Assembly: GCA_022841825.1 (NCBI GenBank)
Contig: JALHQT010000001.1
Coordinates: 1 to 64,000 of the forward strand
Direction: 5' to 3'
Length of the DNA: 64,000 nt
From: Anaerolineae bacterium
GTDB lineage: Bacteria; Chloroflexota; Anaerolineae; Aggregatilineales; Phototrophicaceae
This document shows, piece after piece, positions 1 through 64,000 of the stretch. The notes below the pieces were generated by a model. The model did not search any database. It was not told where the DNA came from and saw only the letters and a program-made list of their open reading frames with translations. The translations under genes and the position numbers were made by a program. Every line of letters begins with the position of its first letter. The first letter of the stretch is position 1.

Positions 1-40
1 AGATGCTCTTCAAGACAATTTATGTGCAGGATGGACGTAT

Positions 41-80
41 AAAAGCAGCAGAACCCACAGCGCTGCTATGGGTTCTGCTG
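41..80 (-). terminator. Intrinsic terminator after the tRNA-Ser pair
   Basis: A perfect 12-bp inverted repeat (46-57 with 69-80, arms CAGCAGAACCCA and TGGGTTCTGCTG) encloses an 11-nt loop. Read on the minus strand it is followed at once by CTTTTAT, the U-tract expected of a Rho-independent terminator. It lies 26 bases past the 3' end of the tRNA-Ser(GCU) gene. Confidence 0.8.
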
Positions 81-105
81 GATCACAACGTGGTGATCGG
101 AAAGG

Positions 106-196
106 CGGGGAGGACAGGATTCGAACCTGCGATTGGCCCTTACGAACCAATAACCGCTTAGCAGGCGGCCCCATTCGACCACTCTGGCACCTCCCC
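106..196 (-). tRNA. tRNA-Ser (anticodon GCU)
   Basis: On the minus strand the acceptor arm GGGGAGG (196-190) pairs with CCTCCCC (113-107), with a G discriminator base at 106. The T-arm carries GGTTCGAATCC. The anticodon stem-loop is CCGC-CTGCTAA-GCGG, giving anticodon GCU, which reads AGC and AGU serine codons. The 91-nt length and long variable arm are typical of class II tRNA-Ser. CCA is not encoded. The gene lies 17 bases downstream of the second tRNA-Ser and probably shares its transcript. Confidence 0.95.
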
Positions 197-213
197 AATG
201 ATGAGATTGTAAG

Positions 214-298
214 CGGAGGGAGTGGGATTCGAACCCACGAAGGTGTAACCCTTGGTGGTTTTCAAGACCACTGCCATAAACCGCTAGGCGATCCCTCC
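214..298 (-). tRNA. tRNA-Ser (anticodon UGA)
   Basis: On the minus strand the acceptor arm GGAGGGA (298-292) pairs with TCCCTCC (221-215), with a G discriminator at 214. The anticodon stem-loop is GTGGT-CTTGAAA-ACCAC, so the anticodon is UGA, reading UCN serine codons. A long variable arm and GGTTCGAATCC in the T-arm confirm a class II tRNA-Ser. It is the promoter-proximal member of a tandem serine tRNA pair; CCA is not encoded. Confidence 0.95.
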
Positions 299-324
299 AA
301 CTGCGTTACCGCAATTGCGCGCAA

Positions 325-353
325 AGTGTAGCACGATGCGAAACGGCGGTCAA
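325..353 (-). promoter_or_regulatory. Promoter of the tRNA-Ser pair
   Basis: On the minus strand TTGACC (353-348, five of six consensus bases) is separated by exactly 17 bases from TACACT (330-325, four of six). The predicted start is near 318, about 20 bases before the first tRNA. This is a sigma-70 type arrangement inferred from sequence alone. Confidence 0.6.
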
Positions 354-418
354 TCCTAAACCGCACATCACGGTAGCATCCACCTGGCTTTTGTTGTAGA
401 GTAGGGTCGAATTGTGTT

Positions 419-964
419 GTGCTTAGGAAAGAGGCGAGATTGGCACAGTTGCCGGTCTTTGATCCTGAAGATGTTATTCAGGTGGAGCAGATTGAGCCTA
501 CGCCACCTGCAAATGAGCGCAGCCTGGCGCGCCGCGTTGCGGTGCAGGTGTTGTATGAAGTTGAATCGGCGCAGCACCCTGCTGACCCGGTGTTGACGCG
601 ACATATTGTCGAGCGTGAACCGCCTCGCCAGGTGGTTCGCTATCTGCGCAAACTGATCGAAGGTATTGTCGAGCATCGCACCGTAATCGAAAGCGCTATC
701 GTCCGTTTCGCACCGGAATTCCCACTGGAACAGATTGCGTTTGTCGATCGTGCGATTCTGTCTATCGCGATCTACGAGTTTGCCGTCAGCGGGCGCGTAC
801 CTGTCAGCGTGGCGATCAACGAAGCGGTCGAACTGGCGAAGCACTTCGGCGCGGACGGGAGCGCGGCGTTTGTGAACGGCGTACTCGGAGCGGTTGCAGA
901 CGATGCTTCGGTGTTGGAACAGCTTCATCACCCCGACGGCGACGATGAGGAAGATGACACATGA
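419..964 (+). CDS. nusB: Transcription antitermination factor NusB
   Basis: The 181-residue product matches NusB, the RNA-binding partner of S10 (NusE) in rRNA antitermination complexes. The C-terminal half holds the family signature, PVSVAINEAVELAKHFG followed by AAFVNGVLGAV, and the earlier SLARRVAVQVLYEVE is the usual first helix. About 35 extra acidic, proline-containing residues precede the core, so the protein is longer than the typical 130-150 residues. The GTG start at 419 is the chosen start; the first 35 residues are the least certain part. The stop overlaps the tatA start in ATGA (961-964), so the gene heads an operon with the Tat genes. Confidence 0.9.
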   Translation: MLRKEARLAQLPVFDPEDVIQVEQIEPTPPANERSLARRVAVQVLYEVESAQHPADPVLTRHIVEREPPRQVVRYLRKLIEGIVEHRTVIESAIVRFAPEFPLEQIAFVDRAILSIAIYEFAVSGRVPVSVAINEAVELAKHFGADGSAAFVNGVLGAVADDASVLEQLHHPDGDDEEDDT

Positions 965-1452
965 ATATCTTTGGGATAGGTGGAGCGGAACTCGTCCTCA
1001 TTCTGATTATCATGCTGGTCGTTGCTGGTCCCAAGCGTATGATCCAGTGGGCATACATGCTCGGTAAGTATGTTGCCGTTTTGCAGCGAATGTGGTCGCA
1101 GGCGGCTGCCACGCTGCAGCGCGAGTTTGACGAGGCGGGAGTCGACGTGAAGGTGCCGAAGGAACTCCCGACCAAAGGCGACTTGCAGCGCTCGATCACC
1201 GACGCCATTCAAAAGAACGTACCGATTAAGGACGTTACGGACGAACTGAACCAGGACATTACCAACGTTAAGAAGGCAACCCAGTTCACGACCGCGCCCG
1301 CCATCGCGACAAAGCCACCTGCTGTCAAGCCACGTACGCCTACGACCAATGGCAAGAAGGTCAGTGTGCCGGAAGCAGACGCCACGCCAGCACCAGGCGA
1401 GTCAGCCTTTGGGACTTGGTCGCAGGCACCTGATGGACAACCTGAGGAGTAG
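961..1452 (+). CDS. tatA: Sec-independent translocase protein TatA/TatB family
   Basis: A 163-residue protein with the TatA/B layout: a very short N-terminus, one membrane segment (about residues 9-24, rich in I/L/V), a GPKR hinge, and then an amphipathic helix that includes MIQWAYMLGKYVAVLQR. The long C-terminal tail is hydrophilic and Pro/Thr/Ala-rich after about residue 105. TatA-type proteins build the pore of the twin-arginine pathway, which exports folded proteins with TatC. Only one TatA/B-like gene is present here, so it may serve both roles, as in minimal TatAC systems, unless another copy exists elsewhere. It starts inside the nusB stop and is followed by tatC after two bases. Confidence 0.88.
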   Translation: MNIFGIGGAELVLILIIMLVVAGPKRMIQWAYMLGKYVAVLQRMWSQAAATLQREFDEAGVDVKVPKELPTKGDLQRSITDAIQKNVPIKDVTDELNQDITNVKKATQFTTAPAIATKPPAVKPRTPTTNGKKVSVPEADATPAPGESAFGTWSQAPDGQPEE

Positions 1453-1454
1453 AC

Positions 1455-2276
1455 ATGACGACGAAGTCACCCGTGACTCCGCCGAAAAAGGCAGTTGTTC
1501 CTAAGCCCGTTGGCAAGCTGCCCAAGCCAGCGCCGGTCGACGATGGCGATGAACTCCGTATGGGGTTATTTGAACATCTCGATGAGCTGCGCAAACGAAT
1601 TACGGGCGCGATGATCGCGCTGGTGATTGGCGTGGTGATTGCCATTCCTTTAACCACACCGGCTCTGGAACTGCTCAATCAACCGTATGGTCGCCCGTTC
1701 CAGACGATTGGACCGACCGATTCGGTCGTCAACTTCTTCCGCGTTGCGCTGACGATTGGTGCCATTATCGCCATTCCAGTCATCACCTATCAGGTGCTGA
1801 TGTTCATCATCCCCGGTCTGACGCGCAAAGAAAAGCGCACGCTTTTCCTTGCGCTGCCCGCCACCACACTCCTCTTCGTGATTGGCGCGGCGTTCGCGTG
1901 GTTCATGCTTGTCCCGCCTGCTCTGGGGTTCCTGGAAGGGTTTCAGCCGACGATCTTTCGCCCGGATTGGACGGCGGATCTGTACCTGAGTTTTGTGACC
2001 GCGCTGATCTTCTGGATGGGCGTGGCGTTCCAGACTCCACTGATATTCTTTGTGCTGGCGATTCTTGGCTTTGTGACGTCGGGCGGATTGCTGCGCCAGT
2101 GGCGCGTTGCAGTCGTCGGCGCGGCAGTCGCGTCGGCGCTCATTACGCCGACGATTGACCCGGTCAACATGAGTCTCGTCATGGGTCCGCTGCTGGTACT
2201 TTACCTTCTAAGCATCGTTCTGGTATTCATCGGACGGCGTTTCAGCCGGGTTGACGAATCGACGGTGTCAGCATGA
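1455..2276 (+). CDS. tatC: Sec-independent protein translocase TatC
   Basis: A 273-residue polytopic protein. After a 35-residue charged, proline-rich N-terminal extension it carries the TatC signature [12 protein letters not shown], then about six membrane segments ending near residue 265. TatC recognises twin-arginine signal peptides and recruits TatA at the cytoplasmic membrane. A GAGGAG ribosome site at about 1444 precedes the ATG at 1455. The stop overlaps the arginase start (ATGA, 2273-2276), so nusB, tatA, tatC and the arginase are translationally coupled. Confidence 0.95.
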
Positions 2277-3172
2277 CCCCAACGACGACTGTGCACATCC
2301 TGGGTGTTCCGATGGATCTGGGGCAGCAGCGGCGCGGCGTCGACATGGGTCCCAGCGCCGTTCGCTACGCAGGCTTGGCGGATGAACTACGCAGGTTGGG
2401 CTGCACAGTCGTCGATGGTGGCAATATAGGCGTGCCCATCGCCGAGCAGATCGACCATGATCCATCCGATGGAACGGCGCACAATGCCACTGCAATCGGG
2501 CAGGTTTGCGGTGAGGTCTATAGGGCGATGTGTGATGCCCTGGGGCAGGGGCATCGCGCCATCACCTTGGGCGGCGATCATTCGACGGCGCTCGGCACGG
2601 TCGCGGCAGCGCTTGAGCAGCCTGGTCGCCTGGGTGTGTTATGGATCGACGCACACGCCGATTTCAACACGCCAGAGACGACGCTCACCGGAAACGTGCA
2701 CGGTATGGTGGTCGCGGCTTTGATGGGGCAGTGCCCGCCGTCGTTGACGATTGGCGACGCACGCCTTCAGTCCCACCAGATTGTCATGCTGGCTCTGCGC
2801 GATCTGGACCCTGCGGAACGCTCGCGCCTACGCGAGTTCGGCGTCGCAACCCTGACGATGAGCGACATTGACAAGATGGGCATGAAAGAAGCGGCGGAGA
2901 GCGCGCTGCGTCTGTTGACAGGCGCGACCCATCTGCACGTAAGCCTGGATCTCGATTCACTTGATCCGAGTCTTGCGCCCGGCGTCGGCACGCCTGTCCC
3001 AGGGGGGTTAAGTTACCGCGAGGCACACCTGCTGATGGAAATGCTAGCGGACGACGGGCGCGTTCGTTCGGTTGATGTGGTTGAGGTCAATCCAATCCTG
3101 GATGACAAGAACAAGACTGGCAAGATCGCGGTCGAACTGGTCGCCAGCCTGCTGGGAAAACGCATACTCTAG
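2273..3172 (+). CDS. rocF: Arginase (ureohydrolase family)
   Basis: A 299-residue ureohydrolase that splits arginine to ornithine and urea at a binuclear Mn centre. The metal-binding motifs are all present: GGDHS, DAHADFN and SLDLDSLDP. The N-terminal [19 protein letters not shown] and the stretch [18 protein letters not shown] are typical of arginases rather than agmatinases, as is the length of about 300. It starts in ATGA overlap with tatC. No urease or other arginine catabolic gene is nearby. A related ureohydrolase activity such as formiminoglutamase is possible but less likely. Confidence 0.88.
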
Positions 3173-3181
3173 GGAAAGCTG

Positions 3182-3778
3182 ATGCTGCGACCACTTGCGC
3201 AATTGATTATCAGGTTGATGGGGTGGCGTGTGGTGGGCGAAAAACCGCCGCCGCCGCGCAGTGTGATTCTCGGCGCACCGCATACATCAAACTTCGACGG
3301 CGTGCTGTTGATCCTTGCTGCCATCATCCTGCGCACCCACTTACGCTGGTTGGTCAAGGATAGTCTCTACAATACACCTCTCAGACCGATCCTTAAGTTG
3401 AGCGGGGCGGTTCCTATCGATCGTTCCGGCGGGCAGAACGTCGTGGAGCAGGCGGCGCAAATTCTGCGGTCAAGCGAGGATATACACCTGGCACTCGCCC
3501 CGGAAGGTACACGCAAGCGCACGGATGGCTGGAAGAGCGGCTTTTACTACATCGCGCTGCGTGCCAAAGCGCCGATTTACTTTGGGTTCGTCGACTACAA
3601 ACTGCGCGAGTGCGGTATTGGCGGATACATGGAGCCGACAGGCGACATCGAGGCGGACATGCAGGTGATCAAGTCATTTTACGAGACGAAGACGCCTAAG
3701 TTTCCGGAGAACTACGGCGAAATCAAGCTTGCTCCGCGGCGTTCTCAGCAGCCACAGCCAGAGAGACAGCCCGAATAA
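3182..3778 (+). CDS. Lysophospholipid acyltransferase family protein (PlsC-like)
   Basis: A 198-residue member of the glycerophosphate acyltransferase superfamily. The catalytic HX4D motif is HTSNFD, and the phosphate-binding block appears as APEGTRKR, equivalent to the usual PEGTRS. A short hydrophobic N-terminus suggests association with the inner face of the membrane. Such enzymes transfer an acyl chain to a lysophospholipid or another lipid acceptor; the substrate cannot be told from sequence. It follows the arginase after nine bases and precedes a phosphodiesterase by three, so it is in the same operon. It is shorter than housekeeping PlsC (about 240 residues). Confidence 0.82.
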   Translation: MLRPLAQLIIRLMGWRVVGEKPPPPRSVILGAPHTSNFDGVLLILAAIILRTHLRWLVKDSLYNTPLRPILKLSGAVPIDRSGGQNVVEQAAQILRSSEDIHLALAPEGTRKRTDGWKSGFYYIALRAKAPIYFGFVDYKLRECGIGGYMEPTGDIEADMQVIKSFYETKTPKFPENYGEIKLAPRRSQQPQPERQPE

Positions 3779-3781
3779 TCT

Positions 3782-5185
3782 ATGCGGCTATTTGCGAAGC
3801 GGGCAAGGAAGGCAGTCGTCCTGGGGCTGGACTGCGCGGCTCCAGAGCTTATCTTCGACCAGTTTCATCACGATCTGCCGACCTTCGCCGAGCTGATGCG
3901 AAATGGCACCTGGGGCGAGCTGGAGTCGGCGATCCCGTGTATCACAGTGCCGGCATGGACGAGCATGTTGAGCAGCCGCGATCCCGGCGTCATCGGTGTG
4001 TATGGCTTTCGTAACCGGAGCGACTACAGCTACAGCGCAATGACGACTGCCGACAACCGAGCGGTCAAAGTGCCCCGCATCTGGGATGCATTGGGTGATG
4101 CTGGAAAGCGCTCGGTCGTCCTTGGCGTGCCGCAGACTTTTCCGGTACGACCGTTGCACGGCGAGATGGTGAGCTGTTTTCTGACGCCGAATACGGAGAG
4201 CGCCTTTGCCTACCCGGCAATGCTCAAGCAAGAAGTTCTGACAGCCGCACCAGGCTATCTGTTCGATACCCGCGACTTCCGAACGGATGACAAGGCACAG
4301 CTTCTGCAAAGCCTGAATGACATGACCGAGATGCAGTTTCGAGTGGTTGAGCGGCTGCTGACCGATCACGACTGGGACTTCTTCATCCATGTCAATATTG
4401 GCGTTGACCGGGTGCATCACGGCTTCTGGCGCTATCACGATCCGCAGCATCGACTCTACGAAGCAGGAAATCCCTATCAGCACGTCATTCGCGACTATTA
4501 CAGGCAGATGGACGCTCGGCTCAAGCGCATCCTCGAACGGATTGACGACGACACGATTGTGCTCGTCGTGAGCGACCATGGCGCGAAGCGGATGGACGGC
4601 GGCATCTGCATCAACGAATGGCTTTGGCGAAACGGCTGGCTGGTTTTGAAGACGCCGCCGCGCGAGGGTGAAATCCTGCCGCTCGAAAAAGCCGATGTCG
4701 ATTGGAGCCGGACGAAAGCATGGGCGAGCGGTGGCTATTACGCGCGCATCTTCCTGAATGTGGCAGGGCGTGAGCCGTTGGGTGTTGTTCCCCAAAGCGA
4801 ATACGAGGCGACCCGCGACACGTTGTCCGCCGCGCTGCGCGCAATTCCTGGGGCACGGGGTGAAGCCCTGCAAACGACCGCCTACAAGCCAGGAGAGATC
4901 TATGCGCAGGTCAACGGCATCGCGCCGGATCTGATGGTCTACTTCGGCGATCTGAACTGGCGCGCCGTCGGAGGGGTTGGTTACGGAACCCATTACACCC
5001 TCGAAAATGACACTGGTCCCGACGACGCCAACCACGCTCAAAATGGCATGTTTATTCTCTCTGATCCGAATGCGCGTGGGCGTGGCAAGGTTATCGGGCA
5101 TCAGCTCATGGATATCGCGCCGACGCTGCTGTCGCGTATGGGATTGAAGACCCCCGCAGAAATGCAGGGACGTTTGATTGGTTAG
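3782..5185 (+). CDS. Alkaline phosphatase superfamily / type I phosphodiesterase
   Basis: A 467-residue metal-dependent hydrolase of the nucleotide pyrophosphatase/phosphodiesterase branch. The N-terminus has the first metal ligand in VVLGLDCAAPELIF and the candidate nucleophile threonine in TVPAWTSMLS. Further metal ligands are in GVDRVHHGFWRYHDP and in VVSDHGAKRMDGG, and the last histidine region is near GYGTHYT. No signal peptide or membrane helix is evident, so it is probably cytoplasmic. The natural substrate is unknown; nucleotide- or lipid-head-group diesters are typical for the family. It closes the nusB operon, and its stop overlaps the stop of the convergent hydrolase by four bases. 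Confidence 0.82.
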   Translation: MRLFAKRARKAVVLGLDCAAPELIFDQFHHDLPTFAELMRNGTWGELESAIPCITVPAWTSMLSSRDPGVIGVYGFRNRSDYSYSAMTTADNRAVKVPRIWDALGDAGKRSVVLGVPQTFPVRPLHGEMVSCFLTPNTESAFAYPAMLKQEVLTAAPGYLFDTRDFRTDDKAQLLQSLNDMTEMQFRVVERLLTDHDWDFFIHVNIGVDRVHHGFWRYHDPQHRLYEAGNPYQHVIRDYYRQMDARLKRILERIDDDTIVLVVSDHGAKRMDGGICINEWLWRNGWLVLKTPPREGEILPLEKADVDWSRTKAWASGGYYARIFLNVAGREPLGVVPQSEYEATRDTLSAALRAIPGARGEALQTTAYKPGEIYAQVNGIAPDLMVYFGDLNWRAVGGVGYGTHYTLENDTGPDDANHAQNGMFILSDPNARGRGKVIGHQLMDIAPTLLSRMGLKTPAEMQGRLIG

Positions 5186-5931
5186 GGCAGGTCGTCGAGC
5201 ATCGCCAGAACGGCAGTGGTTGCCGCAACTGCCTGCGACTGCTGATCCTCTCGGCTGATGGTCGCGGGGCGGTCACCTGCCTGATCGCCATAGTCGCCGA
5301 ATTGCGCGTGATTACCGCCCGTGATCTCGACGAACGCTGCGCTGGATGGCAGCGTCGCCCGGCTGCGTGCGATGTCATCTGATGTTGCCAGTCCGTCGAG
5401 GGAACCGTACAGGCTGGCGGCGGCGATATCGCTCCCCGCCAAACTGTAGGAGTCCTCAGCAAACGATGCCCACAGCACCAAACCGCTGATCGTTTCCGCG
5501 TGATCATGTGCGTAGCGCGCCGCCATTGCGCCGCCGAGAGAGTGCCCACCAATCGCCCAAAACTCGATCTGGTTGCCATACTGTTCGACAACCGCGTCGG
5601 CATTGTTCTGCCCGAAGAACGCCAGGTTGAGCGGCATCGGCACCGCAATCACCAGGAAACCCATTTCTGCAATCGCGCGCAGAGCTGGCGCGTAAGAGCG
5701 CACATCGACACGCCCACCGGGGTAGAAGATGAAGCCTGTCGTAGGCAGCGCATCATGGGGCATAAACGTGATCCAGCGGTCGCTTTCGACGGTCACAACC
5801 TCGTCCGATTGCAGCGCCTGGAGGGCGGCTGGCATCGGCGCGGGCGGGGTATTCGCCCAGACGACGAAAGCACCGACCGCCAGCAGCAGGAGGATGAAAA
5901 GGGCGACCAGGAGTCTGCGGACAATACGCAT
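5182..5931 (-). CDS. Membrane-anchored alpha/beta hydrolase
   Basis: A 249-residue alpha/beta hydrolase with one N-terminal membrane segment (about residues 6-26), so it is probably anchored and faces outward. The nucleophile elbow is GGHSLGG, and GFIFYPGG contributes the oxyanion-hole strand. The C-terminal GGNHAQFGDYG supplies the likely catalytic histidine. The arrangement resembles the alpha/beta hydrolase_5 family (PF12695). The substrate is unknown. It ends head-on against the phosphodiesterase gene and lies 17 bases upstream-side of the rlmN stop, so it is the last gene of the minus-strand group starting at 9612. Confidence 0.8.
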   Translation of the reverse strand: MRIVRRLLVALFILLLLAVGAFVVWANTPPAPMPAALQALQSDEVVTVESDRWITFMPHDALPTTGFIFYPGGRVDVRSYAPALRAIAEMGFLVIAVPMPLNLAFFGQNNADAVVEQYGNQIEFWAIGGHSLGGAMAARYAHDHAETISGLVLWASFAEDSYSLAGSDIAAASLYGSLDGLATSDDIARSRATLPSSAAFVEITGGNHAQFGDYGDQAGDRPATISREDQQSQAVAATTAVLAMLDDLP

Positions 5932-5948
5932 GATTTGTCGGATGCTCT

Positions 5949-7013
5949 CTATTCTGTTTCGGTGGTCGACGGAATACGCGGTGGCTTACTCATGACATCG
6001 GACTTGAGCTGTCCGCACCCTGCGGCGATGTCAATGCCGCGCCGGATACGAATGGTCGCCGTAATGCCATAATCCTCCAGAATTTCGATGAAATCGCCAA
6101 TCCGCAGCATAGCAGACGGATCGCCTGCGTAGCCGACGGTCGGATTGAGCGGGATGATGTTGACATGGCACTTCAACCCCCGCAGCAGCTTACCAAGCGC
6201 GTGTGCCTGCTCCGGCGTGTCGTTCTGACCGCTGATCGCCGTCCATTCAAACGTCATGCGCCTGCCTGCTTTTTGCACATACTCATGGCAGGCACCGATC
6301 AGTTCGACGAGCGGGTAGCGCTTATTGACTGGCAGCAGAGCAGCACGTTCCGCATCGGTCGCGGCATGAAGGCTGACCGCCAGCTTGACCTGTAAGCCCT
6401 CGTCGGCAAACTTGCGGATTTGCGGCACCAATCCGACGGTGCTGACCGTGATGTGCCGCGCGCCAATGCCGAGCCGCTGCATCAGCATGTGGATGGCGGC
6501 AAGCGATGCATCGTAATTGTGGAAGGGTTCGCCCATGCCCATCAGCACGACATTGCTGAGGCGTTCTCCGCGCGCTTCCAGATCGCCTGCGAACAGGGCT
6601 GCTTGCCCGAAGATTTCGGCAGCGGTCAGATGACGCGCGAAGCCCATTTGCCCGGTCGCGCAGAATACGCAGCCCATCGCGCAGCCTGCCTGAGTTGAGA
6701 TGCAGGCGGTGCGGCGGTCGTCGTCGTACTCCATCAATACGGTCTCGATAAGCTGTCCATCGTCGAGGCGATAGAGGCGCTTGACCGTTCCGTCGCGGGA
6801 TGTCTGTTCGGCGGCGAGGGTCATCGCGCCAATGCGTGTCTCCGTCGCAAGGCGTTCGCGCAGCGTAGATGGCAGGTTGCGCATGGTGTCAAACGTGGTG
6901 ACACGCTTGTCGTACACCCAGTCCCATACCTGTTTGGCGCGGAACCTGGGTTCCCCCCATGTGCCGAGAAGATCGGTCAGCTCGTCAAGCGATAGACTAT
7001 AAAGATCGATCAT
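5949..7013 (-). CDS. rlmN: 23S rRNA (adenine2503-C2)-methyltransferase RlmN
   Basis: A 354-residue radical-SAM enzyme that methylates C2 of A2503 in 23S rRNA and A37 in some tRNAs. The cluster-binding CAMGCVFCATG is present, as are GEPFHNYD and HAATDAERAALLPVNKRYPL. The N-terminal recognition domain is visible as FRAKQVWDWVY. The reading frame stays open upstream to 7529, but that part is antisense-frame sequence of the next gene; the ATG at 7013 begins MIDLYSLSLDEL and overlaps the upstream stop in ATGA, so it is the right start. The C-terminal IRIRRGIDIAAGCGQL is the conserved family end. Confidence 0.96.
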   Translation of the reverse strand: MIDLYSLSLDELTDLLGTWGEPRFRAKQVWDWVYDKRVTTFDTMRNLPSTLRERLATETRIGAMTLAAEQTSRDGTVKRLYRLDDGQLIETVLMEYDDDRRTACISTQAGCAMGCVFCATGQMGFARHLTAAEIFGQAALFAGDLEARGERLSNVVLMGMGEPFHNYDASLAAIHMLMQRLGIGARHITVSTVGLVPQIRKFADEGLQVKLAVSLHAATDAERAALLPVNKRYPLVELIGACHEYVQKAGRRMTFEWTAISGQNDTPEQAHALGKLLRGLKCHVNIIPLNPTVGYAGDPSAMLRIGDFIEILEDYGITATIRIRRGIDIAAGCGQLKSDVMSKPPRIPSTTETE

Positions 7014-8569
7014 CGGCGTCCAACTCTCGCGAACAGAATAATCAGCACGGTGAGGATGATGCCAATGATGGCGATAATGCTGGTTTGTGCAGTCGAGTTC
7101 AGCAACGGGGTCGATGGTGCTGCTACCGCAGGTGTAGGGGTCGCCAGGCTGCCTGGCGGGCGTGGCGTCACGGTTGAGGTAGGGGTGGCGGTTGGACGCG
7201 GCGATGGGGTCAGCGTGATGGTTGCCGTAAGCGTGGCACTGGGCTGTGGGCGCGGTGTGCGTGTTGGAGGGAATGGCGTTCGGGTCGCGGAGGGTGCAAG
7301 CGTGGAGGTTGCCTCCGCATATATCGAAACGCGGAATGCCGCATCGGCGCGCGCCGTGAAGAGCCAGTCCCGCATGGACGGGACGAGTGCACTCAGTGGC
7401 TGCGCAGCGACTGCCTGATACTGTTCCACGAATGGCGCGCTTCCCAGCGCCCGCGCCAAGCGGAAGAGTTCGGGGAAGCCGATTCGATCCACCGTGTAAA
7501 GCACCATCGCCAGGCTTTGCGCCTGCCAATCACGCTGCGCGGCAGGGTCGTTCGGGAGGGTCGCCATCTCGGAAAGGCTGAAGAGGCGATTGCCGCGGGC
7601 AGCGTTCTGCGCGACGACGAGAAGATCGCTTTGGTTGGTCGGCGCGACAATCTGCGTCAGACCATAGGCGAACCACTCTGGTACAGCTTGTGACTCCCAG
7701 AGGGGGCGGTAGTAACGATCAAACAGGGTTACATTTAAGGCATCCTGCATGTCCGCTTGCGTGTAGCTGCGCACTCGCAGCACTTCCATGCCGCTGGCAT
7801 CGAAGATCCGTTCGGCGAGGCTGCGATCCAGGCAGCGAATGGCGAAGCCCGATGTGGTAAAGGCGTAAGGGACATCGTCTTCTCCCACTACACAGCCCAA
7901 GGGGTCAAGAGCCTGTTCGTAGACAATGAACCTGAACGCCTGGGGAATGCCTGTATTTGCCTCCAGCGTGTCGCCCACCTGACCCATGACATCGACCAAT
8001 CGCTCAACGCCCTGATCGAGTGGCATGACGAGCGATAGGTTGCCATTCTGAGTAGCGGCGGTCTCCCAGATCAGTCGTTGATCTGTGAACTGAAACTGAC
8101 CGCGCGCCGTGTTGACCTCGCCCGTAGTGCGCACCGTCCAGCGAAAGTTAATCGGCTCGAAGAATGCCGGATATGCCTCAGGTGTCATTTCCCAGACGTA
8201 CGACAAATCTGTGAATTCGCCCGCGGGCAGCGCCGCGACCGACAAATCGAGGTCAGTGGTTTGCGGCGGCTGACCAAGGCGCTCCAGCGTCAGACTGGCG
8301 GCTGTCACAGCCTCGGCAGGGGCGATAACACGAATCTGGAAGCGCACGCCTGCCGGGAAAGCGACTTCGACCTGCGGTGCGAACAACAAACGATCGGTGG
8401 TAACGTCCAATGTGGCGGCAGCAGTCGGGGACGCTGTCGCGGGAAGGGCGGTCGGGGTAGCGGTCAGTGTCGGGATGACAGGCAGCGGGACCGGCTCTCC
8501 CTCCTGGGCGGAAACAAGCGCCGCAAGAAAGAGCACGAGCGCAAGAACGAACATGATCCGGCGAATCAT
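7010..8569 (-). CDS. Secreted membrane-anchored protein, degenerate peptidase MA-like domain
   Basis: A 519-residue exported protein. It has an N-terminal signal peptide (about residues 1-21), a Thr/Pro/Ala-rich stretch, a globular region (about 55-400), a long Pro/Thr-rich linker (about 415-480) and a C-terminal membrane helix followed by RVGRR. The order resembles peptidase-MA-like gluzincins seen in Chloroflexota. The segment PEWFAYGLTQIV aligns by eye with the usual P-x-W-x-x-E-G-L-A motif, but the glutamate is replaced and no HExxH is found, so protease activity is unlikely. Family membership is an inference. It is coupled by ATGA to rlmN downstream and to the CPBP protease upstream. Confidence 0.6.
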   Translation of the reverse strand: MIRRIMFVLALVLFLAALVSAQEGEPVPLPVIPTLTATPTALPATASPTAAATLDVTTDRLLFAPQVEVAFPAGVRFQIRVIAPAEAVTAASLTLERLGQPPQTTDLDLSVAALPAGEFTDLSYVWEMTPEAYPAFFEPINFRWTVRTTGEVNTARGQFQFTDQRLIWETAATQNGNLSLVMPLDQGVERLVDVMGQVGDTLEANTGIPQAFRFIVYEQALDPLGCVVGEDDVPYAFTTSGFAIRCLDRSLAERIFDASGMEVLRVRSYTQADMQDALNVTLFDRYYRPLWESQAVPEWFAYGLTQIVAPTNQSDLLVVAQNAARGNRLFSLSEMATLPNDPAAQRDWQAQSLAMVLYTVDRIGFPELFRLARALGSAPFVEQYQAVAAQPLSALVPSMRDWLFTARADAAFRVSIYAEATSTLAPSATRTPFPPTRTPRPQPSATLTATITLTPSPRPTATPTSTVTPRPPGSLATPTPAVAAPSTPLLNSTAQTSIIAIIGIILTVLIILFARVGRR

Positions 8570-9612
8570 TGCGCGGCTCCGTTGACGAGGCTGCTGGCAG
8601 CGACCGCGAGGGCAAGCTGAATGAAGTTGTAGAGGAAGTGCGCAATGATGGCGCTGGAGGTGTTGTAGCGCTGGCGCAGCCAGCCCATGAGCAGCGACAC
8701 CAGGAAGATGATGGCAGTCGCGGGCGTGAGCGAATACTGTGTGTGGATGACGGCGAAGAAAATGCTGGTCAGTAGATTGCCGAAGACCGGTTGCAGCGCG
8801 CCGCGAAAGAAGATCTCTTCCCCGACCGCGACGATGCCTGCAATACCCAGCGCGAGTGGCAGCGACCCAATCGCCGCCGAGATTTGTTGGCTGGCGGCGG
8901 TCTGCTCAGAGAACTGCTCAGGGGAGGATGCACTGAACCAGAGCGCGCCGACCGCGATTGCGATCAGATAGGCGGCTGCCGCTACCAGCACGCCCGCGCC
9001 GGTTTCGCGCAGCGTGGGGATGCGCAGCCCCAACCGCTCGAACACGGCGGGAGAAGAGCGGCGAGTGAATAACCCGACGCCAAGAAACGCGGCGATGATC
9101 CATAAGACCTGCTGAAAGAGCACTTCGCCAAACGCAATGCCGCCTTCGGCGATGCTGTCCGCCATGCCCTGGATGCCGCCGAGGAGCAGAAAGCTGATCA
9201 GATTGGATGAGATGAGGAGCAGGATCAGGATGAGTGCGGTTGTGTGGAGCGCCGAGTCGGGATCGTATGCCGCGTGGCTGCCCAGCGTGCTCCCCAGTTG
9301 CGTGCGAAATCGCGGGCTGCGGATACTGAGCGCGCCGATTACAGTAACCCCTAGGGCGAGCAGGAAACTGATCATCCCTGACGAGATGGGTATCGCAGGC
9401 GCATCCATTGTATTCGGCAGTCCACCCGTCGCATCGACGATCGCATTCATCAGCGCCAATGTGCCGAGCGCGAAGTTGATGGCGAGCAGCGCCCACAACA
9501 TCCCCTGGATGCCGCCGCCACTGGTAAAGTGCGGGTTGCGGTTTGCGATGATGATGATGTAGATGACAAACGCGAGCGCAAGCCCAACACTCAAGAGGCT
9601 GAAGGGATCCAT
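8566..9612 (-). CDS. CPBP family intramembrane glutamic endopeptidase
   Basis: A 348-residue polytopic protein with roughly eight membrane helices. The C-terminal half has the CPBP (Abi/CAAX protease) motifs: EEIFFRGALQPVFG, then FAVIHTQYS and AHFLYNF. These glutamates and histidines form the membrane-embedded active site. Family members process prenylated or other membrane proteins, or act in bacteriocin immunity; the role here is unknown. An in-frame ATG at 9645 lies inside a TATAAT box, so the second ATG at 9612 (MDPFSLLSVG) is preferred. The stop overlaps the next gene in ATGA. Confidence 0.85.
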   Translation of the reverse strand: MDPFSLLSVGLALAFVIYIIIIANRNPHFTSGGGIQGMLWALLAINFALGTLALMNAIVDATGGLPNTMDAPAIPISSGMISFLLALGVTVIGALSIRSPRFRTQLGSTLGSHAAYDPDSALHTTALILILLLISSNLISFLLLGGIQGMADSIAEGGIAFGEVLFQQVLWIIAAFLGVGLFTRRSSPAVFERLGLRIPTLRETGAGVLVAAAAYLIAIAVGALWFSASSPEQFSEQTAASQQISAAIGSLPLALGIAGIVAVGEEIFFRGALQPVFGNLLTSIFFAVIHTQYSLTPATAIIFLVSLLMGWLRQRYNTSSAIIAHFLYNFIQLALAVAASSLVNGAAQ

Positions 9613-9643
9613 GAGCGCACCAATGGTGAAACAGTTGCCGCGC

Positions 9644-9652
9644 ATTATAGCA
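9644..9652 (-). promoter_or_regulatory. Extended -10 promoter for the CPBP-rlmN group
   Basis: On the minus strand the bases read TGCTATAAT, a perfect extended -10 element (TGn plus TATAAT). No convincing -35 is seen at 17-18 bases. The predicted start near 9637 explains why the ATG at 9645 cannot be used. The element drives the genes reading leftward to 5182. Confidence 0.55.
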
Positions 9653-9695
9653 GAGCCTGAATGGTGCGGGCAGCGTCAGTACGACCTGGTGTTGA

Positions 9696-10601
9696 TTACG
9701 CCGGGCGCGTCGAGCCGCTCACGGTCGTCAGGACTTCCATGAACGTGGTTGCGGCAGGAAGGTAGCGATACTGCTTTCGGCTGGCGACCAGATAGGTTCG
9801 TTGGTCATCACCATCACGCAAACGAATGCCTATCAGGGTCTTTTGCTGCTGCTCCCGGTCAATCGCGATTTGCTGGATTAACGCCACCCCCAAACCCAGT
9901 TCGACGCTGCGTTTGATCGCTTCAGTTTCGCCCAGCAGAATGGTCTCATCACGGTTGAGCATCTCTTGCCCCACGATCTGGGCGACGCTGGCATATAAAG
10001 CAGAGCCAGGCTCTCGCGTCAGAAAGACCCTTTCTCTCAGCTCCGACACGGCGATGCTTTGCCTGTTTGCCCACGGGTCGTGTGGGCTGACGATGACCAC
10101 GAGCCGATCATGCATGAACGGCGCGACCTCCAGATCCGCGTGGACGGCTGGCGAGCCGACCAGCGCAAGGTCGATTTCGCCACTTGCGGTCTTATTGAGC
10201 AATGTTGCGGTATTGCCAACCGTGAGGCGCACCTTGAATTGTGGATGCTGCTGGCGATACTCGCTCAGAACACGCGGCAGGAGGTAGGTCGCCAGCGTGT
10301 GCCCGACCCCGAGTTTGAGGGTCTCTTTCATGACCCCCGCCTGTACCTGCACCGCATTGTGCGCTTCTGTCGCCAGCAGCGACAGGCGTTCAGCATAGTA
10401 GAGCAGCGTTTGACCGGCTTCAGTCAAGTGGAACTGCCGCGTGGTGCGGTCGATGAGTTGCACGCCCAGCATGTTCTCCAGCAGGCTGATCTGCTGACTT
10501 ACGCTGGGCTGCGCCATGTGCAGCGCTTCCGCTGCGCGTGTGAAGTGTTGGTGCTGTGCGACCGCGAGAAAGATATGCACCTTATGCAAGTCCAGGATCA
10601 T
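9696..10601 (-). CDS. LysR family transcriptional regulator
   Basis: A 301-residue LysR-type regulator. The N-terminal winged helix-turn-helix (about residues 1-60) includes FTRAAEALHMAQPSVSQQI, and the effector-binding domain fills residues 90-295. It is divergent from aconitase with 132 bases between start codons. That gap holds a 15-bp palindrome containing the T-N11-A core typical of LysR sites. LysR regulators usually repress themselves and activate the divergent gene with a small-molecule effector. I infer control of acnA; the effector is unknown, and a central-carbon metabolite would fit. Confidence 0.9.
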   Translation of the reverse strand: MILDLHKVHIFLAVAQHQHFTRAAEALHMAQPSVSQQISLLENMLGVQLIDRTTRQFHLTEAGQTLLYYAERLSLLATEAHNAVQVQAGVMKETLKLGVGHTLATYLLPRVLSEYRQQHPQFKVRLTVGNTATLLNKTASGEIDLALVGSPAVHADLEVAPFMHDRLVVIVSPHDPWANRQSIAVSELRERVFLTREPGSALYASVAQIVGQEMLNRDETILLGETEAIKRSVELGLGVALIQQIAIDREQQQKTLIGIRLRDGDDQRTYLVASRKQYRYLPAATTFMEVLTTVSGSTRPA

Positions 10602-10614
10602 TCATAGGCTCTTT

Positions 10615-10629
10615 CTATCGATTCGATAG
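10615..10629. promoter_or_regulatory. Probable LysR operator between lysR and acnA
   Basis: The 15-bp sequence CTATCGATTCGATAG is a perfect palindrome around 10622 with 7-bp arms, and its inner part is T-N11-A, the LysR recognition core. Relative to the predicted acnA start near 10676 its centre is at about -54, the usual recognition-site position for activation by LysR proteins. It also sits 14 bases upstream of the lysR start codon, which suits autorepression. Confidence 0.65.
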
Positions 10630-10640
10630 AGATCATGTGT

Positions 10641-10669
10641 TTGAATGATAGATCAAAACGAGTTATCAT
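10641..10669 (+). promoter_or_regulatory. Promoter of acnA
   Basis: TTGAAT (10641-10646, four of six consensus bases) and TATCAT (10664-10669, five of six) are separated by exactly 17 bases. The 6-bp repeat ATGATA (10645-10650) and TATCAT (10664-10669) is also inverted across this interval, so a regulator could bind within the promoter. Predicted transcription start is near 10676. Confidence 0.6.
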
Positions 10670-10733
10670 GCTTGTGATGGCGAACTTGCGCTGTCGTTTC
10701 ACTGCGAGAGCGCACAACTTAAGGAACAATCCT

Positions 10734-13442
10734 ATGAGTAAACGACTTGACTTGTTTGGTGCACGCAGCGCCTTCGATACAGGCAGCGGGCAAGCTGTCA
10801 TGTATCGCCTGAGCGCATTGACGGAGCGCGGCATCGGGCATGTGGATCGACTTCCGTTCAGCATCAAGATCCTGCTGGAAAACGCATTACGCAACCTGGA
10901 CAATTACGAAGTCAACGAAGACGCCGTAACAGCGATTGCCAACTGGAACGCGGCAGATCCGGGTCAGATCGAAATTCCGTTCAAGCCCGCGCGCGTCGTC
11001 TTGCAGGACTTCACCGGGGTGCCCGTCGCTGCCGACCTCGCGGCGCTGCGCAGCGCGATGAGCCGCCTGGGCAAGGACGCCAAGCGGATTAACCCGATTG
11101 TGCCTGTCGACCTGGTCATCGACCATTCGGTTCAGGTGGACCGCTTCGGCAGTTCTGAAGCGATCCTGTTCAACGCGGACATCGAATTCCAGCGCAACCG
11201 TGAGCGTTATGAGTTTCTGCACTGGGCGCAGAAGGCGTTTGACAACTTCCGGGTCGTGCCGCCTGCGACCGGCATCGTCCATCAGGTCAATCTGGAGTAT
11301 CTGGCGAAGGTTGTCCAGACTTTCACCATCGATGGCGAAGCGGCGGTCATGCCGGATACGCTCGTCGGCACAGACAGCCACACGACGATGATCAACGGAT
11401 TGGGCGTGCTGGGCTGGGGGGTTGGCGGCATTGAGGCGGAAGCGGCGATGCTCAATCAGCCGATCTACATGCTGATGCCACAGGTCATCGGCTTTAGGCT
11501 GACGGGTAAACTGCGCGAAGGCACGACGGCGACCGATCTCGTGCTGACTGTGACGCAGATGCTGCGCAAGAAAGGCGTGGTTGATAAGTTCGTCGAATTC
11601 TACGGCACAGGCTTGTCGAATCTGCCGTTGGCAGACCGCGCGACGATTGCCAACATGGCACCGGAGTATGGCGCGACGATGGGCTTCTTCCCGGTCGATG
11701 CCGAGACTCTGGCGTACATGCGGCGTACCGGGCGCGACGAAGCGCTGGTCGATCTGGTCGAACGCTACTGCGTGGCGCAGGGCATGTTCCGTACTGATGC
11801 GACGCCCGACCCGATCTTCACCGATATGCTGGAACTCGACCTGAGCACCGTCGAGGCGAGCATGGCGGGACCGAAGCGCCCGCAGGATCGTGTGCTGCTG
11901 CGCGATATGAAATCGACCTTCGAGAAGGCGTTGACGACGCCGGTCGATCAGCGCGGCTTTGCGGTCAACGAGGAGAAAGTCGCTAAGCGCGCGGTCGTGC
12001 GTGATAACGGACACAGCGCCGAAGTCGGGCACGGCGTGGTCGTCATCGCCGCGATCACAAGCTGCACCAACACCAGCAACCCCTATGTCATGGTCGGCGC
12101 AGGGCTGTTGGCGAAGAAGGCGGTTGAGCGTGGCTTGGATGTCCAACCGTATGTCAAGACGAGCCTCGCGCCGGGGTCACGCGTGGTCACCGAATACCTG
12201 AACGCATCGGGCTTGACGCCCTACCTGGAAGCACTCGGTTTCCATACCGTAGGTTACGGCTGTACAACCTGTATTGGCAACAGCGGTCCGCTGCCGCAGC
12301 GCGTTGCGGAGGCTGTGCAGGAAGGCGACCTGGTCGCCGCTGCAGTGTTGAGCGGCAACCGCAACTTTGAGGGGCGCATCAGCCCGCTTGTCAAGGCGAA
12401 CTATCTGGCGTCGCCGCCGCTCGTCGTGGCATATGCCATCGCCGGCACGGTCGATATTGACCTTGTGAATGACCCCATCGGCAAAGATCGCGGCGGCAAC
12501 CCCGTCTATCTGCGCGAAATCTGGCCCAGCCAGGAAGAAGTCAGCAACACGGTCTCGTCTGTGCTGACCGCCGAGATGTTCCGCAGTCAGTACGGGAATG
12601 TCTACGATGGCAATCCGATGTGGAACGCCATTCCCGTCAGCGGTGGCGATGTTTATGCCTGGGACAACAGCAGCACCTACATCCAGGAACCGCCATTCTT
12701 CGGCGGCTTCAGGACTGAGGTCGGCACGATCCAGCCGATCAGCGGGGCGCGTGCGCTGGCGCTGCTGGGAGACTCGATCACGACCGACCACATCTCACCC
12801 GCAGGCGATATTGCGGCGAAGAGTCCGGCTGGCGCGTATCTGATGGATCGCGGCATTGAGAAGGTCGATTTCAACAGCTATGGCGCTCGGCGCGGCAGTC
12901 ATGACGTGATGATTCGCGGCACATTCGCCAATGTTCGCCTGCGCAACCTGCTGGCTCCCGGCACAGAAGGCGGTGTGACCATCTACCTGCCGACGGGCGA
13001 GCAGATGAGCATCTACGATGCCTCGATGAAATATCAGGCGGCGGGGACACCGCTGGTGGTGCTGGCGGGCATCGAATACGGCACGGGCAGCAGCCGCGAC
13101 TGGGCGGCGAAGGGCACGGCGCTGCTGGGTGTGCGCGCGGTCATTGCGCGCTCGTTCGAGCGCATCCATCGCAGCAATCTCGTCATGATGGGTGTGCTGC
13201 CGCTGCAATTCAAGGACGGCGAGACCATCCAGTCGCACGGCTTGACAGGGGAGGAGACGTTCGAAATTGTCGGATTGACGAACGACCTGAAGCCTAAGCA
13301 GTTGCTGACCGTGAAGGCGACTGCGCTGGATGGCAGCGTGAAAACGTTCGAGGCAGTGGCGCGCATCGACACCCCTGTGGAGGTCGATTACTACCGCAAC
13401 GGCGGTATCCTCCAGACCGTGCTGCGCAAGTTCCTGAACTGA
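10734..13442 (+). CDS. acnA: Aconitate hydratase AcnA
   Basis: A 902-residue monofunctional aconitase of the AcnA/IRP type, interconverting citrate and isocitrate in the TCA cycle. Iron-sulfur cysteines are in [13 protein letters not shown] and in [15 protein letters not shown]. The substrate- and cluster-contact segments [20 protein letters not shown] and [14 protein letters not shown] are intact, and the C-terminal swivel domain (about 700-900) is complete. The frame is open from 10635, but AAGGA at 10721-10725, eight bases before the ATG at 10734 (MSKRLDLFG), marks the likely start and keeps the coding region downstream of the promoter. It is transcribed away from the LysR regulator. Confidence 0.96.
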
Positions 13443-13451
13443 GAATCTGAG

Positions 13452-13519
13452 AACCGCGAAGACGCGAAGGACACGAAGAAGACTTCTCTGGTCTTCGCGT
13501 CCTTCGCGTCTTCGCGGTT
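13452..13519. repeat. 68-bp palindromic repeat acting as a terminator hairpin
   Basis: AACCGCGAAGACGCGAAGGA and the bases after it form a near-perfect 30-bp hairpin with the second arm, which ends CTTCGCGTCTTCGCGGTT at 13519. The arms are built from tandem CGAAG-containing units (GCGAAGAC, GCGAAGGAC, ACGAAGAA). TATATTTTCTG follows, so it can end acnA transcription. Similar CGAAGAC/CGAAGGAC palindromes are, to my knowledge, scattered in many environmental bacterial genomes and often generate spurious short proteins, as one does here on the minus strand. Confidence 0.75.
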
Positions 13520-13544
13520 ATATTTTCTGTATGTGGAGGCGGAC

Positions 13545-14000
13545 TTGAGCGAAGAACGACCCAAGGTGACCATCTACACCGACGGCGGCTGCAAACCCAA
13601 TCCGGGGCGGGGCGGTTGGGCGGCGCTGCTGATCTTTGGCGACGTGACCAAAGAGCTGTACGGTCATGACATGGCGACGACGAACAACCGTATGGAGCTG
13701 ACGGCGGCGGTCTCTGCTCTGGAGGCGCTTACTCGTCCATGCGATGTCACATTTCATATCGACTCGCAGTATGTCAGGAATGGCATCACAAGCTGGATCA
13801 AGAACTGGATGAAGAACGGCTGGAAGACGGCGGCGAAGAAGCCTGTCGAAAACCAGGCGTTATGGATGCGGCTGCATGAGGCGACCCTGACGCACACCAT
13901 TCATTGGAAGTGGGTGCGTGGTCATGCCGGGAATTTGTATAATGAGCGGGTAGACCAGCTCGCCACCGCCGCGCGCGAGGGGCGGTTGTCCTCATCCTGA
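13545..14000 (+). CDS. rnhA: Ribonuclease HI
   Basis: A 151-residue RNase HI that cuts the RNA strand of RNA-DNA hybrids. All four acidic catalytic residues are visible: Asp in [13 protein letters not shown], Glu in NNRMELTAA, Asp in FHIDSQYV and Asp in NERVDQLA. The basic handle region [14 protein letters not shown] and WVRGHAGN are also typical of the E. coli type. I prefer the TTG at 13545 because GGAGG (13535-13539) sits five bases upstream; a GTG four codons earlier (13533) overlaps that ribosome site. It starts a compact group with the aminotransferase and the DUF4058 gene. Confidence 0.95.
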
Positions 14001-14028
14001 TCCGCGCATTCGTTATTGGAGCCGTTTC

Positions 14029-15195
14029 ATGCCTGCAATCGCCAGCCGCGTCGCCGCCCTGGGAACGACGATTTTCACCGAAATCAATGAACTCGCGCTT
14101 AAGCATCAGGCGATCAACCTGGGGCAGGGGCGTCCGGATTTCGATGGTCCCGCCGATGTGATCGCGGCGGAGATCGCTGCCCTTCAGGATGGCAAGCATA
14201 ATCAGTATCCGCCAGGGTTGGGTACGCTGACGATGCGCCAGGCAATCGCCGCTCATGCCGGGCGTTTCTACAACCTGGATGTCGATCCGGCGTCGGGTGT
14301 GCTGGTGACGGCGGGTGCGACGGAAGGGGTTTTCTCGTCGATCCTCGGTTTGATCGACGAGGGCGACGAGGTCATCCTGATCGAACCTTACTTCGATAGC
14401 TACGTCCCGAATCTCGATTGGGTGAAGGCGAAGCCGGTCTACGTGCCGCTGCATCCGCCAACATGGACGCTCGACCCGGCGGAACTGCGCGCCGCGTTCT
14501 CGCCACGTACCAAAGCGATCCTGCTCAATACGCCGCAGAACCCGACCGGGCGCGTGTTCACGTACGACGAAATGAAGATGATCGCCGACCTGTGCATCGA
14601 GTTTGATGCGCTCTGCATCTCGGACGAGGTGTATGAGCATCTGGTTTTTGGCGACGCGCGCCACATCCCGATGGCGGCGATGCCGGGCATGTTTGAGCGC
14701 ACCGTGACGGTCAGCAGCCTGGGCAAGACCTACAGCGTGACGGGCTGGAAGATTGGATGGGTCTACGGACATCCGACGCTGGTCAATGGCGTCGCCCGCG
14801 CGCACCAGTACGTGACGTTCGCCGCGCATCATCCGGCGCAGACGGCGGCTGCCTACGCGCTCTCGCTGGCTGGCACGTACTACGAAGAATTTCTGGAGAT
14901 GTACACCACCAAGCGCGACCTGATGATGAGCGCGCTGGCGGGCGCAGGGATGAAGGCGAATGCCCCGCAGGGGACTTACTTCGTGATGGCGGATTTCAGC
15001 GATGTTTTCGAAGGCGACGATCTGGCATTCGCCCGCTACCTGACGAGTGAGATCGGCGTCGCCTGTATCCCGCCGGGCTTGTTCTACAGTCCGGAACATG
15101 CGCACATCGGGAGGAAGTATGCGCGCTTCGCTTTCTGCAAAGGCGATGACACGCTCAAAGCAGCGGGAGAGCGGCTGGCGAAGCTGAAGCGGTGA
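14029..15195 (+). CDS. PLP-dependent aminotransferase class I
   Basis: A 388-residue fold-type I aminotransferase. The PLP-binding lysine lies in SSLGKTYSVTGWKIGW, and NTPQNPTGRVF and ISDEVYEHLVF provide the cofactor and substrate contacts. NLGQGRPDFDGP at the N-terminus resembles the methionine/kynurenine/glutamine aminotransferase branch (YbdL, KAT). The donor amino acid cannot be assigned from sequence. The sulfur-amino-acid genes just downstream would be compatible with methionine, but that is weak support. It lies 28 bases after rnhA and ends 19 bases before the DUF4058 gene. Confidence 0.88.
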   Translation: MPAIASRVAALGTTIFTEINELALKHQAINLGQGRPDFDGPADVIAAEIAALQDGKHNQYPPGLGTLTMRQAIAAHAGRFYNLDVDPASGVLVTAGATEGVFSSILGLIDEGDEVILIEPYFDSYVPNLDWVKAKPVYVPLHPPTWTLDPAELRAAFSPRTKAILLNTPQNPTGRVFTYDEMKMIADLCIEFDALCISDEVYEHLVFGDARHIPMAAMPGMFERTVTVSSLGKTYSVTGWKIGWVYGHPTLVNGVARAHQYVTFAAHHPAQTAAAYALSLAGTYYEEFLEMYTTKRDLMMSALAGAGMKANAPQGTYFVMADFSDVFEGDDLAFARYLTSEIGVACIPPGLFYSPEHAHIGRKYARFAFCKGDDTLKAAGERLAKLKR

Positions 15196-15214
15196 GTTGG
15201 GAAGGGGCGACATT

Positions 15215-16093
15215 ATGCCTATCCATGCACGTAAGAATTTTTACCAAGGCGTGAATGCACATCTACACAGCTACTTTCAGCAGGAGGGTGGGTGGGAGAG
15301 CTTTCACGCGGCGCATATCGTGCATTTGCTGGAGGCGATCCAGGAACTGCTTCCCGACGGCTATCGCGCATTCGCCGAAAAGTCCTTGCAACTCAGTTTC
15401 TTCGATCCCGATACTGGCGAGATTGACAAGGCGCACATCAAGCCCGATGTCTCTATTTGGACAGAGCGGCTCTCGCCCGTATTCGCCGTCCCGCATGGGC
15501 TAGGACTGAGTTCTCCACTTGAAGTTATGACATTAGACGAGACACTGGTCGAGCCGCAGTACCTGCGATCTGTGGTCATCGTGCATGGCGACGGCTTCGG
15601 GCGCTACAAGCCCGTAACGCGGATAGAGCTGCTAGCGCCTGCCAATAAGCCTCCCGGCACCCACGCCAGTCAGTATCGTGTATCCCGTGCAGAGACTTTG
15701 CTGAGTGGCATCAATCTGGTCGAAATCGATTATCTCCATGAGCGCCGTTTTCCGGTGGAGCGTGTCCCCAGTTACCCCGATCATGCACTTGGCTCTCTTC
15801 CGTACAACTTCCTCGTCAGCCTTGGCGAGCTTGGAGATCGTCAGGGGCAAGTGTTGCGTTATGGCTGCGCAGTCTACGAAAGACTGCCTGCGATTCCGGT
15901 TCCCCTCATCACTGGCACACTTAATCTGGGTCTGGATGACGTCTACAAGCGCACGTTTGGGTCAAATCCCGCTTATGGTGAAGACATCGTGGATTACGCA
16001 GAACCGCCATTGGGCATCGAAACATATTCGGACGCGGATCAGGCGCGCATTCGAGCCTGCATGGCTCTTGCGGCGCAGCAGTCTTCTGTGTAA
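15215..16093 (+). CDS. DUF4058 family protein
   Basis: A 292-residue protein of unknown function resembling DUF4058, a family common in Chloroflexota, Cyanobacteria and Planctomycetes. Features that suggest it are the opening MPIHARKNFYQGVNAHLHS, WESFHAAHIVHLLEAIQELL, the later IKPDVSIW and VVIVHGDGFGRYKPVTRIEL, and ending with short-motif EPPL. No signal peptide or membrane segment is seen. The ATG at 15215 is preceded by AAGGGG; a TTG at 15197 extends the frame by six codons and is less likely. It probably shares a transcript with rnhA and the aminotransferase. Confidence 0.7.
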   Translation: MPIHARKNFYQGVNAHLHSYFQQEGGWESFHAAHIVHLLEAIQELLPDGYRAFAEKSLQLSFFDPDTGEIDKAHIKPDVSIWTERLSPVFAVPHGLGLSSPLEVMTLDETLVEPQYLRSVVIVHGDGFGRYKPVTRIELLAPANKPPGTHASQYRVSRAETLLSGINLVEIDYLHERRFPVERVPSYPDHALGSLPYNFLVSLGELGDRQGQVLRYGCAVYERLPAIPVPLITGTLNLGLDDVYKRTFGSNPAYGEDIVDYAEPPLGIETYSDADQARIRACMALAAQQSSV

Positions 16094-16175
16094 TGAATTT
16101 GTTTTGCGCCTTCGACCTGGCGCTTACAGATCGATGAGTGTTCGGCAGGATTGCCATCCGATTTGTACCCTCTGC

Positions 16176-16184
16176 TGCTATGAT
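16176..16184 (+). promoter_or_regulatory. Extended -10 promoter of cbs
   Basis: TGCTATGAT is an extended -10 element (TGn plus TATGAT, five of six). It ends 35 bases before the ATG of cbs at 16220, and GGGGAG near 16205 is the ribosome site. No good -35 is visible. The rest of the 126-base gap holds only a weak hairpin (GCGCC 16106-16110 with GGCGC 16119-16123). Confidence 0.45.
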
Positions 16185-16219
16185 GAAGCGACACACTTCC
16201 AGCATGGGGAGAGCGCAAT

Positions 16220-17674
16220 ATGGCGATGAATCAACCGCAAGTCACTCACACGGCGATGGGCGACATGCCGACTGAACCACAGATTTACGAGAATGTCCTC
16301 GGTGCGATGGGCAACACGCCGCTGGTGCGCCTGCATCGCGTGTCCAGCAGCGTTCGCGCACAGATGGTCGCGAAGGTCGAGTACTTCAATCCGGGTGGCT
16401 CGGTCAAAGACCGCATTGGCATCACGATCATCGAGGATGCCGAGCGGCGTGGGCTGCTCAAGCCTGGCGGTACGATTGTCGAAGCGACTTCCGGCAACAC
16501 AGGCGTCGGGCTCGCAATCGCGGCGGCGCTCAAAGGCTACAAGTGCGTCTTTGTGCTGGCGGATAAGCAGTCGGAAGAAAAACGGCAGACGCTGCGGGCG
16601 TACGGCGCGCGTGTCCTTGTCACGCCGACGAATGTCGAGCCGGAAGACCCGCGCTCGTACTACAGTGTCGCCAAGCGCATCGTCGCCGAGACGCCTAACT
16701 GCATTCTCGCCAATCAGTATCACAACCCTGTCAACCCGCAGACGCATTACGAGACAACGGGTCCCGAACTCTGGCGGCAGACCGCAGGCAAGATCGATGT
16801 CTTCGTCGCTGGGCTGGGGACGGGCGGCACGATCAGCGGGGTGGGGAAGTATCTGAAGGAGCAGAACCCAGACATCCAGATCGTCGGCGTCGATCCAATT
16901 GGCTCGATCCTCTACGACTACTTCTACACCGGGCAGATGAGCGAAGCGCACAGCTACAAAGTCGAAGGCGTTGGCGAAGACTTCGTGCCGTCAATCTACG
17001 ACTTCAGCGTCATCGACGACATGGTCAAAGTGACGGACAAAGAGTCGTTCCTGATGACTCGCCGGTTGACGCGCGAGGAAGGCTTGTTCGTCGGCGGGTC
17101 ATGCGGCTTCGCGATGGCAGGCGCGCTTAAGTATGTCGCTGAGCGTGACCTGGGTCCCAACAAGCTGGTCGTCGTACTGCTGCCTGATGGCGGCGCACGC
17201 TACCTGGGGAAGATCTTCAACGATACCTGGATGCGAGAGAACCAGTATCTCGACAGTGAGCTGGTCGATGTTCGCGTAGACAGCGTCGTCAACCGCAAGG
17301 CGCGCCAGGACATGGTGCTTGCACACTGCGATCAGACAGTTGGCGACGTGATCGCCATGATGAAATCGAACGATATTTCACAGCTCCCCGTCACCGGGGA
17401 GCAGGGTAACCTGTTGGGTCTGGTTTCGGAAGTCGGCTTGCTGACGTATCTGCTCGGCGGGGGTACCTCCAGCAGCATTCTCCGCGATGTGCCTGTGATC
17501 GACGAGACGGTGCCGACGATCCAGATGGACACGCCGATTGAATCGGTCATGGCGATGTTTGGCAAGGAATCGCAGGTCGCTCTGATTACGGAGCCGCTCC
17601 ATAACACCGATCACAAGCGCGTCACAGGCATTCTGACCAAAATCGACGTACTGGACTTCCTCGCCAGCCGATAG
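16220..17674 (+). CDS. cbs: Cystathionine beta-synthase with CBS domain pair
   Basis: A 484-residue PLP enzyme condensing serine and homocysteine to cystathionine, the first step of reverse transsulfuration. The catalytic core (about residues 20-340) has the PLP lysine in NPGGSVKDRIG, the substrate loop SGNTGVGLA and the phosphate loop GTGGTISG. Two CBS domains follow (about 350-480), the arrangement of eukaryotic-type enzymes regulated through that tail. It lacks the heme-binding N-terminus. The convergent neighbour encodes the next enzyme of the pathway. A cysteine synthase role is possible, but the CBS pair and neighbour favour cystathionine beta-synthase. Confidence 0.9.
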   Translation: MAMNQPQVTHTAMGDMPTEPQIYENVLGAMGNTPLVRLHRVSSSVRAQMVAKVEYFNPGGSVKDRIGITIIEDAERRGLLKPGGTIVEATSGNTGVGLAIAAALKGYKCVFVLADKQSEEKRQTLRAYGARVLVTPTNVEPEDPRSYYSVAKRIVAETPNCILANQYHNPVNPQTHYETTGPELWRQTAGKIDVFVAGLGTGGTISGVGKYLKEQNPDIQIVGVDPIGSILYDYFYTGQMSEAHSYKVEGVGEDFVPSIYDFSVIDDMVKVTDKESFLMTRRLTREEGLFVGGSCGFAMAGALKYVAERDLGPNKLVVVLLPDGGARYLGKIFNDTWMRENQYLDSELVDVRVDSVVNRKARQDMVLAHCDQTVGDVIAMMKSNDISQLPVTGEQGNLLGLVSEVGLLTYLLGGGTSSSILRDVPVIDETVPTIQMDTPIESVMAMFGKESQVALITEPLHNTDHKRVTGILTKIDVLDFLASR

Positions 17675-17811
17675 ATGGATCGCGCCATCCTGCGCCAATG
17701 AATATCTGATGTGAAGACATGACTGGCGTCGTGGCAGTTGAATGAAATCGACCGCCATGACGCCGCGGACGCCAAAAGAGGCACCCGTGACCCTGCGGCT
17801 GTTCTGCGGCG

Positions 17812-18945
17812 TTACGCGAGCGCCCGTCGCAGGTCGTCGATGAGGTCATCGACGTGCTCAATCCCGACGCTCAGGCGCACAAGTGTGTTTGGCACGGCGA
17901 TGGTGCTGTCGCTGGTGCTCATGTGCGTCATCGTGCCCGGCTGCTCGATGAGGCTTTCGACGCCACCCAGGCTTTCCGCAAGCGCGAAGATCTGCGTGCG
18001 CATCGTCATGCGACGAGCGGCTTCCGAGCTTTCCAGCTCCAGGCTGATCATGCCACCGGGCAGGCGCATCTGGCGTTGTGCCAGCGCGTACTGCGGATGA
18101 CTTTCCAGACCGGGATAGCGGACGCGCCGGACGGCAGGGTGGTCTTCCAGGAACTGCGCGATCCTGAGTGCGTTGCTGCTGTGGCGTTCCATGCGGATCG
18201 CCAGCGTTTTGATGCCGCGCAGCGTCAGGAAGCAGTCCATCGGTCCTGGCACACCGCCGACCGCGTTTTGCAGGAACCTGAGGGTGTTATGCATGTCGTC
18301 ATCATTCAGCGCCAGCAGACCGCCGACGACATCGCTGTGACCGCCGAGATACTTGGTACTGCTGTGCATGACGATATGTGCGCCGAACGCCAGCGGCTGC
18401 TGGATGGCAGGGCTGGCGAAGGTGTTATCCACGGCGACGATGACGCCCGCTGGCACGCCCGCCGCAAGCGCCGACATGTCCGCCAGCGACATGAGTGGGT
18501 TGGTCGGTGTCTCCAACCAGAGCAGGCGGGTGTTCGGCTGCAATGCCGCCTTCAGCGCTTCGGGACTCGTGAGGTCAGCCCAGGTGAACTCCAAACCGTA
18601 GCGTTTATGGACGCGCTCGAACAGGCGGAATGTGCCGCCGTAAACATCATTGCCGACGATGACATGATCGCCAGGATTGAGCAGGCGCATGATAGTGTCA
18701 ATGGCTGCCAAGCCGCTGGAAAAGGCAAGCCCATACTTCGCGCCTTCAAGCTCGGCGATGCACTGTTCGAGCGCCGTGCGTGTCGGGTTGCCGCTGCGAC
18801 TATAGTCGTAGCCCTTGTGCTCACCGGGTGCTGCCTGGACGAAGGTTGAGGTCTGGTAAATAGGCGTCATGATCGCGCCGGTCGTGGGGTCTGGGGTGAC
18901 GCCCGCGTGGACGGTGCGCGTCGCAAGATGATGTTTCTGAGTCAA
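17812..18945 (-). CDS. Cystathionine gamma-lyase/gamma-synthase family enzyme
   Basis: A 377-residue Cys/Met-metabolism PLP enzyme. The cofactor lysine is in HSSTKYLGGHSDVVGG, and YDYSRSGNPTRTALE and GLAFSSGLAAID are typical of this family. Given the neighbouring cystathionine beta-synthase, cleavage of cystathionine to cysteine, ammonia and 2-oxobutyrate (gamma-lyase) is the best guess; gamma-synthase has nearly the same motifs. The TTG start at 18945 has AGGA nine bases upstream and no better ATG. The 137-base gap to cbs holds no gene or clear terminator. Confidence 0.88.
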   Translation of the reverse strand: MTQKHHLATRTVHAGVTPDPTTGAIMTPIYQTSTFVQAAPGEHKGYDYSRSGNPTRTALEQCIAELEGAKYGLAFSSGLAAIDTIMRLLNPGDHVIVGNDVYGGTFRLFERVHKRYGLEFTWADLTSPEALKAALQPNTRLLWLETPTNPLMSLADMSALAAGVPAGVIVAVDNTFASPAIQQPLAFGAHIVMHSSTKYLGGHSDVVGGLLALNDDDMHNTLRFLQNAVGGVPGPMDCFLTLRGIKTLAIRMERHSSNALRIAQFLEDHPAVRRVRYPGLESHPQYALAQRQMRLPGGMISLELESSEAARRMTMRTQIFALAESLGGVESLIEQPGTMTHMSTSDSTIAVPNTLVRLSVGIEHVDDLIDDLRRALA

Positions 18946-18990
18946 GGTATAATTCCTGTAACTTCGGGCTTGGCAAACCTACGTGGGGAC

Positions 18991-18999
18991 AGTATAACA
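18991..18999 (-). promoter_or_regulatory. Extended -10 promoter of the cystathionine gamma-lyase gene
   Basis: On the minus strand TGTTATACT is an extended -10 (TGn plus TATACT, five of six). It lies about 46 bases before the TTG start at 18945. No convincing -35 is seen. The 108-base divergent gap also serves the deoxynucleoside kinase at 19054. Confidence 0.45.
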
Positions 19000-19053
19000 C
19001 GCCTGCGAATAGTCCTGGCTAGTCCCCAGGCGTGGGTGTGAGAGGGATTCTCG

Positions 19054-19686
19054 GTGGCAGACAACAAATTTTTCATTGCGATTGCGGGAAATATCGGTGC
19101 GGGCAAGTCCACTTTGACTGAATTGCTTTCAGAACGTTTCTGTTGGGAGCCTTTTTATGAGGCAAATGCAGAGAATCCGTATCTGGCGGACTTCTATGGG
19201 GATATGAAGCGCTGGAGCTTTCATTCCCAGGTCTTTTTTCTGGGCAAGCGCCTCGAAGCCCATCGCCTGCTGGTTGATCACCCCACGAGCGTGGTGCAGG
19301 ATCGCACCGTCTACGAAGACGCTGAGATATTCGCGCGCAACCTCTACGAACAGGGTGCCATGACCACCCGCGATTATGACGCCTACTGGGCACTCTATCG
19401 CGCGGTCAGCAGTTTTCTGCCGCCGCCAGACCTGCTGATCTACCTGCAAAGCAGCGTCGATACACTCATCGCTCACATTGCGCGGCGTGGGCGCGATTAC
19501 GAGCGGGCGATAGAGCGCGACTACCTGGAACGACTCAATCATCTCTATGACCAGCTCATCGATGGCTGGACGCAATGTCCCGTGCTGCGCGTATCGATGG
19601 ATGAACACGATTTTACGTCGCGTCACTCAGACCTGGATGCCATCGTCGAGCGCGTGCGTGTGCAGTTGATGCAGCCTCAGGTTTAA
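19054..19686 (+). CDS. Deoxynucleoside kinase (deoxyadenosine/deoxyguanosine type)
   Basis: A 210-residue kinase of the dNK/dCK/dGK family, which phosphorylates salvaged deoxynucleosides. The P-loop is GNIGAGKST (residues 12-20). QDRTVYEDAEIFARN carries the conserved substrate-contact E/D-R-S-like element, and RRGRDYERAIERDYLERL is the arginine-rich lid. The start is GTG at 19054, following GAGAGG. Substrate preference is not predictable with confidence. The stop overlaps the convergent comEC stop by four bases (19683-19686). Confidence 0.88.
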   Translation: MADNKFFIAIAGNIGAGKSTLTELLSERFCWEPFYEANAENPYLADFYGDMKRWSFHSQVFFLGKRLEAHRLLVDHPTSVVQDRTVYEDAEIFARNLYEQGAMTTRDYDAYWALYRAVSSFLPPPDLLIYLQSSVDTLIAHIARRGRDYERAIERDYLERLNHLYDQLIDGWTQCPVLRVSMDEHDFTSRHSDLDAIVERVRVQLMQPQV

Positions 19687-22040
19687 CCGTCGTAGCTCAC
19701 ATCATATGTGAAGCCATCGGACACAAGATGGATCGTCCCGCTCTCATCGGTGCGATAGAGGCGAGTGTCACCCAGCTTCAGGAGGGTGTCCTCATTCGGG
19801 TCGCCCAGGCGGTTTGCGGCGTCTGCTTGGAGGAAGATGACTTCCGGCGCGATGGCTGCGAGGAAGTCATCATTTAGGCTGGCGACAGTGCCGTGTTGCG
19901 GGAGAACGAGCACATCCGACTGCAATAGCACGCCGCTTGAGACGACTTCCGCCTGCGCTGCCTGACTGGCGTCTCCTGGGATGACCACCGAGAAATCACG
20001 ATAACTGAGACGCAAGACGAGGCTGCTGTCGTTCAGGCGCGCGACTGGCTGCGGCACGCGCAGCGGATGCAGGATTTCTAGCCGCATTTCGTTGTCAAGT
20101 TGGATGCTGTAGCCAGCCGTGAGTGTCGTGACGGGTGTGCTGCCCCACGCGGCTTGCAGTGCAGTGTAAGCGCGCCCTGGGTTTTCGTGATCGTTTGTGA
20201 TGATGACCTGGGGAGCGTAGCGTCCGAACACATCGGGCAATGCGGAATAGTCGAACTCGTCTGGCTGAGTGATGATCACCGTTTCCAGCGTGCGGTCGTT
20301 GAACGGCAGGCGGTCGCCGAGTGCAAGGAGCAGTCGTGAGGGAAATCGCCCGCCATCAATCAGCGTGTGCGTGCCCGAAGGCGATTGAATGAGGACGGCA
20401 TGGCTGTGCCCCATGTCGAGCAGCCAGAGATGCAGGCGACCATCCGGACGGCTGAGGATGATCGCCACAAGGAAGACCAGCACCGCGCAGCCAACCGCAC
20501 AGGTTCCGACGAAGACCGGACGACGACGTATGTGGTCGATGGCGCGCATCAGCCATTCGGGTTGAGTGGCGTGCAGCATGGCTCCTCCCACGATGAGAGC
20601 GAAAAATATGGACGCCGCATTAGGCGGAATACGGACAGCCACGTCGGCGAAAGGGAGCACGGCAGCACTTCTGACGACGCTCGTCGTCCAGGCAAGCGGC
20701 AGCAGACTCCCTAAGAACAGGGGCTGGGCGAGCGCGGAAGACAGGAAGGAAACGAGAACTGCTGCTCCGCCAACGATCAGGACAAACGGCTGTACTGGCG
20801 CGATCAACAGGTTGACAGGCAGTGACACCAATGACAGGCGCTCGAAGTACAAGGCGATCAGCGGCAGCGTGAGCGCTTGCGCCGCGATACTGACGAAGAG
20901 TGCCGCCTCCAGCCAGGTGGCGACAATCTCTGCGCGATTGGCTGGCAGCCATCGCGCAAGTTCTTGCTGCGCCCAGCGTGTCATCGGGCGCGTGAAGAGG
21001 ACGATTCCCAGGGTGGCAAACAAGCTGAGTTGAAAACCAACATCCCACAGCACATAGGGGTTTTGCATGGACATGATGAGCACGGCGAATGCGAGCGACG
21101 CCGGCACAAATGTCCTGCGTCGGACGATCCGTTCGCCGACGATCATCAGCCCACTCATTACCGCCGCGCGCACCACCGCCGCTGACGCGCCGACAAAGAC
21201 CGTATACAAGGCGATGATGCCCAGCACGATCCACGCCTGCGCGGATCGAGGGAGGCGGGTCTTGCCGAGCAGGGCGAGGAGCACGCCGCTGATGACGACC
21301 ATGTTGTAACCGCTGATGGCAACGACGTGTGCTGCGCCGGTCGCAGCATAGGAGTCTTCGATTTCTGGCGCGATGCCGCTTTCGTCGCCGAGCAGCGTGC
21401 CATTGAGAAGACCCGCGTAGGGTTCTGGCAGCACCTGGTTGATATTCTGCGATGCTTGATCTCGTAGGTCGATCAGCCGTTGAGTCAGTGGATTGCCCTC
21501 ATCCGGCGCATCGATGTGTTCGATTGCGGCGTGTGGCATCTGGCTGAAGACGCCGGATCTCGCCAGGAAATCTGCATATGAGAAGGTGTCGAATGAGGGA
21601 GGGGTAAAAAGCTCGCCTGTAGCGGTGATTTGATCCCCGTAGCGAGCACTGAAACCAAATGGTGTATCCACCAGGATTAGTCCACTCGTCGCGTGGGTTT
21701 GCCCGGCGCGCGTCACCGAGGAGGCGTCGAGAAGGAAGCGCAGCCCGCTGCCGCGTTCAACCGGATCGTTTGCGACGGTGCCGGTGATGCTCAAGCCGCC
21801 AACGCTGTTGTAAGCGGCAATCGCGGCTGTAGGTGGGGTGAGCGCAAAGCGCAGCCCGCCGAACGCGGCGACCAGCGCAAGCAGAATAATCAGCCTGGGA
21901 CGCCATCGCCTGCGAAACAGAAACAACGCTCCAATAAAGAGCAGCGCTGTTATGAGCCATGAGAGTGGCGTATTGCCCTCGTTACGCGGAGCAAGCAGGA
22001 TACCAGTGCACCATGCCAGGGCGACGTAGATGAGGCGCAC
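19683..22040 (-). CDS. comEC: ComEC/Rec2 family competence protein with degenerate nuclease domain
   Basis: A 785-residue polytopic protein of the ComEC family, the inner-membrane channel for single-stranded DNA in natural transformation. The N-terminal OB-like domain (DUF4131, about 30-190) is followed by the Competence domain with LNGTLLGDESGI and HVVAISGYNMVVISG, about ten membrane helices, then a metallo-beta-lactamase-like domain (about 525-785). In that domain the usual THxxxDH site reads TQPDEFDY, the DVGQGD block reads DMGHSHA and the HHGS block reads PQHGT, so most metal ligands are missing. The channel looks intact, the nuclease does not. The GTG start at 22040 is uncertain. It is the last gene of the rpe-led unit. 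Confidence 0.88.
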   Translation of the reverse strand: MRLIYVALAWCTGILLAPRNEGNTPLSWLITALLFIGALFLFRRRWRPRLIILLALVAAFGGLRFALTPPTAAIAAYNSVGGLSITGTVANDPVERGSGLRFLLDASSVTRAGQTHATSGLILVDTPFGFSARYGDQITATGELFTPPSFDTFSYADFLARSGVFSQMPHAAIEHIDAPDEGNPLTQRLIDLRDQASQNINQVLPEPYAGLLNGTLLGDESGIAPEIEDSYAATGAAHVVAISGYNMVVISGVLLALLGKTRLPRSAQAWIVLGIIALYTVFVGASAAVVRAAVMSGLMIVGERIVRRRTFVPASLAFAVLIMSMQNPYVLWDVGFQLSLFATLGIVLFTRPMTRWAQQELARWLPANRAEIVATWLEAALFVSIAAQALTLPLIALYFERLSLVSLPVNLLIAPVQPFVLIVGGAAVLVSFLSSALAQPLFLGSLLPLAWTTSVVRSAAVLPFADVAVRIPPNAASIFFALIVGGAMLHATQPEWLMRAIDHIRRRPVFVGTCAVGCAVLVFLVAIILSRPDGRLHLWLLDMGHSHAVLIQSPSGTHTLIDGGRFPSRLLLALGDRLPFNDRTLETVIITQPDEFDYSALPDVFGRYAPQVIITNDHENPGRAYTALQAAWGSTPVTTLTAGYSIQLDNEMRLEILHPLRVPQPVARLNDSSLVLRLSYRDFSVVIPGDASQAAQAEVVSSGVLLQSDVLVLPQHGTVASLNDDFLAAIAPEVIFLQADAANRLGDPNEDTLLKLGDTRLYRTDESGTIHLVSDGFTYDVSYDG

Positions 22041-22052
22041 AGGCGATATGGG

Positions 22053-22601
22053 CTATCGTTTGTCGGCGGCGCTCTTCGGTGCCCCGGCTTCAACCTGCTC
22101 ACGTGCGACAGCCGTCGGTGGGACGAACTGCTGTGGCGGTTGCGACCCTTCTGCTGCGCCTGAGTCATAGACATGCTGGATGCCTGCGCGGACTTCGACC
22201 AGCACCTTGTTGAGCCGATCTTCCAGGGTCGTCAGGTTATCCAGAACATACTGATCGGCATCAGTCGTGATGCCTTCTGCTTCCTGGCGTGCCTGCTCAA
22301 TGATGTTGGCGGCACGGCTCTGAGCAGCCTGGACCAGTGCTTCACGGTCGATGATCTGCTCGGTCCGTTCGCGCGCCTGCTGGATGACGCGGGCGGCTTC
22401 TTCGTTTGCCTGCGCCAGGATGCGATCACGCTGAGTAAGGATGCGCGATGCTTTCTCGATCTCCTCAGGAATGGAGATGCGCATCTGGTCGATAATCTCT
22501 AAGGCGCGTTCTTCATCGATCATCGTGAATTTACTGAAGGGCATGTGCCGCCCTTCGTCGATCAAGTCCTCCAGGCGGTCGATGAGATGTTGAATGTCCA
22601 T
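22053..22601 (-). CDS. Coiled-coil protein, ATP synthase subunit B/E-like
   Basis: A 182-residue soluble protein. Residues 40-140 are a long amphipathic coiled coil with ILTQRDRILAQANEEAARVI and related stretches rich in Ala, Glu, Gln and Arg; a Pro/Gln/Ala-rich tail follows. Databases often call such proteins ATP synthase subunit B or E-like, but there is no membrane anchor and no ATPase gene nearby. Similar coiled-coil genes occur beside coaD in other bacteria. GGAGGGG precedes the ATG closely. Function unknown; a scaffold or cell-division-related role is only a guess. Confidence 0.7.
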   Translation of the reverse strand: MDIQHLIDRLEDLIDEGRHMPFSKFTMIDEERALEIIDQMRISIPEEIEKASRILTQRDRILAQANEEAARVIQQARERTEQIIDREALVQAAQSRAANIIEQARQEAEGITTDADQYVLDNLTTLEDRLNKVLVEVRAGIQHVYDSGAAEGSQPPQQFVPPTAVAREQVEAGAPKSAADKR

Positions 22602-22634
22602 ACTTCCCCTCCGTTGTACGGCAACCCTGGTCGT

Positions 22635-23141
22635 TTACCCGGCTGCATTGCGCTGGTTGCGCAGGAATGCATAACGTGTTGTGAGTGCGTCTGCAACGAA
22701 CGCTGGTACCATTTCCGACACATCGCCACCCAGTTCCGCAATTTCTTTGACGGTGCTGGAACTGATGTAGATATGCTGGAGATCGCTCATAATGGCGACC
22801 GTCTCGATCTGGGGGGCAAGTTTCTTATTCGCCAGCCCCATCCGATATTCGACTTCAAAATCGGAAAACAGGCGCAGCCCACGCACCAGCACACTTGCGC
22901 CCACTTTCTTGGCATAGTCTACAGTAAATCCTGAAAATGATGCAACACGAATATTTTTACTGTCTTTATACGCCTGTTCCGCCAGCGCGACCCGCTCTTC
23001 TACCGTGAAGAGCAGGTTCTTTCGTGGAAGGTCATATACGGCGACGATGACCTCGTCAAAGATGCGTGCGGCACGATGGGCAATGTCAATATGCCCAAAG
23101 TGCGTGGGGTCGAATGAACCGGGATAGAGTGCGCGTGTCAT
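22635..23141 (-). CDS. coaD: Phosphopantetheine adenylyltransferase
   Basis: A 168-residue nucleotidyltransferase that converts 4'-phosphopantetheine and ATP to dephospho-CoA, the penultimate step of CoA synthesis. The (T/H)xGH motif is in YPGSFDPTHFGHIDIA, and the second signature is ISSSTVKEIAELGGDV. VLVRGLRLFSDFEVEYRMG is the conserved central block. Length is typical (about 160). It lies 31 bases after recG. The rsmD methyltransferase gene often found between recG and coaD is absent here. Confidence 0.96.
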   Translation of the reverse strand: MTRALYPGSFDPTHFGHIDIAHRAARIFDEVIVAVYDLPRKNLLFTVEERVALAEQAYKDSKNIRVASFSGFTVDYAKKVGASVLVRGLRLFSDFEVEYRMGLANKKLAPQIETVAIMSDLQHIYISSSTVKEIAELGGDVSEMVPAFVADALTTRYAFLRNQRNAAG

Positions 23142-23172
23142 GAACGTCTCCGGTCTGGTGGTCGCGGCTCTG

Positions 23173-25890
23173 TTAGCTGATGTCGCTGCGGTCGTCCGTT
23201 AGAAGACCGACCCGATGAGCGATCAGTCGGTGCTGATCCTGGGATAAACTGGCATCTTCTTCAAACACGGTTCGCGCCTCCCGCTGCGCCAGATCGACCA
23301 GATCGGGGGACATATCTTCGAGCAGTTGCAGGGTCGATTGACCGCTCTGCCGTGTGCCGATCAAATCGCCAGCGCCGCGCAGCTTCCAATCAATCTCCGC
23401 AAGTTTGAAACCATCGCTGTACATTTCGAGCGCTGTCAGACGCTCGCGCGCTTCTTTGAGGTCGCTATCGCAGACCAGGAGGCAGTACGACGCGTGCCCG
23501 CCGCGCCCGACACGCCCTCGGAACTGGTGCAACTGGGCAAGACCGAAGCGGTTCGCGCCATCGATCATGATGATGCTGGCGTTCGGGATGTCTACGCCGA
23601 CCTCCGCGACTGATGTCGTGACCATGACATCGAACTTGTGCTCGCTGAAGTCCGCCATAATGGAGTCTTTATCGGCGGATTTCATCTTGCCGTGCAGCAG
23701 ACCCACCTTGTGCCTGAAGAAGACCTTCTGAAGCTCAACGAATGCCTCAGTGGCTGCTTGCGCCTCGATAGTCTCGGATGCATCCACCAACGGATAGACG
23801 ATGAATGCCTGTCGCCCCAGATTGAGCTGGTCTTCGATCAACTCATAAGCGCGTTCGCGCTGATTGGGGTCAATGACTCGCGTCTTGATCGGGATGCGAC
23901 CCGGCGGCATCTCGTCCATGACCGAGAGATCGAGGTCGGCGTGGACGGTCAGCGCCAGCGTGCGTGGGATGGGGGTCGCCGTCATGACCAGCAGGTGGGG
24001 GTTGTGTCCTTTGGACCGCAGGGCTTTGCGCTGTTCGACGCCGAAACGATGCTGTTCGTCGATGATCGCCAGCGCCAGGTCATGGAACTCAACACCTTCC
24101 TGAATGACGGCGTGCGTCCCGATGACGACGCTGATGCTGCCATCGGCGATGCCCGCGTGGGTGCGTTCGCGTTCCGCGCTGGAGAGTGACCCTGTGAGCA
24201 ATGCCACCGATGGCTTACGCTCGTCCGGCATCTTATCGAGCATCTTCGAGATGCTGCGAAAGTGTTGTTCTGCCAGGATGCTGGTTGGAGCCATCAGTGT
24301 GGATTGTTTTCCCGCCCTGAATGCCATTGCCAGAGCGGTTGTCGCGACCGCGGTCTTGCCGGAGCCGACATCGCCCTGGAGAAGTCGATTCATCGGAATG
24401 GGCTTGCGGATGTCGCTTCGGATGTCGTCAATCGAGCGGCGCTGTGCTCCGGTCATCGCGTAGGGGAAGACCGACGCGAGAAAGCCCGCCAGCCACTCAT
24501 CGCTGACTTCCAGGGGTTCCGACGGCGTCGATTGCCAGGCGCGGCGGTTGCCCAGGACGGCGAGTTGCAGCAGAAGCAGTTCGTCGAAGACGAAGCGCCG
24601 CTTGGCATGATGCAGATGATCCCAGCTTTCAGGCAGGTGCAGGTTGCGGAGTGTCCAGCCCAGGTCTGCCAGTTCGCTGCGTTCAAGTGTCGCTTCCGGG
24701 ATGTAGTCTGGGATTCGGTCTGCCCACTGGTCGAGTGCCTGCTTGATCCAACCGCGCAGTTTCCTGGGGGTAAGCCCCTCGGTGAGGGGATAGACTGGGA
24801 CGATCTTGGCGAGGTGCAGGTCTTCAGGGTCGAGGACTTCCCAATCGGGGTTGGTCAGTTGAAGCTGGTTGCGGAAGATTGAGGTCACACCGCGCAGCAC
24901 AAGCTGCATGTGCGGGCGGATCTGGGTTTGCAGCCAGTACTGCCCGAAGAAGGTAACGACAATCGTGCTGGTCCCGTCATCAACGACGACCTGGAAGTCT
25001 TTGCGCGAACGCTGTCCAACGCGAATCTGGGCGCTCCGGACGTTGCCGATGACTGTGACCGCCGTATTGGGTTGCAGACGCGCGATGGGCAGCAGCGCCG
25101 TGTAATCATCATAGCGGCGCGGAAGATAGGTGAGGAGATCGTTGATCGTGCGAACGCCGACCTTTGCGAGCAGCCCTGCCGCCGACGGTCCGAGATTGTG
25201 CAGTTTTTCGACAGAGGCGTTCAATCCTCGCAGGCGCTCCGCCGCTTCACTGAGTTCCATCGGCGGGCGCGTGCGGCGGGGCGGGCGCGCAAGCCGCGCG
25301 GGAGTCGGCAGGTCGCGCTTGCCAGGTGTGCGGGCTTCGCCGATGTAGTCATAATCCAGATGGCTGGCATCATCTCCAGCAGAGTCAATAGGGCTGTCAT
25401 CGCCACGTCGCTGCTGTGGGCGCGTTTGGCGGCGGTTGTCCGATGGTCCCTGCGCCTTGTTCTTTTCCTTCTTGGGCTTGCGTCCGACTGTTTGATCAGA
25501 ATGTCCTTTTTTCTGTTCGGCGTTACGCCCCGGCTTGCGCGCTGTGTTCTCTTCGCTGCGCCTGTCCTCGGTTGCTTGCGAGGTGTCAGGTACGTAGGCG
25601 GCAGCAGCACCCTCCGCTTTCGGTGGGGAAATCCGCCCGGTAATCCGGTCGAGGACGTACATGACGGTACTGTGCCGCTCGTTCGAATTGGTCAGGGAAT
25701 CGTATATGCTCAGGCGATCGGTGATTTCGTCCACCATGCGATGATGTTCAGCCTTGCGGGCTTGCTCATGAGCATCGTCTCGCCAGGCGGTGGAGTAGGC
25801 AGAGAGACCTCCTTGCACCGCCTTATTCTTGTAGCCCTGTTCGCGTTCCAGCTTCAGGATTTTGACCAATGTTTCGAGCGCCGAAGGCAT
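23173..25890 (-). CDS. recG: ATP-dependent DNA helicase RecG with N-terminal extension
   Basis: A 905-residue RecG, which remodels stalled forks and Holliday junctions. The wedge/OB domain starts near residue 215. Walker A is LLQGDVGSGKTAVATT, motif II is IIDEQHRFG, and HQFRGRVGRGGHASYCLLV is the characteristic motif VI region. Standard RecG is about 680-780 residues; here about 200 extra residues precede it. Those comprise a conserved-looking LVKILKLEREQGYKNKAVQG block and a long, highly charged, probably disordered linker (about 90-205, rich in Lys, Arg, Gln, Asp). The start ATG at 25890 is seven bases after the degV stop. Confidence 0.95.
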   Translation of the reverse strand: MPSALETLVKILKLEREQGYKNKAVQGGLSAYSTAWRDDAHEQARKAEHHRMVDEITDRLSIYDSLTNSNERHSTVMYVLDRITGRISPPKAEGAAAAYVPDTSQATEDRRSEENTARKPGRNAEQKKGHSDQTVGRKPKKEKNKAQGPSDNRRQTRPQQRRGDDSPIDSAGDDASHLDYDYIGEARTPGKRDLPTPARLARPPRRTRPPMELSEAAERLRGLNASVEKLHNLGPSAAGLLAKVGVRTINDLLTYLPRRYDDYTALLPIARLQPNTAVTVIGNVRSAQIRVGQRSRKDFQVVVDDGTSTIVVTFFGQYWLQTQIRPHMQLVLRGVTSIFRNQLQLTNPDWEVLDPEDLHLAKIVPVYPLTEGLTPRKLRGWIKQALDQWADRIPDYIPEATLERSELADLGWTLRNLHLPESWDHLHHAKRRFVFDELLLLQLAVLGNRRAWQSTPSEPLEVSDEWLAGFLASVFPYAMTGAQRRSIDDIRSDIRKPIPMNRLLQGDVGSGKTAVATTALAMAFRAGKQSTLMAPTSILAEQHFRSISKMLDKMPDERKPSVALLTGSLSSAERERTHAGIADGSISVVIGTHAVIQEGVEFHDLALAIIDEQHRFGVEQRKALRSKGHNPHLLVMTATPIPRTLALTVHADLDLSVMDEMPPGRIPIKTRVIDPNQRERAYELIEDQLNLGRQAFIVYPLVDASETIEAQAATEAFVELQKVFFRHKVGLLHGKMKSADKDSIMADFSEHKFDVMVTTSVAEVGVDIPNASIIMIDGANRFGLAQLHQFRGRVGRGGHASYCLLVCDSDLKEARERLTALEMYSDGFKLAEIDWKLRGAGDLIGTRQSGQSTLQLLEDMSPDLVDLAQREARTVFEEDASLSQDQHRLIAHRVGLLTDDRSDIS

Positions 25891-25897
25891 AATCGAC

Positions 25898-26749
25898 TTA
25901 GTTTCTCCAGGACTTGCTCACACTCGCAAAGCCAAGACCACCCGGTCCGATGTGTGTACCGATGGTAGGTGTGATGTTGACGATGAGTGTGTCTGACGGT
26001 GCAATGTCTTTGAGGGCATCTTTGAGTTCTTGGGCACCCTTGGCGTTGTCTGCGTGCATGACTGCAAGGCGATCCAGGGGTGCTTGCTCGTGGGCGAGCT
26101 TAACCAGTTCTTCAAAGGCGCGCTTGAACGTCCGTACGCGTGAATGTGATTTCACTTCGCCTTCGCGCACATCGAGGATTGGCTTGATCTGGAGAAGCGA
26201 CCCAAGGCTCGCGCTTGCCCAGCCGACGCGCCCGCTGTGGCGAAGGTATTCCAGTGTGTCCAGTGCGGCGTAAAGACGTTGATTGTTGCGCACGCGTTGG
26301 ACAGCGTCCTTGACTGCGGCGACATCGCCTGTTGCTTCGGCGGTTTCTGCCGCAATAATGACCTGCCAACCCAGCCCCATCGCCACCTGCCCACTGTCGA
26401 TCAGCGTGATTTTCTCCTGGGGAAAATTGCTTGAACCCAGGCGGAATGCGTTATAGACCCCGCTCAGTTTGGCGGGTACGGAGAGGATGACGACATGGTC
26501 GGCTTCTTTAAGCGCTTCTTCGACGACGGGTTCGACGAGCCCCGGCGGGAATGCCGACGTCTTGGGTACTGGGCGGATGTGGGGAAGCTGACGATAGTAT
26601 TCTTCGCGTTTGAGCTGGACGCCGTCGTCAGCAAAGCTGTTTCCATCGTAGTTGACGAAGCATGGCACAACTCGGATATGATGTTTTGACAGAAGATCTG
26701 AGGGAATGTCACAGGTGCTGTCACAAATCACACGTATTTTCTGAGCCAT
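25898..26749 (-). CDS. DegV family fatty-acid-binding protein (FakB type)
   Basis: A 283-residue DegV protein. FakB proteins bind a fatty acid and present it to FakA for phosphorylation. The canonical contacts are present: VICDSTCDIP at the N-terminus, PKTSAFPPGL, SVPAKLSGVYNAF, LLQIKPILDVREG and the C-terminal GTHIGPGGLGF. It follows a second, diverged DegV gene by nine bases and a FakA-like gene, so the three form a fatty-acid kinase operon. Preference for saturated or unsaturated chains cannot be told. Confidence 0.9.
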   Translation of the reverse strand: MAQKIRVICDSTCDIPSDLLSKHHIRVVPCFVNYDGNSFADDGVQLKREEYYRQLPHIRPVPKTSAFPPGLVEPVVEEALKEADHVVILSVPAKLSGVYNAFRLGSSNFPQEKITLIDSGQVAMGLGWQVIIAAETAEATGDVAAVKDAVQRVRNNQRLYAALDTLEYLRHSGRVGWASASLGSLLQIKPILDVREGEVKSHSRVRTFKRAFEELVKLAHEQAPLDRLAVMHADNAKGAQELKDALKDIAPSDTLIVNITPTIGTHIGPGGLGFASVSKSWRN

Positions 26750-26758
26750 CTTGCATTC

Positions 26759-27577
26759 CTATTCCGTTACATTCTCTAGTATGGCGACGACTATCGCGCC
26801 TTTGCCGACGAGCGTTGCTAACGAAGGATTATAAACGAAGATGTCGAAATGTCCCTCTAATTCACTGATCATGCGTTCATGCATCCGATGTGCAGTGTCT
26901 GCTGATAGATGATCGTGCTGGATGACAATGTGCGCGTGCTGCCCGAATTCCGCCGCGAACTCGAACAGCCGCTCAATTGCCTGAGCGCGGGTTCTCGCCT
27001 TTTCGACCGCGAGCAGACGACCTCCTTCGACCGCCACCAGCGGCTTGACGCCGAGCATCGCGCTAAAGAAAGTGTGCTGCGGACTGAGGATGCCCGCGCG
27101 AGACAACTGCTCGACATTTTCCACGTACAGCATTGTGTAGCTATGCGTGAGCAGACTGCGCAGCGAGTTTTCCAGGATGTCGAGGGTGGTTGGCTGTTGG
27201 ATCAGGGCATGTGCGCGCAAGGTCAGGAGCGCTTGAGCGGCTGAAAAGGTCTGGGAATCGAAAACGCGGATTGGGCAGGCTCCCGCCGCCAGGCGCGCGC
27301 CCGCCTGCGCCTGTTCCCAATGCCCGGAGATGTGACATGACGGCGTGATACAGAGGATGCCACTATGATCGCGCGATGCTTCGAGAAATGTCTGCGCGTA
27401 GTCCTCTGGTCGCGGCGGCAGTATCGACGCACTTCGTTCTGCTAGCCCCGCTTCGGGCGGACTGCTGTTCCGGGCACGGCTATCACTTTGGACGACCGTC
27501 ACCGACAGTTCCGGGTTGGCGAGGAGCGTGCCAGCTGCCGCACTGCTGTCGGTGACAATGTGCAGACGTGGCATCAC
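26759..27577 (-). CDS. Diverged DegV family protein (FakB-like)
   Basis: A 272-residue DegV-fold protein, clearly less conserved than its neighbour. RLHIVTDSSAA at the N-terminus, CITPSCHISGHWEQAQ, and FSAMLGVKPLVAVEGGRL match the DegV blocks, but the TS-x-P motif is altered to ILPPRPEDY and the HxGPG tail appears only as YNPSLATLVGKGA. It may bind a different acyl chain or no longer serve FakA. The ATG at 27577 overlaps the fakA stop in ATGA, showing tight coupling. Confidence 0.82.
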   Translation of the reverse strand: MMPRLHIVTDSSAAAGTLLANPELSVTVVQSDSRARNSSPPEAGLAERSASILPPRPEDYAQTFLEASRDHSGILCITPSCHISGHWEQAQAGARLAAGACPIRVFDSQTFSAAQALLTLRAHALIQQPTTLDILENSLRSLLTHSYTMLYVENVEQLSRAGILSPQHTFFSAMLGVKPLVAVEGGRLLAVEKARTRAQAIERLFEFAAEFGQHAHIVIQHDHLSADTAHRMHERMISELEGHFDIFVYNPSLATLVGKGAIVVAILENVTE

Positions 27578-29307
27578 TCGATGGCGATCATGTATGGATA
27601 GAGCGGTTGCCCGCCAAAGACGATTTCAAAGTCGAGCGCGTCATACTCTTCCGCTAGCGCTTCGGCAAGGTTGCGCGCGTCGCGCTCGGTCGAGGTATCA
27701 CCATAATAAATGGTGATACGTTCGTGGCGATCTGCATCTGCTTTGTGCAGAAGCTCGCGCGCAACTTCGGTGATGTCATCGCCGGCAACGGCGAGGACAT
27801 CGTTGATCAATCCGATGAACTGCCCCTGCTTCACCTTAAGGTCGTCGATTTCGACATCTCGCGTGGCGCGCGTGATTTCGGCAGTGACCATGTGACTGAG
27901 CATTTCCATCATCGATTTGACGGTCTCGTCCAGGCTGGCTGGAGGGTCACCGCTGATGGAATTCTGGTACTCAAACATGGCGGCGATTCCCTGCGGGATC
28001 GTGGTGCTTGCGACGACGCGGATCTGTTTGCCGCCAGGTGCCTGTTCCGCCGCATGTTTCGCAGACAATACGACATTCTTGTTATTCGGGAGGAGGATGA
28101 TCTCCGTATTGGGCAGCGCGTCGATGGCGCTGAGAAAGTCGCCCGTGCTGGGGTTCATCGTCTGCCCACCCGTGATGACATACGCTGCACCCATCTCCTC
28201 GGTGAAGATGCGCTGGATTCCTTTGCCGCTGGCGACGGTGATCACCGCGACACCCTCAACGGGGGCACCCATCACGCTGCCGGGGCTGCTGCCGCCTTCG
28301 CGCTCGGCGCGCGCCTGCACATACTGCTGGTACTGGCGGTGCATGTTTTCGACCACGATGTCGTCAATATCTGCACCGCTCTCAATAGCGTAATTGAGCG
28401 GTATGCCGGGGTTATGGACATGGACATGGACTTTGATCAGGTTGCTATCGCCGACCACGAGCGTTGACCAGCCCATTGCCTGGATGTCTTCGCGGACTTT
28501 GTCGATGTTCATGTTTTCGCCATACATCAGGAACTGCACGTCGTAGCCATAGCCCTCATCATCTTCTGGGACGAGCGCGTCTTCCCACGCCTCACCTTCC
28601 TGAATAACCGCTGCTGCGGGTGTGTTGACGACGATTGGCGTCACAGGCGCACTGACATCCTTGCCGCACAACGCGCGCAGCATGCCCTCGAAGATAAAGA
28701 CCAGCCCCTGCCCGCCCGAGTCTACGACACCGGCTTTCTTGAGCAGCGGCAGTTTTTCGGGAGTCCGGCGCAGGGAGGTGCGACCAGCATAGAGCATGGT
28801 TTTGAGCATGGCGACCAGGTCTTTTTCGTGCTCGGCGCGCGTCAGAACGGCGTCTTTGATCTCGCGCGCAACCGTCAGGATTGTGCCTTCGACCGGCTTT
28901 TCGACCGCGCGATACGCCATCTCGACTGCCGCGATGCAGGCTTGTGCGAGCAGTGGTGCCGTCAGCGTTTCGTGTCCTTCCAGCGCCTTCGCCGCCCCTG
29001 CCCAAATCTGGGAGAGGATAACGCCGCTGTTGCCACGCGCATTGCGCAGCGCGCCATCCGCGAAGACGCGCGCCAATTTGCCGACATGCTGCTCTTCAAC
29101 GTTGGCTATCTGGCTCCAGGCACCGCGCATCGTCAGGAGCATGTTGGTGCCTGTATCGCCATCCGGAACCGGGAAGACGTTCAGTTGATTGACTCTGTCC
29201 TTGTTGCGTTCCAACCATAGCACGCCGCCGACCGCCAGGCGTTTGAGCAGGTATCCATCACAAACGGTATTGCCGCTTTCGCGGAACATCGCGCGTGTAA
29301 TTGTCAT
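27574..29307 (-). CDS. fakA: Fatty acid kinase catalytic subunit FakA (DAK2 domain protein)
   Basis: A 577-residue DhaL/DAK2-domain kinase. FakA phosphorylates fatty acids held by FakB to acyl-phosphates that enter phospholipid synthesis through PlsX/PlsY. The ATP/Mg site is seen as NVFPVPDGDTGTNMLLT, and ALRNARGNSGVILSQIWAG is the second DhaL block. The central and C-terminal domains (about 210-577) are as in FakA, including ITGGQTMNPSTGDFL. It is followed directly by two DegV genes, which supports this function. GAGG precedes the ATG at 29307. Confidence 0.93.
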   Translation of the reverse strand: MTITRAMFRESGNTVCDGYLLKRLAVGGVLWLERNKDRVNQLNVFPVPDGDTGTNMLLTMRGAWSQIANVEEQHVGKLARVFADGALRNARGNSGVILSQIWAGAAKALEGHETLTAPLLAQACIAAVEMAYRAVEKPVEGTILTVAREIKDAVLTRAEHEKDLVAMLKTMLYAGRTSLRRTPEKLPLLKKAGVVDSGGQGLVFIFEGMLRALCGKDVSAPVTPIVVNTPAAAVIQEGEAWEDALVPEDDEGYGYDVQFLMYGENMNIDKVREDIQAMGWSTLVVGDSNLIKVHVHVHNPGIPLNYAIESGADIDDIVVENMHRQYQQYVQARAEREGGSSPGSVMGAPVEGVAVITVASGKGIQRIFTEEMGAAYVITGGQTMNPSTGDFLSAIDALPNTEIILLPNNKNVVLSAKHAAEQAPGGKQIRVVASTTIPQGIAAMFEYQNSISGDPPASLDETVKSMMEMLSHMVTAEITRATRDVEIDDLKVKQGQFIGLINDVLAVAGDDITEVARELLHKADADRHERITIYYGDTSTERDARNLAEALAEEYDALDFEIVFGGQPLYPYMIAIE

Positions 29308-29345
29308 TGCAAAAGACCTCGACTCTTGTACTTCCTGAACACTAT

Positions 29346-30017
29346 CTATTTCCCTAAAGCGGCGTTTCTAAGCCGCGCAATACCTTCCTGGACACTGTAC
29401 TGGCTGTTGTAAACCGCCGAGCCACCCACGAGCATATTCGCACCAGCTTCGACAGCGGCGGCTGCGGTCGACTCGTTGATCCCGCCATCAACCATCAGGT
29501 CTGTAGGAAGCTGCATTCTGCGAAGCAGCGCGCGCGTCTGGCGTATCTTATCCAGCGTTTGGGGGATGAGGGACTGCCCGCCGAAACCCGGATTGACCGT
29601 CATGATGAGGATAACATCGACCAGTGAGAGGATTTCCGTAAGGACGCCGACAGGAGTGTGGGGATTTATGGCTATTCCTGCGCGGCAGCCAAGCGCTTTG
29701 ATCTGTGTGAGGGTGCGGTGGATGTGGAAGCCCGTTTCCCAATGAATATGGATCGTGGCGGCACCCGCTTTGGCGAACGCCGAAAGCATGTTCTCTGGTT
29801 CAACCATCATTAGGTGAACGTCCAGCGGCAGGGTTGTGGCGCGCCGCGCCGCTTCAACCACCAGGGGTCCCATCGAAATGTTCGGCACGAAGCGCCCATC
29901 CATCACATCGATATGAATGTAATCAGCTCCGCCTGCTTCTGCGTCGGAAAGCTGCTGCCCCAGTCGAGTGAAATCCGCTGACAGGATTGATGGACCAATG
30001 TGGATGGTTTCCGACAA
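29346..30017 (-). CDS. rpe: Ribulose-phosphate 3-epimerase
   Basis: A 223-residue TIM-barrel enzyme interconverting ribulose 5-phosphate and xylulose 5-phosphate in the pentose phosphate pathway. The family motifs are GPSILSADFTRLGQQL, HIDVMDGRFVPNISMGP, LDVHLMMVEPE, MTVNPGFGGQ and VDGGINESTAA, covering both metal-ligand histidines and aspartates. The start is TTG at 30017, giving the typical length. It is the first gene of a minus-strand unit running to comEC; 38 bases separate it from fakA. Confidence 0.96.
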   Translation of the reverse strand: MSETIHIGPSILSADFTRLGQQLSDAEAGGADYIHIDVMDGRFVPNISMGPLVVEAARRATTLPLDVHLMMVEPENMLSAFAKAGAATIHIHWETGFHIHRTLTQIKALGCRAGIAINPHTPVGVLTEILSLVDVILIMTVNPGFGGQSLIPQTLDKIRQTRALLRRMQLPTDLMVDGGINESTAAAAVEAGANMLVGGSAVYNSQYSVQEGIARLRNAALGK

Positions 30018-30066
30018 CGCGCGTACACCTTATGCCAGGATGCTGACAATTACCAGTCGGGCGGTA

Positions 30067-30094
30067 TTGTATTGTCTCTTCAGACAATTGTCGA
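30067..30094 (-). promoter_or_regulatory. Promoter of rpe with an inverted repeat in its spacer
   Basis: On the minus strand TCGACA (30094-30089, five of six) and TACAAT (30072-30067, five of six) are 16 bases apart. The spacer is nearly filled by a perfect 7-bp inverted repeat, ATTGTCT-CTTC-AGACAAT (30071-30088, plus-strand reading), which could be an operator. A DNA-bound protein there would block polymerase. The predicted transcript starts near 30060. Confidence 0.5.
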
Positions 30095-30181
30095 ACATCA
30101 GAATAGTGCCGCCCGCGAGATAAACACTCTTCTACAATTTAGAACAGAGTTGGCGCGGCAGAGTTGCGCAGGGGGGCGAGT

Positions 30182-30210
30182 TTCTGAAATGGGAGTACCA
30201 CGAGTATACT
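30182..30210 (+). promoter_or_regulatory. Candidate promoter of the hydrolase-ligase gene
   Basis: TATACT (30205-30210, five of six) is a good -10; TTCTGA (30182-30187, three of six) is a weak -35 at 17 bases. The transcript would start about 30 bases before the GTG at 30249, and GAGGG at about 30237 is the ribosome site. Confidence 0.4.
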
Positions 30211-30248
30211 TCGCGTGAGAATAGCTTTGAAGTGATGAGGGATTTATT

Positions 30249-32726
30249 GTGGAAGTTGATCTTGAACTCTATCGTGAAGAACTTACAGTCGAAGAAGACC
30301 CGCCTGTTCGCCTGAGCTATATCGAGGTCGTGCCGGAAATCCCAATCGGTACGATGGTCTTTGTCCATGGTTACGGCGGTTATGCAAAACAGTGGCAGTA
30401 CCAGCTCAAAGCCTTCTCAGACCATTATCGCGTGATCGCCTACGATTTGCGCGGTCATGGGCGCTCCGATGCTCCATACAGCCGTTATACGATGGACGAG
30501 ATGCAGGCGGATTTGGATACTCTGCTTGCGAAGCTCGAAGTTAAGCTGCCGATCATCCTGCTGGGGCATTCATTCGGCGGGGCAGTCGTGACCGAGTTCG
30601 CGCATCGTCGCCCGGACGCAGTGTCACGGCTGGTACTGGTGGCGACCACCGGGGAATACTCCCTGTTTCCGGCAGCGGCGGCGGCGCTGCGACTGCCGCT
30701 GGCGGTGCTGCGTCCTATAAGGCGTATGGTGCGTAAGCAGCTCGCCGCAGAGGCGCACGCGCTGAAATTTCTTTATCGCAACACGATGCGGAAGTGGAAC
30801 GGCTGGGACAAGTTTCCCGAACTCAAGATGCCCGTGCTGGTGATTCGTGGCGAGCGCGACCAGGTTTATCCGACGGCGGCATTCGAGCAGGTCGCGCGCG
30901 TCATACCGGATGCAGAGGATGTCAATATCGGCGTTTCCAGTCATCTCGTACCGTTGGAACGGGCGGACGCGGTCAATCGTGCTGTTGAGCGCTTTGTTGG
31001 GACTATTGAGGGCGAGGCATCGTGGCGTAACCAGCGTGGACGCCTGGCACTGGCGTTCGACCGTCCCTGGCTGAAGCACTATGACCAGGGCGTTCCGACG
31101 ACGCTGGGTCTGCCGAACCGTGCCTTGCATCGCCTGCTGCACAGTGCTGTGCGCAATTACGGGGCGCGTCCTGCGATCACGTTTTACGGCAATACGATGT
31201 CCTATCGCGATCTGGATGACGAGGTGAATCGCCTGTCCAACGCGCTGCGCTCGCTCGGCGTAGAACGGGGTCGGCGTGTGATGATCCTGCTGCCGAACAG
31301 CCCGCAGTTCATTGTCGCTTACTACGCAGTGTTGAAGGCGGGTGGGGTGGTTGTCTCAACCAGTCCGGTGAACACGCGCGACGAACTCCTGCGCCAGGTG
31401 ACGGATAGCGACGCGGATGTCCTGATCACGCTGACGCTCTACAGCGCCACCGCGCGTGAGATCAAGCAGCGTTCCCAGCTTCGCGCCGTCATTTTTGCCA
31501 ACATCAAGGACTATATGGGGCGCGCGGCGAAAGCCGCCTTCACGGTGACTCGCGAGGTGCGTGAGGGACATTTGCTCGCCGACGGCGTGGGTCAGGGGGA
31601 ATACCTGTGGACACAACTGTTATACGCGCACCCGTCTTCGCGCCCGCAGATCGAAGTGAGCGCGGATATGCTGGCGATCATCCAGTATACAGGGGGCACG
31701 ACGGATAAGCCGAAGGGCGTGATGTTGAGTCATCGTGCAGTGCTGGCAAACGCATTGCAAACGCTGCACTGGATTGGATCACTAAGAGAAGGGCGCGAAG
31801 TTGTGCTGGGTGTACTGCCGTTCTCGCACTCCTATGGTATGACGGCGGCGATGAATGTGTCGATTGCCTTGGGCGCGCGCCTGGTTGTCCTGCCAACATT
31901 CCGCACTGAAGAGGTCTTGCAGACCATCCAAAAAGAGAAACCGACCTTGTTCCCCGGCGTGCCAACCATGTACATGGCGATCAATCAGTTTCCGAATGTG
32001 CGCAAGTACGGTATTCGCAGCATCAAAGCGTGTATCAGCGGGGCGGCACCGCTGCCTGTCGAGGTGGCGGAGGCGTTCGAGAAGTTGACGAAAGGACGCC
32101 TGGTCGAAGGCTATGGGCAGACGGAAGCGGCGCCCGTGACGCACGCAAATCCGATGGATGGGACCCGCAAGGTGGGCAGCATCGGCATTCCGCTGCCCAA
32201 TACGGATGCCAGAATCGTCGATCTGGTGACGGGAGAGACGCTGCCACCGGGGCAGATCGGCGAGCTTGCGGTGCGGGGTCCCCAGGTGATGGATGGGTAC
32301 TGGCGAAATCCTGAGGCAACTGAGCAGGCGTTAGGCGCCGACGGTTGGCTGATGACGGGAGACATCGCGCGTATGGACGAGGATGGCTACTTCCAGATCA
32401 TCAGCCGTAAGAAAGAGATGATCCTGGCGGGAAAATACCAGGTTTACCCTCGTGATGTCGAGGAAGTGCTGTATGAGCATCCTGGTGTGAAAGAAGTCGC
32501 GGTTGTCGGGCTGGCGCAGGCGGGCACGGAGGGGCAGCGAATCAAGGCATATATCGTGCCGCGTTCGGGAACCCGCTTGAGCAAAGATGAGCTGTTGGCG
32601 CTCTGCAAGCGCCGCCTGAAGGAATACGCGGTGCCCTGGGAGATCGAGTTTCGTGAGGAACTGCCGAAGAGCTTCGTCGGGAAGGTGCTACGACGACTAC
32701 TTATGGAGGAGCCGGAGGAACGTTGA
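30249..32726 (+). CDS. Fused alpha/beta hydrolase and acyl-CoA synthetase
   Basis: An 825-residue two-domain protein. Residues 1-260 form an alpha/beta hydrolase: oxyanion HGYGG, nucleophile elbow LLGHSFGG (Ser108), acid in VIRGERDQVYP and a late histidine in VSSHLVPLE. Residues 275-825 form an AMP-binding acyl-CoA ligase: QYTGGTTDKPKGVML is the phosphate loop, EGYGQTEAAPV the adenylate motif, and LMTGDIARMDEDGYF and GKVLRR the C-terminal motifs. The fusion suggests that an ester or thioester is hydrolysed and the released fatty acid is activated to acyl-CoA. The GTG start at 30249 follows GAGGG. It is divergent from the rpe-fakA unit. Confidence 0.88.
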   Translation: MEVDLELYREELTVEEDPPVRLSYIEVVPEIPIGTMVFVHGYGGYAKQWQYQLKAFSDHYRVIAYDLRGHGRSDAPYSRYTMDEMQADLDTLLAKLEVKLPIILLGHSFGGAVVTEFAHRRPDAVSRLVLVATTGEYSLFPAAAAALRLPLAVLRPIRRMVRKQLAAEAHALKFLYRNTMRKWNGWDKFPELKMPVLVIRGERDQVYPTAAFEQVARVIPDAEDVNIGVSSHLVPLERADAVNRAVERFVGTIEGEASWRNQRGRLALAFDRPWLKHYDQGVPTTLGLPNRALHRLLHSAVRNYGARPAITFYGNTMSYRDLDDEVNRLSNALRSLGVERGRRVMILLPNSPQFIVAYYAVLKAGGVVVSTSPVNTRDELLRQVTDSDADVLITLTLYSATAREIKQRSQLRAVIFANIKDYMGRAAKAAFTVTREVREGHLLADGVGQGEYLWTQLLYAHPSSRPQIEVSADMLAIIQYTGGTTDKPKGVMLSHRAVLANALQTLHWIGSLREGREVVLGVLPFSHSYGMTAAMNVSIALGARLVVLPTFRTEEVLQTIQKEKPTLFPGVPTMYMAINQFPNVRKYGIRSIKACISGAAPLPVEVAEAFEKLTKGRLVEGYGQTEAAPVTHANPMDGTRKVGSIGIPLPNTDARIVDLVTGETLPPGQIGELAVRGPQVMDGYWRNPEATEQALGADGWLMTGDIARMDEDGYFQIISRKKEMILAGKYQVYPRDVEEVLYEHPGVKEVAVVGLAQAGTEGQRIKAYIVPRSGTRLSKDELLALCKRRLKEYAVPWEIEFREELPKSFVGKVLRRLLMEEPEER

Positions 32727-32756
32727 GGAGTGCTCACGCAGAACACTCCTCAGTTT
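32724..32756 (+). terminator. Intrinsic terminator after the hydrolase-ligase gene
   Basis: A perfect 9-bp inverted repeat, TGAGGAGTG (32724-32732) and CACTCCTCA (32744-32752), encloses 11 bases and is followed by GTTTCTGTT. The stop codon of the gene is the first three bases of the stem. On the minus strand no U-tract follows, so it serves the plus-strand gene. Confidence 0.7.
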
Positions 32757-32763
32757 CTGTTCG

Positions 32764-33792
32764 TTACGCGAAGCTCTTCATGACTTCGGCGAGCGTTTGC
32801 GCGGACGGGCGCAGCGCCTCGTCGCCAAGATGCGCCAGCGGCGTCTCGACCAGCTCCATCGTCTCGCCAAGCGTCGGACGCGGCTCTTCGTAGTAGATGA
32901 GTCCGGTCAGGAAGAGCGACTCGCGCTGTCCTTTCTCAAGGAGATTGATCGCCTGCTCGCGGCTGCGCGGGTCGTGATTGTTATCAATCGCCTTCAGCTT
33001 GATGTAAGAACCATCATGCATCTTGACGCTGATCGTGCCTTCATAGTCGCCTTCGACGGTGATTTCGTCTTTGGCGGGAACGTAGCCCTTCGGCATGTAT
33101 TCGATGCTGTGCAGCGGGATTTCGTTTTCCTTGCCGTAGTCGTAGCCCTTGGTTGAATCCGGGGCGTTGTTGAATGTCACGCACGGGCTGATGATGTCGA
33201 GGACGGCGGTGCCGCGATGGGCGACTGCTGCCTTGATCAGTGTTTGCACCTGTTTGGCATCACCACTGAAACTGCGCGCGACGAACGTGCAGCCGCCGAC
33301 GATGGCTTCCAGGCACAGATCAATCGGCGGAAGATCATTGATGCCGTAGTACTTCAGCTTTGCGCCTTCGTCACTTGTTGCGCTGAACTGACCCTTGGTC
33401 AAGCCGTACACACCATTGTTTTCGATGATGTAGACAATCGGAACATTGCGGCGGATCAGGTGCTTATACTGCCCGAAGCCGATGCTGCCGGTGTCGCCGT
33501 CGCCGCTGACGCCGATGGCAGTCAGATTGCTGTTGGCGAGTGTCGCGCCAGTTGCCACGGACGGCATACGACCATGAACCGCGTTGAAGCCATGCGAGCC
33601 GCGCAGGAAGTAGGCGGGCGTCTTGCTGGAGCAGCCAATCCCGCTGAACTTGATGACTTGCGTCATGTTGAGGTTCAGATCATACGCTGCGCTGATGATC
33701 TGGTTTGAGATCGAGTCGTGACCGCATCCGGGGCAGAGGGTGCTTTGCGCACCCTTGTAGTCGGCGCGTTCCAAACCAATTGCGTTTGCCAT
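32764..33792 (-). CDS. korB: 2-oxoacid:ferredoxin oxidoreductase beta subunit
   Basis: A 342-residue TPP- and 4Fe4S-binding subunit. Cluster cysteines are in STLCPGCGHD and SGIGCSSKTP, with a later one in SPCVTF. The TPP motif begins GVSGDGDTGSIGFG and ends at ENNGVYGLTKGQ. With the adjacent alpha subunit it oxidises a 2-oxoacid to the acyl-CoA and reduces ferredoxin; 2-oxoglutarate (KorAB) is the best guess, pyruvate or branched substrates are possible. It follows korA by two bases. With acnA in the same window it fits a ferredoxin-linked TCA cycle. Confidence 0.9.
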   Translation of the reverse strand: MANAIGLERADYKGAQSTLCPGCGHDSISNQIISAAYDLNLNMTQVIKFSGIGCSSKTPAYFLRGSHGFNAVHGRMPSVATGATLANSNLTAIGVSGDGDTGSIGFGQYKHLIRRNVPIVYIIENNGVYGLTKGQFSATSDEGAKLKYYGINDLPPIDLCLEAIVGGCTFVARSFSGDAKQVQTLIKAAVAHRGTAVLDIISPCVTFNNAPDSTKGYDYGKENEIPLHSIEYMPKGYVPAKDEITVEGDYEGTISVKMHDGSYIKLKAIDNNHDPRSREQAINLLEKGQRESLFLTGLIYYEEPRPTLGETMELVETPLAHLGDEALRPSAQTLAEVMKSFA

Positions 33793-33794
33793 GA

Positions 33795-35642
33795 TTAGTG
33801 GGTCTCCCGCTTCGTAATTTCGCTAACGATCCAGTGTGCTGTCATGGGAAGGGTGTCGCCCAGGGCGAGGCTGGTCATGTGCTGCGTGCTCTTGTCGGTT
33901 TCCATACGGACGAGCTGCGCAAGCTGTCCATCGAAGTTGTTCTCCAGGACATAGACGCGGTTGTGAGTCTGGATGAATTCATGGACTGAGTCCGCCAGCG
34001 GCAGCGCGCGTACACGCATGTAGTTGGTCTGGATACCCTGCGCTGCGAGGATATTGCGCGCTTCAACAATCGCCGGGTCGTTCGAGCCAAAGCTGAGGAT
34101 GCCGATGGTTTTGTCCTTGTCCCAGTCCGTGACGGGCTGGGGCAGTTGGTTGCGGGTGCTGTTGATCTTGTCCGTGATTCGCCCAAGACCCTTCATCCAG
34201 TCGTCGCCGCGTTCGCTGTACGTGCCCATGTCGGTATGACCCGTGCCGCGCGTGAAGTACGCCGCACGCGTGTGATCGACACCGGGGATCGTGCGGTAGG
34301 TGATGCCATCGCCGTCGTAGTCACGGTAGCGATACCATTCGCCACCATGAGATTCCATGAAGGCTTCCAGTTTTTCTTTGTTCGTCAGCACTTTACCGCG
34401 ATTGAGCGGCTGATCGGGATAGCTGAACTGGTCGCTCATCCAGATATTCATGCCCAGGTCGAGGTCACTCATGACAAAGACTGGGGTCTGGAATTGCTCG
34501 GCGATGTCGAAACCGCGCCAACCGAACTCGAAGCACTCTTCGACGCTGCCGGGCAGCAGTACGATTTGACGGGTATCGCCGTGTCCGAGGATATGGATGA
34601 ACAGCAGGTCGCCCTGGCTGGTGCGGGTTGGCAGCCCCGTGCTGGGACCCATGCGTGTGATGTCCCAGATGACACATGGGATTTCCGCATAGTAGGCAAG
34701 CCCAGTGAATTCCGCCATCAGGCTGATGCCGGGACCGCTGGTTGAAGTCAGGGCACGCGCGCCTGCCCATCCTGCGCCGATAATCATGCCGATTGCCGAC
34801 AGCTCATCTTCTGCCTGGACGATGGCGACCGTGTCTTTGCCGGTCACAGGGTCCTTGCGGATATGCTTGTGGTCGAGGATGCCGTCGATCATGCTCGTGG
34901 ATGGGGTGATCGGGTACCACGCAGCAATCGTGATGCCGCCGAAGAGCGCACCGAGCGCGGCTGCCTCATTGCCTGTGATGAGGATTTTGCCTTCGGTCAG
35001 GTTGAGCGTCTCAAAGCGGAAGGGATCAGCCTTGGTCACGTTGGCGCTTGCCCAGTCGTAGGCGTTCTGAATGACGCCGAAGTTCATCGCGGTGGGCTTC
35101 TCTTTGCCATTGAAGGTGTCGAGCAGCGCTTTGCGCACGATGTCGAGTGGCATGTTGAACAGATACGCGCACACGCCTACGTAGACCATGTTCGAGATGC
35201 GGTCGCGGAATTCCGACGGGATTTCGGACTTGGCGACAGTCTCTTTCACGGGAATTTCGTAATAGGTGATGTCCGGGCGGCTTTGCCCCCACTTCCAGTC
35301 GGCGGGGATGATGCAGACGCCGCCGCTGGGCAGGTTCGCGATGTCTTCGGCGGCGGTGTCCTGGTTCATCACAACGCCGATCTCGGTGGTTTCGCGCCGG
35401 GCGATGTAGCTGTCTTTGCTGGCGCGGATGGTGTACCACGTCGGCAAGCCCTTGATGTTGGATGGGAACAGGTTCTTGGCGCTGACCGGTATGCCCATGC
35501 GGAACAGCGAACGAATGAGGACTTCGTTCGAGGTCTGGCTGCCTGAACCATTCTTCGTGGCAACCATCAGTGCAAAGTCGTTCACGACTGCTTGCATAGA
35601 TTGTTGGGTTTGGAGTTCAGGTTGTATGTTCAATGCGCACAT
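33795..35642 (-). CDS. korA: 2-oxoacid:ferredoxin oxidoreductase alpha subunit (gamma-alpha fusion)
   Basis: A 615-residue fused subunit. Residues 15-195 are the gamma domain (NDFALMVATKNGSGSQTSNE). Residues 215-600 are the alpha/pyrimidine domain with GNEAAALGALFGG and AAWYPITPSTSMIDGI, the YPITPS motif being diagnostic. The stretch RMGPSTGLPTRTSQGD is the conserved substrate loop. No extra ferredoxin-like domain is present, so an external ferredoxin is needed. GGAG lies nine bases before the ATG at 35642. It heads a two-gene operon just downstream of a GntR regulator on the same strand. Confidence 0.92.
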   Translation of the reverse strand: MCALNIQPELQTQQSMQAVVNDFALMVATKNGSGSQTSNEVLIRSLFRMGIPVSAKNLFPSNIKGLPTWYTIRASKDSYIARRETTEIGVVMNQDTAAEDIANLPSGGVCIIPADWKWGQSRPDITYYEIPVKETVAKSEIPSEFRDRISNMVYVGVCAYLFNMPLDIVRKALLDTFNGKEKPTAMNFGVIQNAYDWASANVTKADPFRFETLNLTEGKILITGNEAAALGALFGGITIAAWYPITPSTSMIDGILDHKHIRKDPVTGKDTVAIVQAEDELSAIGMIIGAGWAGARALTSTSGPGISLMAEFTGLAYYAEIPCVIWDITRMGPSTGLPTRTSQGDLLFIHILGHGDTRQIVLLPGSVEECFEFGWRGFDIAEQFQTPVFVMSDLDLGMNIWMSDQFSYPDQPLNRGKVLTNKEKLEAFMESHGGEWYRYRDYDGDGITYRTIPGVDHTRAAYFTRGTGHTDMGTYSERGDDWMKGLGRITDKINSTRNQLPQPVTDWDKDKTIGILSFGSNDPAIVEARNILAAQGIQTNYMRVRALPLADSVHEFIQTHNRVYVLENNFDGQLAQLVRMETDKSTQHMTSLALGDTLPMTAHWIVSEITKRETH

Positions 35643-35676
35643 TCGGGATTTCTCCAGCTTTCCATTTCTCTTTAAG

Positions 35677-35693
35677 CCGACACTTCGTGTCGG
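35677..35693. repeat. Short perfect hairpin in the korA leader
   Basis: CCGACAC (35677-35683) and GTGTCGG (35687-35693) form a 7-bp stem with a 3-nt loop. It lies 35 bases upstream of korA and about 80 bases after gntR. No U-tract follows on the minus strand (CTTAAAG), so it is either an operator or a leader RNA hairpin and not an obvious terminator. Confidence 0.4.
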
Positions 35694-35770
35694 AAGGTAC
35701 CGATAGGGAATGAGCGAACGTCAGATAACAACGAAGCGGAAAGTCTCCTTTCACAATGGGATCTGTTTTT

Positions 35771-36460
35771 TTAAGGTGTAGGCGTCAGATTCGGGTGATA
35801 GCGCAGGCGTGTGTGCTCCAGAAACAACTGCTGACTGCGCTCATATTCCCCAGCGCAAATCGCATCCAGAATCCGTTCATGAAAGTCCCAAACCAGCGTA
35901 TGATAATCGTAATCGGCGTACCGATTGATCTCGACGGCTTCATAGGCATCCCAATACGCTTCCAGGACGCCCAGGACAAACGGATTTTCTAATCGCCTGA
36001 AGACCGTCAGATGAAACGCGCGATGTTCGTCGTTTGGGATTTGAATGTGGATGTTGTTCACGTTGAGTTTGGCGCGTGCGCCTTCGATGCAGCGCTGCAT
36101 GTCGGCTTTGTCGTCGTTTGTGAGCCGGGCACATGCTTCGTTCCAGAATGCCATTTCCAGATGATTGCGCATTTCTGAAAATGCCTCAAACCAATCCGGA
36201 TGTATGGAAAGGGCATAGAACAAGCTCAACCGGATAGCGGGCGTGAACGAGTACTCGCGGAGTTTCATCCCCGTCTTGCTGCGCACTTCGACGACGCCAA
36301 GCGCCCGCGCGACTTCCAACTGCTCTCGAACCTTGCTGATACTGATGCCTAAATGATCATCAGCCTGGAGTTCGCTAATGGTCGGCAAGCGATCTCCAGG
36401 TTGAAAGTGTTTCTTGACAATGTAGTCGAGTAGATCCGAGTCTAAGTCCAGACGCGCCAT
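35771..36460 (-). CDS. GntR family regulator with FCD domain
   Basis: A 229-residue FadR-type regulator. The N-terminal winged helix (about residues 1-75) holds KHFQPGDRLPTISELQ and LGISISKVREQLEVARALG, the usual helix-turn-helix. An all-helical FCD ligand domain follows (about 85-220), with histidines in PNDEHRAFHLTVF and VWDFHERILDAI that normally hold a metal and an organic acid. It lies upstream of korAB on the same strand, and overlapping palindromes sit in its own leader. Control of itself and possibly of korAB is inferred; a carboxylate effector would be typical. Confidence 0.85.
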   Translation of the reverse strand: MARLDLDSDLLDYIVKKHFQPGDRLPTISELQADDHLGISISKVREQLEVARALGVVEVRSKTGMKLREYSFTPAIRLSLFYALSIHPDWFEAFSEMRNHLEMAFWNEACARLTNDDKADMQRCIEGARAKLNVNNIHIQIPNDEHRAFHLTVFRRLENPFVLGVLEAYWDAYEAVEINRYADYDYHTLVWDFHERILDAICAGEYERSQQLFLEHTRLRYHPNLTPTP

Positions 36461-36478
36461 ACTTCATTCATTCTATTC

Positions 36479-36503
36479 ATCTGATTAATCAGTGAAATCA
36501 GAT
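36479..36503. promoter_or_regulatory. Overlapping palindromes in the gntR leader (probable operator)
   Basis: Two nested symmetries: the perfect 12-bp CTGATTAATCAG (36481-36492) and the 8-bp arms ATCTGATT (36479-36486) and AATCAGAT (36496-36503) nine bases apart. They lie roughly 10-25 bases downstream of the predicted gntR transcription start, as expected for an autorepressor site. I did not see the same motif before korA. Confidence 0.55.
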
Positions 36504-36510
36504 TATTGGC

Positions 36511-36516
36511 AGTATA
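36511..36516 (-). promoter_or_regulatory. -10 box of the gntR promoter
   Basis: TATACT on the minus strand (36516-36511, five of six consensus bases) lies 50 bases before the gntR ATG at 36460. The -35 is weak. An 8-bp inverted repeat, CCCGGCTT (36528-36535) and AAGCCGGG (36555-36562), spans the -35 region; no U-tract follows it, so it is not a clear terminator of the gene upstream. Confidence 0.4.
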
Positions 36517-36586
36517 GCACAGTTTTTCCCGGCTTTCATTAGAGACTTGCGACTAAGCCGGGATGTGCGGGCGGCGATCTTACGGT

Positions 36587-37003
36587 TCAGGCATTACGCT
36601 GGACGATGAACCAAAAGAGGAAGAAGTAGATGCCTCCGAAGATGCCTGTCAGAATGCCCAGCGGGATGACGGGATTACTGCGCTTTCGCGTTCGTGTCAT
36701 GCCCGCAACCAGGAACGGGAATAGGAACGGAATGACATTGATGACCAACATGCCGAACTGCGCAGGGCGAAAACCCTGAATGAGGGCACCGCCTGTGATC
36801 AGTTTCGCTATGACTGCTGCCATCAGAACGCCGGCGGTCAGGAGAGTGGAGACGAGATTTTTGTCTGGCATGACGAACAATGTGATGAGCGCCAGGACAA
36901 AAATGATGTAGATTAGAAGGCTGAACAGGATGGCGGGCTGAATCGACGTTCCAACAGGCGAAAGCGATAGGTAATTCAGGATCTCTTGGGTATTGATTTG
37001 CAT
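36587..37003 (-). CDS. Small four-helix membrane protein of unknown function
   Basis: A 138-residue hydrophobic protein with about four membrane segments (near residues 20-42, 50-70, 80-100 and 115-135). A short basic stretch, TRTRKRSNP, separates the last two. I do not recognise a family. GGAG lies eight bases before the ATG at 37003. It is separated by 126 bases from gntR on the same strand and is divergent from the YihY gene. Confidence 0.65.
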   Translation of the reverse strand: MQINTQEILNYLSLSPVGTSIQPAILFSLLIYIIFVLALITLFVMPDKNLVSTLLTAGVLMAAVIAKLITGGALIQGFRPAQFGMLVINVIPFLFPFLVAGMTRTRKRSNPVIPLGILTGIFGGIYFFLFWFIVQRNA

Positions 37004-37103
37004 TCGCAGTACTCCATCACATACAGATATTCATGAGAGAAGCGCTCTATGATGAATGATGAGATGGTAGCACAGAACTCGAAATGGCAGGATGTAGGAC
37101 TCA

Positions 37104-38012
37104 GTGAGTAAGGTCATTCGGACGCTGCGCGAATGGGTGGTTCCACTGGAGCGTCGGTGGGATCGTCTCCCGCCAATGACGCGCGCGCTGCCTTTGTATC
37201 TTGGCACGGCGGGCGTGCGCTTTGTGCGCTACGGCACGCGCAATGCCGCCGCCCTCGCATACTACGCGGTCTTTTCGATCTTCCCGCTGGCGCTGCTCCT
37301 GGCTGTGGGGATCAGTCGCCTGCTTGGACCGGTCGTCGCCCAGCAGCAGATCCAGACGGGCTTAAGCATCTTCCTGCCGCCGAGCGTTGCGCCAGCGCTG
37401 GAACTCGTCCAGATGAACGTCGCCGAGGCGCTTGCTCAGAGCCAATCGACGGGCATTATCGCACTCCTCGGTCTGGGCTGGGCGGCGTCCGGGTTGTTCG
37501 CCAACATCACCAACTCGCTCGATATGATTTTTCGCGTCCCTGCTGCGCGCAGTCTGTGGCGGCAGCGCCTGATCGCCATCTTCATGACGCTGATGCTGAT
37601 CGGTTTGGTGGCTGCATCGTTTGTGACATCTGCGGTGCTGCGGCTGATCTCTGCGCTGCTCTTGGAACGCCCAAACCTGTGGTTGAACGCGGGTGTGTTC
37701 TTTCTTCCACTCAGTCTGAACCTTGTGATTTTTGTCCTTTTGTTTCGTTATGTTCCGGCGCGCACCGTTCATTGGGATGCGGTCTGGCCCGCCGCGATCA
37801 TCGGGGCGATTGGCTGGGAATTGGCGAAGGTTGGCTTCGGCTGGTTTCTAGCGAATACAGCGAACTTCCAATTCGTCTACGGCAGTATCGCCGCCGTGAT
37901 CGCGCTGCTCTTCTGGGCATATTTGATCGCGGCGGTCTTTCTCTTCAGCGCGGAACTGTGCGCGCAGTTGAACGAGTGGTTGCTGGCGCACGAAGAGGAG
38001 GGTGACGGCTAA
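37104..38012 (+). CDS. YihY/virulence factor BrkB family membrane protein
   Basis: A 302-residue polytopic protein with about six membrane helices. The family hallmark AALAYYAVFSIFPLALLLAV is near residue 47, and GWELAKVGFGWFLANTANFQ and YGSIAAVIALLFWAYLIA are the conserved C-terminal blocks. The family was once thought to be RNase BN, which is wrong; its true function is unknown, with transport or envelope roles proposed. The start is GTG at 37104. It ends one base from the convergent GT-C block. Confidence 0.88.
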   Translation: MSKVIRTLREWVVPLERRWDRLPPMTRALPLYLGTAGVRFVRYGTRNAAALAYYAVFSIFPLALLLAVGISRLLGPVVAQQQIQTGLSIFLPPSVAPALELVQMNVAEALAQSQSTGIIALLGLGWAASGLFANITNSLDMIFRVPAARSLWRQRLIAIFMTLMLIGLVAASFVTSAVLRLISALLLERPNLWLNAGVFFLPLSLNLVIFVLLFRYVPARTVHWDAVWPAAIIGAIGWELAKVGFGWFLANTANFQFVYGSIAAVIALLFWAYLIAAVFLFSAELCAQLNEWLLAHEEEGDG

Positions 38013-38013
38013 C

Positions 38014-39567
38014 TTAGCAGTTTTGCTCCCAGGCGATGCGATAGATGCTCATGTTGTAAACATCGCTGACTTCGGCATTCATCCCACGCGCGCGAAAGAT
38101 CGGGCAGAGGCGTGGGTCATTCGGGTTAGCACCTGGGAGCTGATCGACGAAACCCATGACATAGCGCACATCCCGCTCGCGCAGCAGCGTCCAGACCGCT
38201 TCTCCATTTTGCTCGACCGGGATGAGCGGAAGGAGTTCCGGACTGACGAGACCCGCCAGGTCGATGATTGGTCGTGAGGCGAAGTAACCGACCGCGCCAA
38301 TATCGTGGATCGCCATGAGCGCGTCAACGGGTATGTTGTCGCGGATGTAATGCGCGGCAGGCACCATCTCGCCGTCGATGATGCTGACATCTTTTGTGTA
38401 TGCCTGGAGTCCTAGCACCAGCGCGGTGATCCCGTAGGTGATCAACAAGGTGATTGCCAACGCGCGTGTGAGGATGCGCCCGATCATGCTGCGTGGTTTT
38501 CTCCGCAGGTGCGTGAGGGTTCCTGCCATACCGCAGACGATGAAGGCGGGCAGGGCGGGGATGACGTAGCGACCATGCTGAAAGAACGCTGGCAGATACG
38601 CGGCGTAGAGCAGAATAAGCCCGATGCTCCATGCCAGCGGGACGAGCAGCAGCCAACTGTTTTTGTCGCTGCGCAGCTTGCGCAACTGCGTCGCCGCGAA
38701 CACCAGCGCACCGGGAACCAGCAGGAGCTGCGCACCTGCCGTCAGTGGGATGAGCAGGTCGATCACGCGCTGGAGATAGGGTCGCTCGAACAACACGACG
38801 AGATCGGCACGTTTAGAAGCTGCGGTGTTGGGCAGTAAGCCGCCTGTGACCTGGAGATTGAAGCTCAGGTACGGCAGCAGGACGATGATGAAGGCGAAAG
38901 CCGCCGCTGCGCCATAGACGAACAGATCGCGCCAGCGCATAGTCGGTCGCGCGAGAACGAGCGCCAGACCGGTCAGACCGACCAGCATTGCGCCTTCCGG
39001 GCGCGTCAGGGTCATCAACCCACAGGCGACCCCGAACAGGATGCCGCGAACGATTCGTGGGGTGAGCGCCGAGGGAGGACTGGCAGACCGCATCTCGTTC
39101 CAGGCAAGCCATAGGATGACGAGCGTCCACATGCTGAAGAGCATGGTCTCCATGCCCGCACCCGCTGACCAGACCAGGTGCCATGCCCCGACCAGCGCCA
39201 GCCCCGTGTAAAGACCTGCGCCTCGGACGCTGGACGCCAGATGATCTGCCATTCGTGCGCCGACCAGCCCCGTGACAACCAGCGCCACAATGCCCATCCC
39301 GTGTGTCCAAATCAGAAACGGTACGCCCAGGGCGTAGCCCAACGCGAGCAATACGGTATAGAGTGGGGAGGTGGACGCCGTGCTGGGGATACCGGGCGTG
39401 AATGCCCACTCACCATACTGGGCGAGGTTGCGCCCGTAGGTCTGGTGAATCCAACTGTCGTCGAGCGGGAAACCACCCCCACCCATCGCGACATACAGCA
39501 CGCCGAGAGCGATGGCAGCAGCAGCGATGATGAGGTCGCGGCGGGCGGCGCTAACGTTGGATTGCAT
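38014..39567 (-). CDS. GT-C type integral membrane protein, probable glycosyltransferase
   Basis: A 517-residue protein with about ten membrane helices and a soluble C-terminal region (about 400-517). The first outer loop carries FPLDDSWIHQTYGRNL and later TSPLYTVLLALGYALG, which places an acidic pair where GT-C glycosyltransferases have their catalytic DxD-like residues. Such enzymes move sugars from polyprenyl-phosphate donors outside the membrane. The acceptor is unknown. The start overlaps the upstream gene by 17 bases, and it is the last of seven packed genes. Confidence 0.65.
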   Translation of the reverse strand: MQSNVSAARRDLIIAAAAIALGVLYVAMGGGGFPLDDSWIHQTYGRNLAQYGEWAFTPGIPSTASTSPLYTVLLALGYALGVPFLIWTHGMGIVALVVTGLVGARMADHLASSVRGAGLYTGLALVGAWHLVWSAGAGMETMLFSMWTLVILWLAWNEMRSASPPSALTPRIVRGILFGVACGLMTLTRPEGAMLVGLTGLALVLARPTMRWRDLFVYGAAAAFAFIIVLLPYLSFNLQVTGGLLPNTAASKRADLVVLFERPYLQRVIDLLIPLTAGAQLLLVPGALVFAATQLRKLRSDKNSWLLLVPLAWSIGLILLYAAYLPAFFQHGRYVIPALPAFIVCGMAGTLTHLRRKPRSMIGRILTRALAITLLITYGITALVLGLQAYTKDVSIIDGEMVPAAHYIRDNIPVDALMAIHDIGAVGYFASRPIIDLAGLVSPELLPLIPVEQNGEAVWTLLRERDVRYVMGFVDQLPGANPNDPRLCPIFRARGMNAEVSDVYNMSIYRIAWEQNC

Positions 39568-41110
39568 ACAGCCTCATGTTCGGTGTATCCGGTAACGCGA
39601 CAGGTGTCAGGAAATCGGGCGGCGAAGTGAGCAGCGAATCGAGCGGGAGTGGAATTCCTGGGACCTGCGTTCCATCGCTGAGGGTCTGATATTCGATGAG
39701 CAGATAGTCAATCTGGTAACGGCGCGCGATGTCCAGGATGACCTCCGGCGCTTCGTTTGGCAGCACAACGCCGCCTCGCCCGGTGTAGTAGTAGATGGCG
39801 GAGGGATCGTTCGCCATGATGCGGGCATTGGGAGCCAGCGCGGCGTCAAGCGCGTCGTAGGGCGTGGGGTCAGGGATGCTCGCATTGCGCCCCGCAGCAA
39901 TGATGCTTAACGCCAGCGCCAGCGTGGAGATGCCGAACGAGAAGAAGACCTTCGCCTGAGCTGCGTTCCAGCGCCGCCGTCGTTTGACGATCCAGTCGAT
40001 TGCTGCGTCTAGACCCACTACACCGAGCGCCATCCAGAAGGGTACAAGCGCGGCGGCGGAGTGAAACAAGCCGCCGCGATAGCCGGGGAAGGGAAATGCG
40101 AACGTCATGGCGAGGTGCAGACCGAGGGCGTAGATCCAAAAGGGGCGAAGCAGCGCTTCTCGCCGTTTGACCCATAACCCCAGCAGCATGAGCGGCGTCA
40201 GGATGACGAGTCCTTCGACGACGACAAACGTGCCGATGTTGTTGGTCAACGCCTCCCAGCGCGAGCCGAGAAACGTCCCTAATCCGTCCGCGAATAGCGT
40301 AGCAGGGGACGCATCCGGTGGGTAGCTAAACAGATCGTCGTAGCTCGCAAACCAGATTGCCTGCGTTCCGCCGAGCGGTAGCGGCGAGCCAGTGATGGCG
40401 AGATTACGAGCGAACCACGGTGACATGACCAGGAGATAGGCGGCGCACAAGACTACGAGGCGCAGCAAGCGTTTGCCGACGGGCACGCGATCCCACAGCC
40501 AGCCGCACAATGCAATTCCGACCAGGAGGAGCAGCAGCCCGTCCGCGCGTGCAAGGTGTGAGAACCCTGCGAATGCGCCTGCCAGCGCCCATCCCCGGAG
40601 GTGACCTCGTTCCACCGCCAGACCCAGCGCCAGCAGACACAGCGATCCAGTGAATGCGTAAGGCGTGAAGGTGTCGATAGCGCCCCAGAACGACACGAAG
40701 AACCCGCTGAAAAGCGTCAGCAGCCCAGCAAGCCAGGCGTGCCGCAGCCCACCTCCCAGCCGCCTGCCGAGCCAGAAGCCCACGCACGCGCTTGTCGCTA
40801 GCATCGGGATGAAGAGGATTTGTGCTGCCGCGTGGTTACCCGGAGCGTTGAGCAGCAGCATCCCGGCGGCGGCGGTCAGTGAGGTGAGCGGCATCCAGTA
40901 GAGATGAGAGGGTTGTGGCAGGCTGTCCTGGGCACCGATGTAGTTCCACAGATAAGGGTCGGTCAGTCCCTCGCCCCCAGCCAGTCGTGCAGCCGCGTTG
41001 AAGTGATAGTAGGCGTCGGTGAAGGTGGGGGCGGACGTGACCCGCACCAGCAGAAACGCGATGACGAGCGCGACCAGGGCGAAGCGCGGCGAGACGGGCA
41101 TTGACTTCAT
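39551..41110 (-). CDS. GT-C type integral membrane protein (GT39/PMT-like)
   Basis: A 519-residue protein with about ten membrane helices. After the first helix comes TFTDAYYHFNAAARLAGGEG, with an acidic residue and histidine in the place of the GT39/ArnT catalytic loop, and further on SHLARADGLLLLLVG. A soluble C-terminal region (about 415-519) follows. It probably transfers a lipid-linked sugar. The ATG at 41110 overlaps the upstream stop (ATGA). Confidence 0.62.
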   Translation of the reverse strand: MKSMPVSPRFALVALVIAFLLVRVTSAPTFTDAYYHFNAAARLAGGEGLTDPYLWNYIGAQDSLPQPSHLYWMPLTSLTAAAGMLLLNAPGNHAAAQILFIPMLATSACVGFWLGRRLGGGLRHAWLAGLLTLFSGFFVSFWGAIDTFTPYAFTGSLCLLALGLAVERGHLRGWALAGAFAGFSHLARADGLLLLLVGIALCGWLWDRVPVGKRLLRLVVLCAAYLLVMSPWFARNLAITGSPLPLGGTQAIWFASYDDLFSYPPDASPATLFADGLGTFLGSRWEALTNNIGTFVVVEGLVILTPLMLLGLWVKRREALLRPFWIYALGLHLAMTFAFPFPGYRGGLFHSAAALVPFWMALGVVGLDAAIDWIVKRRRRWNAAQAKVFFSFGISTLALALSIIAAGRNASIPDPTPYDALDAALAPNARIMANDPSAIYYYTGRGGVVLPNEAPEVILDIARRYQIDYLLIEYQTLSDGTQVPGIPLPLDSLLTSPPDFLTPVALPDTPNMRLYAIQR

Positions 41111-42366
41111 GCGGCATCCGGAATGGGCTGCTGGCGCAGCTTGCGATAGAGCGCGAAGCAGAAAGTGACGAGCAGCGCTGTGCGTGCCAGTACCAGCGCA
41201 ACAAATGGGGGCAGCAGTCCTCCCGTGATGACGCCGTCCGTATCACCCGTGCGAATAAACAAGAATGGGTACTCGGCAAATGACACCGCCGAGAGCAGGA
41301 CAAGCGCCAGCACTGTATCGCGCGTGGGCAGCGCCAGCAGCATGAGCGGGATGATCTGTGCCAGCCACTGGGTGCTCCAGCCCTGCGCTTGCAGGAAGAA
41401 AATCAGCAGCGTAATGGCGACAAAGGCGGTCAACCCCTGAGGATCGGTACGCCGGACGCGCAGGAAGATGAAAAAGCCGATCCCGGCCGCAACTGCCAGG
41501 CGTAAGATGCCTGGAATAACAGGCGGGTTCCCAATGAGATCGCCCGAACGCGCCGGGTCGAGCCGGTCAGCAATCGGTCCAAAATTGCCCGTGCGGTAAT
41601 TGCCGTCGATCAGCGCCCAGACGGTCTGATAGGATGCTTTCCCAAACTGGGCGCTGAGTGATGGCGCGGTCATGGCGGCATTCTGAGCGAACAGAAGCAG
41701 GTAGACCATGCCGAAAATCGCCGCGACGATGACGCTGTAGCGCAGTGCTGCGTTTCGCGCGCGGAAGCGCCAGACGGCACCGATGAGCAGCGCGGGCGTA
41801 AATTTGACAAGCGCGCCGACACCTGCGGCAGCCGCCGACAGCGTATCTTTGCGGTCGATCAGCCAGTGCAGGCTCAGGAGAAGGCAGAAGGCGACCAGCG
41901 GCTCGAAATTCCACCAGATCAGGATTGCAGGCGCGACCATCAACGCATAGACCCACGCCAATGCCATGCCCGTCGTCGCGCCATGAATGCGCGTCCCGAT
42001 GCGCCTTACCAGCAGCAGATTGCCCGCTTCGCAGATCAGCATGAGCATTCCAAACAGCAGGGCGAAGTTGGGATAGGCGGGCTGCGCGCCGAGCATTCCA
42101 TAGGTGAGTGTGATCAGGAAGGCTGGGATAGGCGGGAACTCGCTCCACCAATCGCGGAACGGGAGCAGACCATTCCCCGTCAGCGCGCCGAGCTGGAAAT
42201 AGGTGGCGAAGTCGCCGCCCGCAGACACGCCTCGTTCGACCTCGCTGATAAGCAGCGGCTGATAGACCAGCAGCATCAGCAGTCGAAATGCGATGAACAG
42301 CATGAGCAGCAGACGAAAGTCGCCGAGCAGCCCTATCGGCGTCAGCGTGGATGCCCGCCTGTTCAT
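41107..42366 (-). CDS. DUF2029/GT87-like polyprenyl-sugar transferase
   Basis: A 419-residue protein with about ten membrane helices. The first loop has SAGGDFATYFQLGALTG and later FRDWWSEFPPI, and the internal VGALVKFTPALLIGAVW is the K-x-x-P segment shared by GT87 (DUF2029) mannosyl/arabinosyl transferases. These use polyprenyl-phosphate sugars on the outer face of the membrane. The ATG at 42366 overlaps the previous stop (ATGA). Confidence 0.65.
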   Translation of the reverse strand: MNRRASTLTPIGLLGDFRLLLMLFIAFRLLMLLVYQPLLISEVERGVSAGGDFATYFQLGALTGNGLLPFRDWWSEFPPIPAFLITLTYGMLGAQPAYPNFALLFGMLMLICEAGNLLLVRRIGTRIHGATTGMALAWVYALMVAPAILIWWNFEPLVAFCLLLSLHWLIDRKDTLSAAAAGVGALVKFTPALLIGAVWRFRARNAALRYSVIVAAIFGMVYLLLFAQNAAMTAPSLSAQFGKASYQTVWALIDGNYRTGNFGPIADRLDPARSGDLIGNPPVIPGILRLAVAAGIGFFIFLRVRRTDPQGLTAFVAITLLIFFLQAQGWSTQWLAQIIPLMLLALPTRDTVLALVLLSAVSFAEYPFLFIRTGDTDGVITGGLLPPFVALVLARTALLVTFCFALYRKLRQQPIPDAA

Positions 42367-43850
42367 GACTGTCCTCGCTCGAAGATCACCGCCAGTTCGT
42401 CTTCGTAAACGCTGCGCCAGGCGTCTTCTTCTCGCAGCTTGCTCGCAAGCCCGCTGTTTGGCTCGATGATGACGGTGCTGACGCCAAATTCATCGATCAC
42501 CTCTTCCCAGCCGTCGCCGCCGGTTGCCGCCAGGAGATAGCGACTGAGCATTGTATCGCCATAGAGGTCTGTGCGACCATCGACAAAAACGGGGATTTCG
42601 GGCGCGGCGTACATCAGGTATCCCCCCCAGTTGTAGCTGTTGAACAGCGCCCCGGCAGGTGGATGCTCGGTCAGATAGGCGGTCGCCGCTAGGGGGAGCG
42701 CCTCGGCTTTTGCTTCGGCGACCTGCACAGGTGCCAGCGTCCACAATACTTTGCCCAGCCCGCCCATCAGGACGATGCCGATCAGTATCGCGTTCAGCAG
42801 TCCCATGACTGGGGAGACGCTCTTAAGCGACCGGATGACCCAACTGCGCTCGCTCAGGATGGCGTCGAGATGCCGGGTCAGCACCGGCGTGGCGACAACC
42901 GCGAACACGGCGATATTGCGTCCTGCCAGCAGCGCCATGAACGCAGTCCCCGCGCAAAGCACGAAGTCTGTCCAGTTCAGGCGGCGCGGACTTGCGCCCG
43001 CTGCCCCCAGTGTGAGCAGCAGCAGGGCGACGAAGGGCCATGTCTCTCGCATTTGAAAGTTGGGCGACTGCCATTCCTGGATGTAGCTGCTCAACGCGCC
43101 GATGCTGAGCGTCTGAAAAGGCACAAGCAGCATTTGAACGCCATACGGATTGAGCAGCAGCGCGCCGACCGAAACCACACTGACGAGTATGAGCTTGCGA
43201 ATGCCGCGCCAGGCGACCAGATCGCTGCTGCCGCGCGCGAAGAGGTTGCCGATGACCTCGCCTGCGATGCTTCCGCCCAACAGGATGAAGCCAATCGAAA
43301 ACCCGGCGTGGAAGTTTCCCCACAGCGCCATCAGCGGGGGGATGAGCCACAGGTGGTCAGACTTCTGATATTTGTAGCGGTAAAGGAGGTACAGCAGTAC
43401 GGTGCTTAGGAAGAACGAAATCATTTGTGGACGCGGAGACCAGAAGACGGCTGCCGCCGATGCGCCGAGGATAAGCGCGAACGCCCGAATGTAAATATTG
43501 CCGGAGGACATGCGGTAAACCATCCACATGCCTGCTGTCGCCAGCAGGGCTGTGTAGATTGCCAGACCGCTGTCACCTGCCAGCTTCCATGCACCGAGCA
43601 GGACAATCTGGGACAGCCAACTGTGATTTGTCCAGGGCTGCCCGTTCATCGTGTGCGAGAAGGGGTCGGCATAGATCATGCCGTTGGTCAGCGTATGCTC
43701 CGCACTGCGCAGATGCCACCAGGTATCTGTGTCGAGCGGGATGCGCGTTGCGAGTGCGAAGAGCAGGATGAAGAGAATGACCTGGGTTGTGCGCTCAATC
43801 GTCAGCCGCCGCAGCATGTGCTTTACGTCCTTTAGGTGTCCCTCATCCAT
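42363..43850 (-). CDS. Polytopic membrane protein, GT-C-like
   Basis: A 495-residue protein with about eleven membrane helices. The first loop, RIPLDTDTWWHLRSAEHTL, recurs in a family of Chloroflexota and proteobacterial membrane proteins with the GT-C arrangement, and a soluble C-terminal domain (about 400-495) contains FVDGRTDLYGD. The role is probably surface glycan or glycolipid assembly. The start is uncertain: the frame is open from a TTG at 43874, with ATG at 43850 and another ATG at 43817 that has AAGGA upstream. The stop overlaps the next start in ATGA. Confidence 0.6.
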   Translation of the reverse strand: MDEGHLKDVKHMLRRLTIERTTQVILFILLFALATRIPLDTDTWWHLRSAEHTLTNGMIYADPFSHTMNGQPWTNHSWLSQIVLLGAWKLAGDSGLAIYTALLATAGMWMVYRMSSGNIYIRAFALILGASAAAVFWSPRPQMISFFLSTVLLYLLYRYKYQKSDHLWLIPPLMALWGNFHAGFSIGFILLGGSIAGEVIGNLFARGSSDLVAWRGIRKLILVSVVSVGALLLNPYGVQMLLVPFQTLSIGALSSYIQEWQSPNFQMRETWPFVALLLLTLGAAGASPRRLNWTDFVLCAGTAFMALLAGRNIAVFAVVATPVLTRHLDAILSERSWVIRSLKSVSPVMGLLNAILIGIVLMGGLGKVLWTLAPVQVAEAKAEALPLAATAYLTEHPPAGALFNSYNWGGYLMYAAPEIPVFVDGRTDLYGDTMLSRYLLAATGGDGWEEVIDEFGVSTVIIEPNSGLASKLREEDAWRSVYEDELAVIFERGQS

Positions 43851-43889
43851 TATCGTGGGGATTGCGCACCACAACCCATAAGGCGCGCC

Positions 43890-46148
43890 CTAAGTCGTGT
43901 TCCGTCGGGCGTCCTGAATTCTGAACAGGATGAGCAGCGCGAAGAGTGATAAGCCGCTGATGACTGCGCCTGGGACGACCCATCCCGGCTCATACACCAT
44001 GCGCACGCTGTGATCGCCAGCTTCGAGTTGCAGAGCGCGAAATGCGAGATTGGCGCGCTGGATGGTGGTGGGTGCGCCGTTCACCTCCGCTCGCCAGCCG
44101 GGATAGTAGGTGTCGGCGACGACCAGCCAGGCGTCTTGCTCGGCACTCACACGCAACTCGACTTCATTCGGGTGGTATTCGATGCTGGTGACGACGCCGA
44201 GTGAGCGGGCAGCATCTCCCTGCGCACATGTCCCTTCACCACTCAACTGCACCTGCAACTGCCGATCCCAGCCTGCACCCAGCAGCGCGGCGCTGACCTC
44301 AAAGTCGCGGTTGTGCCAGCAAGCCGTTTCCACCAACCACGCGCGCTCACTGACTGCCGCGAGCGGCTGCGCCACGCCGTCATCGTCGAAGATTGCATCG
44401 ACATGCGCGGCGTTCAGCAGGGCGGGGGCTTCAGCAGGATTGTCCTCGATGAGTGCTGCGTACTGTACGGCGTAGCCAGGTCGAAGTGGGTCGAAGTTGT
44501 TGAGGAGCGGTCGCCCATCAAGCAGATTGAGGTTGGGAAGCTGGCTCTGGCGTGCCTCTGCCCAGCGTTCCACCGCGACGCGGTAGTCATCAAACAGGAA
44601 GTATTCCTCGAATTGAACACGATCCTGCACATCGGGCGACCAGTAGGCGCGCGGCGCGGAGGCATCTCCGGCTTGCGCGTCAATCGCCGCGCGGGTGGTC
44701 ACGTTTAAGCCCTGCGCCGCCCAACCCAAATCGACTGCCAGAAGGACGAGTACGGCTAGCCCCCATCGCCCGTACCCCGGCGTGCCCGGCGTGGGCATCC
44801 GTAACGCGAGTAGACCCGCGACGGTTCCGATGATGCTGGTGAAAAGGACACCTCTGAGCATCACACGAACAGGCTCACCCGACTCACCTGCAAAGAACGA
44901 TTGTCCAAGCGCGCCGATCAGCAGCCCCGCGATGCAGACGACCGTCAGACGACCCGCCCAGGCGCGGTCTTTTCGGGTGTTCGCCCAGGTGCTGACGCCC
45001 GCGCCTGCCAGAAGGCACAAGCCAGTCACTGTCCACAGATGCCAGCGGACGGGTGCCTGAAAGAGGTCAAACGTGGGGATATTGTTGTAGAGAAACGGAA
45101 ACAGGGGCGTGTTACGCCCCAGCGCGAAGGCGAAGGCGATGACGACGATCACCATCCAGAAGCTGACGTCACTCATGAATGCGGGGCGCTCGCTGCTGCG
45201 CCGGGTGCGCAGCCATTGGAGCACGGCGGCGATTGCACCCACCAGGGGGATTAAACCAATGTAGACGGCATCCTCAAAGAACGCGCCTGTGCCCAGAATG
45301 CTGGCGTCGCCGGGGTTGCCAAAGATATTTGGCGAAATCAGATTGAGCGTGCGTAAGGGCACATAGCTGAAGTTCATGGCGAAGTCGAAATCCACGCCCG
45401 ATGCGCGCTGCGAGAGCAGGAGGAGTTCTCCTGTTGCCATCAACTGAAGCGCGGCGATCCCCGCGCCGAGCAGTACTCCGCTCAGGAGCATCGCCGGGAT
45501 CAGCCAGTTGAGCGGTCGAATGCGCAGCCATGACCAGAGGGCAAACAGTCCAGTGAGCAGAAGCGCATACCACGCGGTCTGGGCGTGCCCGGCGAGCAGG
45601 AGAAGCGCGCTGAAGAATGCCAATCGTCCCACATCGCGCGCGCGCGCGAAGCGGACGATGCTCAGTGCTGCCCACAGCAGCCAGGGCAGCCAGACCGCTG
45701 CGCTGATCATGGGAAATGTGCCCAGACGCGCGACGAGATAGCTCGTCATGGCAAAGGCGAGCGTACTGACGCCGCGTCCGAGAGCGCTGTAGCCGAGTAA
45801 GCGTGTTAGCGTCCACATTCCCCATCCGCCCAGGAAGAGGTGGAGGACGGCGGTGATGCTCATGGTCTGCGCGAGAGGCAGGGCAAAGCTGAACCAACTG
45901 GGCGGGTAGAGCAGCGCGGATTGGTAGTTGGCGAAAAGCGGCGCGCCCGCCCCATTGTAAGGATTCCAGAGGGGGAGGTTTCCAGTTGCCAGCGTATCGA
46001 GCGCGAAGGCACGCCAGGGGTAAAACTGGAGTGGGGGCAGCCCCCATATGAAGACCTCGCCCAACAAGAGGCGGTGGTAGACGGCGATCATAAGTAAAAC
46101 GAGAATGATGAGTACAGCACCCGACCGTAGGTCATGGCGAACGTTCAT
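43890..46148 (-). CDS. YfhO family membrane protein
   Basis: A 752-residue protein with about twelve membrane helices and a large outer C-terminal part. FIWGLPPLQFYPWRAFALDT and NLPLWNPYNGAGAPLFANYQ at the start match the YfhO/DUF6541-type layout, and ADTYYPGWRAEVNGAPTTI near the end is the YfhO signature. In Bacillus YfhO is linked to sugar transfer onto teichoic acid or glycolipid; here the substrate is unknown. The frame is open upstream of 46148, but the ATG there overlaps the upstream stop (ATGA) and begins the first real segment. Confidence 0.78.
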   Translation of the reverse strand: MNVRHDLRSGAVLIILVLLMIAVYHRLLLGEVFIWGLPPLQFYPWRAFALDTLATGNLPLWNPYNGAGAPLFANYQSALLYPPSWFSFALPLAQTMSITAVLHLFLGGWGMWTLTRLLGYSALGRGVSTLAFAMTSYLVARLGTFPMISAAVWLPWLLWAALSIVRFARARDVGRLAFFSALLLLAGHAQTAWYALLLTGLFALWSWLRIRPLNWLIPAMLLSGVLLGAGIAALQLMATGELLLLSQRASGVDFDFAMNFSYVPLRTLNLISPNIFGNPGDASILGTGAFFEDAVYIGLIPLVGAIAAVLQWLRTRRSSERPAFMSDVSFWMVIVVIAFAFALGRNTPLFPFLYNNIPTFDLFQAPVRWHLWTVTGLCLLAGAGVSTWANTRKDRAWAGRLTVVCIAGLLIGALGQSFFAGESGEPVRVMLRGVLFTSIIGTVAGLLALRMPTPGTPGYGRWGLAVLVLLAVDLGWAAQGLNVTTRAAIDAQAGDASAPRAYWSPDVQDRVQFEEYFLFDDYRVAVERWAEARQSQLPNLNLLDGRPLLNNFDPLRPGYAVQYAALIEDNPAEAPALLNAAHVDAIFDDDGVAQPLAAVSERAWLVETACWHNRDFEVSAALLGAGWDRQLQVQLSGEGTCAQGDAARSLGVVTSIEYHPNEVELRVSAEQDAWLVVADTYYPGWRAEVNGAPTTIQRANLAFRALQLEAGDHSVRMVYEPGWVVPGAVISGLSLFALLILFRIQDARRNTT

Positions 46149-48079
46149 GTCGATAGTGTCCTCTGGCGACGAGAAATGTAGAATGCCGCGACGAGCGTCA
46201 TTACCAGCAGCGCTGAGGCTCCCCACTGTGCGCGTGTCGTCCACTGAATGTTTGTCAGGACGGTCTCTGGATTAGGCAGATCATCGGCATTCGCCCAGCG
46301 TGGTACCTGCCCGCGTGGGATGGTCAGCGCATAGTCGAGGTTGCGGTAGAGGTATAGGTCGTCGATAAGAGTGTTTAACGCAAGCCTTGGATGTTCGATG
46401 GGGTAGGGAGCGACGACATGGCTGACCTGCCATGCGGCGAGCGCCGCCGTGTCAGGCACTGCGCCGCGATTGACGGTGGTGAGATCTTCTCCCTCACCAC
46501 TGATCAGCGGTGGTTGAATAACTGTGTAACCGTGATGCCCCACACCGCTTGCGCTCTCGACAGCGCCCGCAATGCCACGTAGCTGGAAAGGATCGACGCC
46601 GCCGAAGAGATGCAGATCATATTCCGCTGCCACCTGCTGCGGCACGCTGTAGGCGGGCGAATAGATGCGGTCGGCATTCTCGCGCTGGAGCGCTTCTGCG
46701 AGTGGGACATAAGGTGTAATCCAGTCCTCATGCCCGCGCCACTCCAACCACGTACGGCTATTCCACCCAAGATCGAGCAGAACGATCAAAAAGATAAGCG
46801 CGGGGGCAAGGCGCGGCAGGCTTTTGCTGCGCACAATCCAGAACAGGGTTGCAGCCATCGCGCTGCCGACGAGCAGCAGGCGTAAGCCGCCTTGCGCGAG
46901 CTGCGGGATGGACACGAGCGCAGAAACTCCGCAGATGCCCGCCAGCAGCCCGATACTCAGCGGCAGCAGCAGTGCCTTGTGACGCCCGAAAGATGGCGTT
47001 CTGTCCATCAGGTGCTGCACCCCGTACCCCGCCAGCAGCGGCATAATGAGCGCGACGATGAACCAGGCTCGCGCGGGGACCCGGAACCAGCGCAGCGGGG
47101 GCAGGATCTCAACCAGGAGCGCCCACAGAAATCCGTTGCTGCCGAGCGCATAAAGCGCGGCAAGGATCATCAGAACAATCCAGTGTAGATGTCTGCGCGG
47201 CGCGTACAGGATGCTTATTCCGGCGAGCAGCAGGACGCCGACGCCGACAGACGCCTGTGTTTCGATATTGGTGGCAGGCGGCGGAAGCAGCATCCCGACC
47301 ATCATCCCCGGCTCCAGCGAGAATGTCCCAGCTTCGGCACTGGTGAGGGCAGCCCGGCTGAGGTGGGGCTGCCACAGCGCCAGCGGCAGCGTGACCGAGA
47401 TCGTCAGGGCGCCGACCCACACCCCAATGCCGAGCAGGATGAGAAGCCGGCGCCATGTTCGATGCTGTGCGGCAAGGACGACGGCATAGACTGCGGCTGC
47501 CGCAATCGCGAAGAGACTGAGCCGCACATCCGCGAGGACAAGCATGGCGGCAGCCAGCGCAAGCCAGAAGATATGTCTTAGGGAGGGGCTTGTCATCACC
47601 GCGTGGAGTCCTGCCATGAGGAAGGGAAACCACGCCATCGCATAGACGAGATCGAGATGACCAGCGGCTGTGTGCCCTATCAGGCGCGGGGACAATGTAT
47701 AGGCGAGCGCGGCGACTGCCGCTGCTGGTTCAGAGAACCTGAGCGCGCGTGCCCAAAACCACATGCCCGCCGCCGCCAGTCCCAGGTGCAGCACGAATAA
47801 GATGTTCATGGAGAGCGGCGGCGCAATCCAGGCTGCCAGAAGCTGCGGGGGATATGCGGTCTTGTTGAGTGGGTTTGCCGAAAACGGCTGCCCCGCCATG
47901 TTGAGTTCAGACCATTCGGGGGCGAAGCCGTGACGGTAGACGTGGAGCGCCGCTGGATAGTGCGCGATAGCAGCGTCGGAAAACTGGGCGGATGGCATGA
48001 AGGGCAGACCATCCGGGTGAAAGCCAGTGACCAGAACGCAGGCGATGATGGCGAGCGCGAGCGCCAGACTAGGGCGCAT
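46145..48079 (-). CDS. YfhO-related polytopic membrane protein
   Basis: A 644-residue protein with about twelve membrane helices. The N-terminal loop has ELNMAGQPFSANPLNKTAYP, comparable to the YfhO loop of the next gene, and GHTAAGHLDLVYAMAWFPFL follows. The C-terminal outer region (about 480-620) has RIYSPAYSVPQQVAAEYDL. It is likely a lipid-linked sugar transferase relative. I prefer the ATG at 48079 (MRPSLALALA) to the TTG at 48097; either overlaps the end of the upstream gene. Confidence 0.62.
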   Translation of the reverse strand: MRPSLALALAIIACVLVTGFHPDGLPFMPSAQFSDAAIAHYPAALHVYRHGFAPEWSELNMAGQPFSANPLNKTAYPPQLLAAWIAPPLSMNILFVLHLGLAAAGMWFWARALRFSEPAAAVAALAYTLSPRLIGHTAAGHLDLVYAMAWFPFLMAGLHAVMTSPSLRHIFWLALAAAMLVLADVRLSLFAIAAAAVYAVVLAAQHRTWRRLLILLGIGVWVGALTISVTLPLALWQPHLSRAALTSAEAGTFSLEPGMMVGMLLPPPATNIETQASVGVGVLLLAGISILYAPRRHLHWIVLMILAALYALGSNGFLWALLVEILPPLRWFRVPARAWFIVALIMPLLAGYGVQHLMDRTPSFGRHKALLLPLSIGLLAGICGVSALVSIPQLAQGGLRLLLVGSAMAATLFWIVRSKSLPRLAPALIFLIVLLDLGWNSRTWLEWRGHEDWITPYVPLAEALQRENADRIYSPAYSVPQQVAAEYDLHLFGGVDPFQLRGIAGAVESASGVGHHGYTVIQPPLISGEGEDLTTVNRGAVPDTAALAAWQVSHVVAPYPIEHPRLALNTLIDDLYLYRNLDYALTIPRGQVPRWANADDLPNPETVLTNIQWTTRAQWGASALLVMTLVAAFYISRRQRTLST

Positions 48080-49739
48080 AGATAGCGACTTGCCCAATCT
48101 GTGCTAACAACTCTCGTCCTTCCAAGCAGACGGGGGCATCCGACAGCTTACGTTCTTCTGGTCCGAATAGGATATAGGCAACTTCAAAGAATTGAAGTGT
48201 CGCTGCGCACTGGTCAGGTTCTGTAGTTTGATACCAGGTGTTCAGCGCCTCTCGGTTACGATCGGCATTGAGCGTTTCGAATTTGTGCGCGTATACAACG
48301 CGATCTCCGGTGTATCCCGGAATCCAGATGCCGACCTCGGTTGCTGCGAGGATCACATCATCCTGTTCGGAATTCTCGCGCAGCCATTGAAATGAGGCGA
48401 TGTAGCTGCGATCCAGCATGATCCCGGCAATGTTCTGCGGATTCGCACCAAAAAGCGCTACGGGCGCAAGCAGCACGAATAACTGACTGATGGGAAGAAT
48501 CGCCATAACAAGTGTGAATACGGCAGTGCGTCGTCGTCGGCTGACATAGTTGAGCCAGACGTCTTCGATGGCGCGCGTAGCGAAGTAGGCGATAGGGATG
48601 ATCATCCCGGCGGCAAAGCGACGCTGGATATTGGTTGGCATGAAGATCAGGATCAGCATCGCCAGCAGCCAGAACAGCATCAAGCGATCCCCGTCGAGTT
48701 CCAGGCGTCGCAGCGCGCGCCAGATGCCCGGCAGTGCCAGCAGCAGAGGCAAGCCAAAGCCCGCAAGCACGATCAGTAATCCCCCTGGGAGCGGGGGCGC
48801 GAGTGTGACGTTCTGGCGATTCCACTCCGCCATCGCCGGGTTGTACATCACCAGGAACACATAGTAGACAAACAATGGAAACGCAGGCACGCCGATAGCG
48901 AGCATCCATCGCATCAGACGAATTGGGAACTTTTTCGCTTTCACCCAGGTGACCAGTAAATGGAAAGCAAGGGCAGCGCCAACCGGTACAAGCGTCTGGG
49001 GGAAAAGGAGCGCAAGACCGAGACTCAGTCCTGATACAAGCGGCACTGCTCGCTCTGCCTGTGTATCTTGTTCGGCACCAGGACGCAGCACATTGATGAG
49101 GATGGTCAGCAGCATGGCAAGCAGCGCCAGCGTCAGCGGAAAGTGCACATTCATGATGCTGCTATAAAACGGGAAGGCTTCCGGGAGTGTCAGATCTGGG
49201 AAGTCGGTGCTGCCTGTGAATAGGGAAAACAGCCATCCGAACCCGCTGCCGATTGCTGCGATGGCAAAGAAGACTTTTCGAGCGCGCACTTTTGTCCAGA
49301 TAGCCGCGCCAAGCTGGTAAAGCGCGAAGTACATCAGGAGCGAAGCACCCAGCCGTGCGACATGAAAAATGACCAGGGTCGGGACGCCGGAGAGACGGGA
49401 AAGATGCCCAAGCAATAAGTAGATAACCTGGATGAATCCCCCCTGGTGTTGCTCTGGCGTATGTTCGAACGTGACGAACCAACGACCTTCGACGCCGAGC
49501 TGCATCTTGCTTAAGTATGTGCCGCCATCGAGATAGTTGTGTGTCATCCCCATGAATTGGACATCATCCGTTCCCTGGGCAGAGAACAAAATGAGGGGGG
49601 CAAATGCCAGTAGGACGAGCGCGCAGGAGATATAGATGACCCACTGCCACTCAGCCTGGGAGATATGGGTTCCGGATGCCGTGCGCATGCGCTGCTGCGC
49701 CTGGTCAGGTGTTATCGATTCTGAAGGGTTATGAACCAT
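48069..49739 (-). CDS. Polytopic membrane protein, GT-C-like
   Basis: A 556-residue protein with about eleven membrane helices and a short soluble C-terminal part (about 440-556). The first loop has GMTHNYLDGGTYLSKMQLG and later FTFEHTPEQHQGGFIQVIY, acidic and histidine-rich as in GT-C enzymes. FMPTNIQRRFAAGMIIP is a conserved-looking inner loop. It starts the seven-gene block. The frame opens at a GTG at 49784, but the ATG at 49739 has AGGA eight bases upstream and is preferred. Confidence 0.6.
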   Translation of the reverse strand: MVHNPSESITPDQAQQRMRTASGTHISQAEWQWVIYISCALVLLAFAPLILFSAQGTDDVQFMGMTHNYLDGGTYLSKMQLGVEGRWFVTFEHTPEQHQGGFIQVIYLLLGHLSRLSGVPTLVIFHVARLGASLLMYFALYQLGAAIWTKVRARKVFFAIAAIGSGFGWLFSLFTGSTDFPDLTLPEAFPFYSSIMNVHFPLTLALLAMLLTILINVLRPGAEQDTQAERAVPLVSGLSLGLALLFPQTLVPVGAALAFHLLVTWVKAKKFPIRLMRWMLAIGVPAFPLFVYYVFLVMYNPAMAEWNRQNVTLAPPLPGGLLIVLAGFGLPLLLALPGIWRALRRLELDGDRLMLFWLLAMLILIFMPTNIQRRFAAGMIIPIAYFATRAIEDVWLNYVSRRRRTAVFTLVMAILPISQLFVLLAPVALFGANPQNIAGIMLDRSYIASFQWLRENSEQDDVILAATEVGIWIPGYTGDRVVYAHKFETLNADRNREALNTWYQTTEPDQCAATLQFFEVAYILFGPEERKLSDAPVCLEGRELLAQIGQVAIYAP

Positions 49740-49780
49740 CCGGGAAATCCTGTCTGGGATGTACATTCCCTTCGTATTGT

Positions 49781-49791
49781 ACACAGTGTGT
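49781..49791. promoter_or_regulatory. Palindrome at the head of the membrane-protein block
   Basis: ACACAGTGTGT is a perfect 11-bp palindrome. TACAAT on the minus strand (49782-49777) follows it and could be the -10 of the block, with transcription starting near 49770. On the plus strand TAAAAT (49870-49875) is a weak -10 for the NACHT-like gene. The -35 elements are poor in both directions. Confidence 0.3.
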
Positions 49792-49915
49792 GAGGCGCAG
49801 AGTCTTGATTTTGCAGATTAACCACCAGTATCCGTCTGAACGTTAAGTCCCAGGTGCGCGCCAATATCGTAAAATAGAGCATTGAACGGTGGGCATTCGT
49901 TGAGGGGCACCGGCT

Positions 49916-52600
49916 ATGGGCTTCGATCTTCAGAATTTCGGCATTGGACTATTGACCGGGTGGGCGAGCGCCTACGGTGTCTATCGGTATCGCCATATCG
50001 TTAAGGGGATCGTCGATTCTGCTCGTAGCCAGGCAACGACCGCGCGCAACGCGGCAACGCGCACTGCCGACTCCCGCCTGATGGGGGACTTGGTGCGCCG
50101 CTGTGAACACTCGCATCTGGCAGGATCATTTGTCAAGCTTACGGACATACTCGTGGAGCCGCGTTTTCTTGCGCCTGCGAAACTGGCGGCACCCCCCGAT
50201 GATGAGGTGCTGGAAGATGTGTTCCATGTCGTACCTCGCATTCATGATCTGCCGTATCTCCATGCTCCCTTCAACATCCCATCCCTGACGATTAACGACT
50301 TAAGTGAAGGCGGTCGTTCACTGGCTCTGCTCGGCTTGCCGGGCAGCGGGCGGACAACGGCGCTTCATGCCATCGCGCTCTTCAGCCTGAATCGCGTTCG
50401 TTTCCAGACGCCCACTGACTCCGTCAATGCGATGATCCTGGAAGAAGAGGCGAAATTGCCAGAAAAGGAACGCGCGAAGCGCGTACAGGAGCGCCTCAAG
50501 ATAGAAGCACAGGCGCGCGAAAAACTGGCGGAAGAACGGGGCATTACCTTTGAGACGCGCGATGAAAGCGCCAAAGAAACCGTTCCACTGTTTAATCGCC
50601 TCATGCCCCTTTATGTTTCTTTCGAGTATTTCGACTTCGATACGGTTCGGCGGGGTGATGTGGACCCTGCCGAGATTTTGGTACGAGCTGTGCAAGCGAG
50701 CGTGGATCGGGTCACTGCGATGACGATGCCGAGCAATGTGTATGAGCGGCTCAACGCGGGACAGGTGCTGCTGCTCCTTGACGGCTACGATGAGTTGACT
50801 GAAGCGCACCAATCCGCTGCGCAGACGTGGTTGAAAGTCTTTCTGGCACACTACGACAAGAATTACGTTATTGTCACAGGACCTGTGCGCGGGCATGGCG
50901 TGTTCACACGGTTGGGGCTGACGGCGCTCTACATGCGCCCCTGGCAGGATTATGACGTCAAGCAGGCGATCAAGCGGTGGGCAGAAGCGCTTCCACGCTT
51001 CAAGGACAAGAAGATGAGCGGCGCGCGCAAAGCGACTGACGACGCTTGTGCTGCTGCCCTGACCGATATTCGCGCGCTCACACCCCTTGACCTGACCGCG
51101 AAAATCTGGGCAACTTTGACGGCTGATGAAGCCACGGTCGAAATGAGTGACTGGTATCGGATGTGCGTCTCGCGCTTAATTTCGAGTAAGCAGCAGCCCG
51201 CCAATCTTGAGTCGATCCTGATTCAATTGGCACACCTGCAACTTGAGGAAGGCGCTATTCGCCGATCCCGCATGGTCGAACTGGGGATCGCGGCACCGGA
51301 AACCCCGCAGCCCGCAGAACTCTCTGAGGCAATCAGGAATGATTTGGAACCGGGGAGTAAGCGAGCGGCGAAAGCTGCTCAGGAGACCGTCAAAAAGTTG
51401 GCGAACCCGCAGGCGAAACTCCTTGCCGGGTTGTGCCGATCTGGCTTGCTGGTACGTTGTGGCATAGACACATACCGGTTCCGCCATGCGCAACTTGCCG
51501 CCTATTTTGCCAGTCAAGGGCTTCAGAATCTTGAACTGGATGCGCTGGTTGAGAGGTCGCACCATCTCTCCTGGCAATCGACATTCGCTTTCGGTGCGAT
51601 GCACTCTGTGGTCGATCAGGTGATCCAGGCACGACTGGGTGCATCCGACGACATCCTGATGACAGCCCTGGTGGACGCTGCTCGCTGGCTGCGGTATGCC
51701 CCGACCAATACAAGCTGGCGGGGGACCGTTCTCAAGCAGCTTGCCAACGTCATGGTGCTGCCCAATCAGTACCCCCTGGTGCGCGAGCGCGCGGCAGCGG
51801 CACTAGTAGGATCGGGAGATCGCAGTATCCAGTTCATCCTGCGCAGGGCGGCGCGAAACCAAAGCGCTTCGATCCGCCGCCTGGCATGCCTGGCGATGGG
51901 AGCCATTGGAGATCCCACCTCCATCCCGGACTTGCGCTCGCTGGTTCAGGATTCTGAAGCCGAAGTGCAGCTTGCAGCAGCCATGTCGTTGGGCGCAATC
52001 GCTAACGAAGCGGCACTGGAGGCTATGGTGGTCGCTTTCACGAGCGATGCCGAACCCGTTCGCAAGGCAATCGCCGAAGCATTCGCGGCGCTGCCGGAAG
52101 AAGGACACCCCATCCTGTTTGATGCCAACCGGGATGAAGACATGATTTTGCGGCGTGTTTCAATTGCGGGAATCCGTCGCATCCGTTCGGGGTGGGCGTT
52201 GGCAGCGATCTATCGGACGTTTCTACAGGACACCGAATGGTATGTGAAGTCGGCTGCTGAAGCCGCCTTTGCCGAGCTGGACAGCGATTCGGTCGGGAAA
52301 CTGAACAGCTATCCGCCGATTGAACAGGTTGACTGGCTGAATGATTGGCTTAAGAAGCGGGGTGAGACCATGCCTGAAGGCGAAGGCATTGATGTGCTGC
52401 GCGCTGCATTAGGCGACAAAAATCCTCATGTCCGCGCCCTGGCAGCCGAGACTTTAGGGCAGTTGGGTGTGCTGGGGAGCATGACCCTGCTTTATGACGG
52501 ACTCTTGGATGCGGCGGACGAAGTTCGCACGGCGATGCATCGCGCTCTGGGGCAGATGCAGCTTCATCTCGGTTACCGTCTGCCAGCGCCCAGTGCGTAA
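49916..52600 (+). CDS. NACHT-like STAND NTPase with C-terminal HEAT repeats
   Basis: An 894-residue protein. Residues 7-25 are a modest hydrophobic segment, perhaps a membrane anchor. The P-loop is LLGLPGSGRTTAL (about 139-151): the invariant Walker A lysine is arginine. A charged coiled coil (about 173-215) is inserted before Walker B, VLLLLDGYDEL (about 284-294), whose D-G-x-D-E-L form is typical of NACHT domains. A helical region follows, then HEAT-like repeats (about 610-885), for example CLAMGAIGDPTSIPDLRSLV and MSLGAIANEAALEAMVVAF. NACHT proteins act as signal sensors, including in phage defence; the role here is unknown. GAGGGG precedes the ATG at 49916. No effector domain or defence neighbour is seen. 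Confidence 0.75.
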   Translation: MGFDLQNFGIGLLTGWASAYGVYRYRHIVKGIVDSARSQATTARNAATRTADSRLMGDLVRRCEHSHLAGSFVKLTDILVEPRFLAPAKLAAPPDDEVLEDVFHVVPRIHDLPYLHAPFNIPSLTINDLSEGGRSLALLGLPGSGRTTALHAIALFSLNRVRFQTPTDSVNAMILEEEAKLPEKERAKRVQERLKIEAQAREKLAEERGITFETRDESAKETVPLFNRLMPLYVSFEYFDFDTVRRGDVDPAEILVRAVQASVDRVTAMTMPSNVYERLNAGQVLLLLDGYDELTEAHQSAAQTWLKVFLAHYDKNYVIVTGPVRGHGVFTRLGLTALYMRPWQDYDVKQAIKRWAEALPRFKDKKMSGARKATDDACAAALTDIRALTPLDLTAKIWATLTADEATVEMSDWYRMCVSRLISSKQQPANLESILIQLAHLQLEEGAIRRSRMVELGIAAPETPQPAELSEAIRNDLEPGSKRAAKAAQETVKKLANPQAKLLAGLCRSGLLVRCGIDTYRFRHAQLAAYFASQGLQNLELDALVERSHHLSWQSTFAFGAMHSVVDQVIQARLGASDDILMTALVDAARWLRYAPTNTSWRGTVLKQLANVMVLPNQYPLVRERAAAALVGSGDRSIQFILRRAARNQSASIRRLACLAMGAIGDPTSIPDLRSLVQDSEAEVQLAAAMSLGAIANEAALEAMVVAFTSDAEPVRKAIAEAFAALPEEGHPILFDANRDEDMILRRVSIAGIRRIRSGWALAAIYRTFLQDTEWYVKSAAEAAFAELDSDSVGKLNSYPPIEQVDWLNDWLKKRGETMPEGEGIDVLRAALGDKNPHVRALAAETLGQLGVLGSMTLLYDGLLDAADEVRTAMHRALGQMQLHLGYRLPAPSA

Positions 52601-52604
52601 TGTC

Positions 52605-53111
52605 TCAGCCGTCGGTTTCCAACGCCGTGTCGCAAGAGATCACTCTGTCAAAGTCGGTATGAAAGCGATAGGTCTCGTCCGCGGCGCGCAGCTCTATACG
52701 ATAGCCATCCACTTCGATTGGCGTGTAGGTCTGATCCGCCTGGGGACAGCCCAGGCTGCTGTCGTCCCAACGAACAGCCTCAACGCTGACCAAACGCACG
52801 CGGCGCACGCTGATCCCCAACAGATCAGCGACCTGCTGCTGGGCGATCAAAACAAGTTCCGCAGCAATCGGATCTTCCGGCAGTACTGTGCTGGTGCCTG
52901 CTGCAGGAAGTGTTGGCGCGCGGGCTGTGAGGAGGCTTTCGGGAGAGGTCAGTTCCGGGTCATCAGTCGCACGCGCTGGTGCGGACGTAGGGACGATGGT
53001 TTCAGTTGGCGGAACCAGAGTCAAGGTTGGCAAGGCGGATGGGGAGATTGGCTGACCGCACCCCGCCAGCATCGTCACGACAACCAGAATGAACCATCTC
53101 CCCTTGCTCAT
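52605..53111 (-). CDS. Lipoprotein with C-terminal globular domain
   Basis: A 168-residue lipoprotein. The signal ends in the lipobox LAGC (Cys18), followed by a Pro/Thr/Ser-rich spacer (about 22-80). The C-terminal domain (about 85-165) contains VRWDDSSLGCPQADQTY and DGYRIELRAADETYRFHTD, a pattern I recognise from secreted proteins of Chloroflexota and Cyanobacteria but cannot name. Function unknown. It is the last gene of the pgeF group and ends five bases from the NACHT-like gene. Confidence 0.75.
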   Translation of the reverse strand: MSKGRWFILVVVTMLAGCGQPISPSALPTLTLVPPTETIVPTSAPARATDDPELTSPESLLTARAPTLPAAGTSTVLPEDPIAAELVLIAQQQVADLLGISVRRVRLVSVEAVRWDDSSLGCPQADQTYTPIEVDGYRIELRAADETYRFHTDFDRVISCDTALETDG

Positions 53112-53118
53112 GAGCTTG

Positions 53119-53427
53119 TCAGGTTAGCCCCAGTCGCGACTCAACCTCGTCCGTCGTCAAGCCCTCGACGCTCAGGATTTTTTCGCGCGCGGACGCACCG
53201 GCGACGATCTCGATCTTATTGGGTGGAATGCCGAGAACATCCGACATGATGGCGATCAGTTCAGCATTGGCTGCAGGGTCGCCAGCAGGGGATGCCACCA
53301 AGCGCACCTTCAACACACCGTCCTCTTGCACGCCAGCCAGCCCACCCGTTTCGGATTGGGTGACGACACGGACTGGTAAGGCGGTTCCGCCGCGGGCATC
53401 CGTGATTCTGAAGTTACGTTTCTCCAT
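53119..53427 (-). CDS. DUF167 family protein (YggU-like)
   Basis: A 102-residue protein of the DUF167/YggU family, which has no assigned activity. The core is LKVRLVASPAGDPAANAELIAIMSD in pieces: VLKVRLVASPAGDPAANAE, then VLGIPPNKIEIVAGASAREK. The start at the second ATG (53427) has AAAGGA nine bases upstream; the first ATG (53436) adds three residues and abuts that site. YggU, YggT and YggS genes are often neighbours, as here. Confidence 0.85.
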   Translation of the reverse strand: MEKRNFRITDARGGTALPVRVVTQSETGGLAGVQEDGVLKVRLVASPAGDPAANAELIAIMSDVLGIPPNKIEIVAGASAREKILSVEGLTTDEVESRLGLT

Positions 53428-53512
53428 CACCGTCATTCCTTTGCTACTTCCCTAAGGCTGTAAACGCGACGATCTTAACATGGCGGTGTACTAAATCCCA
53501 TTGAGACCACGC

Positions 53513-53749
53513 TCACACACCCAGGACGATACGCAGTACCTGAATGATCAGGATAACGATGATTGGGCTGAAATCGAGCATGGCAGTTTGGGGGAGTGCG
53601 CTGCGAATGGGTGCCAGAATAGGCTCGGTGATGTCAAAGACCAACCGAATAATCGGATTGTTGCGGTCGATGTTCGGAAACCAGCTCAGCAAAACTCTCG
53701 CAAGCAGGATGAGTTCAAAGAATGTGAGCAGGTACGAAATGATGATCAT
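53513..53749 (-). CDS. YggT family membrane protein
   Basis: A 78-residue protein with two membrane helices (about residues 3-22 and 57-76). The loop RVLLSWFPNIDRNNPIIRL followed by ITEPILAPIRSALP is the YggT signature. The family (YlmG in Gram-positives) is linked to cell division or envelope organisation. It lies eight bases from yggS. Confidence 0.9.
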   Translation of the reverse strand: MIIISYLLTFFELILLARVLLSWFPNIDRNNPIIRLVFDITEPILAPIRSALPQTAMLDFSPIIVILIIQVLRIVLGV

Positions 53750-53757
53750 GATGGTCG

Positions 53758-54501
53758 TTATCCTTGTCCTTGTGCTATGCGTTCACCAAAAATCGCGCGT
53801 CCTACACGTACAGAGGTTGCACCTTCTTCGACGGCAATCGGAAAATCATCAGTCATGCCCATGCTGAGTTCCGGCAGTGCAAATCCCAGTTCGGACTGAA
53901 GCGCCACGCGCAGGGCTGCCAGACTCGCGAAAATCGGGCGGGTTTCCTCCATTTGCGCGACGATCGGTGCCATCGTCATCAGCCCTGTCAGGTGCAGACC
54001 GGGTAGGCTTGCGATCTGTCGTACAGAATCGAAAAGCGTACGTCTTATGTCGGGGTTTTCCTGCCAGTTGTGTGCCACAAAGCCATACTTGTTGGTCTCG
54101 CCAGAAACGTTGACCTCCATCAGGACATCTATTGTACGCCCCGTTTCGCCAGCCAGGCGAGAGAGTCTCTCACCCAATTTTAGGGTGTCTAGTGACTCTA
54201 TGACGTCGAAGACAAGCAGCGTGTCCTTCGCTTTGCGACCTTGCAGGTGTCCAATCATGTGCCAGGTGAGTGGGTGAGATGAACGTTGATTGACGATTGG
54301 AATCTTTATCTCCGCCTCTTCAACTCGATTTTCACCGAAGTGAACGATGCCTGCCGCGGCAGCGGCGATCAATGCGTCTGGGGGCTGAGTCTTGCTGACG
54401 GCGATCAGAGTGACAGTCTTCGGATCGCGCCCGGTTCGCAAACAGGCTTCTTCGATCATGGTGCGAACGCTGCTGAGGTTGGAAGCGATGTCTACAGGCA
54501 T
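53758..54501 (-). CDS. PLP homeostasis protein (YggS family)
   Basis: A 247-residue PLP-binding protein of the YggS/PLPBP family, which keeps PLP and related vitamers balanced. The cofactor lysine is in LIAVSKTQPPDA, and HFGENRVEEA, WHMIGHLQGRKAK and SMGMTDDFPIAVEEGATSVR follow, ending RVGRAIFGER. It overlaps the pgeF stop by ten bases. Confidence 0.95.
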   Translation of the reverse strand: MPVDIASNLSSVRTMIEEACLRTGRDPKTVTLIAVSKTQPPDALIAAAAAGIVHFGENRVEEAEIKIPIVNQRSSHPLTWHMIGHLQGRKAKDTLLVFDVIESLDTLKLGERLSRLAGETGRTIDVLMEVNVSGETNKYGFVAHNWQENPDIRRTLFDSVRQIASLPGLHLTGLMTMAPIVAQMEETRPIFASLAALRVALQSELGFALPELSMGMTDDFPIAVEEGATSVRVGRAIFGERIAQGQG

Positions 54502-55268
54502 ATGACAGCTCCGAAGCGACCGGTGTGCCCGTGCTCTGCGCGGTGTGAAAAGAACAGATCGGTGCGTTCCGCAGTGCAGAGTTCGGCGCTCTCGATTTGT
54601 TCAACACCTGCCCGCCGCAGATCCAGCGCATTGGCTGCCCACAGGTCGAGATACGCGCTGCCGTCGCGGGCATCTCGATGGATGAGGTTTTCGGTCGTGC
54701 CGAATGCCGCCTGTGTCGCAGCCACGACTTCTTCTCCAACCTGATAGCGGTCAGGTCCGATGCTTGGACCAATCAGTGCCTGGATGTCCTCCGGTTTGCA
54801 GCCGTAGCTGCGTACCATTGTATGGATGGTACGTCCCCCAACGCCCAGGACAGTGCCGCGCCATCCCGCATGGGCGATTGCGATGACATTTTGCTTTGGA
54901 TCGACAAAGAGCAGCGGGGTGCAATCGGCAAACCGCATACTGAGCGGTACACCCAAACGGTCGGTCACCATCGCGTCTGCCTGGGTCAGCCAGCGCCGAC
55001 CTTTCACTGGTGCATTTGCGATCACGACATCATTGCTATGGACCTGCCAGACGCTGCAAGCACGGGCGTCATTCACTCCCAGCGCAGCATACATGATCTC
55101 ATGGTTGCTGCGTACGGACTGCGGGTCATCGCCTACATTGCCCCCGAGATTGAGCGATTCGAACGGTGCTCGGCTGGTGCCGCCTCGCCGCGAGAAAACG
55201 CCGTGCGTCACTGCTGACCACCGTTCAGAACGAAAATAAAGGACATCGTCGTGGGTTACCGATTGCAA
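54492..55268 (-). CDS. pgeF: Peptidoglycan editing factor / multicopper polyphenol oxidase family
   Basis: A 258-residue protein of the YfiH/YlmD family. E. coli PgeF removes wrongly incorporated serine-containing precursors from peptidoglycan; other members oxidise purine nucleosides. The metal ligands are in VWQVHSNDVV, MRFADCTPLLFVD and AIAHAGWRGTV. The stretch LIGPSIGPDRYQVGEEV has serine and aspartate where many homologues have cysteine. The start is TTG at 55268 with AAGGTG four bases upstream. Confidence 0.9.
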   Translation of the reverse strand: MQSVTHDDVLYFRSERWSAVTHGVFSRRGGTSRAPFESLNLGGNVGDDPQSVRSNHEIMYAALGVNDARACSVWQVHSNDVVIANAPVKGRRWLTQADAMVTDRLGVPLSMRFADCTPLLFVDPKQNVIAIAHAGWRGTVLGVGGRTIHTMVRSYGCKPEDIQALIGPSIGPDRYQVGEEVVAATQAAFGTTENLIHRDARDGSAYLDLWAANALDLRRAGVEQIESAELCTAERTDLFFSHRAEHGHTGRFGAVICL

Positions 55269-55354
55269 CGGACACCTTGCTAGGAGAGGATTGGCGATTG
55301 TACCTGCGAATTATAGGTGCAAATCGGCGCATCGTGAACAGCCAGCGTGTCTAT

Positions 55355-55384
55355 TTGCGACGCGAATTGCTTTGGTTGTATACT
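55355..55384 (+). promoter_or_regulatory. Promoter of the response regulator-kinase pair
   Basis: TTGCGA (55355-55360, four of six) and TATACT (55379-55384, five of six) are 18 bases apart. The transcript would start near 55391, and GGAG (55427-55430) precedes the ATG at 55438 by seven bases. Confidence 0.5.
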
Positions 55385-55437
55385 GCCGCAAGGGGCTATA
55401 ACGGAAAGGAGATGCGGCGGACTTCTGGAGACTCAGT

Positions 55438-56181
55438 ATGCCGCACGATGAGATGATGGAACTTGCGAGTCGCCGCAGTGCCCAAACCATAGACGTTCTT
55501 ATTGTGGATGATCATCCGCTTTTTCGTGATGGACTGAAACGTGCCCTGGAATTCGAGGATGACATCCGCGTTGTAGGGCAGTGCCAGGATGGTCCAGAGG
55601 CGCTTGCAGCGGCGCGTCTACTGCACCCTGATGTTATATTGTTGGATGTGAACCTGCCGGAAATGAACGGATTGCAGGTTGCGCGCCAGATTCGTGCTGA
55701 GAACCAACGGATTAGTGTCATTGTACTGACCGCCTACCATGACTCGCAGCAGGTTATGCACGCGATGCGTGCAGGGGCGGCGGCGTATTGCGCGAAAGAT
55801 GTCATGCCCGATGATTTAGTTCGGACTATCCGAACGGTTGCAGACGGCAATTACGTCGTCGATGATCGGGTCATGAGTTATGATGAACTCCAGCAGTGGA
55901 TGAGTGTGAGTCTGGGTTCGATGCCTTCTTACATTGTTGATGGCGAAGAACACTTTGTCCCTCTCAGTCCGCGCGAGTTGGAAATTCTCGACTTTGTGAC
56001 GAATGGGATGAGTAACAAAGAGATCGCAGTACGATTGCGGATTAGCCAGCAGACAGTCAAGAATCACATGACCTCCATCCTGAAGAAACTCAACGTTCAA
56101 GACCGTACCCAGGCAGCAGTGACTGCCTTAAGGCACGGTTGGGTGCGTATCCGCGACAATAGTGGGGACAACAGACGTTAG
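55438..56181 (+). CDS. NarL/DegU-type response regulator
   Basis: A 247-residue regulator with a receiver domain (about residues 18-135) and a LuxR-type helix-turn-helix (about 175-238). The phosphoacceptor is Asp70 in PDVILLDVNLPEMNG, and VDDHPLFRDGLKRAL gives the acidic pair. The DNA-binding part holds LSPRELEILDFVTNGMSNKE and QQTVKNHMTSILKKLNV. A 55-residue linker, longer than usual, separates the domains. It lies 26 bases upstream of its kinase and just ahead of the Tad genes, which it may control. Confidence 0.93.
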   Translation: MPHDEMMELASRRSAQTIDVLIVDDHPLFRDGLKRALEFEDDIRVVGQCQDGPEALAAARLLHPDVILLDVNLPEMNGLQVARQIRAENQRISVIVLTAYHDSQQVMHAMRAGAAAYCAKDVMPDDLVRTIRTVADGNYVVDDRVMSYDELQQWMSVSLGSMPSYIVDGEEHFVPLSPRELEILDFVTNGMSNKEIAVRLRISQQTVKNHMTSILKKLNVQDRTQAAVTALRHGWVRIRDNSGDNRR

Positions 56182-56207
56182 AGGCTTGCAACAAGGCGGT
56201 AAGAATT

Positions 56208-57293
56208 ATGGACAGAGAAGCCCGTTCTGACGCGCGAGCGCGTGAAGAATTGATTGAACTGCTTCAGACGGAAATGAAGCGTATCCGAGAGAAGCTCATC
56301 GAAATCAAGATCCAAATCGAGCAGACCCAGCTTGTCGTCGATCGCGAACAGGCACGCAATAGTGATATTGCGACCGAACTGCGGCGAGTGCAGGATAATA
56401 TCGATACGGCACCACGTCAGGACATCCGTGCGATCTATGACGAGGCATTGGAAGCGCGATTTCGCCTGACCACGATGCGTGGTCAGCTCGAAAAGTTCCA
56501 GAATAGCCGTGAGCTCCTCGAAAAAGAACAGCAGGTACTCGGTCAAATCGCCACAAAACTCCAGGGGGGCATCGAGACACTGCCTGCTGAGTCTGGCTCG
56601 GCGAGTGGTCCTGTCAATTCTCCCAGTATGGGGATTGTCCGTGTTGTTCAGGCACAGGAAGATGAACGCCAACGCCTGGCGCGCCAGATGCATGATGGTC
56701 CCGCGCAGTCGCTGACCAATTTCATCCTGCAAACCGAGATTTGTCAGCGTTTGTTTGACCGCAATCCGGCGCGCGCAGCAGAGGAACTCCTTACGCTCAA
56801 AACGGTGGCGAGCACGACCTTCCAGAAGGTGCGCGATTTCATTTTCGATCTCCGCCCAATGATGCTTGATGACCTGGGTGTGGTTCCGACGGTTCGACGC
56901 TACGTGGATTCGTTTCGGGAAAAGAACGATATTGAGGTCAAACTCGATATTCTGGGTGAGGAGCGCCGCCTTCAATCGCACCGCGAGGTGATGATCTTCC
57001 GTGCCATCCAGGAACTGATGGTCAATGCGCGCGATTATGCGAGCGCGAGTGAAATCGTCATCCGGCTTGACCTGACCAGCAATCGGATCAAGGTCGTGGT
57101 CGAAGATAACGGACGCGGCTTTGATGCTGAGGCGGCGCTGATCGGCGATGAGAGCTACCAGCAAGACCCGCGCGCCCAGAGCCTGATCACACTCAAGCAG
57201 AAGTTTGAACTGGTGGGTGGTGCGGTGTCGGTCTTCAGCGGCGAGGAACAGAGTACAAGCGTACGACTCGAGCTGCCTGCCAGTGATGACTAG
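56208..57293 (+). CDS. Cytoplasmic DegS-like histidine kinase
   Basis: A 361-residue soluble kinase with no membrane segment. Residues 10-120 form a long coiled coil, as in Bacillus DegS. The HisKA_3 dimerisation helix holds the phospho-His in RLARQMHDGPAQSLTN (His162). The ATPase domain follows, with the N-box QELMVNARDYA, and VVEDNGRGFDAEA as the G1 box; the later G2 region (LITLKQKFELVGG) is less canonical. With its regulator it forms a DegS/DegU-like pair that senses an intracellular signal. Confidence 0.9.
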   Translation: MDREARSDARAREELIELLQTEMKRIREKLIEIKIQIEQTQLVVDREQARNSDIATELRRVQDNIDTAPRQDIRAIYDEALEARFRLTTMRGQLEKFQNSRELLEKEQQVLGQIATKLQGGIETLPAESGSASGPVNSPSMGIVRVVQAQEDERQRLARQMHDGPAQSLTNFILQTEICQRLFDRNPARAAEELLTLKTVASTTFQKVRDFIFDLRPMMLDDLGVVPTVRRYVDSFREKNDIEVKLDILGEERRLQSHREVMIFRAIQELMVNARDYASASEIVIRLDLTSNRIKVVVEDNGRGFDAEAALIGDESYQQDPRAQSLITLKQKFELVGGAVSVFSGEEQSTSVRLELPASDD

Positions 57294-57316
57294 CGTGTAA
57301 TCAATTGCAGAAATTG

Positions 57317-57353
57317 GGGGAGCCGAACAGGACGTTAGTTCGGTTTCCCATTT
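57317..57353 (+). terminator. Terminator after the histidine kinase
   Basis: A 12-bp stem (57317-57328 with 57338-57349, including two G-U pairs) around the 9-nt loop AGGACGTTA is followed by ATTTCTT. It separates the two-component pair from the Tad genes, which therefore need their own promoter. Confidence 0.6.
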
Positions 57354-57361
57354 CTTGAGGG

Positions 57362-57425
57362 TTGACTACACTACAAACACATATACTTGTAAAGAAAGTG
57401 TTGAAATTCCTGACAGAATTTCAAC
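57362..57425 (+). promoter_or_regulatory. cpaB leader with candidate promoter and 10-bp inverted repeat
   Basis: TTGACT (57362-57367) and TATACT (57382-57387) are both strong boxes, but only 14 bases apart, so a second factor or another -35 may be used. Just downstream is a perfect 10-bp inverted repeat, GTTGAAATTC (57400-57409) and GAATTTCAAC (57416-57425), with a 6-nt loop. No U-tract follows, so it is more like an operator or a leader hairpin than a terminator. Confidence 0.45.
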
Positions 57426-57468
57426 TGCTGCCTGTCCTCACCCGCGACGCACCCTACGGAGGGAATAC

Positions 57469-58611
57469 ATGGGACGCCTTCGCACTATATTGATCATCCT
57501 CATTCTGCTGCTGGTTATCGGAGCAGTAGTCATATTCCTGTTGCCGACGCTGACGCCTACAGCACCCGCGACGACGACGAGTGGTACACCTGCACCGCAA
57601 ATCGTGTCTAACAACACAGTGCCAACGCCGACGCCGCAGCAGTACGTCGATCTGGTGATCGCAGTACAGGAACTTCCCCGCGGGATCGTGGTTCCGCCGA
57701 ACGCTGTCGAACTCCGACCTTGGCCTCTGGAGTCGGCTCCGTTCAACGGCATTACCAATCTTGAGGATGTTGTGGGGCGCATCGCACGTACCGACATTTT
57801 CCGCGAGCAGCCGATTTTGCAGAACATGGTGGTCGATAACCTGACCAACCTGGCTCGCGTCGGTTCTGATGCGGCGGCGCTGCTTCCCAGTGGGTTGGTC
57901 GCGATTGCCGTTCCGATGGATCGCCTGACTTCGGTTGCGTACGGTATCCAGGACGGTGACCGGGTAGACATCATCGTTTCGCTTCTGTTCGTCGATGTTG
58001 ACGAGGAATTCCAGTCGCTCCTTCCGAATCGCGTGACGCTGATCTCCGAAGATCCTGAGAGCGGACAACTGGTGTTGACCACCGCCATTGAAGGGCGTGT
58101 TGATCCACTCGGCTTTGCGAACGCGGTGGTCGGTCCATCCGAGCGCCAGCGCCCGCGTCTGGTGACGCAGCGCACCATTCAGGATGCCTTTGTGCTGCAT
58201 GTGGGCGAGTTTCCGCCTGATGGACGTATCGTAGGGGTTCCGCCCACGCCGACCCCGAACCCGGAAGCCCAGCAGGCTGACGCTGGCGATGGGCAGGCGA
58301 CGCCGATCCCAACTCCCACCGAGTCGCGTCCCGATATTGTCACGCTGGGTGTCACTCCGCAGGATGCGGTGGTGCTGACGCACTTCATTGAGGCGCGGCT
58401 TCCCATCACGTTTGCACTGCGTGCCGCGAGCGACACATCGCGCGTTCCGACCGACCCTGTCACGCTGGACTACATCATGACGGAGTTCAATATCCAGCTT
58501 CCGGGACGGCGTCCTTACAGTATTGAGCCTGCGATCCGCAGTATTCGGCAGCTTGTAATCGAGAATCAGGTTGAGCTGGCGACTGAAGAATCTGGTGGCG
58601 GTGGGGGTTAG
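57469..58611 (+). CDS. cpaB: Flp pilus assembly protein CpaB (SAF domain)
   Basis: A 380-residue membrane-anchored protein. One N-terminal helix (about residues 6-28) is followed by a Thr/Pro-rich spacer and a SAF domain (about 63-140), where VDLVIAVQELPRGIVVPPNA and GRIARTDIFREQPILQN match CpaB/RcpC. The rest (about 140-380) is the RcpC domain, with a second P/T-rich stretch near 265-290. CpaB is an envelope part of the Tad/Flp pilus machine. The frame opens at 57355, but GGAGGG (57458-57463) points to the ATG at 57469, giving MGRLRTILIILILLLV. Confidence 0.88.
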   Translation: MGRLRTILIILILLLVIGAVVIFLLPTLTPTAPATTTSGTPAPQIVSNNTVPTPTPQQYVDLVIAVQELPRGIVVPPNAVELRPWPLESAPFNGITNLEDVVGRIARTDIFREQPILQNMVVDNLTNLARVGSDAAALLPSGLVAIAVPMDRLTSVAYGIQDGDRVDIIVSLLFVDVDEEFQSLLPNRVTLISEDPESGQLVLTTAIEGRVDPLGFANAVVGPSERQRPRLVTQRTIQDAFVLHVGEFPPDGRIVGVPPTPTPNPEAQQADAGDGQATPIPTPTESRPDIVTLGVTPQDAVVLTHFIEARLPITFALRAASDTSRVPTDPVTLDYIMTEFNIQLPGRRPYSIEPAIRSIRQLVIENQVELATEESGGGGG

Positions 58612-58619
58612 CCCCCACC
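58600..58619 (+). repeat. GC-rich hairpin carrying the cpaB stop codon in its loop
   Basis: GGTGGGGG (58600-58607) and CCCCCACC (58612-58619) form a perfect 8-bp stem with loop TTAG, and the TAG stop of cpaB lies in that loop and at its edge. CCCTTTCG follows, a weak U-tract. It may reduce read-through into cpaE or stabilise the upstream message. Confidence 0.5.
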
Positions 58620-58672
58620 CCTTTCGCTCGATGTCGCGGGTTAAGGCTTGACGATCAAATAGAGAGAAACGT

Positions 58673-60022
58673 ATGTTCAACCGAAGTAACGCTAGTGGTG
58701 AAAACAAAGAGCCGATCAAGGTTGTCGTCGTCGATGACATTGCCGATACCCGCGAGAACATCAAGAAGCTGCTCGCATTCGAGGATCAGGAGTTTCGGGT
58801 TGTCGGGACGGCTGGGACGGGCATTGAAGCCGTTCGCGTAGTGCAGGAGACACAACCTGACATCGTCCTGATGGACATCAACATGCCGGATATGGACGGC
58901 ATCCAGGCGACAGAGCGGATTTCCAAAGTCTATCCGGGTGCCGCCGTGATCATCATGTCTGTCCAGGCGGACAGCGACTACTTTCGCAAGGCGATGCTGG
59001 CAGGGGCGCGAAATTACCTGACCAAGCCCGTTCAGCTCGATGAGCTGTATAACACGATTCGTGCTGTGTATAAGCAGCATGAGTTTGCCCGAATGCAGCA
59101 GGCGGTGTTGACCAACGCGCCAGTTGACATGCGTTCGGCGACCAACGCGATGGTGAACGACGCTGGTGCGCTGCGAGCCGGGCACATCATTGTGGTTTAT
59201 AGCCCGCAGGGCGGTACCGGTGCGACCACGATGGCGACCAACCTTGCAACAGGCATGATGAAGAAGAACACGAAAGTGCTGCTGGTTGACGCGAATCTCC
59301 AGTTTGGTGATGTCGGCGTCTTCCTCAAGTTGCAGTCACAGTCCACCCTTCACGACCTGGTCGGCAAGATTGATGACCTGGACACGGATTTCTTCGACAG
59401 CATCGTGACCACCCATGAAAGCGGTCTCAAGGTGCTGCTGAGTCCGCCAAAGCTGGAACTGGCGCTGGAGGTCGAACAGACCCCGAATGCCATCGCGCGT
59501 ATCCTGGAAAAAGTCGCAAATACCTATGACTTCGTCATCGTGGACTGCGGCAACTACCTCAACGAATCGCAGCTTTCGCTGTTCGACATGGCGACCAAAA
59601 TCGTCCTGATGGCGACGCCGACGCTCGCGTCGATCAAGAATGCCCGTTTCATGCTTGACCTGTTTGATCGGTTGAACTACGTGCCTACCAAGACGATGTT
59701 CGTCTTGAATCAGGTCGAAGATGAGCGCCAGCAGCGTGCGGGACGGGTTACCATCCCCACCGAAACCATTGAAAAGCATCTCAAGCGGCAAGTCGAAGCG
59801 AAAATCCCATACGATCAGCGCACGATTCTGAGCGCAGTGAATAAGGGGGTGCCGGTCATAACGTACCAACGCGACCGCACCAAGTCTCCGATCAAGGAGT
59901 TAGTGGACTTTTCTGAACATGTCTACAATTCGCTCGTGGGTGACCATGCAGTCGACGATGACCTGGATATTGAAAAGACCGCGATCAAGAAGAAGAACCC
60001 GTTACTGCGCCTGGGGCGTTAG
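58673..60022 (+). CDS. cpaE: Tad pilus ATPase CpaE/TadZ with receiver domain
   Basis: A 449-residue fusion. Residues 15-135 are a receiver domain with VVVVDDIADTREN and Asp68 in PDIVLMDINMPDMDG, so phosphorylation looks possible. Residues 170-420 are a MinD/ParA-type ATPase with VVYSPQGGTGATTMATNLA. Both lysines of the deviant Walker A motif (K-G-G-x-G-K-T) are absent, replaced by Gln and Ala. CpaE/TadZ localises the Tad machine to a cell site. It lies 61 bases after cpaB and 37 before cpaF. Confidence 0.92.
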   Translation: MFNRSNASGENKEPIKVVVVDDIADTRENIKKLLAFEDQEFRVVGTAGTGIEAVRVVQETQPDIVLMDINMPDMDGIQATERISKVYPGAAVIIMSVQADSDYFRKAMLAGARNYLTKPVQLDELYNTIRAVYKQHEFARMQQAVLTNAPVDMRSATNAMVNDAGALRAGHIIVVYSPQGGTGATTMATNLATGMMKKNTKVLLVDANLQFGDVGVFLKLQSQSTLHDLVGKIDDLDTDFFDSIVTTHESGLKVLLSPPKLELALEVEQTPNAIARILEKVANTYDFVIVDCGNYLNESQLSLFDMATKIVLMATPTLASIKNARFMLDLFDRLNYVPTKTMFVLNQVEDERQQRAGRVTIPTETIEKHLKRQVEAKIPYDQRTILSAVNKGVPVITYQRDRTKSPIKELVDFSEHVYNSLVGDHAVDDDLDIEKTAIKKKNPLLRLGR

Positions 60023-60059
60023 CGGTGGATCGCCCGATTAGTTCAGTGGAGGTAGAGCC

Positions 60060-61496
60060 ATGTCGCTATTGAATCGCATCCAGAAGGGTGGCACGGGTGG
60101 CAGTACGGGCGGGGCGGGTGGTTCAAACACCCCGCCGCCACAGGAACCGGGCGGGGGCGACGACTCGCGCTTGTCGGGCATGCGCAATCGCAACCAGCCT
60201 TTGGTGCAATCACGTCAGCAGCCGCAGCAGGATCGCGCTTACGGCGATCTGAAACAACGCGTACAAACGCGGTTGATGAATGAACTGGATCAGTCAATCG
60301 ATCCGACCCGTAAGAATGAGATACGTGCGCATATCGAGGAACTGTTCAGCAACATCCTGGCTGAAGAAAGCATGGTCCTGGCGCGCGCAGAGCGACAGCG
60401 CCTGTTCGAGTCGATTGTTGCCGACATCCTGGGATTTGGACCGCTTGAGCCACTTCTGGGCGACGAGACGATCACCGAAATCATGGTCAACGGACCGCGC
60501 AATGTCTTTGTCGAACGCGCAGGCAACATCCAGCGGGCGAACGTCTCGTTTGACGATGACGATCATGTGATGCGCATCCTGGATCGAATCGTCGCGCCAC
60601 TCGGTCGCCGTGTGGACGAAAGTTCGCCGCTGGTTGATGCGCGTCTGCCCGATGGGTCGCGTGTGAACGCGGTCATCCGACCGATTGCGCTGGTGGGACC
60701 GACGATCACCATCCGTAAGTTCTTCAAGCGCCCATTGACGGTTGACGACCTGATCAGTAAGGGGTCCATCACCAAAGAGACGACGGAATTCCTGCGCTCG
60801 TGCATCGTCTCGCGCCTGAACATGATTGTTTCTGGCGGTACTGGCTCTGGGAAGACGACTCTACTGAACATTCTGTCAGGCTTCATCCCGGATGGCGAGC
60901 GCATCGTCACGATTGAGAACGCCGCTGAATTGCAGCTTCGGCAGGAACATGTCGTTACCCTTGAGTCTCGCCCACCGAATATCGAAGGAAAAGGGGCGAT
61001 CAGTATTCAGGATCTGGTCGTTAACTCGCTTCGTATGCGCCCTGACCGGATCGTCGTCGGAGAATGTCGTGGTGGCGAGGCGCTGGATATGCTCCAGGCA
61101 ATGAACACGGGTCACGATGGCTCGCTGACCACCTGTCACTCTAACAGCCCGCGCGACACCATTTCCCGTCTCGAAGTCATGTGCCTGATGGCGGGCATGG
61201 AACTGCCGATCCGTGCGATCCGTGAGCAGATCGCCAGCGCGGTGGACGCCGTCTGTCATCAGGAGCGCCTGCGTGACGGTTCGCGTAAAGTGGTGAAAGT
61301 CACTGAAGTACAGGGCATGGAAGGCGACATGATCGTCATGTCGGACATCTTCGAGTTTGAGCAAACGGGCGTTGAGGGTGGCAAGGTCATCGGACGTATC
61401 CGCCCGACAGGCATCCGCCCGAAGTTCATCGACCGCATCGAGGCGGCAGGCATCTATCTGCCACCGTCGGTCTTTGGTATCGGTCAACGGTACTAA
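60060..61496 (+). CDS. cpaF: Tad pilus secretion ATPase CpaF/TadA
   Basis: A 478-residue secretion ATPase that powers Flp pilus assembly. A Gly/Gln-rich N-terminal 65 residues is followed by the CpaF N-domain. Walker A is MIVSGGTGSGKTTLLN (about residues 256-271), and LRMRPDRIVVGECRGGEALD holds the Walker B-like region. AMNTGHDGSLTTCHSNSPRD and MELPIRAIREQIASAVD are the conserved His box and tail. GGAGG precedes the ATG at 60060. Confidence 0.96.
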   Translation: MSLLNRIQKGGTGGSTGGAGGSNTPPPQEPGGGDDSRLSGMRNRNQPLVQSRQQPQQDRAYGDLKQRVQTRLMNELDQSIDPTRKNEIRAHIEELFSNILAEESMVLARAERQRLFESIVADILGFGPLEPLLGDETITEIMVNGPRNVFVERAGNIQRANVSFDDDDHVMRILDRIVAPLGRRVDESSPLVDARLPDGSRVNAVIRPIALVGPTITIRKFFKRPLTVDDLISKGSITKETTEFLRSCIVSRLNMIVSGGTGSGKTTLLNILSGFIPDGERIVTIENAAELQLRQEHVVTLESRPPNIEGKGAISIQDLVVNSLRMRPDRIVVGECRGGEALDMLQAMNTGHDGSLTTCHSNSPRDTISRLEVMCLMAGMELPIRAIREQIASAVDAVCHQERLRDGSRKVVKVTEVQGMEGDMIVMSDIFEFEQTGVEGGKVIGRIRPTGIRPKFIDRIEAAGIYLPPSVFGIGQRY

Positions 61497-61522
61497 TTTT
61501 CTAACAATTGCCAAATTCAGGG

Positions 61523-61563
61523 GGGCGGAACAACGGTCTTGCTTGACTCGTGTTTCGCCCTTT
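61523..61563 (+). terminator. Intrinsic terminator between cpaF and tadB
   Basis: GGGCGGAACA (61523-61532) and TGTTTCGCCC (61551-61560) pair over 10 bp with one G-U, around an 18-nt loop, and TTTCC follows. The -35 of the next promoter lies inside the loop, so the element ends one transcript where another begins. Confidence 0.6.
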
Positions 61564-61572
61564 CCATACAAT
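61543..61572 (+). promoter_or_regulatory. Promoter of tadB-tadC-comF
   Basis: TTGACT (61543-61548, five of six) and TACAAT (61567-61572, five of six) are 18 bases apart. The transcript would start near 61579, about 40 bases before the tadB ATG. It lets tadB, tadC and comF be expressed separately from cpaBEF. Confidence 0.6.
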
Positions 61573-61617
61573 TTAGTGGAAGCTCGCAACAGAACAGGGT
61601 GAGTTGGAGACAGCGCA

Positions 61618-62613
61618 ATGGAAGGTATGCAAATCATCGTCATCGCCGTCGCGGCAATCGTCGCGGGCGGCGTGCTTGTCTGGGGCATCCGCAGTGTGCG
61701 CGCAGACAAAGATGTTATCGAGCAGCGCCTCGAAAACATTGGCGCGACATGGGAGCCAACCGTTGATGACTCTAGCGTCAATGAAGAAGAAACTCGCCGA
61801 GAACGCAAAGGCTCCACAGCTCTCCAGGATCAGATGGACAAACTGCTGGAGGAGCGGAGTTTTGGCAAGCAGTGGCGGCTTCAGCTCATGCGGGCGAACG
61901 TCAAGCTTACGGTCGCGGAGTTCGCAGCGGTACATGTCTTTGCATTGGTGGCGGGGTTCGCGCTCGGCTACTTTGTGCTGTTCAGCCAATCGCTTGTCCT
62001 CGGCATCGTTTCGGCGTTCGTCGGCTTTTTTGTCCCACGCATCTACGTTTCTTTCCTGGTTGGGAAGCGCCTCAAGCAGTTCGAGAGTCAACTGCCGGAT
62101 ACAATCAGTCTGTGGGTGAACGCGCTTCGCTCCGGCTACAGCGTTCCACAGGCGATGGAGGCGATTGGGCGTGACGCCCCAGAACCTACCGCGACAGAGT
62201 TCAAACGTGTGGTGCAAGAAATGCAGATTGGCATTCCAATGCCGGCAGCGCTGGGGCACATGTTGGATCGTATCGAAAGCGAAGACTTTGACCTGATCGC
62301 GACGGCAGTCAACATTCAACGTGAGGTCGGTGGTAACCTGGCAGAAATCCTCGACGTGATCGGTCACACGGTTCGTGAGCGCATCAAACTCAAGGGCGAG
62401 ATCAGTGTTCTCACAGCTCAGGGGCGTATCACGGGTTATCTGATCAGCTTTCTTCCGATTGTGCTCGCGCTGTTTCTCTATACCATCAACCGCGACTACA
62501 TGTCCAACCTGTTTGAGAATCGGTCGTGTGGCTGGCCCCTTCTGGGTGTAGGTCTGACGTTGATCGGGATCGGTTCAGCTCTCATCAATAAAATCGTTGA
62601 CATCGATATCTAG
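61618..62613 (+). CDS. tadB: Tad pilus inner-membrane platform protein TadB
   Basis: A 331-residue type II secretion F-family protein. One N-terminal helix (about 5-24), a charged stretch, then paired helices near 95-140. The T2SSF domain (about 150-280) begins QLPDTISLWVNALRSGYSVP and includes REVGGNLAEILDVIGHTV. Two further helices end the protein. TadB and TadC form the membrane platform on which CpaF acts. It is separated from cpaF by 121 bases holding a terminator and promoter. Confidence 0.94.
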   Translation: MEGMQIIVIAVAAIVAGGVLVWGIRSVRADKDVIEQRLENIGATWEPTVDDSSVNEEETRRERKGSTALQDQMDKLLEERSFGKQWRLQLMRANVKLTVAEFAAVHVFALVAGFALGYFVLFSQSLVLGIVSAFVGFFVPRIYVSFLVGKRLKQFESQLPDTISLWVNALRSGYSVPQAMEAIGRDAPEPTATEFKRVVQEMQIGIPMPAALGHMLDRIESEDFDLIATAVNIQREVGGNLAEILDVIGHTVRERIKLKGEISVLTAQGRITGYLISFLPIVLALFLYTINRDYMSNLFENRSCGWPLLGVGLTLIGIGSALINKIVDIDI

Positions 62614-62634
62614 GCGGGAAGGTCGGAGAGAACT

Positions 62635-63573
62635 ATGGATCCCATACTTGTGCTGATCCTGGTCGTCGTTGGCGGCGTGATTATTGCCGGGCTGGTTTAT
62701 GCAGGTCTGAAAGAAGACCCGAATCGCGACCCGTTGCAGGAACGCCTGGGGACATTCGAAGATCGGGATATACCCCAGTCGCTGGCGGACATCGAAATGT
62801 CGCTTTCATTCCAGGATCGCGTGATCCTGCCCGCTTTGCGCTGGTTGTCGAAGACGACGACCAAGATGACTCCGCAGAAGCAGCTTGAAGACGCTCGTCA
62901 TAAGCTGGAAATGGCAGGGATGAACATGGAACCCTCCATGTTCTTTGCGATGCGTATTGCCTTGATGATCGCTTTCGTCTTCCTCGCCTTTCTGGTGTTC
63001 TTCGTCTTTTCCGCCTCGACCCCAGGACCGCAGGGACTGCTGTACCTGCTGGGTGGCGCAGGGCTGGGCTTCCTGCTGCCTGAACTGCTGATTCGCAGTA
63101 AGATCTCCCGTCGGCAGCAGTCGATCCAACGAGCGCTGCCAGATGCACTCGATCTTCTGGTCATTTGCGTCGAAGCCGGGCTTGGGTTTGATATGGCAAT
63201 GGGTAAGGTCTACGAGAAGTGGGATAACGATCTTGCCGTCGCTTTTGGGCGTATCCTTCGGGAAATTCAGTTGGGCAAACTGCGCCGCGATGCCTTGCGT
63301 GACATGGCAACCCGTATGGATGTTCCGGATGTCACGGCGTTCACTGCCGCCATCATTCAGGCAGATCAACTGGGCGTCAGCATGGGGCGTATCCTGCGCG
63401 TACAGAGCGATCAGATGCGTGTCAAACGCCGTCAGCGCGCCCAGGAGAAAGCACATCAGGCACCTGTCAAGATGATGATACCGATGGTTCTGCTGATTTT
63501 CCCCTCGATTTGGATCGTACTTCTGGGACCTTCGGCGATCATTCTCCTGAACACCAGCACGCCGTTGTTCTAG
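62635..63573 (+). CDS. tadC: Tad pilus inner-membrane platform protein TadC
   Basis: A 312-residue T2SSF-family partner of TadB. N-terminal helix (about 3-22), two central helices (about 100-150), then the F domain with QRALPDALDLLVICVEAGLG and LREIQLGKLRRDALRDMATR, and a last helix near 280-305. It lies 21 bases after tadB and three bases before comF. The window ends before any pilin, TadE/F-like or prepilin peptidase gene appears. Confidence 0.94.
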   Translation: MDPILVLILVVVGGVIIAGLVYAGLKEDPNRDPLQERLGTFEDRDIPQSLADIEMSLSFQDRVILPALRWLSKTTTKMTPQKQLEDARHKLEMAGMNMEPSMFFAMRIALMIAFVFLAFLVFFVFSASTPGPQGLLYLLGGAGLGFLLPELLIRSKISRRQQSIQRALPDALDLLVICVEAGLGFDMAMGKVYEKWDNDLAVAFGRILREIQLGKLRRDALRDMATRMDVPDVTAFTAAIIQADQLGVSMGRILRVQSDQMRVKRRQRAQEKAHQAPVKMMIPMVLLIFPSIWIVLLGPSAIILLNTSTPLF

Positions 63574-63576
63574 ATC

Positions 63577-64000
63577 ATGGACCGCGGCGACGACCCTTCG
63601 GGTGAAGGCGAGCCTGCCCGGCGCGCGAGGATTTCCTATGCGTACTGGATGCAAACGGCTGCCGATTATGCGCTTGACCTGATCTTTCCACCGTCCTGCG
63701 TAGGATGTGGAAGGGTCGGTCAGTCATGGTGTGGTCGTTGTCAGCGGGCGACCGAGTCACTTGAGCCGATCTTTCACCTGGCGCACGGTGCTGCACTCAC
63801 CGCCGCAGCGGCGACAGCGCCGCATGAGGGACGGCTGCGCGAAGCCGTGCAGGCGCTGAAATACGAGAATGTGCGCACACTCGCGCTGTTCATGGCAGAA
63901 CGTATGGCTCGCTGTCTGCGTCAGTTAGAGTGGACGTATGACATGGTGCTGCCCGTGCCTATCAGCAGTGCTCGCCTGCGCGAACGGCGGTATAATCAAG
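63577..64000 (+). CDS. comF: ComF family protein (3' end beyond the window)
   Basis: An open frame of 141 codons that continues past base 64000. The ATG at 63577 is three bases after the tadC stop. Two CxxC pairs, CVGCG and WCGRC, form the zinc site typical of the ComF N-terminus. ALKYENVRTLALFMAER and VLPVPISSARLRERRYNQ lead into the phosphoribosyltransferase fold. ComF proteins act in DNA uptake in competent bacteria; homologues are also common outside competence loci. The first 24 residues are charged and poorly conserved, so translation might begin at the ATG at 63649 instead. Confidence 0.9.
   Translation, partial: MDRGDDPSGEGEPARRARISYAYWMQTAADYALDLIFPPSCVGCGRVGQSWCGRCQRATESLEPIFHLAHGAALTAAAATAPHEGRLREAVQALKYENVRTLALFMAERMARCLRQLEWTYDMVLPVPISSARLRERRYNQ

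Follow-up and report, generated by a model that had tools for sequence, protein, structure and literature searches.

A conserved alpha/beta hydrolase-acyl-CoA ligase fusion in Chloroflexota, placed opposite fatty acid kinase genes in a single genus

A single gene in an Anaerolineae genome joins a predicted serine hydrolase to a predicted acyl-CoA ligase and stands divergently to genes of a fatty acid kinase locus, which raises the question of what the fused protein does and whether its position has a regulatory meaning. The gene was analysed within the window, by which we mean the whole stretch of 64,000 nucleotides examined here (contig JALHQT010000001.1, positions 1 to 64,000). In the original prediction, a fatty acid was cut free and activated by this one protein, and the intergenic region shared with the kinase operon could switch acyl groups between CoA and phosphate fates. 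We found that the fusion is conserved and of moderate interest, and that a switch with fatty acid kinase is unsupported.

The reading frame of the fusion gene coincided exactly with the predicted one, and its GTG start was supported by two relatives that align with ATG at the same codon (Table 1). The fusion protein scored above the Pfam gathering scores for Abhydrolase_1 (103.9 bits, gathering score 25.8), AMP-binding (324.8 bits) and AMP-binding_C (66.4 bits), confirming that an intact hydrolase and a full acyl-CoA ligase are combined in one protein. The serine of the GHSFGG motif was residue 108, as predicted, and it aligned as part of a complete Ser-Asp-His set (S108, D204, and H232). The ligase domain carries the P-loop, A5, and A7 motifs and the C-terminal lysine (Table 1). 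The fusion gene is real, and its recurrence in many genomes shows that it is not an accident of sequencing or assembly.

Table 1 Positions of the fusion gene, its parts and the divergent neighbouring genes in the window
Feature	Coordinates	Strand	Basis
Fusion gene, alpha/beta hydrolase and FadD-like acyl-CoA ligase (predicted activities), 825 aa	30249..32726	+	GTG start after GAGG
Alpha/beta hydrolase domain, residues ~1-252; S108, D204, H232	30249..31004	+	Pfam, model, PDB folds, triad
Interdomain linker, residues 253-263	31005..31037	+	pLDDT <50 in model
Acyl-CoA ligase domain, residues 270-825; P-loop, A5, A7, C-terminal lysine K812	31056..32723	+	Pfam, NCBIfam, model
Intergenic region rpe/fusion, 231 bp	30018..30248	.	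Sigma-70-like matches only; no shared inverted repeat
rpe, ribulose-phosphate 3-epimerase; true head-to-head neighbour of the fusion, outside the fusion system	29346..30017	-	TIGR01163, 272.8 bits (cut-off 212.6)
fakA/yloV-like DAK2 protein gene; neighbour, outside the fusion system	27574..29307	-	TIGR03599, 550.2 bits (cut-off 396.1)
degV-family gene 1; neighbour	26759..27577	-	TIGR00762, 119.7 bits (cut-off 99.7)
degV-family gene 2; neighbour	25898..26749	-	TIGR00762, 252.7 bits (cut-off 99.7)

A survey for the fusion, which had been proposed as a check, showed that it recurs. Within the window's family, 28 of 61 genomes, counting the window's own, carry it (the matches in G029 and G056 are cut by contig ends), as do at least 28 of 400 sampled Chloroflexota genomes. 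The latter count comprises 27 matches spanning almost the entire query, the window's own among them, and one match by profile (G352), and it is a lower bound because two candidates per genome were scored. A scan of genome contigs with six peptides yielded 60 loci, which included 28 fusions (L038-L065) and two more that are cut by contig ends (L080 and L092). The record names of these fusions were Chloroflexi or Chloroflexota, Anaerolineae, Anaerolineales or Anaerolineaceae, and Candidatus Aquidulcis (L052). One record, L046 (JAPUDW010000117.1), is labelled Bacteroidetes, and its fusion shares 74% identity with that of the window; it is probably a mis-binned Anaerolineae contig. An apparent restriction to Chloroflexota is suggested by this contig scan and by a plasmid search. 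Among the papers listed by literature searches, we recognised none as dealing with this hydrolase-ligase fusion.

In the hydrolase domain, S108, D204, H232, and the HG at positions 40-41 were invariant at all 76 places compared, a set from which copies contained in one another had been removed and in which L123 and L124 bridge separate genes. The triad was also invariant across an alignment of 59 sequences. In the ligase domain, E620, G621, Y622, E626, T703, and D705 were present at 76/76 places, and position 812 was lysine at 73 places and threonine at one, with two places not covered. The P-loop was variable among the 76 places, with D, G or A at position 486 and P, S or A at position 488; such ligases usually have a stricter P-loop, and this variability was counted against a bifunctional enzyme. 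By fold, Pfam match, and triad, the N-terminal domain is a predicted serine hydrolase of the alpha/beta hydrolase superfamily, and by its domains, core motifs, and C-terminal lysine, the C-terminal domain fits an AMP-forming, FadD-like acyl-CoA ligase, again as a predicted activity.

Neither domain reached a curated NCBIfam cut-off among the models considered (the best 25 of 142 for the ligase and the best 25 of 35 for the hydrolase). The best-scoring models for the ligase domain, within those best 25 of 142, were long-chain fatty-acid CoA ligases, all below their cut-offs. Among them, the FadD/LcfA ligase models PRK05605, the best match at 555.9 bits, and PRK06710, at 543.4 bits, aligned with the domain nearly end to end; the fusion differs from these ligases by its N-terminal hydrolase and by falling short of the equivalog cut-offs of 766 and 1116 bits, respectively. 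Identity with MenH-MenE was considered and rejected, since the scores lay below the cut-offs for MenH (TIGR03695, 84.7 against 208.55 bits) and for MenE (NF005307, 306.8 against 748 bits; NF002966, 240.1 against 556 bits). In the AlphaFold2 model, the whole fusion chain had a pLDDT of 86.3 with a poorly defined linker, which was also counted against the bifunctional reading, and the hydrolase domain modelled alone reached 91.9. The ligase model matched adenylate-forming ligases with Z scores of up to 49.1.

The two components were also found as separate genes. In eight loci from two other Chloroflexota families (L184-L186 and L190-L194), an orthologous hydrolase (235-260 bits to the hydrolase-domain profile) lies as its own gene beside a ligase of the same clade as the fused ones, so that these loci resemble the fusion but keep the genes apart. 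A second alpha/beta hydrolase frame was located upstream in all eight (89-115 bits); at L185:5503-9324, for example, two tandem alpha/beta hydrolases precede the FadD-like ligase as a separate-gene counterpart of the fusion. A second alpha/beta hydrolase was also seen near the fusion itself in 11 loci, two of which (L065 and L134) represent one genome. The idea that this is the same component as in the separate-gene loci was rejected on an identity of ~25-29% (one comparison each way).

In a FastTree phylogeny of 116 ligase domains, a clade with support 0.99 united all 74 fused and eight split ligases with those of L080, the contig-cut fusion, and of L188 and L189. The split ligases nested among the fused ones with moderate supports (0.77-0.86, from one FastTree run), which is compatible with fission or with repeated fusion. 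The adjacency of the separate genes and the shared ligase clade suggest that the partnership of hydrolase and ligase is functional, and L188 and L189, which have no hydrolase above 60 bits beside them, argue against a strict dependence of the ligase on the hydrolase. We conclude that the hydrolase-ligase fusion is a conserved Chloroflexota family, encoded either in a single gene or in an adjacent gene pair.

The plasmid search gave seven records in which 80% or more of the query was covered, six of which were seen among the matches listed; by annotation these six carry separate genes, namely four pairs of an AMP-binding protein and an alpha/beta hydrolase (or fold hydrolase) and two menaquinone clusters. 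A haloarchaeal plasmid pair (L198:4935-7320) has the order of the fusion, an alpha/beta hydrolase followed by an AMP-binding protein, with genes overlapping by 8 bases. This possible counterpart differs from the fusion in being two genes and in having ~31% identity over the match. A pair of similar names occurs, by annotation, in three other plasmid records among the matches listed.

The annotated neighbours of the fusion varied by lineage and included rpe-fak genes, a P-type ATPase with an arginase, a second hydrolase with nrdR and ribonucleotide reductase, a two-component system with a GGDEF protein, and a Methyltransf_4 protein. Lipid- or acyl-type neighbours appeared at single loci: a patatin (L144), an acyl transferase domain (L126), and an AMP-binding_C_2 protein (L062). 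No lipid-metabolism gene recurred across lineages among the annotated neighbours, which was counted against the bifunctional reading, and a lipid operon around the fusion was rejected because the neighbours differ by lineage and do not add up to a shared pathway. One family of the class frequently has a further alpha/beta hydrolase, nrdR, and a ribonucleotide reductase gene downstream of the fusion; in one of these loci (L129:2453-6226), the reductase contains an intein. Downstream of the fusion in the window (32764-36460) lie a 2-oxoacid:acceptor oxidoreductase pair and a GntR regulator, which were found within a few kilobases of the fusion in several relatives as well (e.g. L038, L039, L040, and L049).

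The genome of the window contains 10 acyl-CoA dehydrogenase matches, one strong 3-hydroxyacyl-CoA dehydrogenase match, one PlsX-family match, and two PlsY-family matches, indicating that acyl-CoA could be used there. Catabolic use and ordinary phospholipid synthesis both appear possible from these matches. Elsewhere in this genome, two regions (C2:719863-729182 and C2:507646-515138) each hold several adenylate-forming enzyme matches and one acyl-CoA dehydrogenase match.

From this material we infer the activities, substrate, reaction order, channelling, proximity benefit, and metabolic fate of the fusion as follows. The N-terminal serine hydrolase would cleave an acyl ester, lactone, or thioester and so release a carboxylic acid, which is probably a fatty acid of medium or long chain length. 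The C-terminal FadD-like ligase would then convert the freed acid, with ATP and CoA, to acyl-CoA, which may enter beta-oxidation or be re-used in lipids, and the fusion would hold the freed acid near the ligase. The intact triad and the ligase motifs suggest such a release of an acid followed by its activation, and the invariance of the triad, the retention of the ligase motifs, and the existence of separate-gene versions together support cleavage before activation. Release of an acyl group and its subsequent activation by one protein, as originally proposed, may be taken as the best reading of the fusion, and judged from its sequence features we consider a bifunctional acid-releasing and acid-activating enzyme fairly probable.

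The order of the reactions could also be the reverse. Type II thioesterases of synthetase systems remove wrong or stalled acyl groups, and the hydrolase may be an editing or recycling thioesterase that clears such groups from CoA, ACP, or the adenylate, with activation first and hydrolysis second. The pairing of the hydrolase with one ligase clade and a weak Pfam Thioesterase match of the fusion protein (25.8 bits, cut-off 26.4) are consistent with editing, but the scores and folds of the hydrolase are closer to those of esterases and lactonases, and an enzyme that hydrolysed what it had just made would run a futile cycle unless the hydrolysis were selective. An editing role seems rather unlikely to us.

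A role in the degradation of aromatic compounds or lactones, in which a PcaD-like lactonase would open a lactone and the ligase would activate the resulting acid, was suggested by the profile and structure matches of the hydrolase. PcaD (TIGR02427) was its best NCBIfam profile at 113.7 bits (within the best 25 of 35), and the enol-lactonase 2xua was its top structural match (Z 29.5, rmsd 2.3, 237 aligned). The PcaD score is far below the cut-off of 255.85, however, and identity with the 3-oxoadipate enol-lactonase was rejected on that score. The nearest PDB folds, which comprise enol-lactonase, esterases, and haloperoxidase-type enzymes, are nearly tied at Z ~28-29.5, with esterases within 1 Z of the top match, and the ligase is nearest to long-chain fatty-acid ligases within its best 25 of 142 models. 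We regard this role as improbable and return to cleavage of a bound acyl group followed by its activation as the preferred reading.

The remaining question concerns the divergent genes. A FakA operon with two DegV proteins had been placed 230 bases away from the fusion; the divergent FakA-like (YloV) gene and the two degV genes are indeed present, but the gap of 231 bp borders rpe, and fakA comes second, starting ~940 bases from the fusion start. The order of genes leading away from the fusion is rpe, fakA, degV, degV, and recG. The FakA-like protein exceeded the cut-off of the YloV subfamily model and scored 448 against 975 bits for the FakA equivalog NF038248. A FakA-FakB fatty acid kinase makes acyl-phosphate, which is a different chemistry, and its common ground with the fusion is a neighbourhood in one genus only, since the linkage is not conserved.

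The divergent arrangement did not prove to be conserved in the family. The rpe gene stood beside the fusion in 3 of the 28 fusion-bearing genomes, all of one genus; 21 had no rpe within 1.5 kb upstream of the fusion, and in four (L015, L020, L024, and L028) no rpe was seen before the contig ended at less than 1.5 kb. The fusion is thus common without fak neighbours, with no rpe seen beside it in 25 of 28 genomes. FakA was found in 49 of the 61 family genomes, and genomes carrying the fusion (22/28) had it about as often as those lacking the fusion (27/33; Fisher p=0.76). In the 22 genomes with both, FakA and the fusion stood head to head in three, shared a contig at a distance of ~20 kb or more in three (G034, G048, and G050), and fell on separate contigs in 16. 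These results show that the fusion is not associated with fak in the family sample.

Viewed from the kinase side, both degV genes adjoined fakA in all 30 FakA loci examined (of 49), mostly without the fusion. A recognisable rpe lay in the 1.5 kb flank of fakA in 24 of the 30, and in the other six (L157, L159, L160, L162, L163, and L178) it may be farther away or beyond the contig end. The fusion was present in the flank in three (L154, L155, and L156), all from the window's genus and one being the window itself. Of the two degV genes, the first shows the more rapid divergence, with 29-43% identity to the window genes against 39-78% for the second in the 29 other FakA loci (some matches being partial), and both stay next to fakA.

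Among 10 sampled genomes of the window's genus, three had the fusion, six had FakA without the fusion, and one (G046) had neither. In wider flanks of 49 fusion loci, some from genomes present twice (e.g. L061/L131 and L065/L134) and 45 with at least 2.4 kb upstream, rpe-fakA stood head to head with the fusion only in L038 and L039, the two relatives already counted with the window among the three family genomes. At locus L049, rpe lies ~4.3 kb from the fusion with two other genes between them, one of which, a P-type ATPase gene, adjoins the fusion and is also its upstream neighbour in L041-L047. This pattern suggests that the adjacency in the window arose by local rearrangement, through gene loss or insertion. 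Placement of the fusion across from rpe-fakA-degV-degV-recG is a local feature of one genus and lends no support to a shared switch.

The proposed regulated switch of the divergent pair between acyl-CoA and acyl-phosphate fates was weighed against these distributions and against the intergenic region. All three fusion-bearing genomes of the window's genus have the arrangement, with Rpe 65-66% identical; the three intergenic regions have identical short blocks in common, ATTGTATTGT being one; and region 29950-30320 has three sigma-70-like matches, more than the mean of 0.4 in shuffles. No terminator was found in the rpe/fusion intergenic region, and no inverted repeat or palindrome was common to the three regions, L039 alone having two imperfect ones. 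Since the arrangement was seen in three of the 28 fusion-bearing family genomes, FakA frequency in the family does not depend on the fusion, six genomes of the genus have FakA but lack the fusion, rpe sits between the fusion and fakA, and the P-type ATPase pattern points to gene loss or insertion, we consider such a switch highly improbable. A tempting regulatory story about fatty acid kinase, being unsupported, is thereby removed.

OleB, which is reportedly tied to the class III haloalkane dehalogenases, has an Asp nucleophile, and NF006754 is taken here to be an OleC-like model. An OleBC-type beta-lactone or olefin enzyme, in which a beta-lactone decarboxylase is fused to a beta-lactone synthetase, has the same domain order as the fusion but is scarcely credible as its identity, given a Ser nucleophile at 76/76 places, a ligase score of 154.9 bits against the NF006754 cut-off of 478, and no oleA- or oleD-like gene or ole cluster among the annotated fusion neighbours. 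In Actinobacteria, typically Micrococcales, and in Granulosicoccus, oleBC gene fusions have been reported (PMC7064751); like the present fusion, they place an alpha/beta hydrolase-fold domain ahead of an AMP-dependent ligase domain within a single chain.

Release of an acid by the hydrolase followed by its activation by the ligase leads to a wider and more tentative proposal, that the fusion may represent a Chloroflexota-wide, uncharacterised enzyme that makes acyl-CoA directly from esterified or lactonised acyl groups within a single chain, has separate-gene counterparts in other families, and bypasses the fatty acid kinase pool. If this were true, the freed fatty acid would pass from hydrolase to ligase without joining the pool used by fatty acid kinase. 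A phylum rich in uncultured bacteria gains a defined candidate for the conversion of bound acyl groups to acyl-CoA, and the fused and separate-gene forms, as natural versions of one pair, make it possible to ask whether fusion as such speeds the transfer from acid to CoA.
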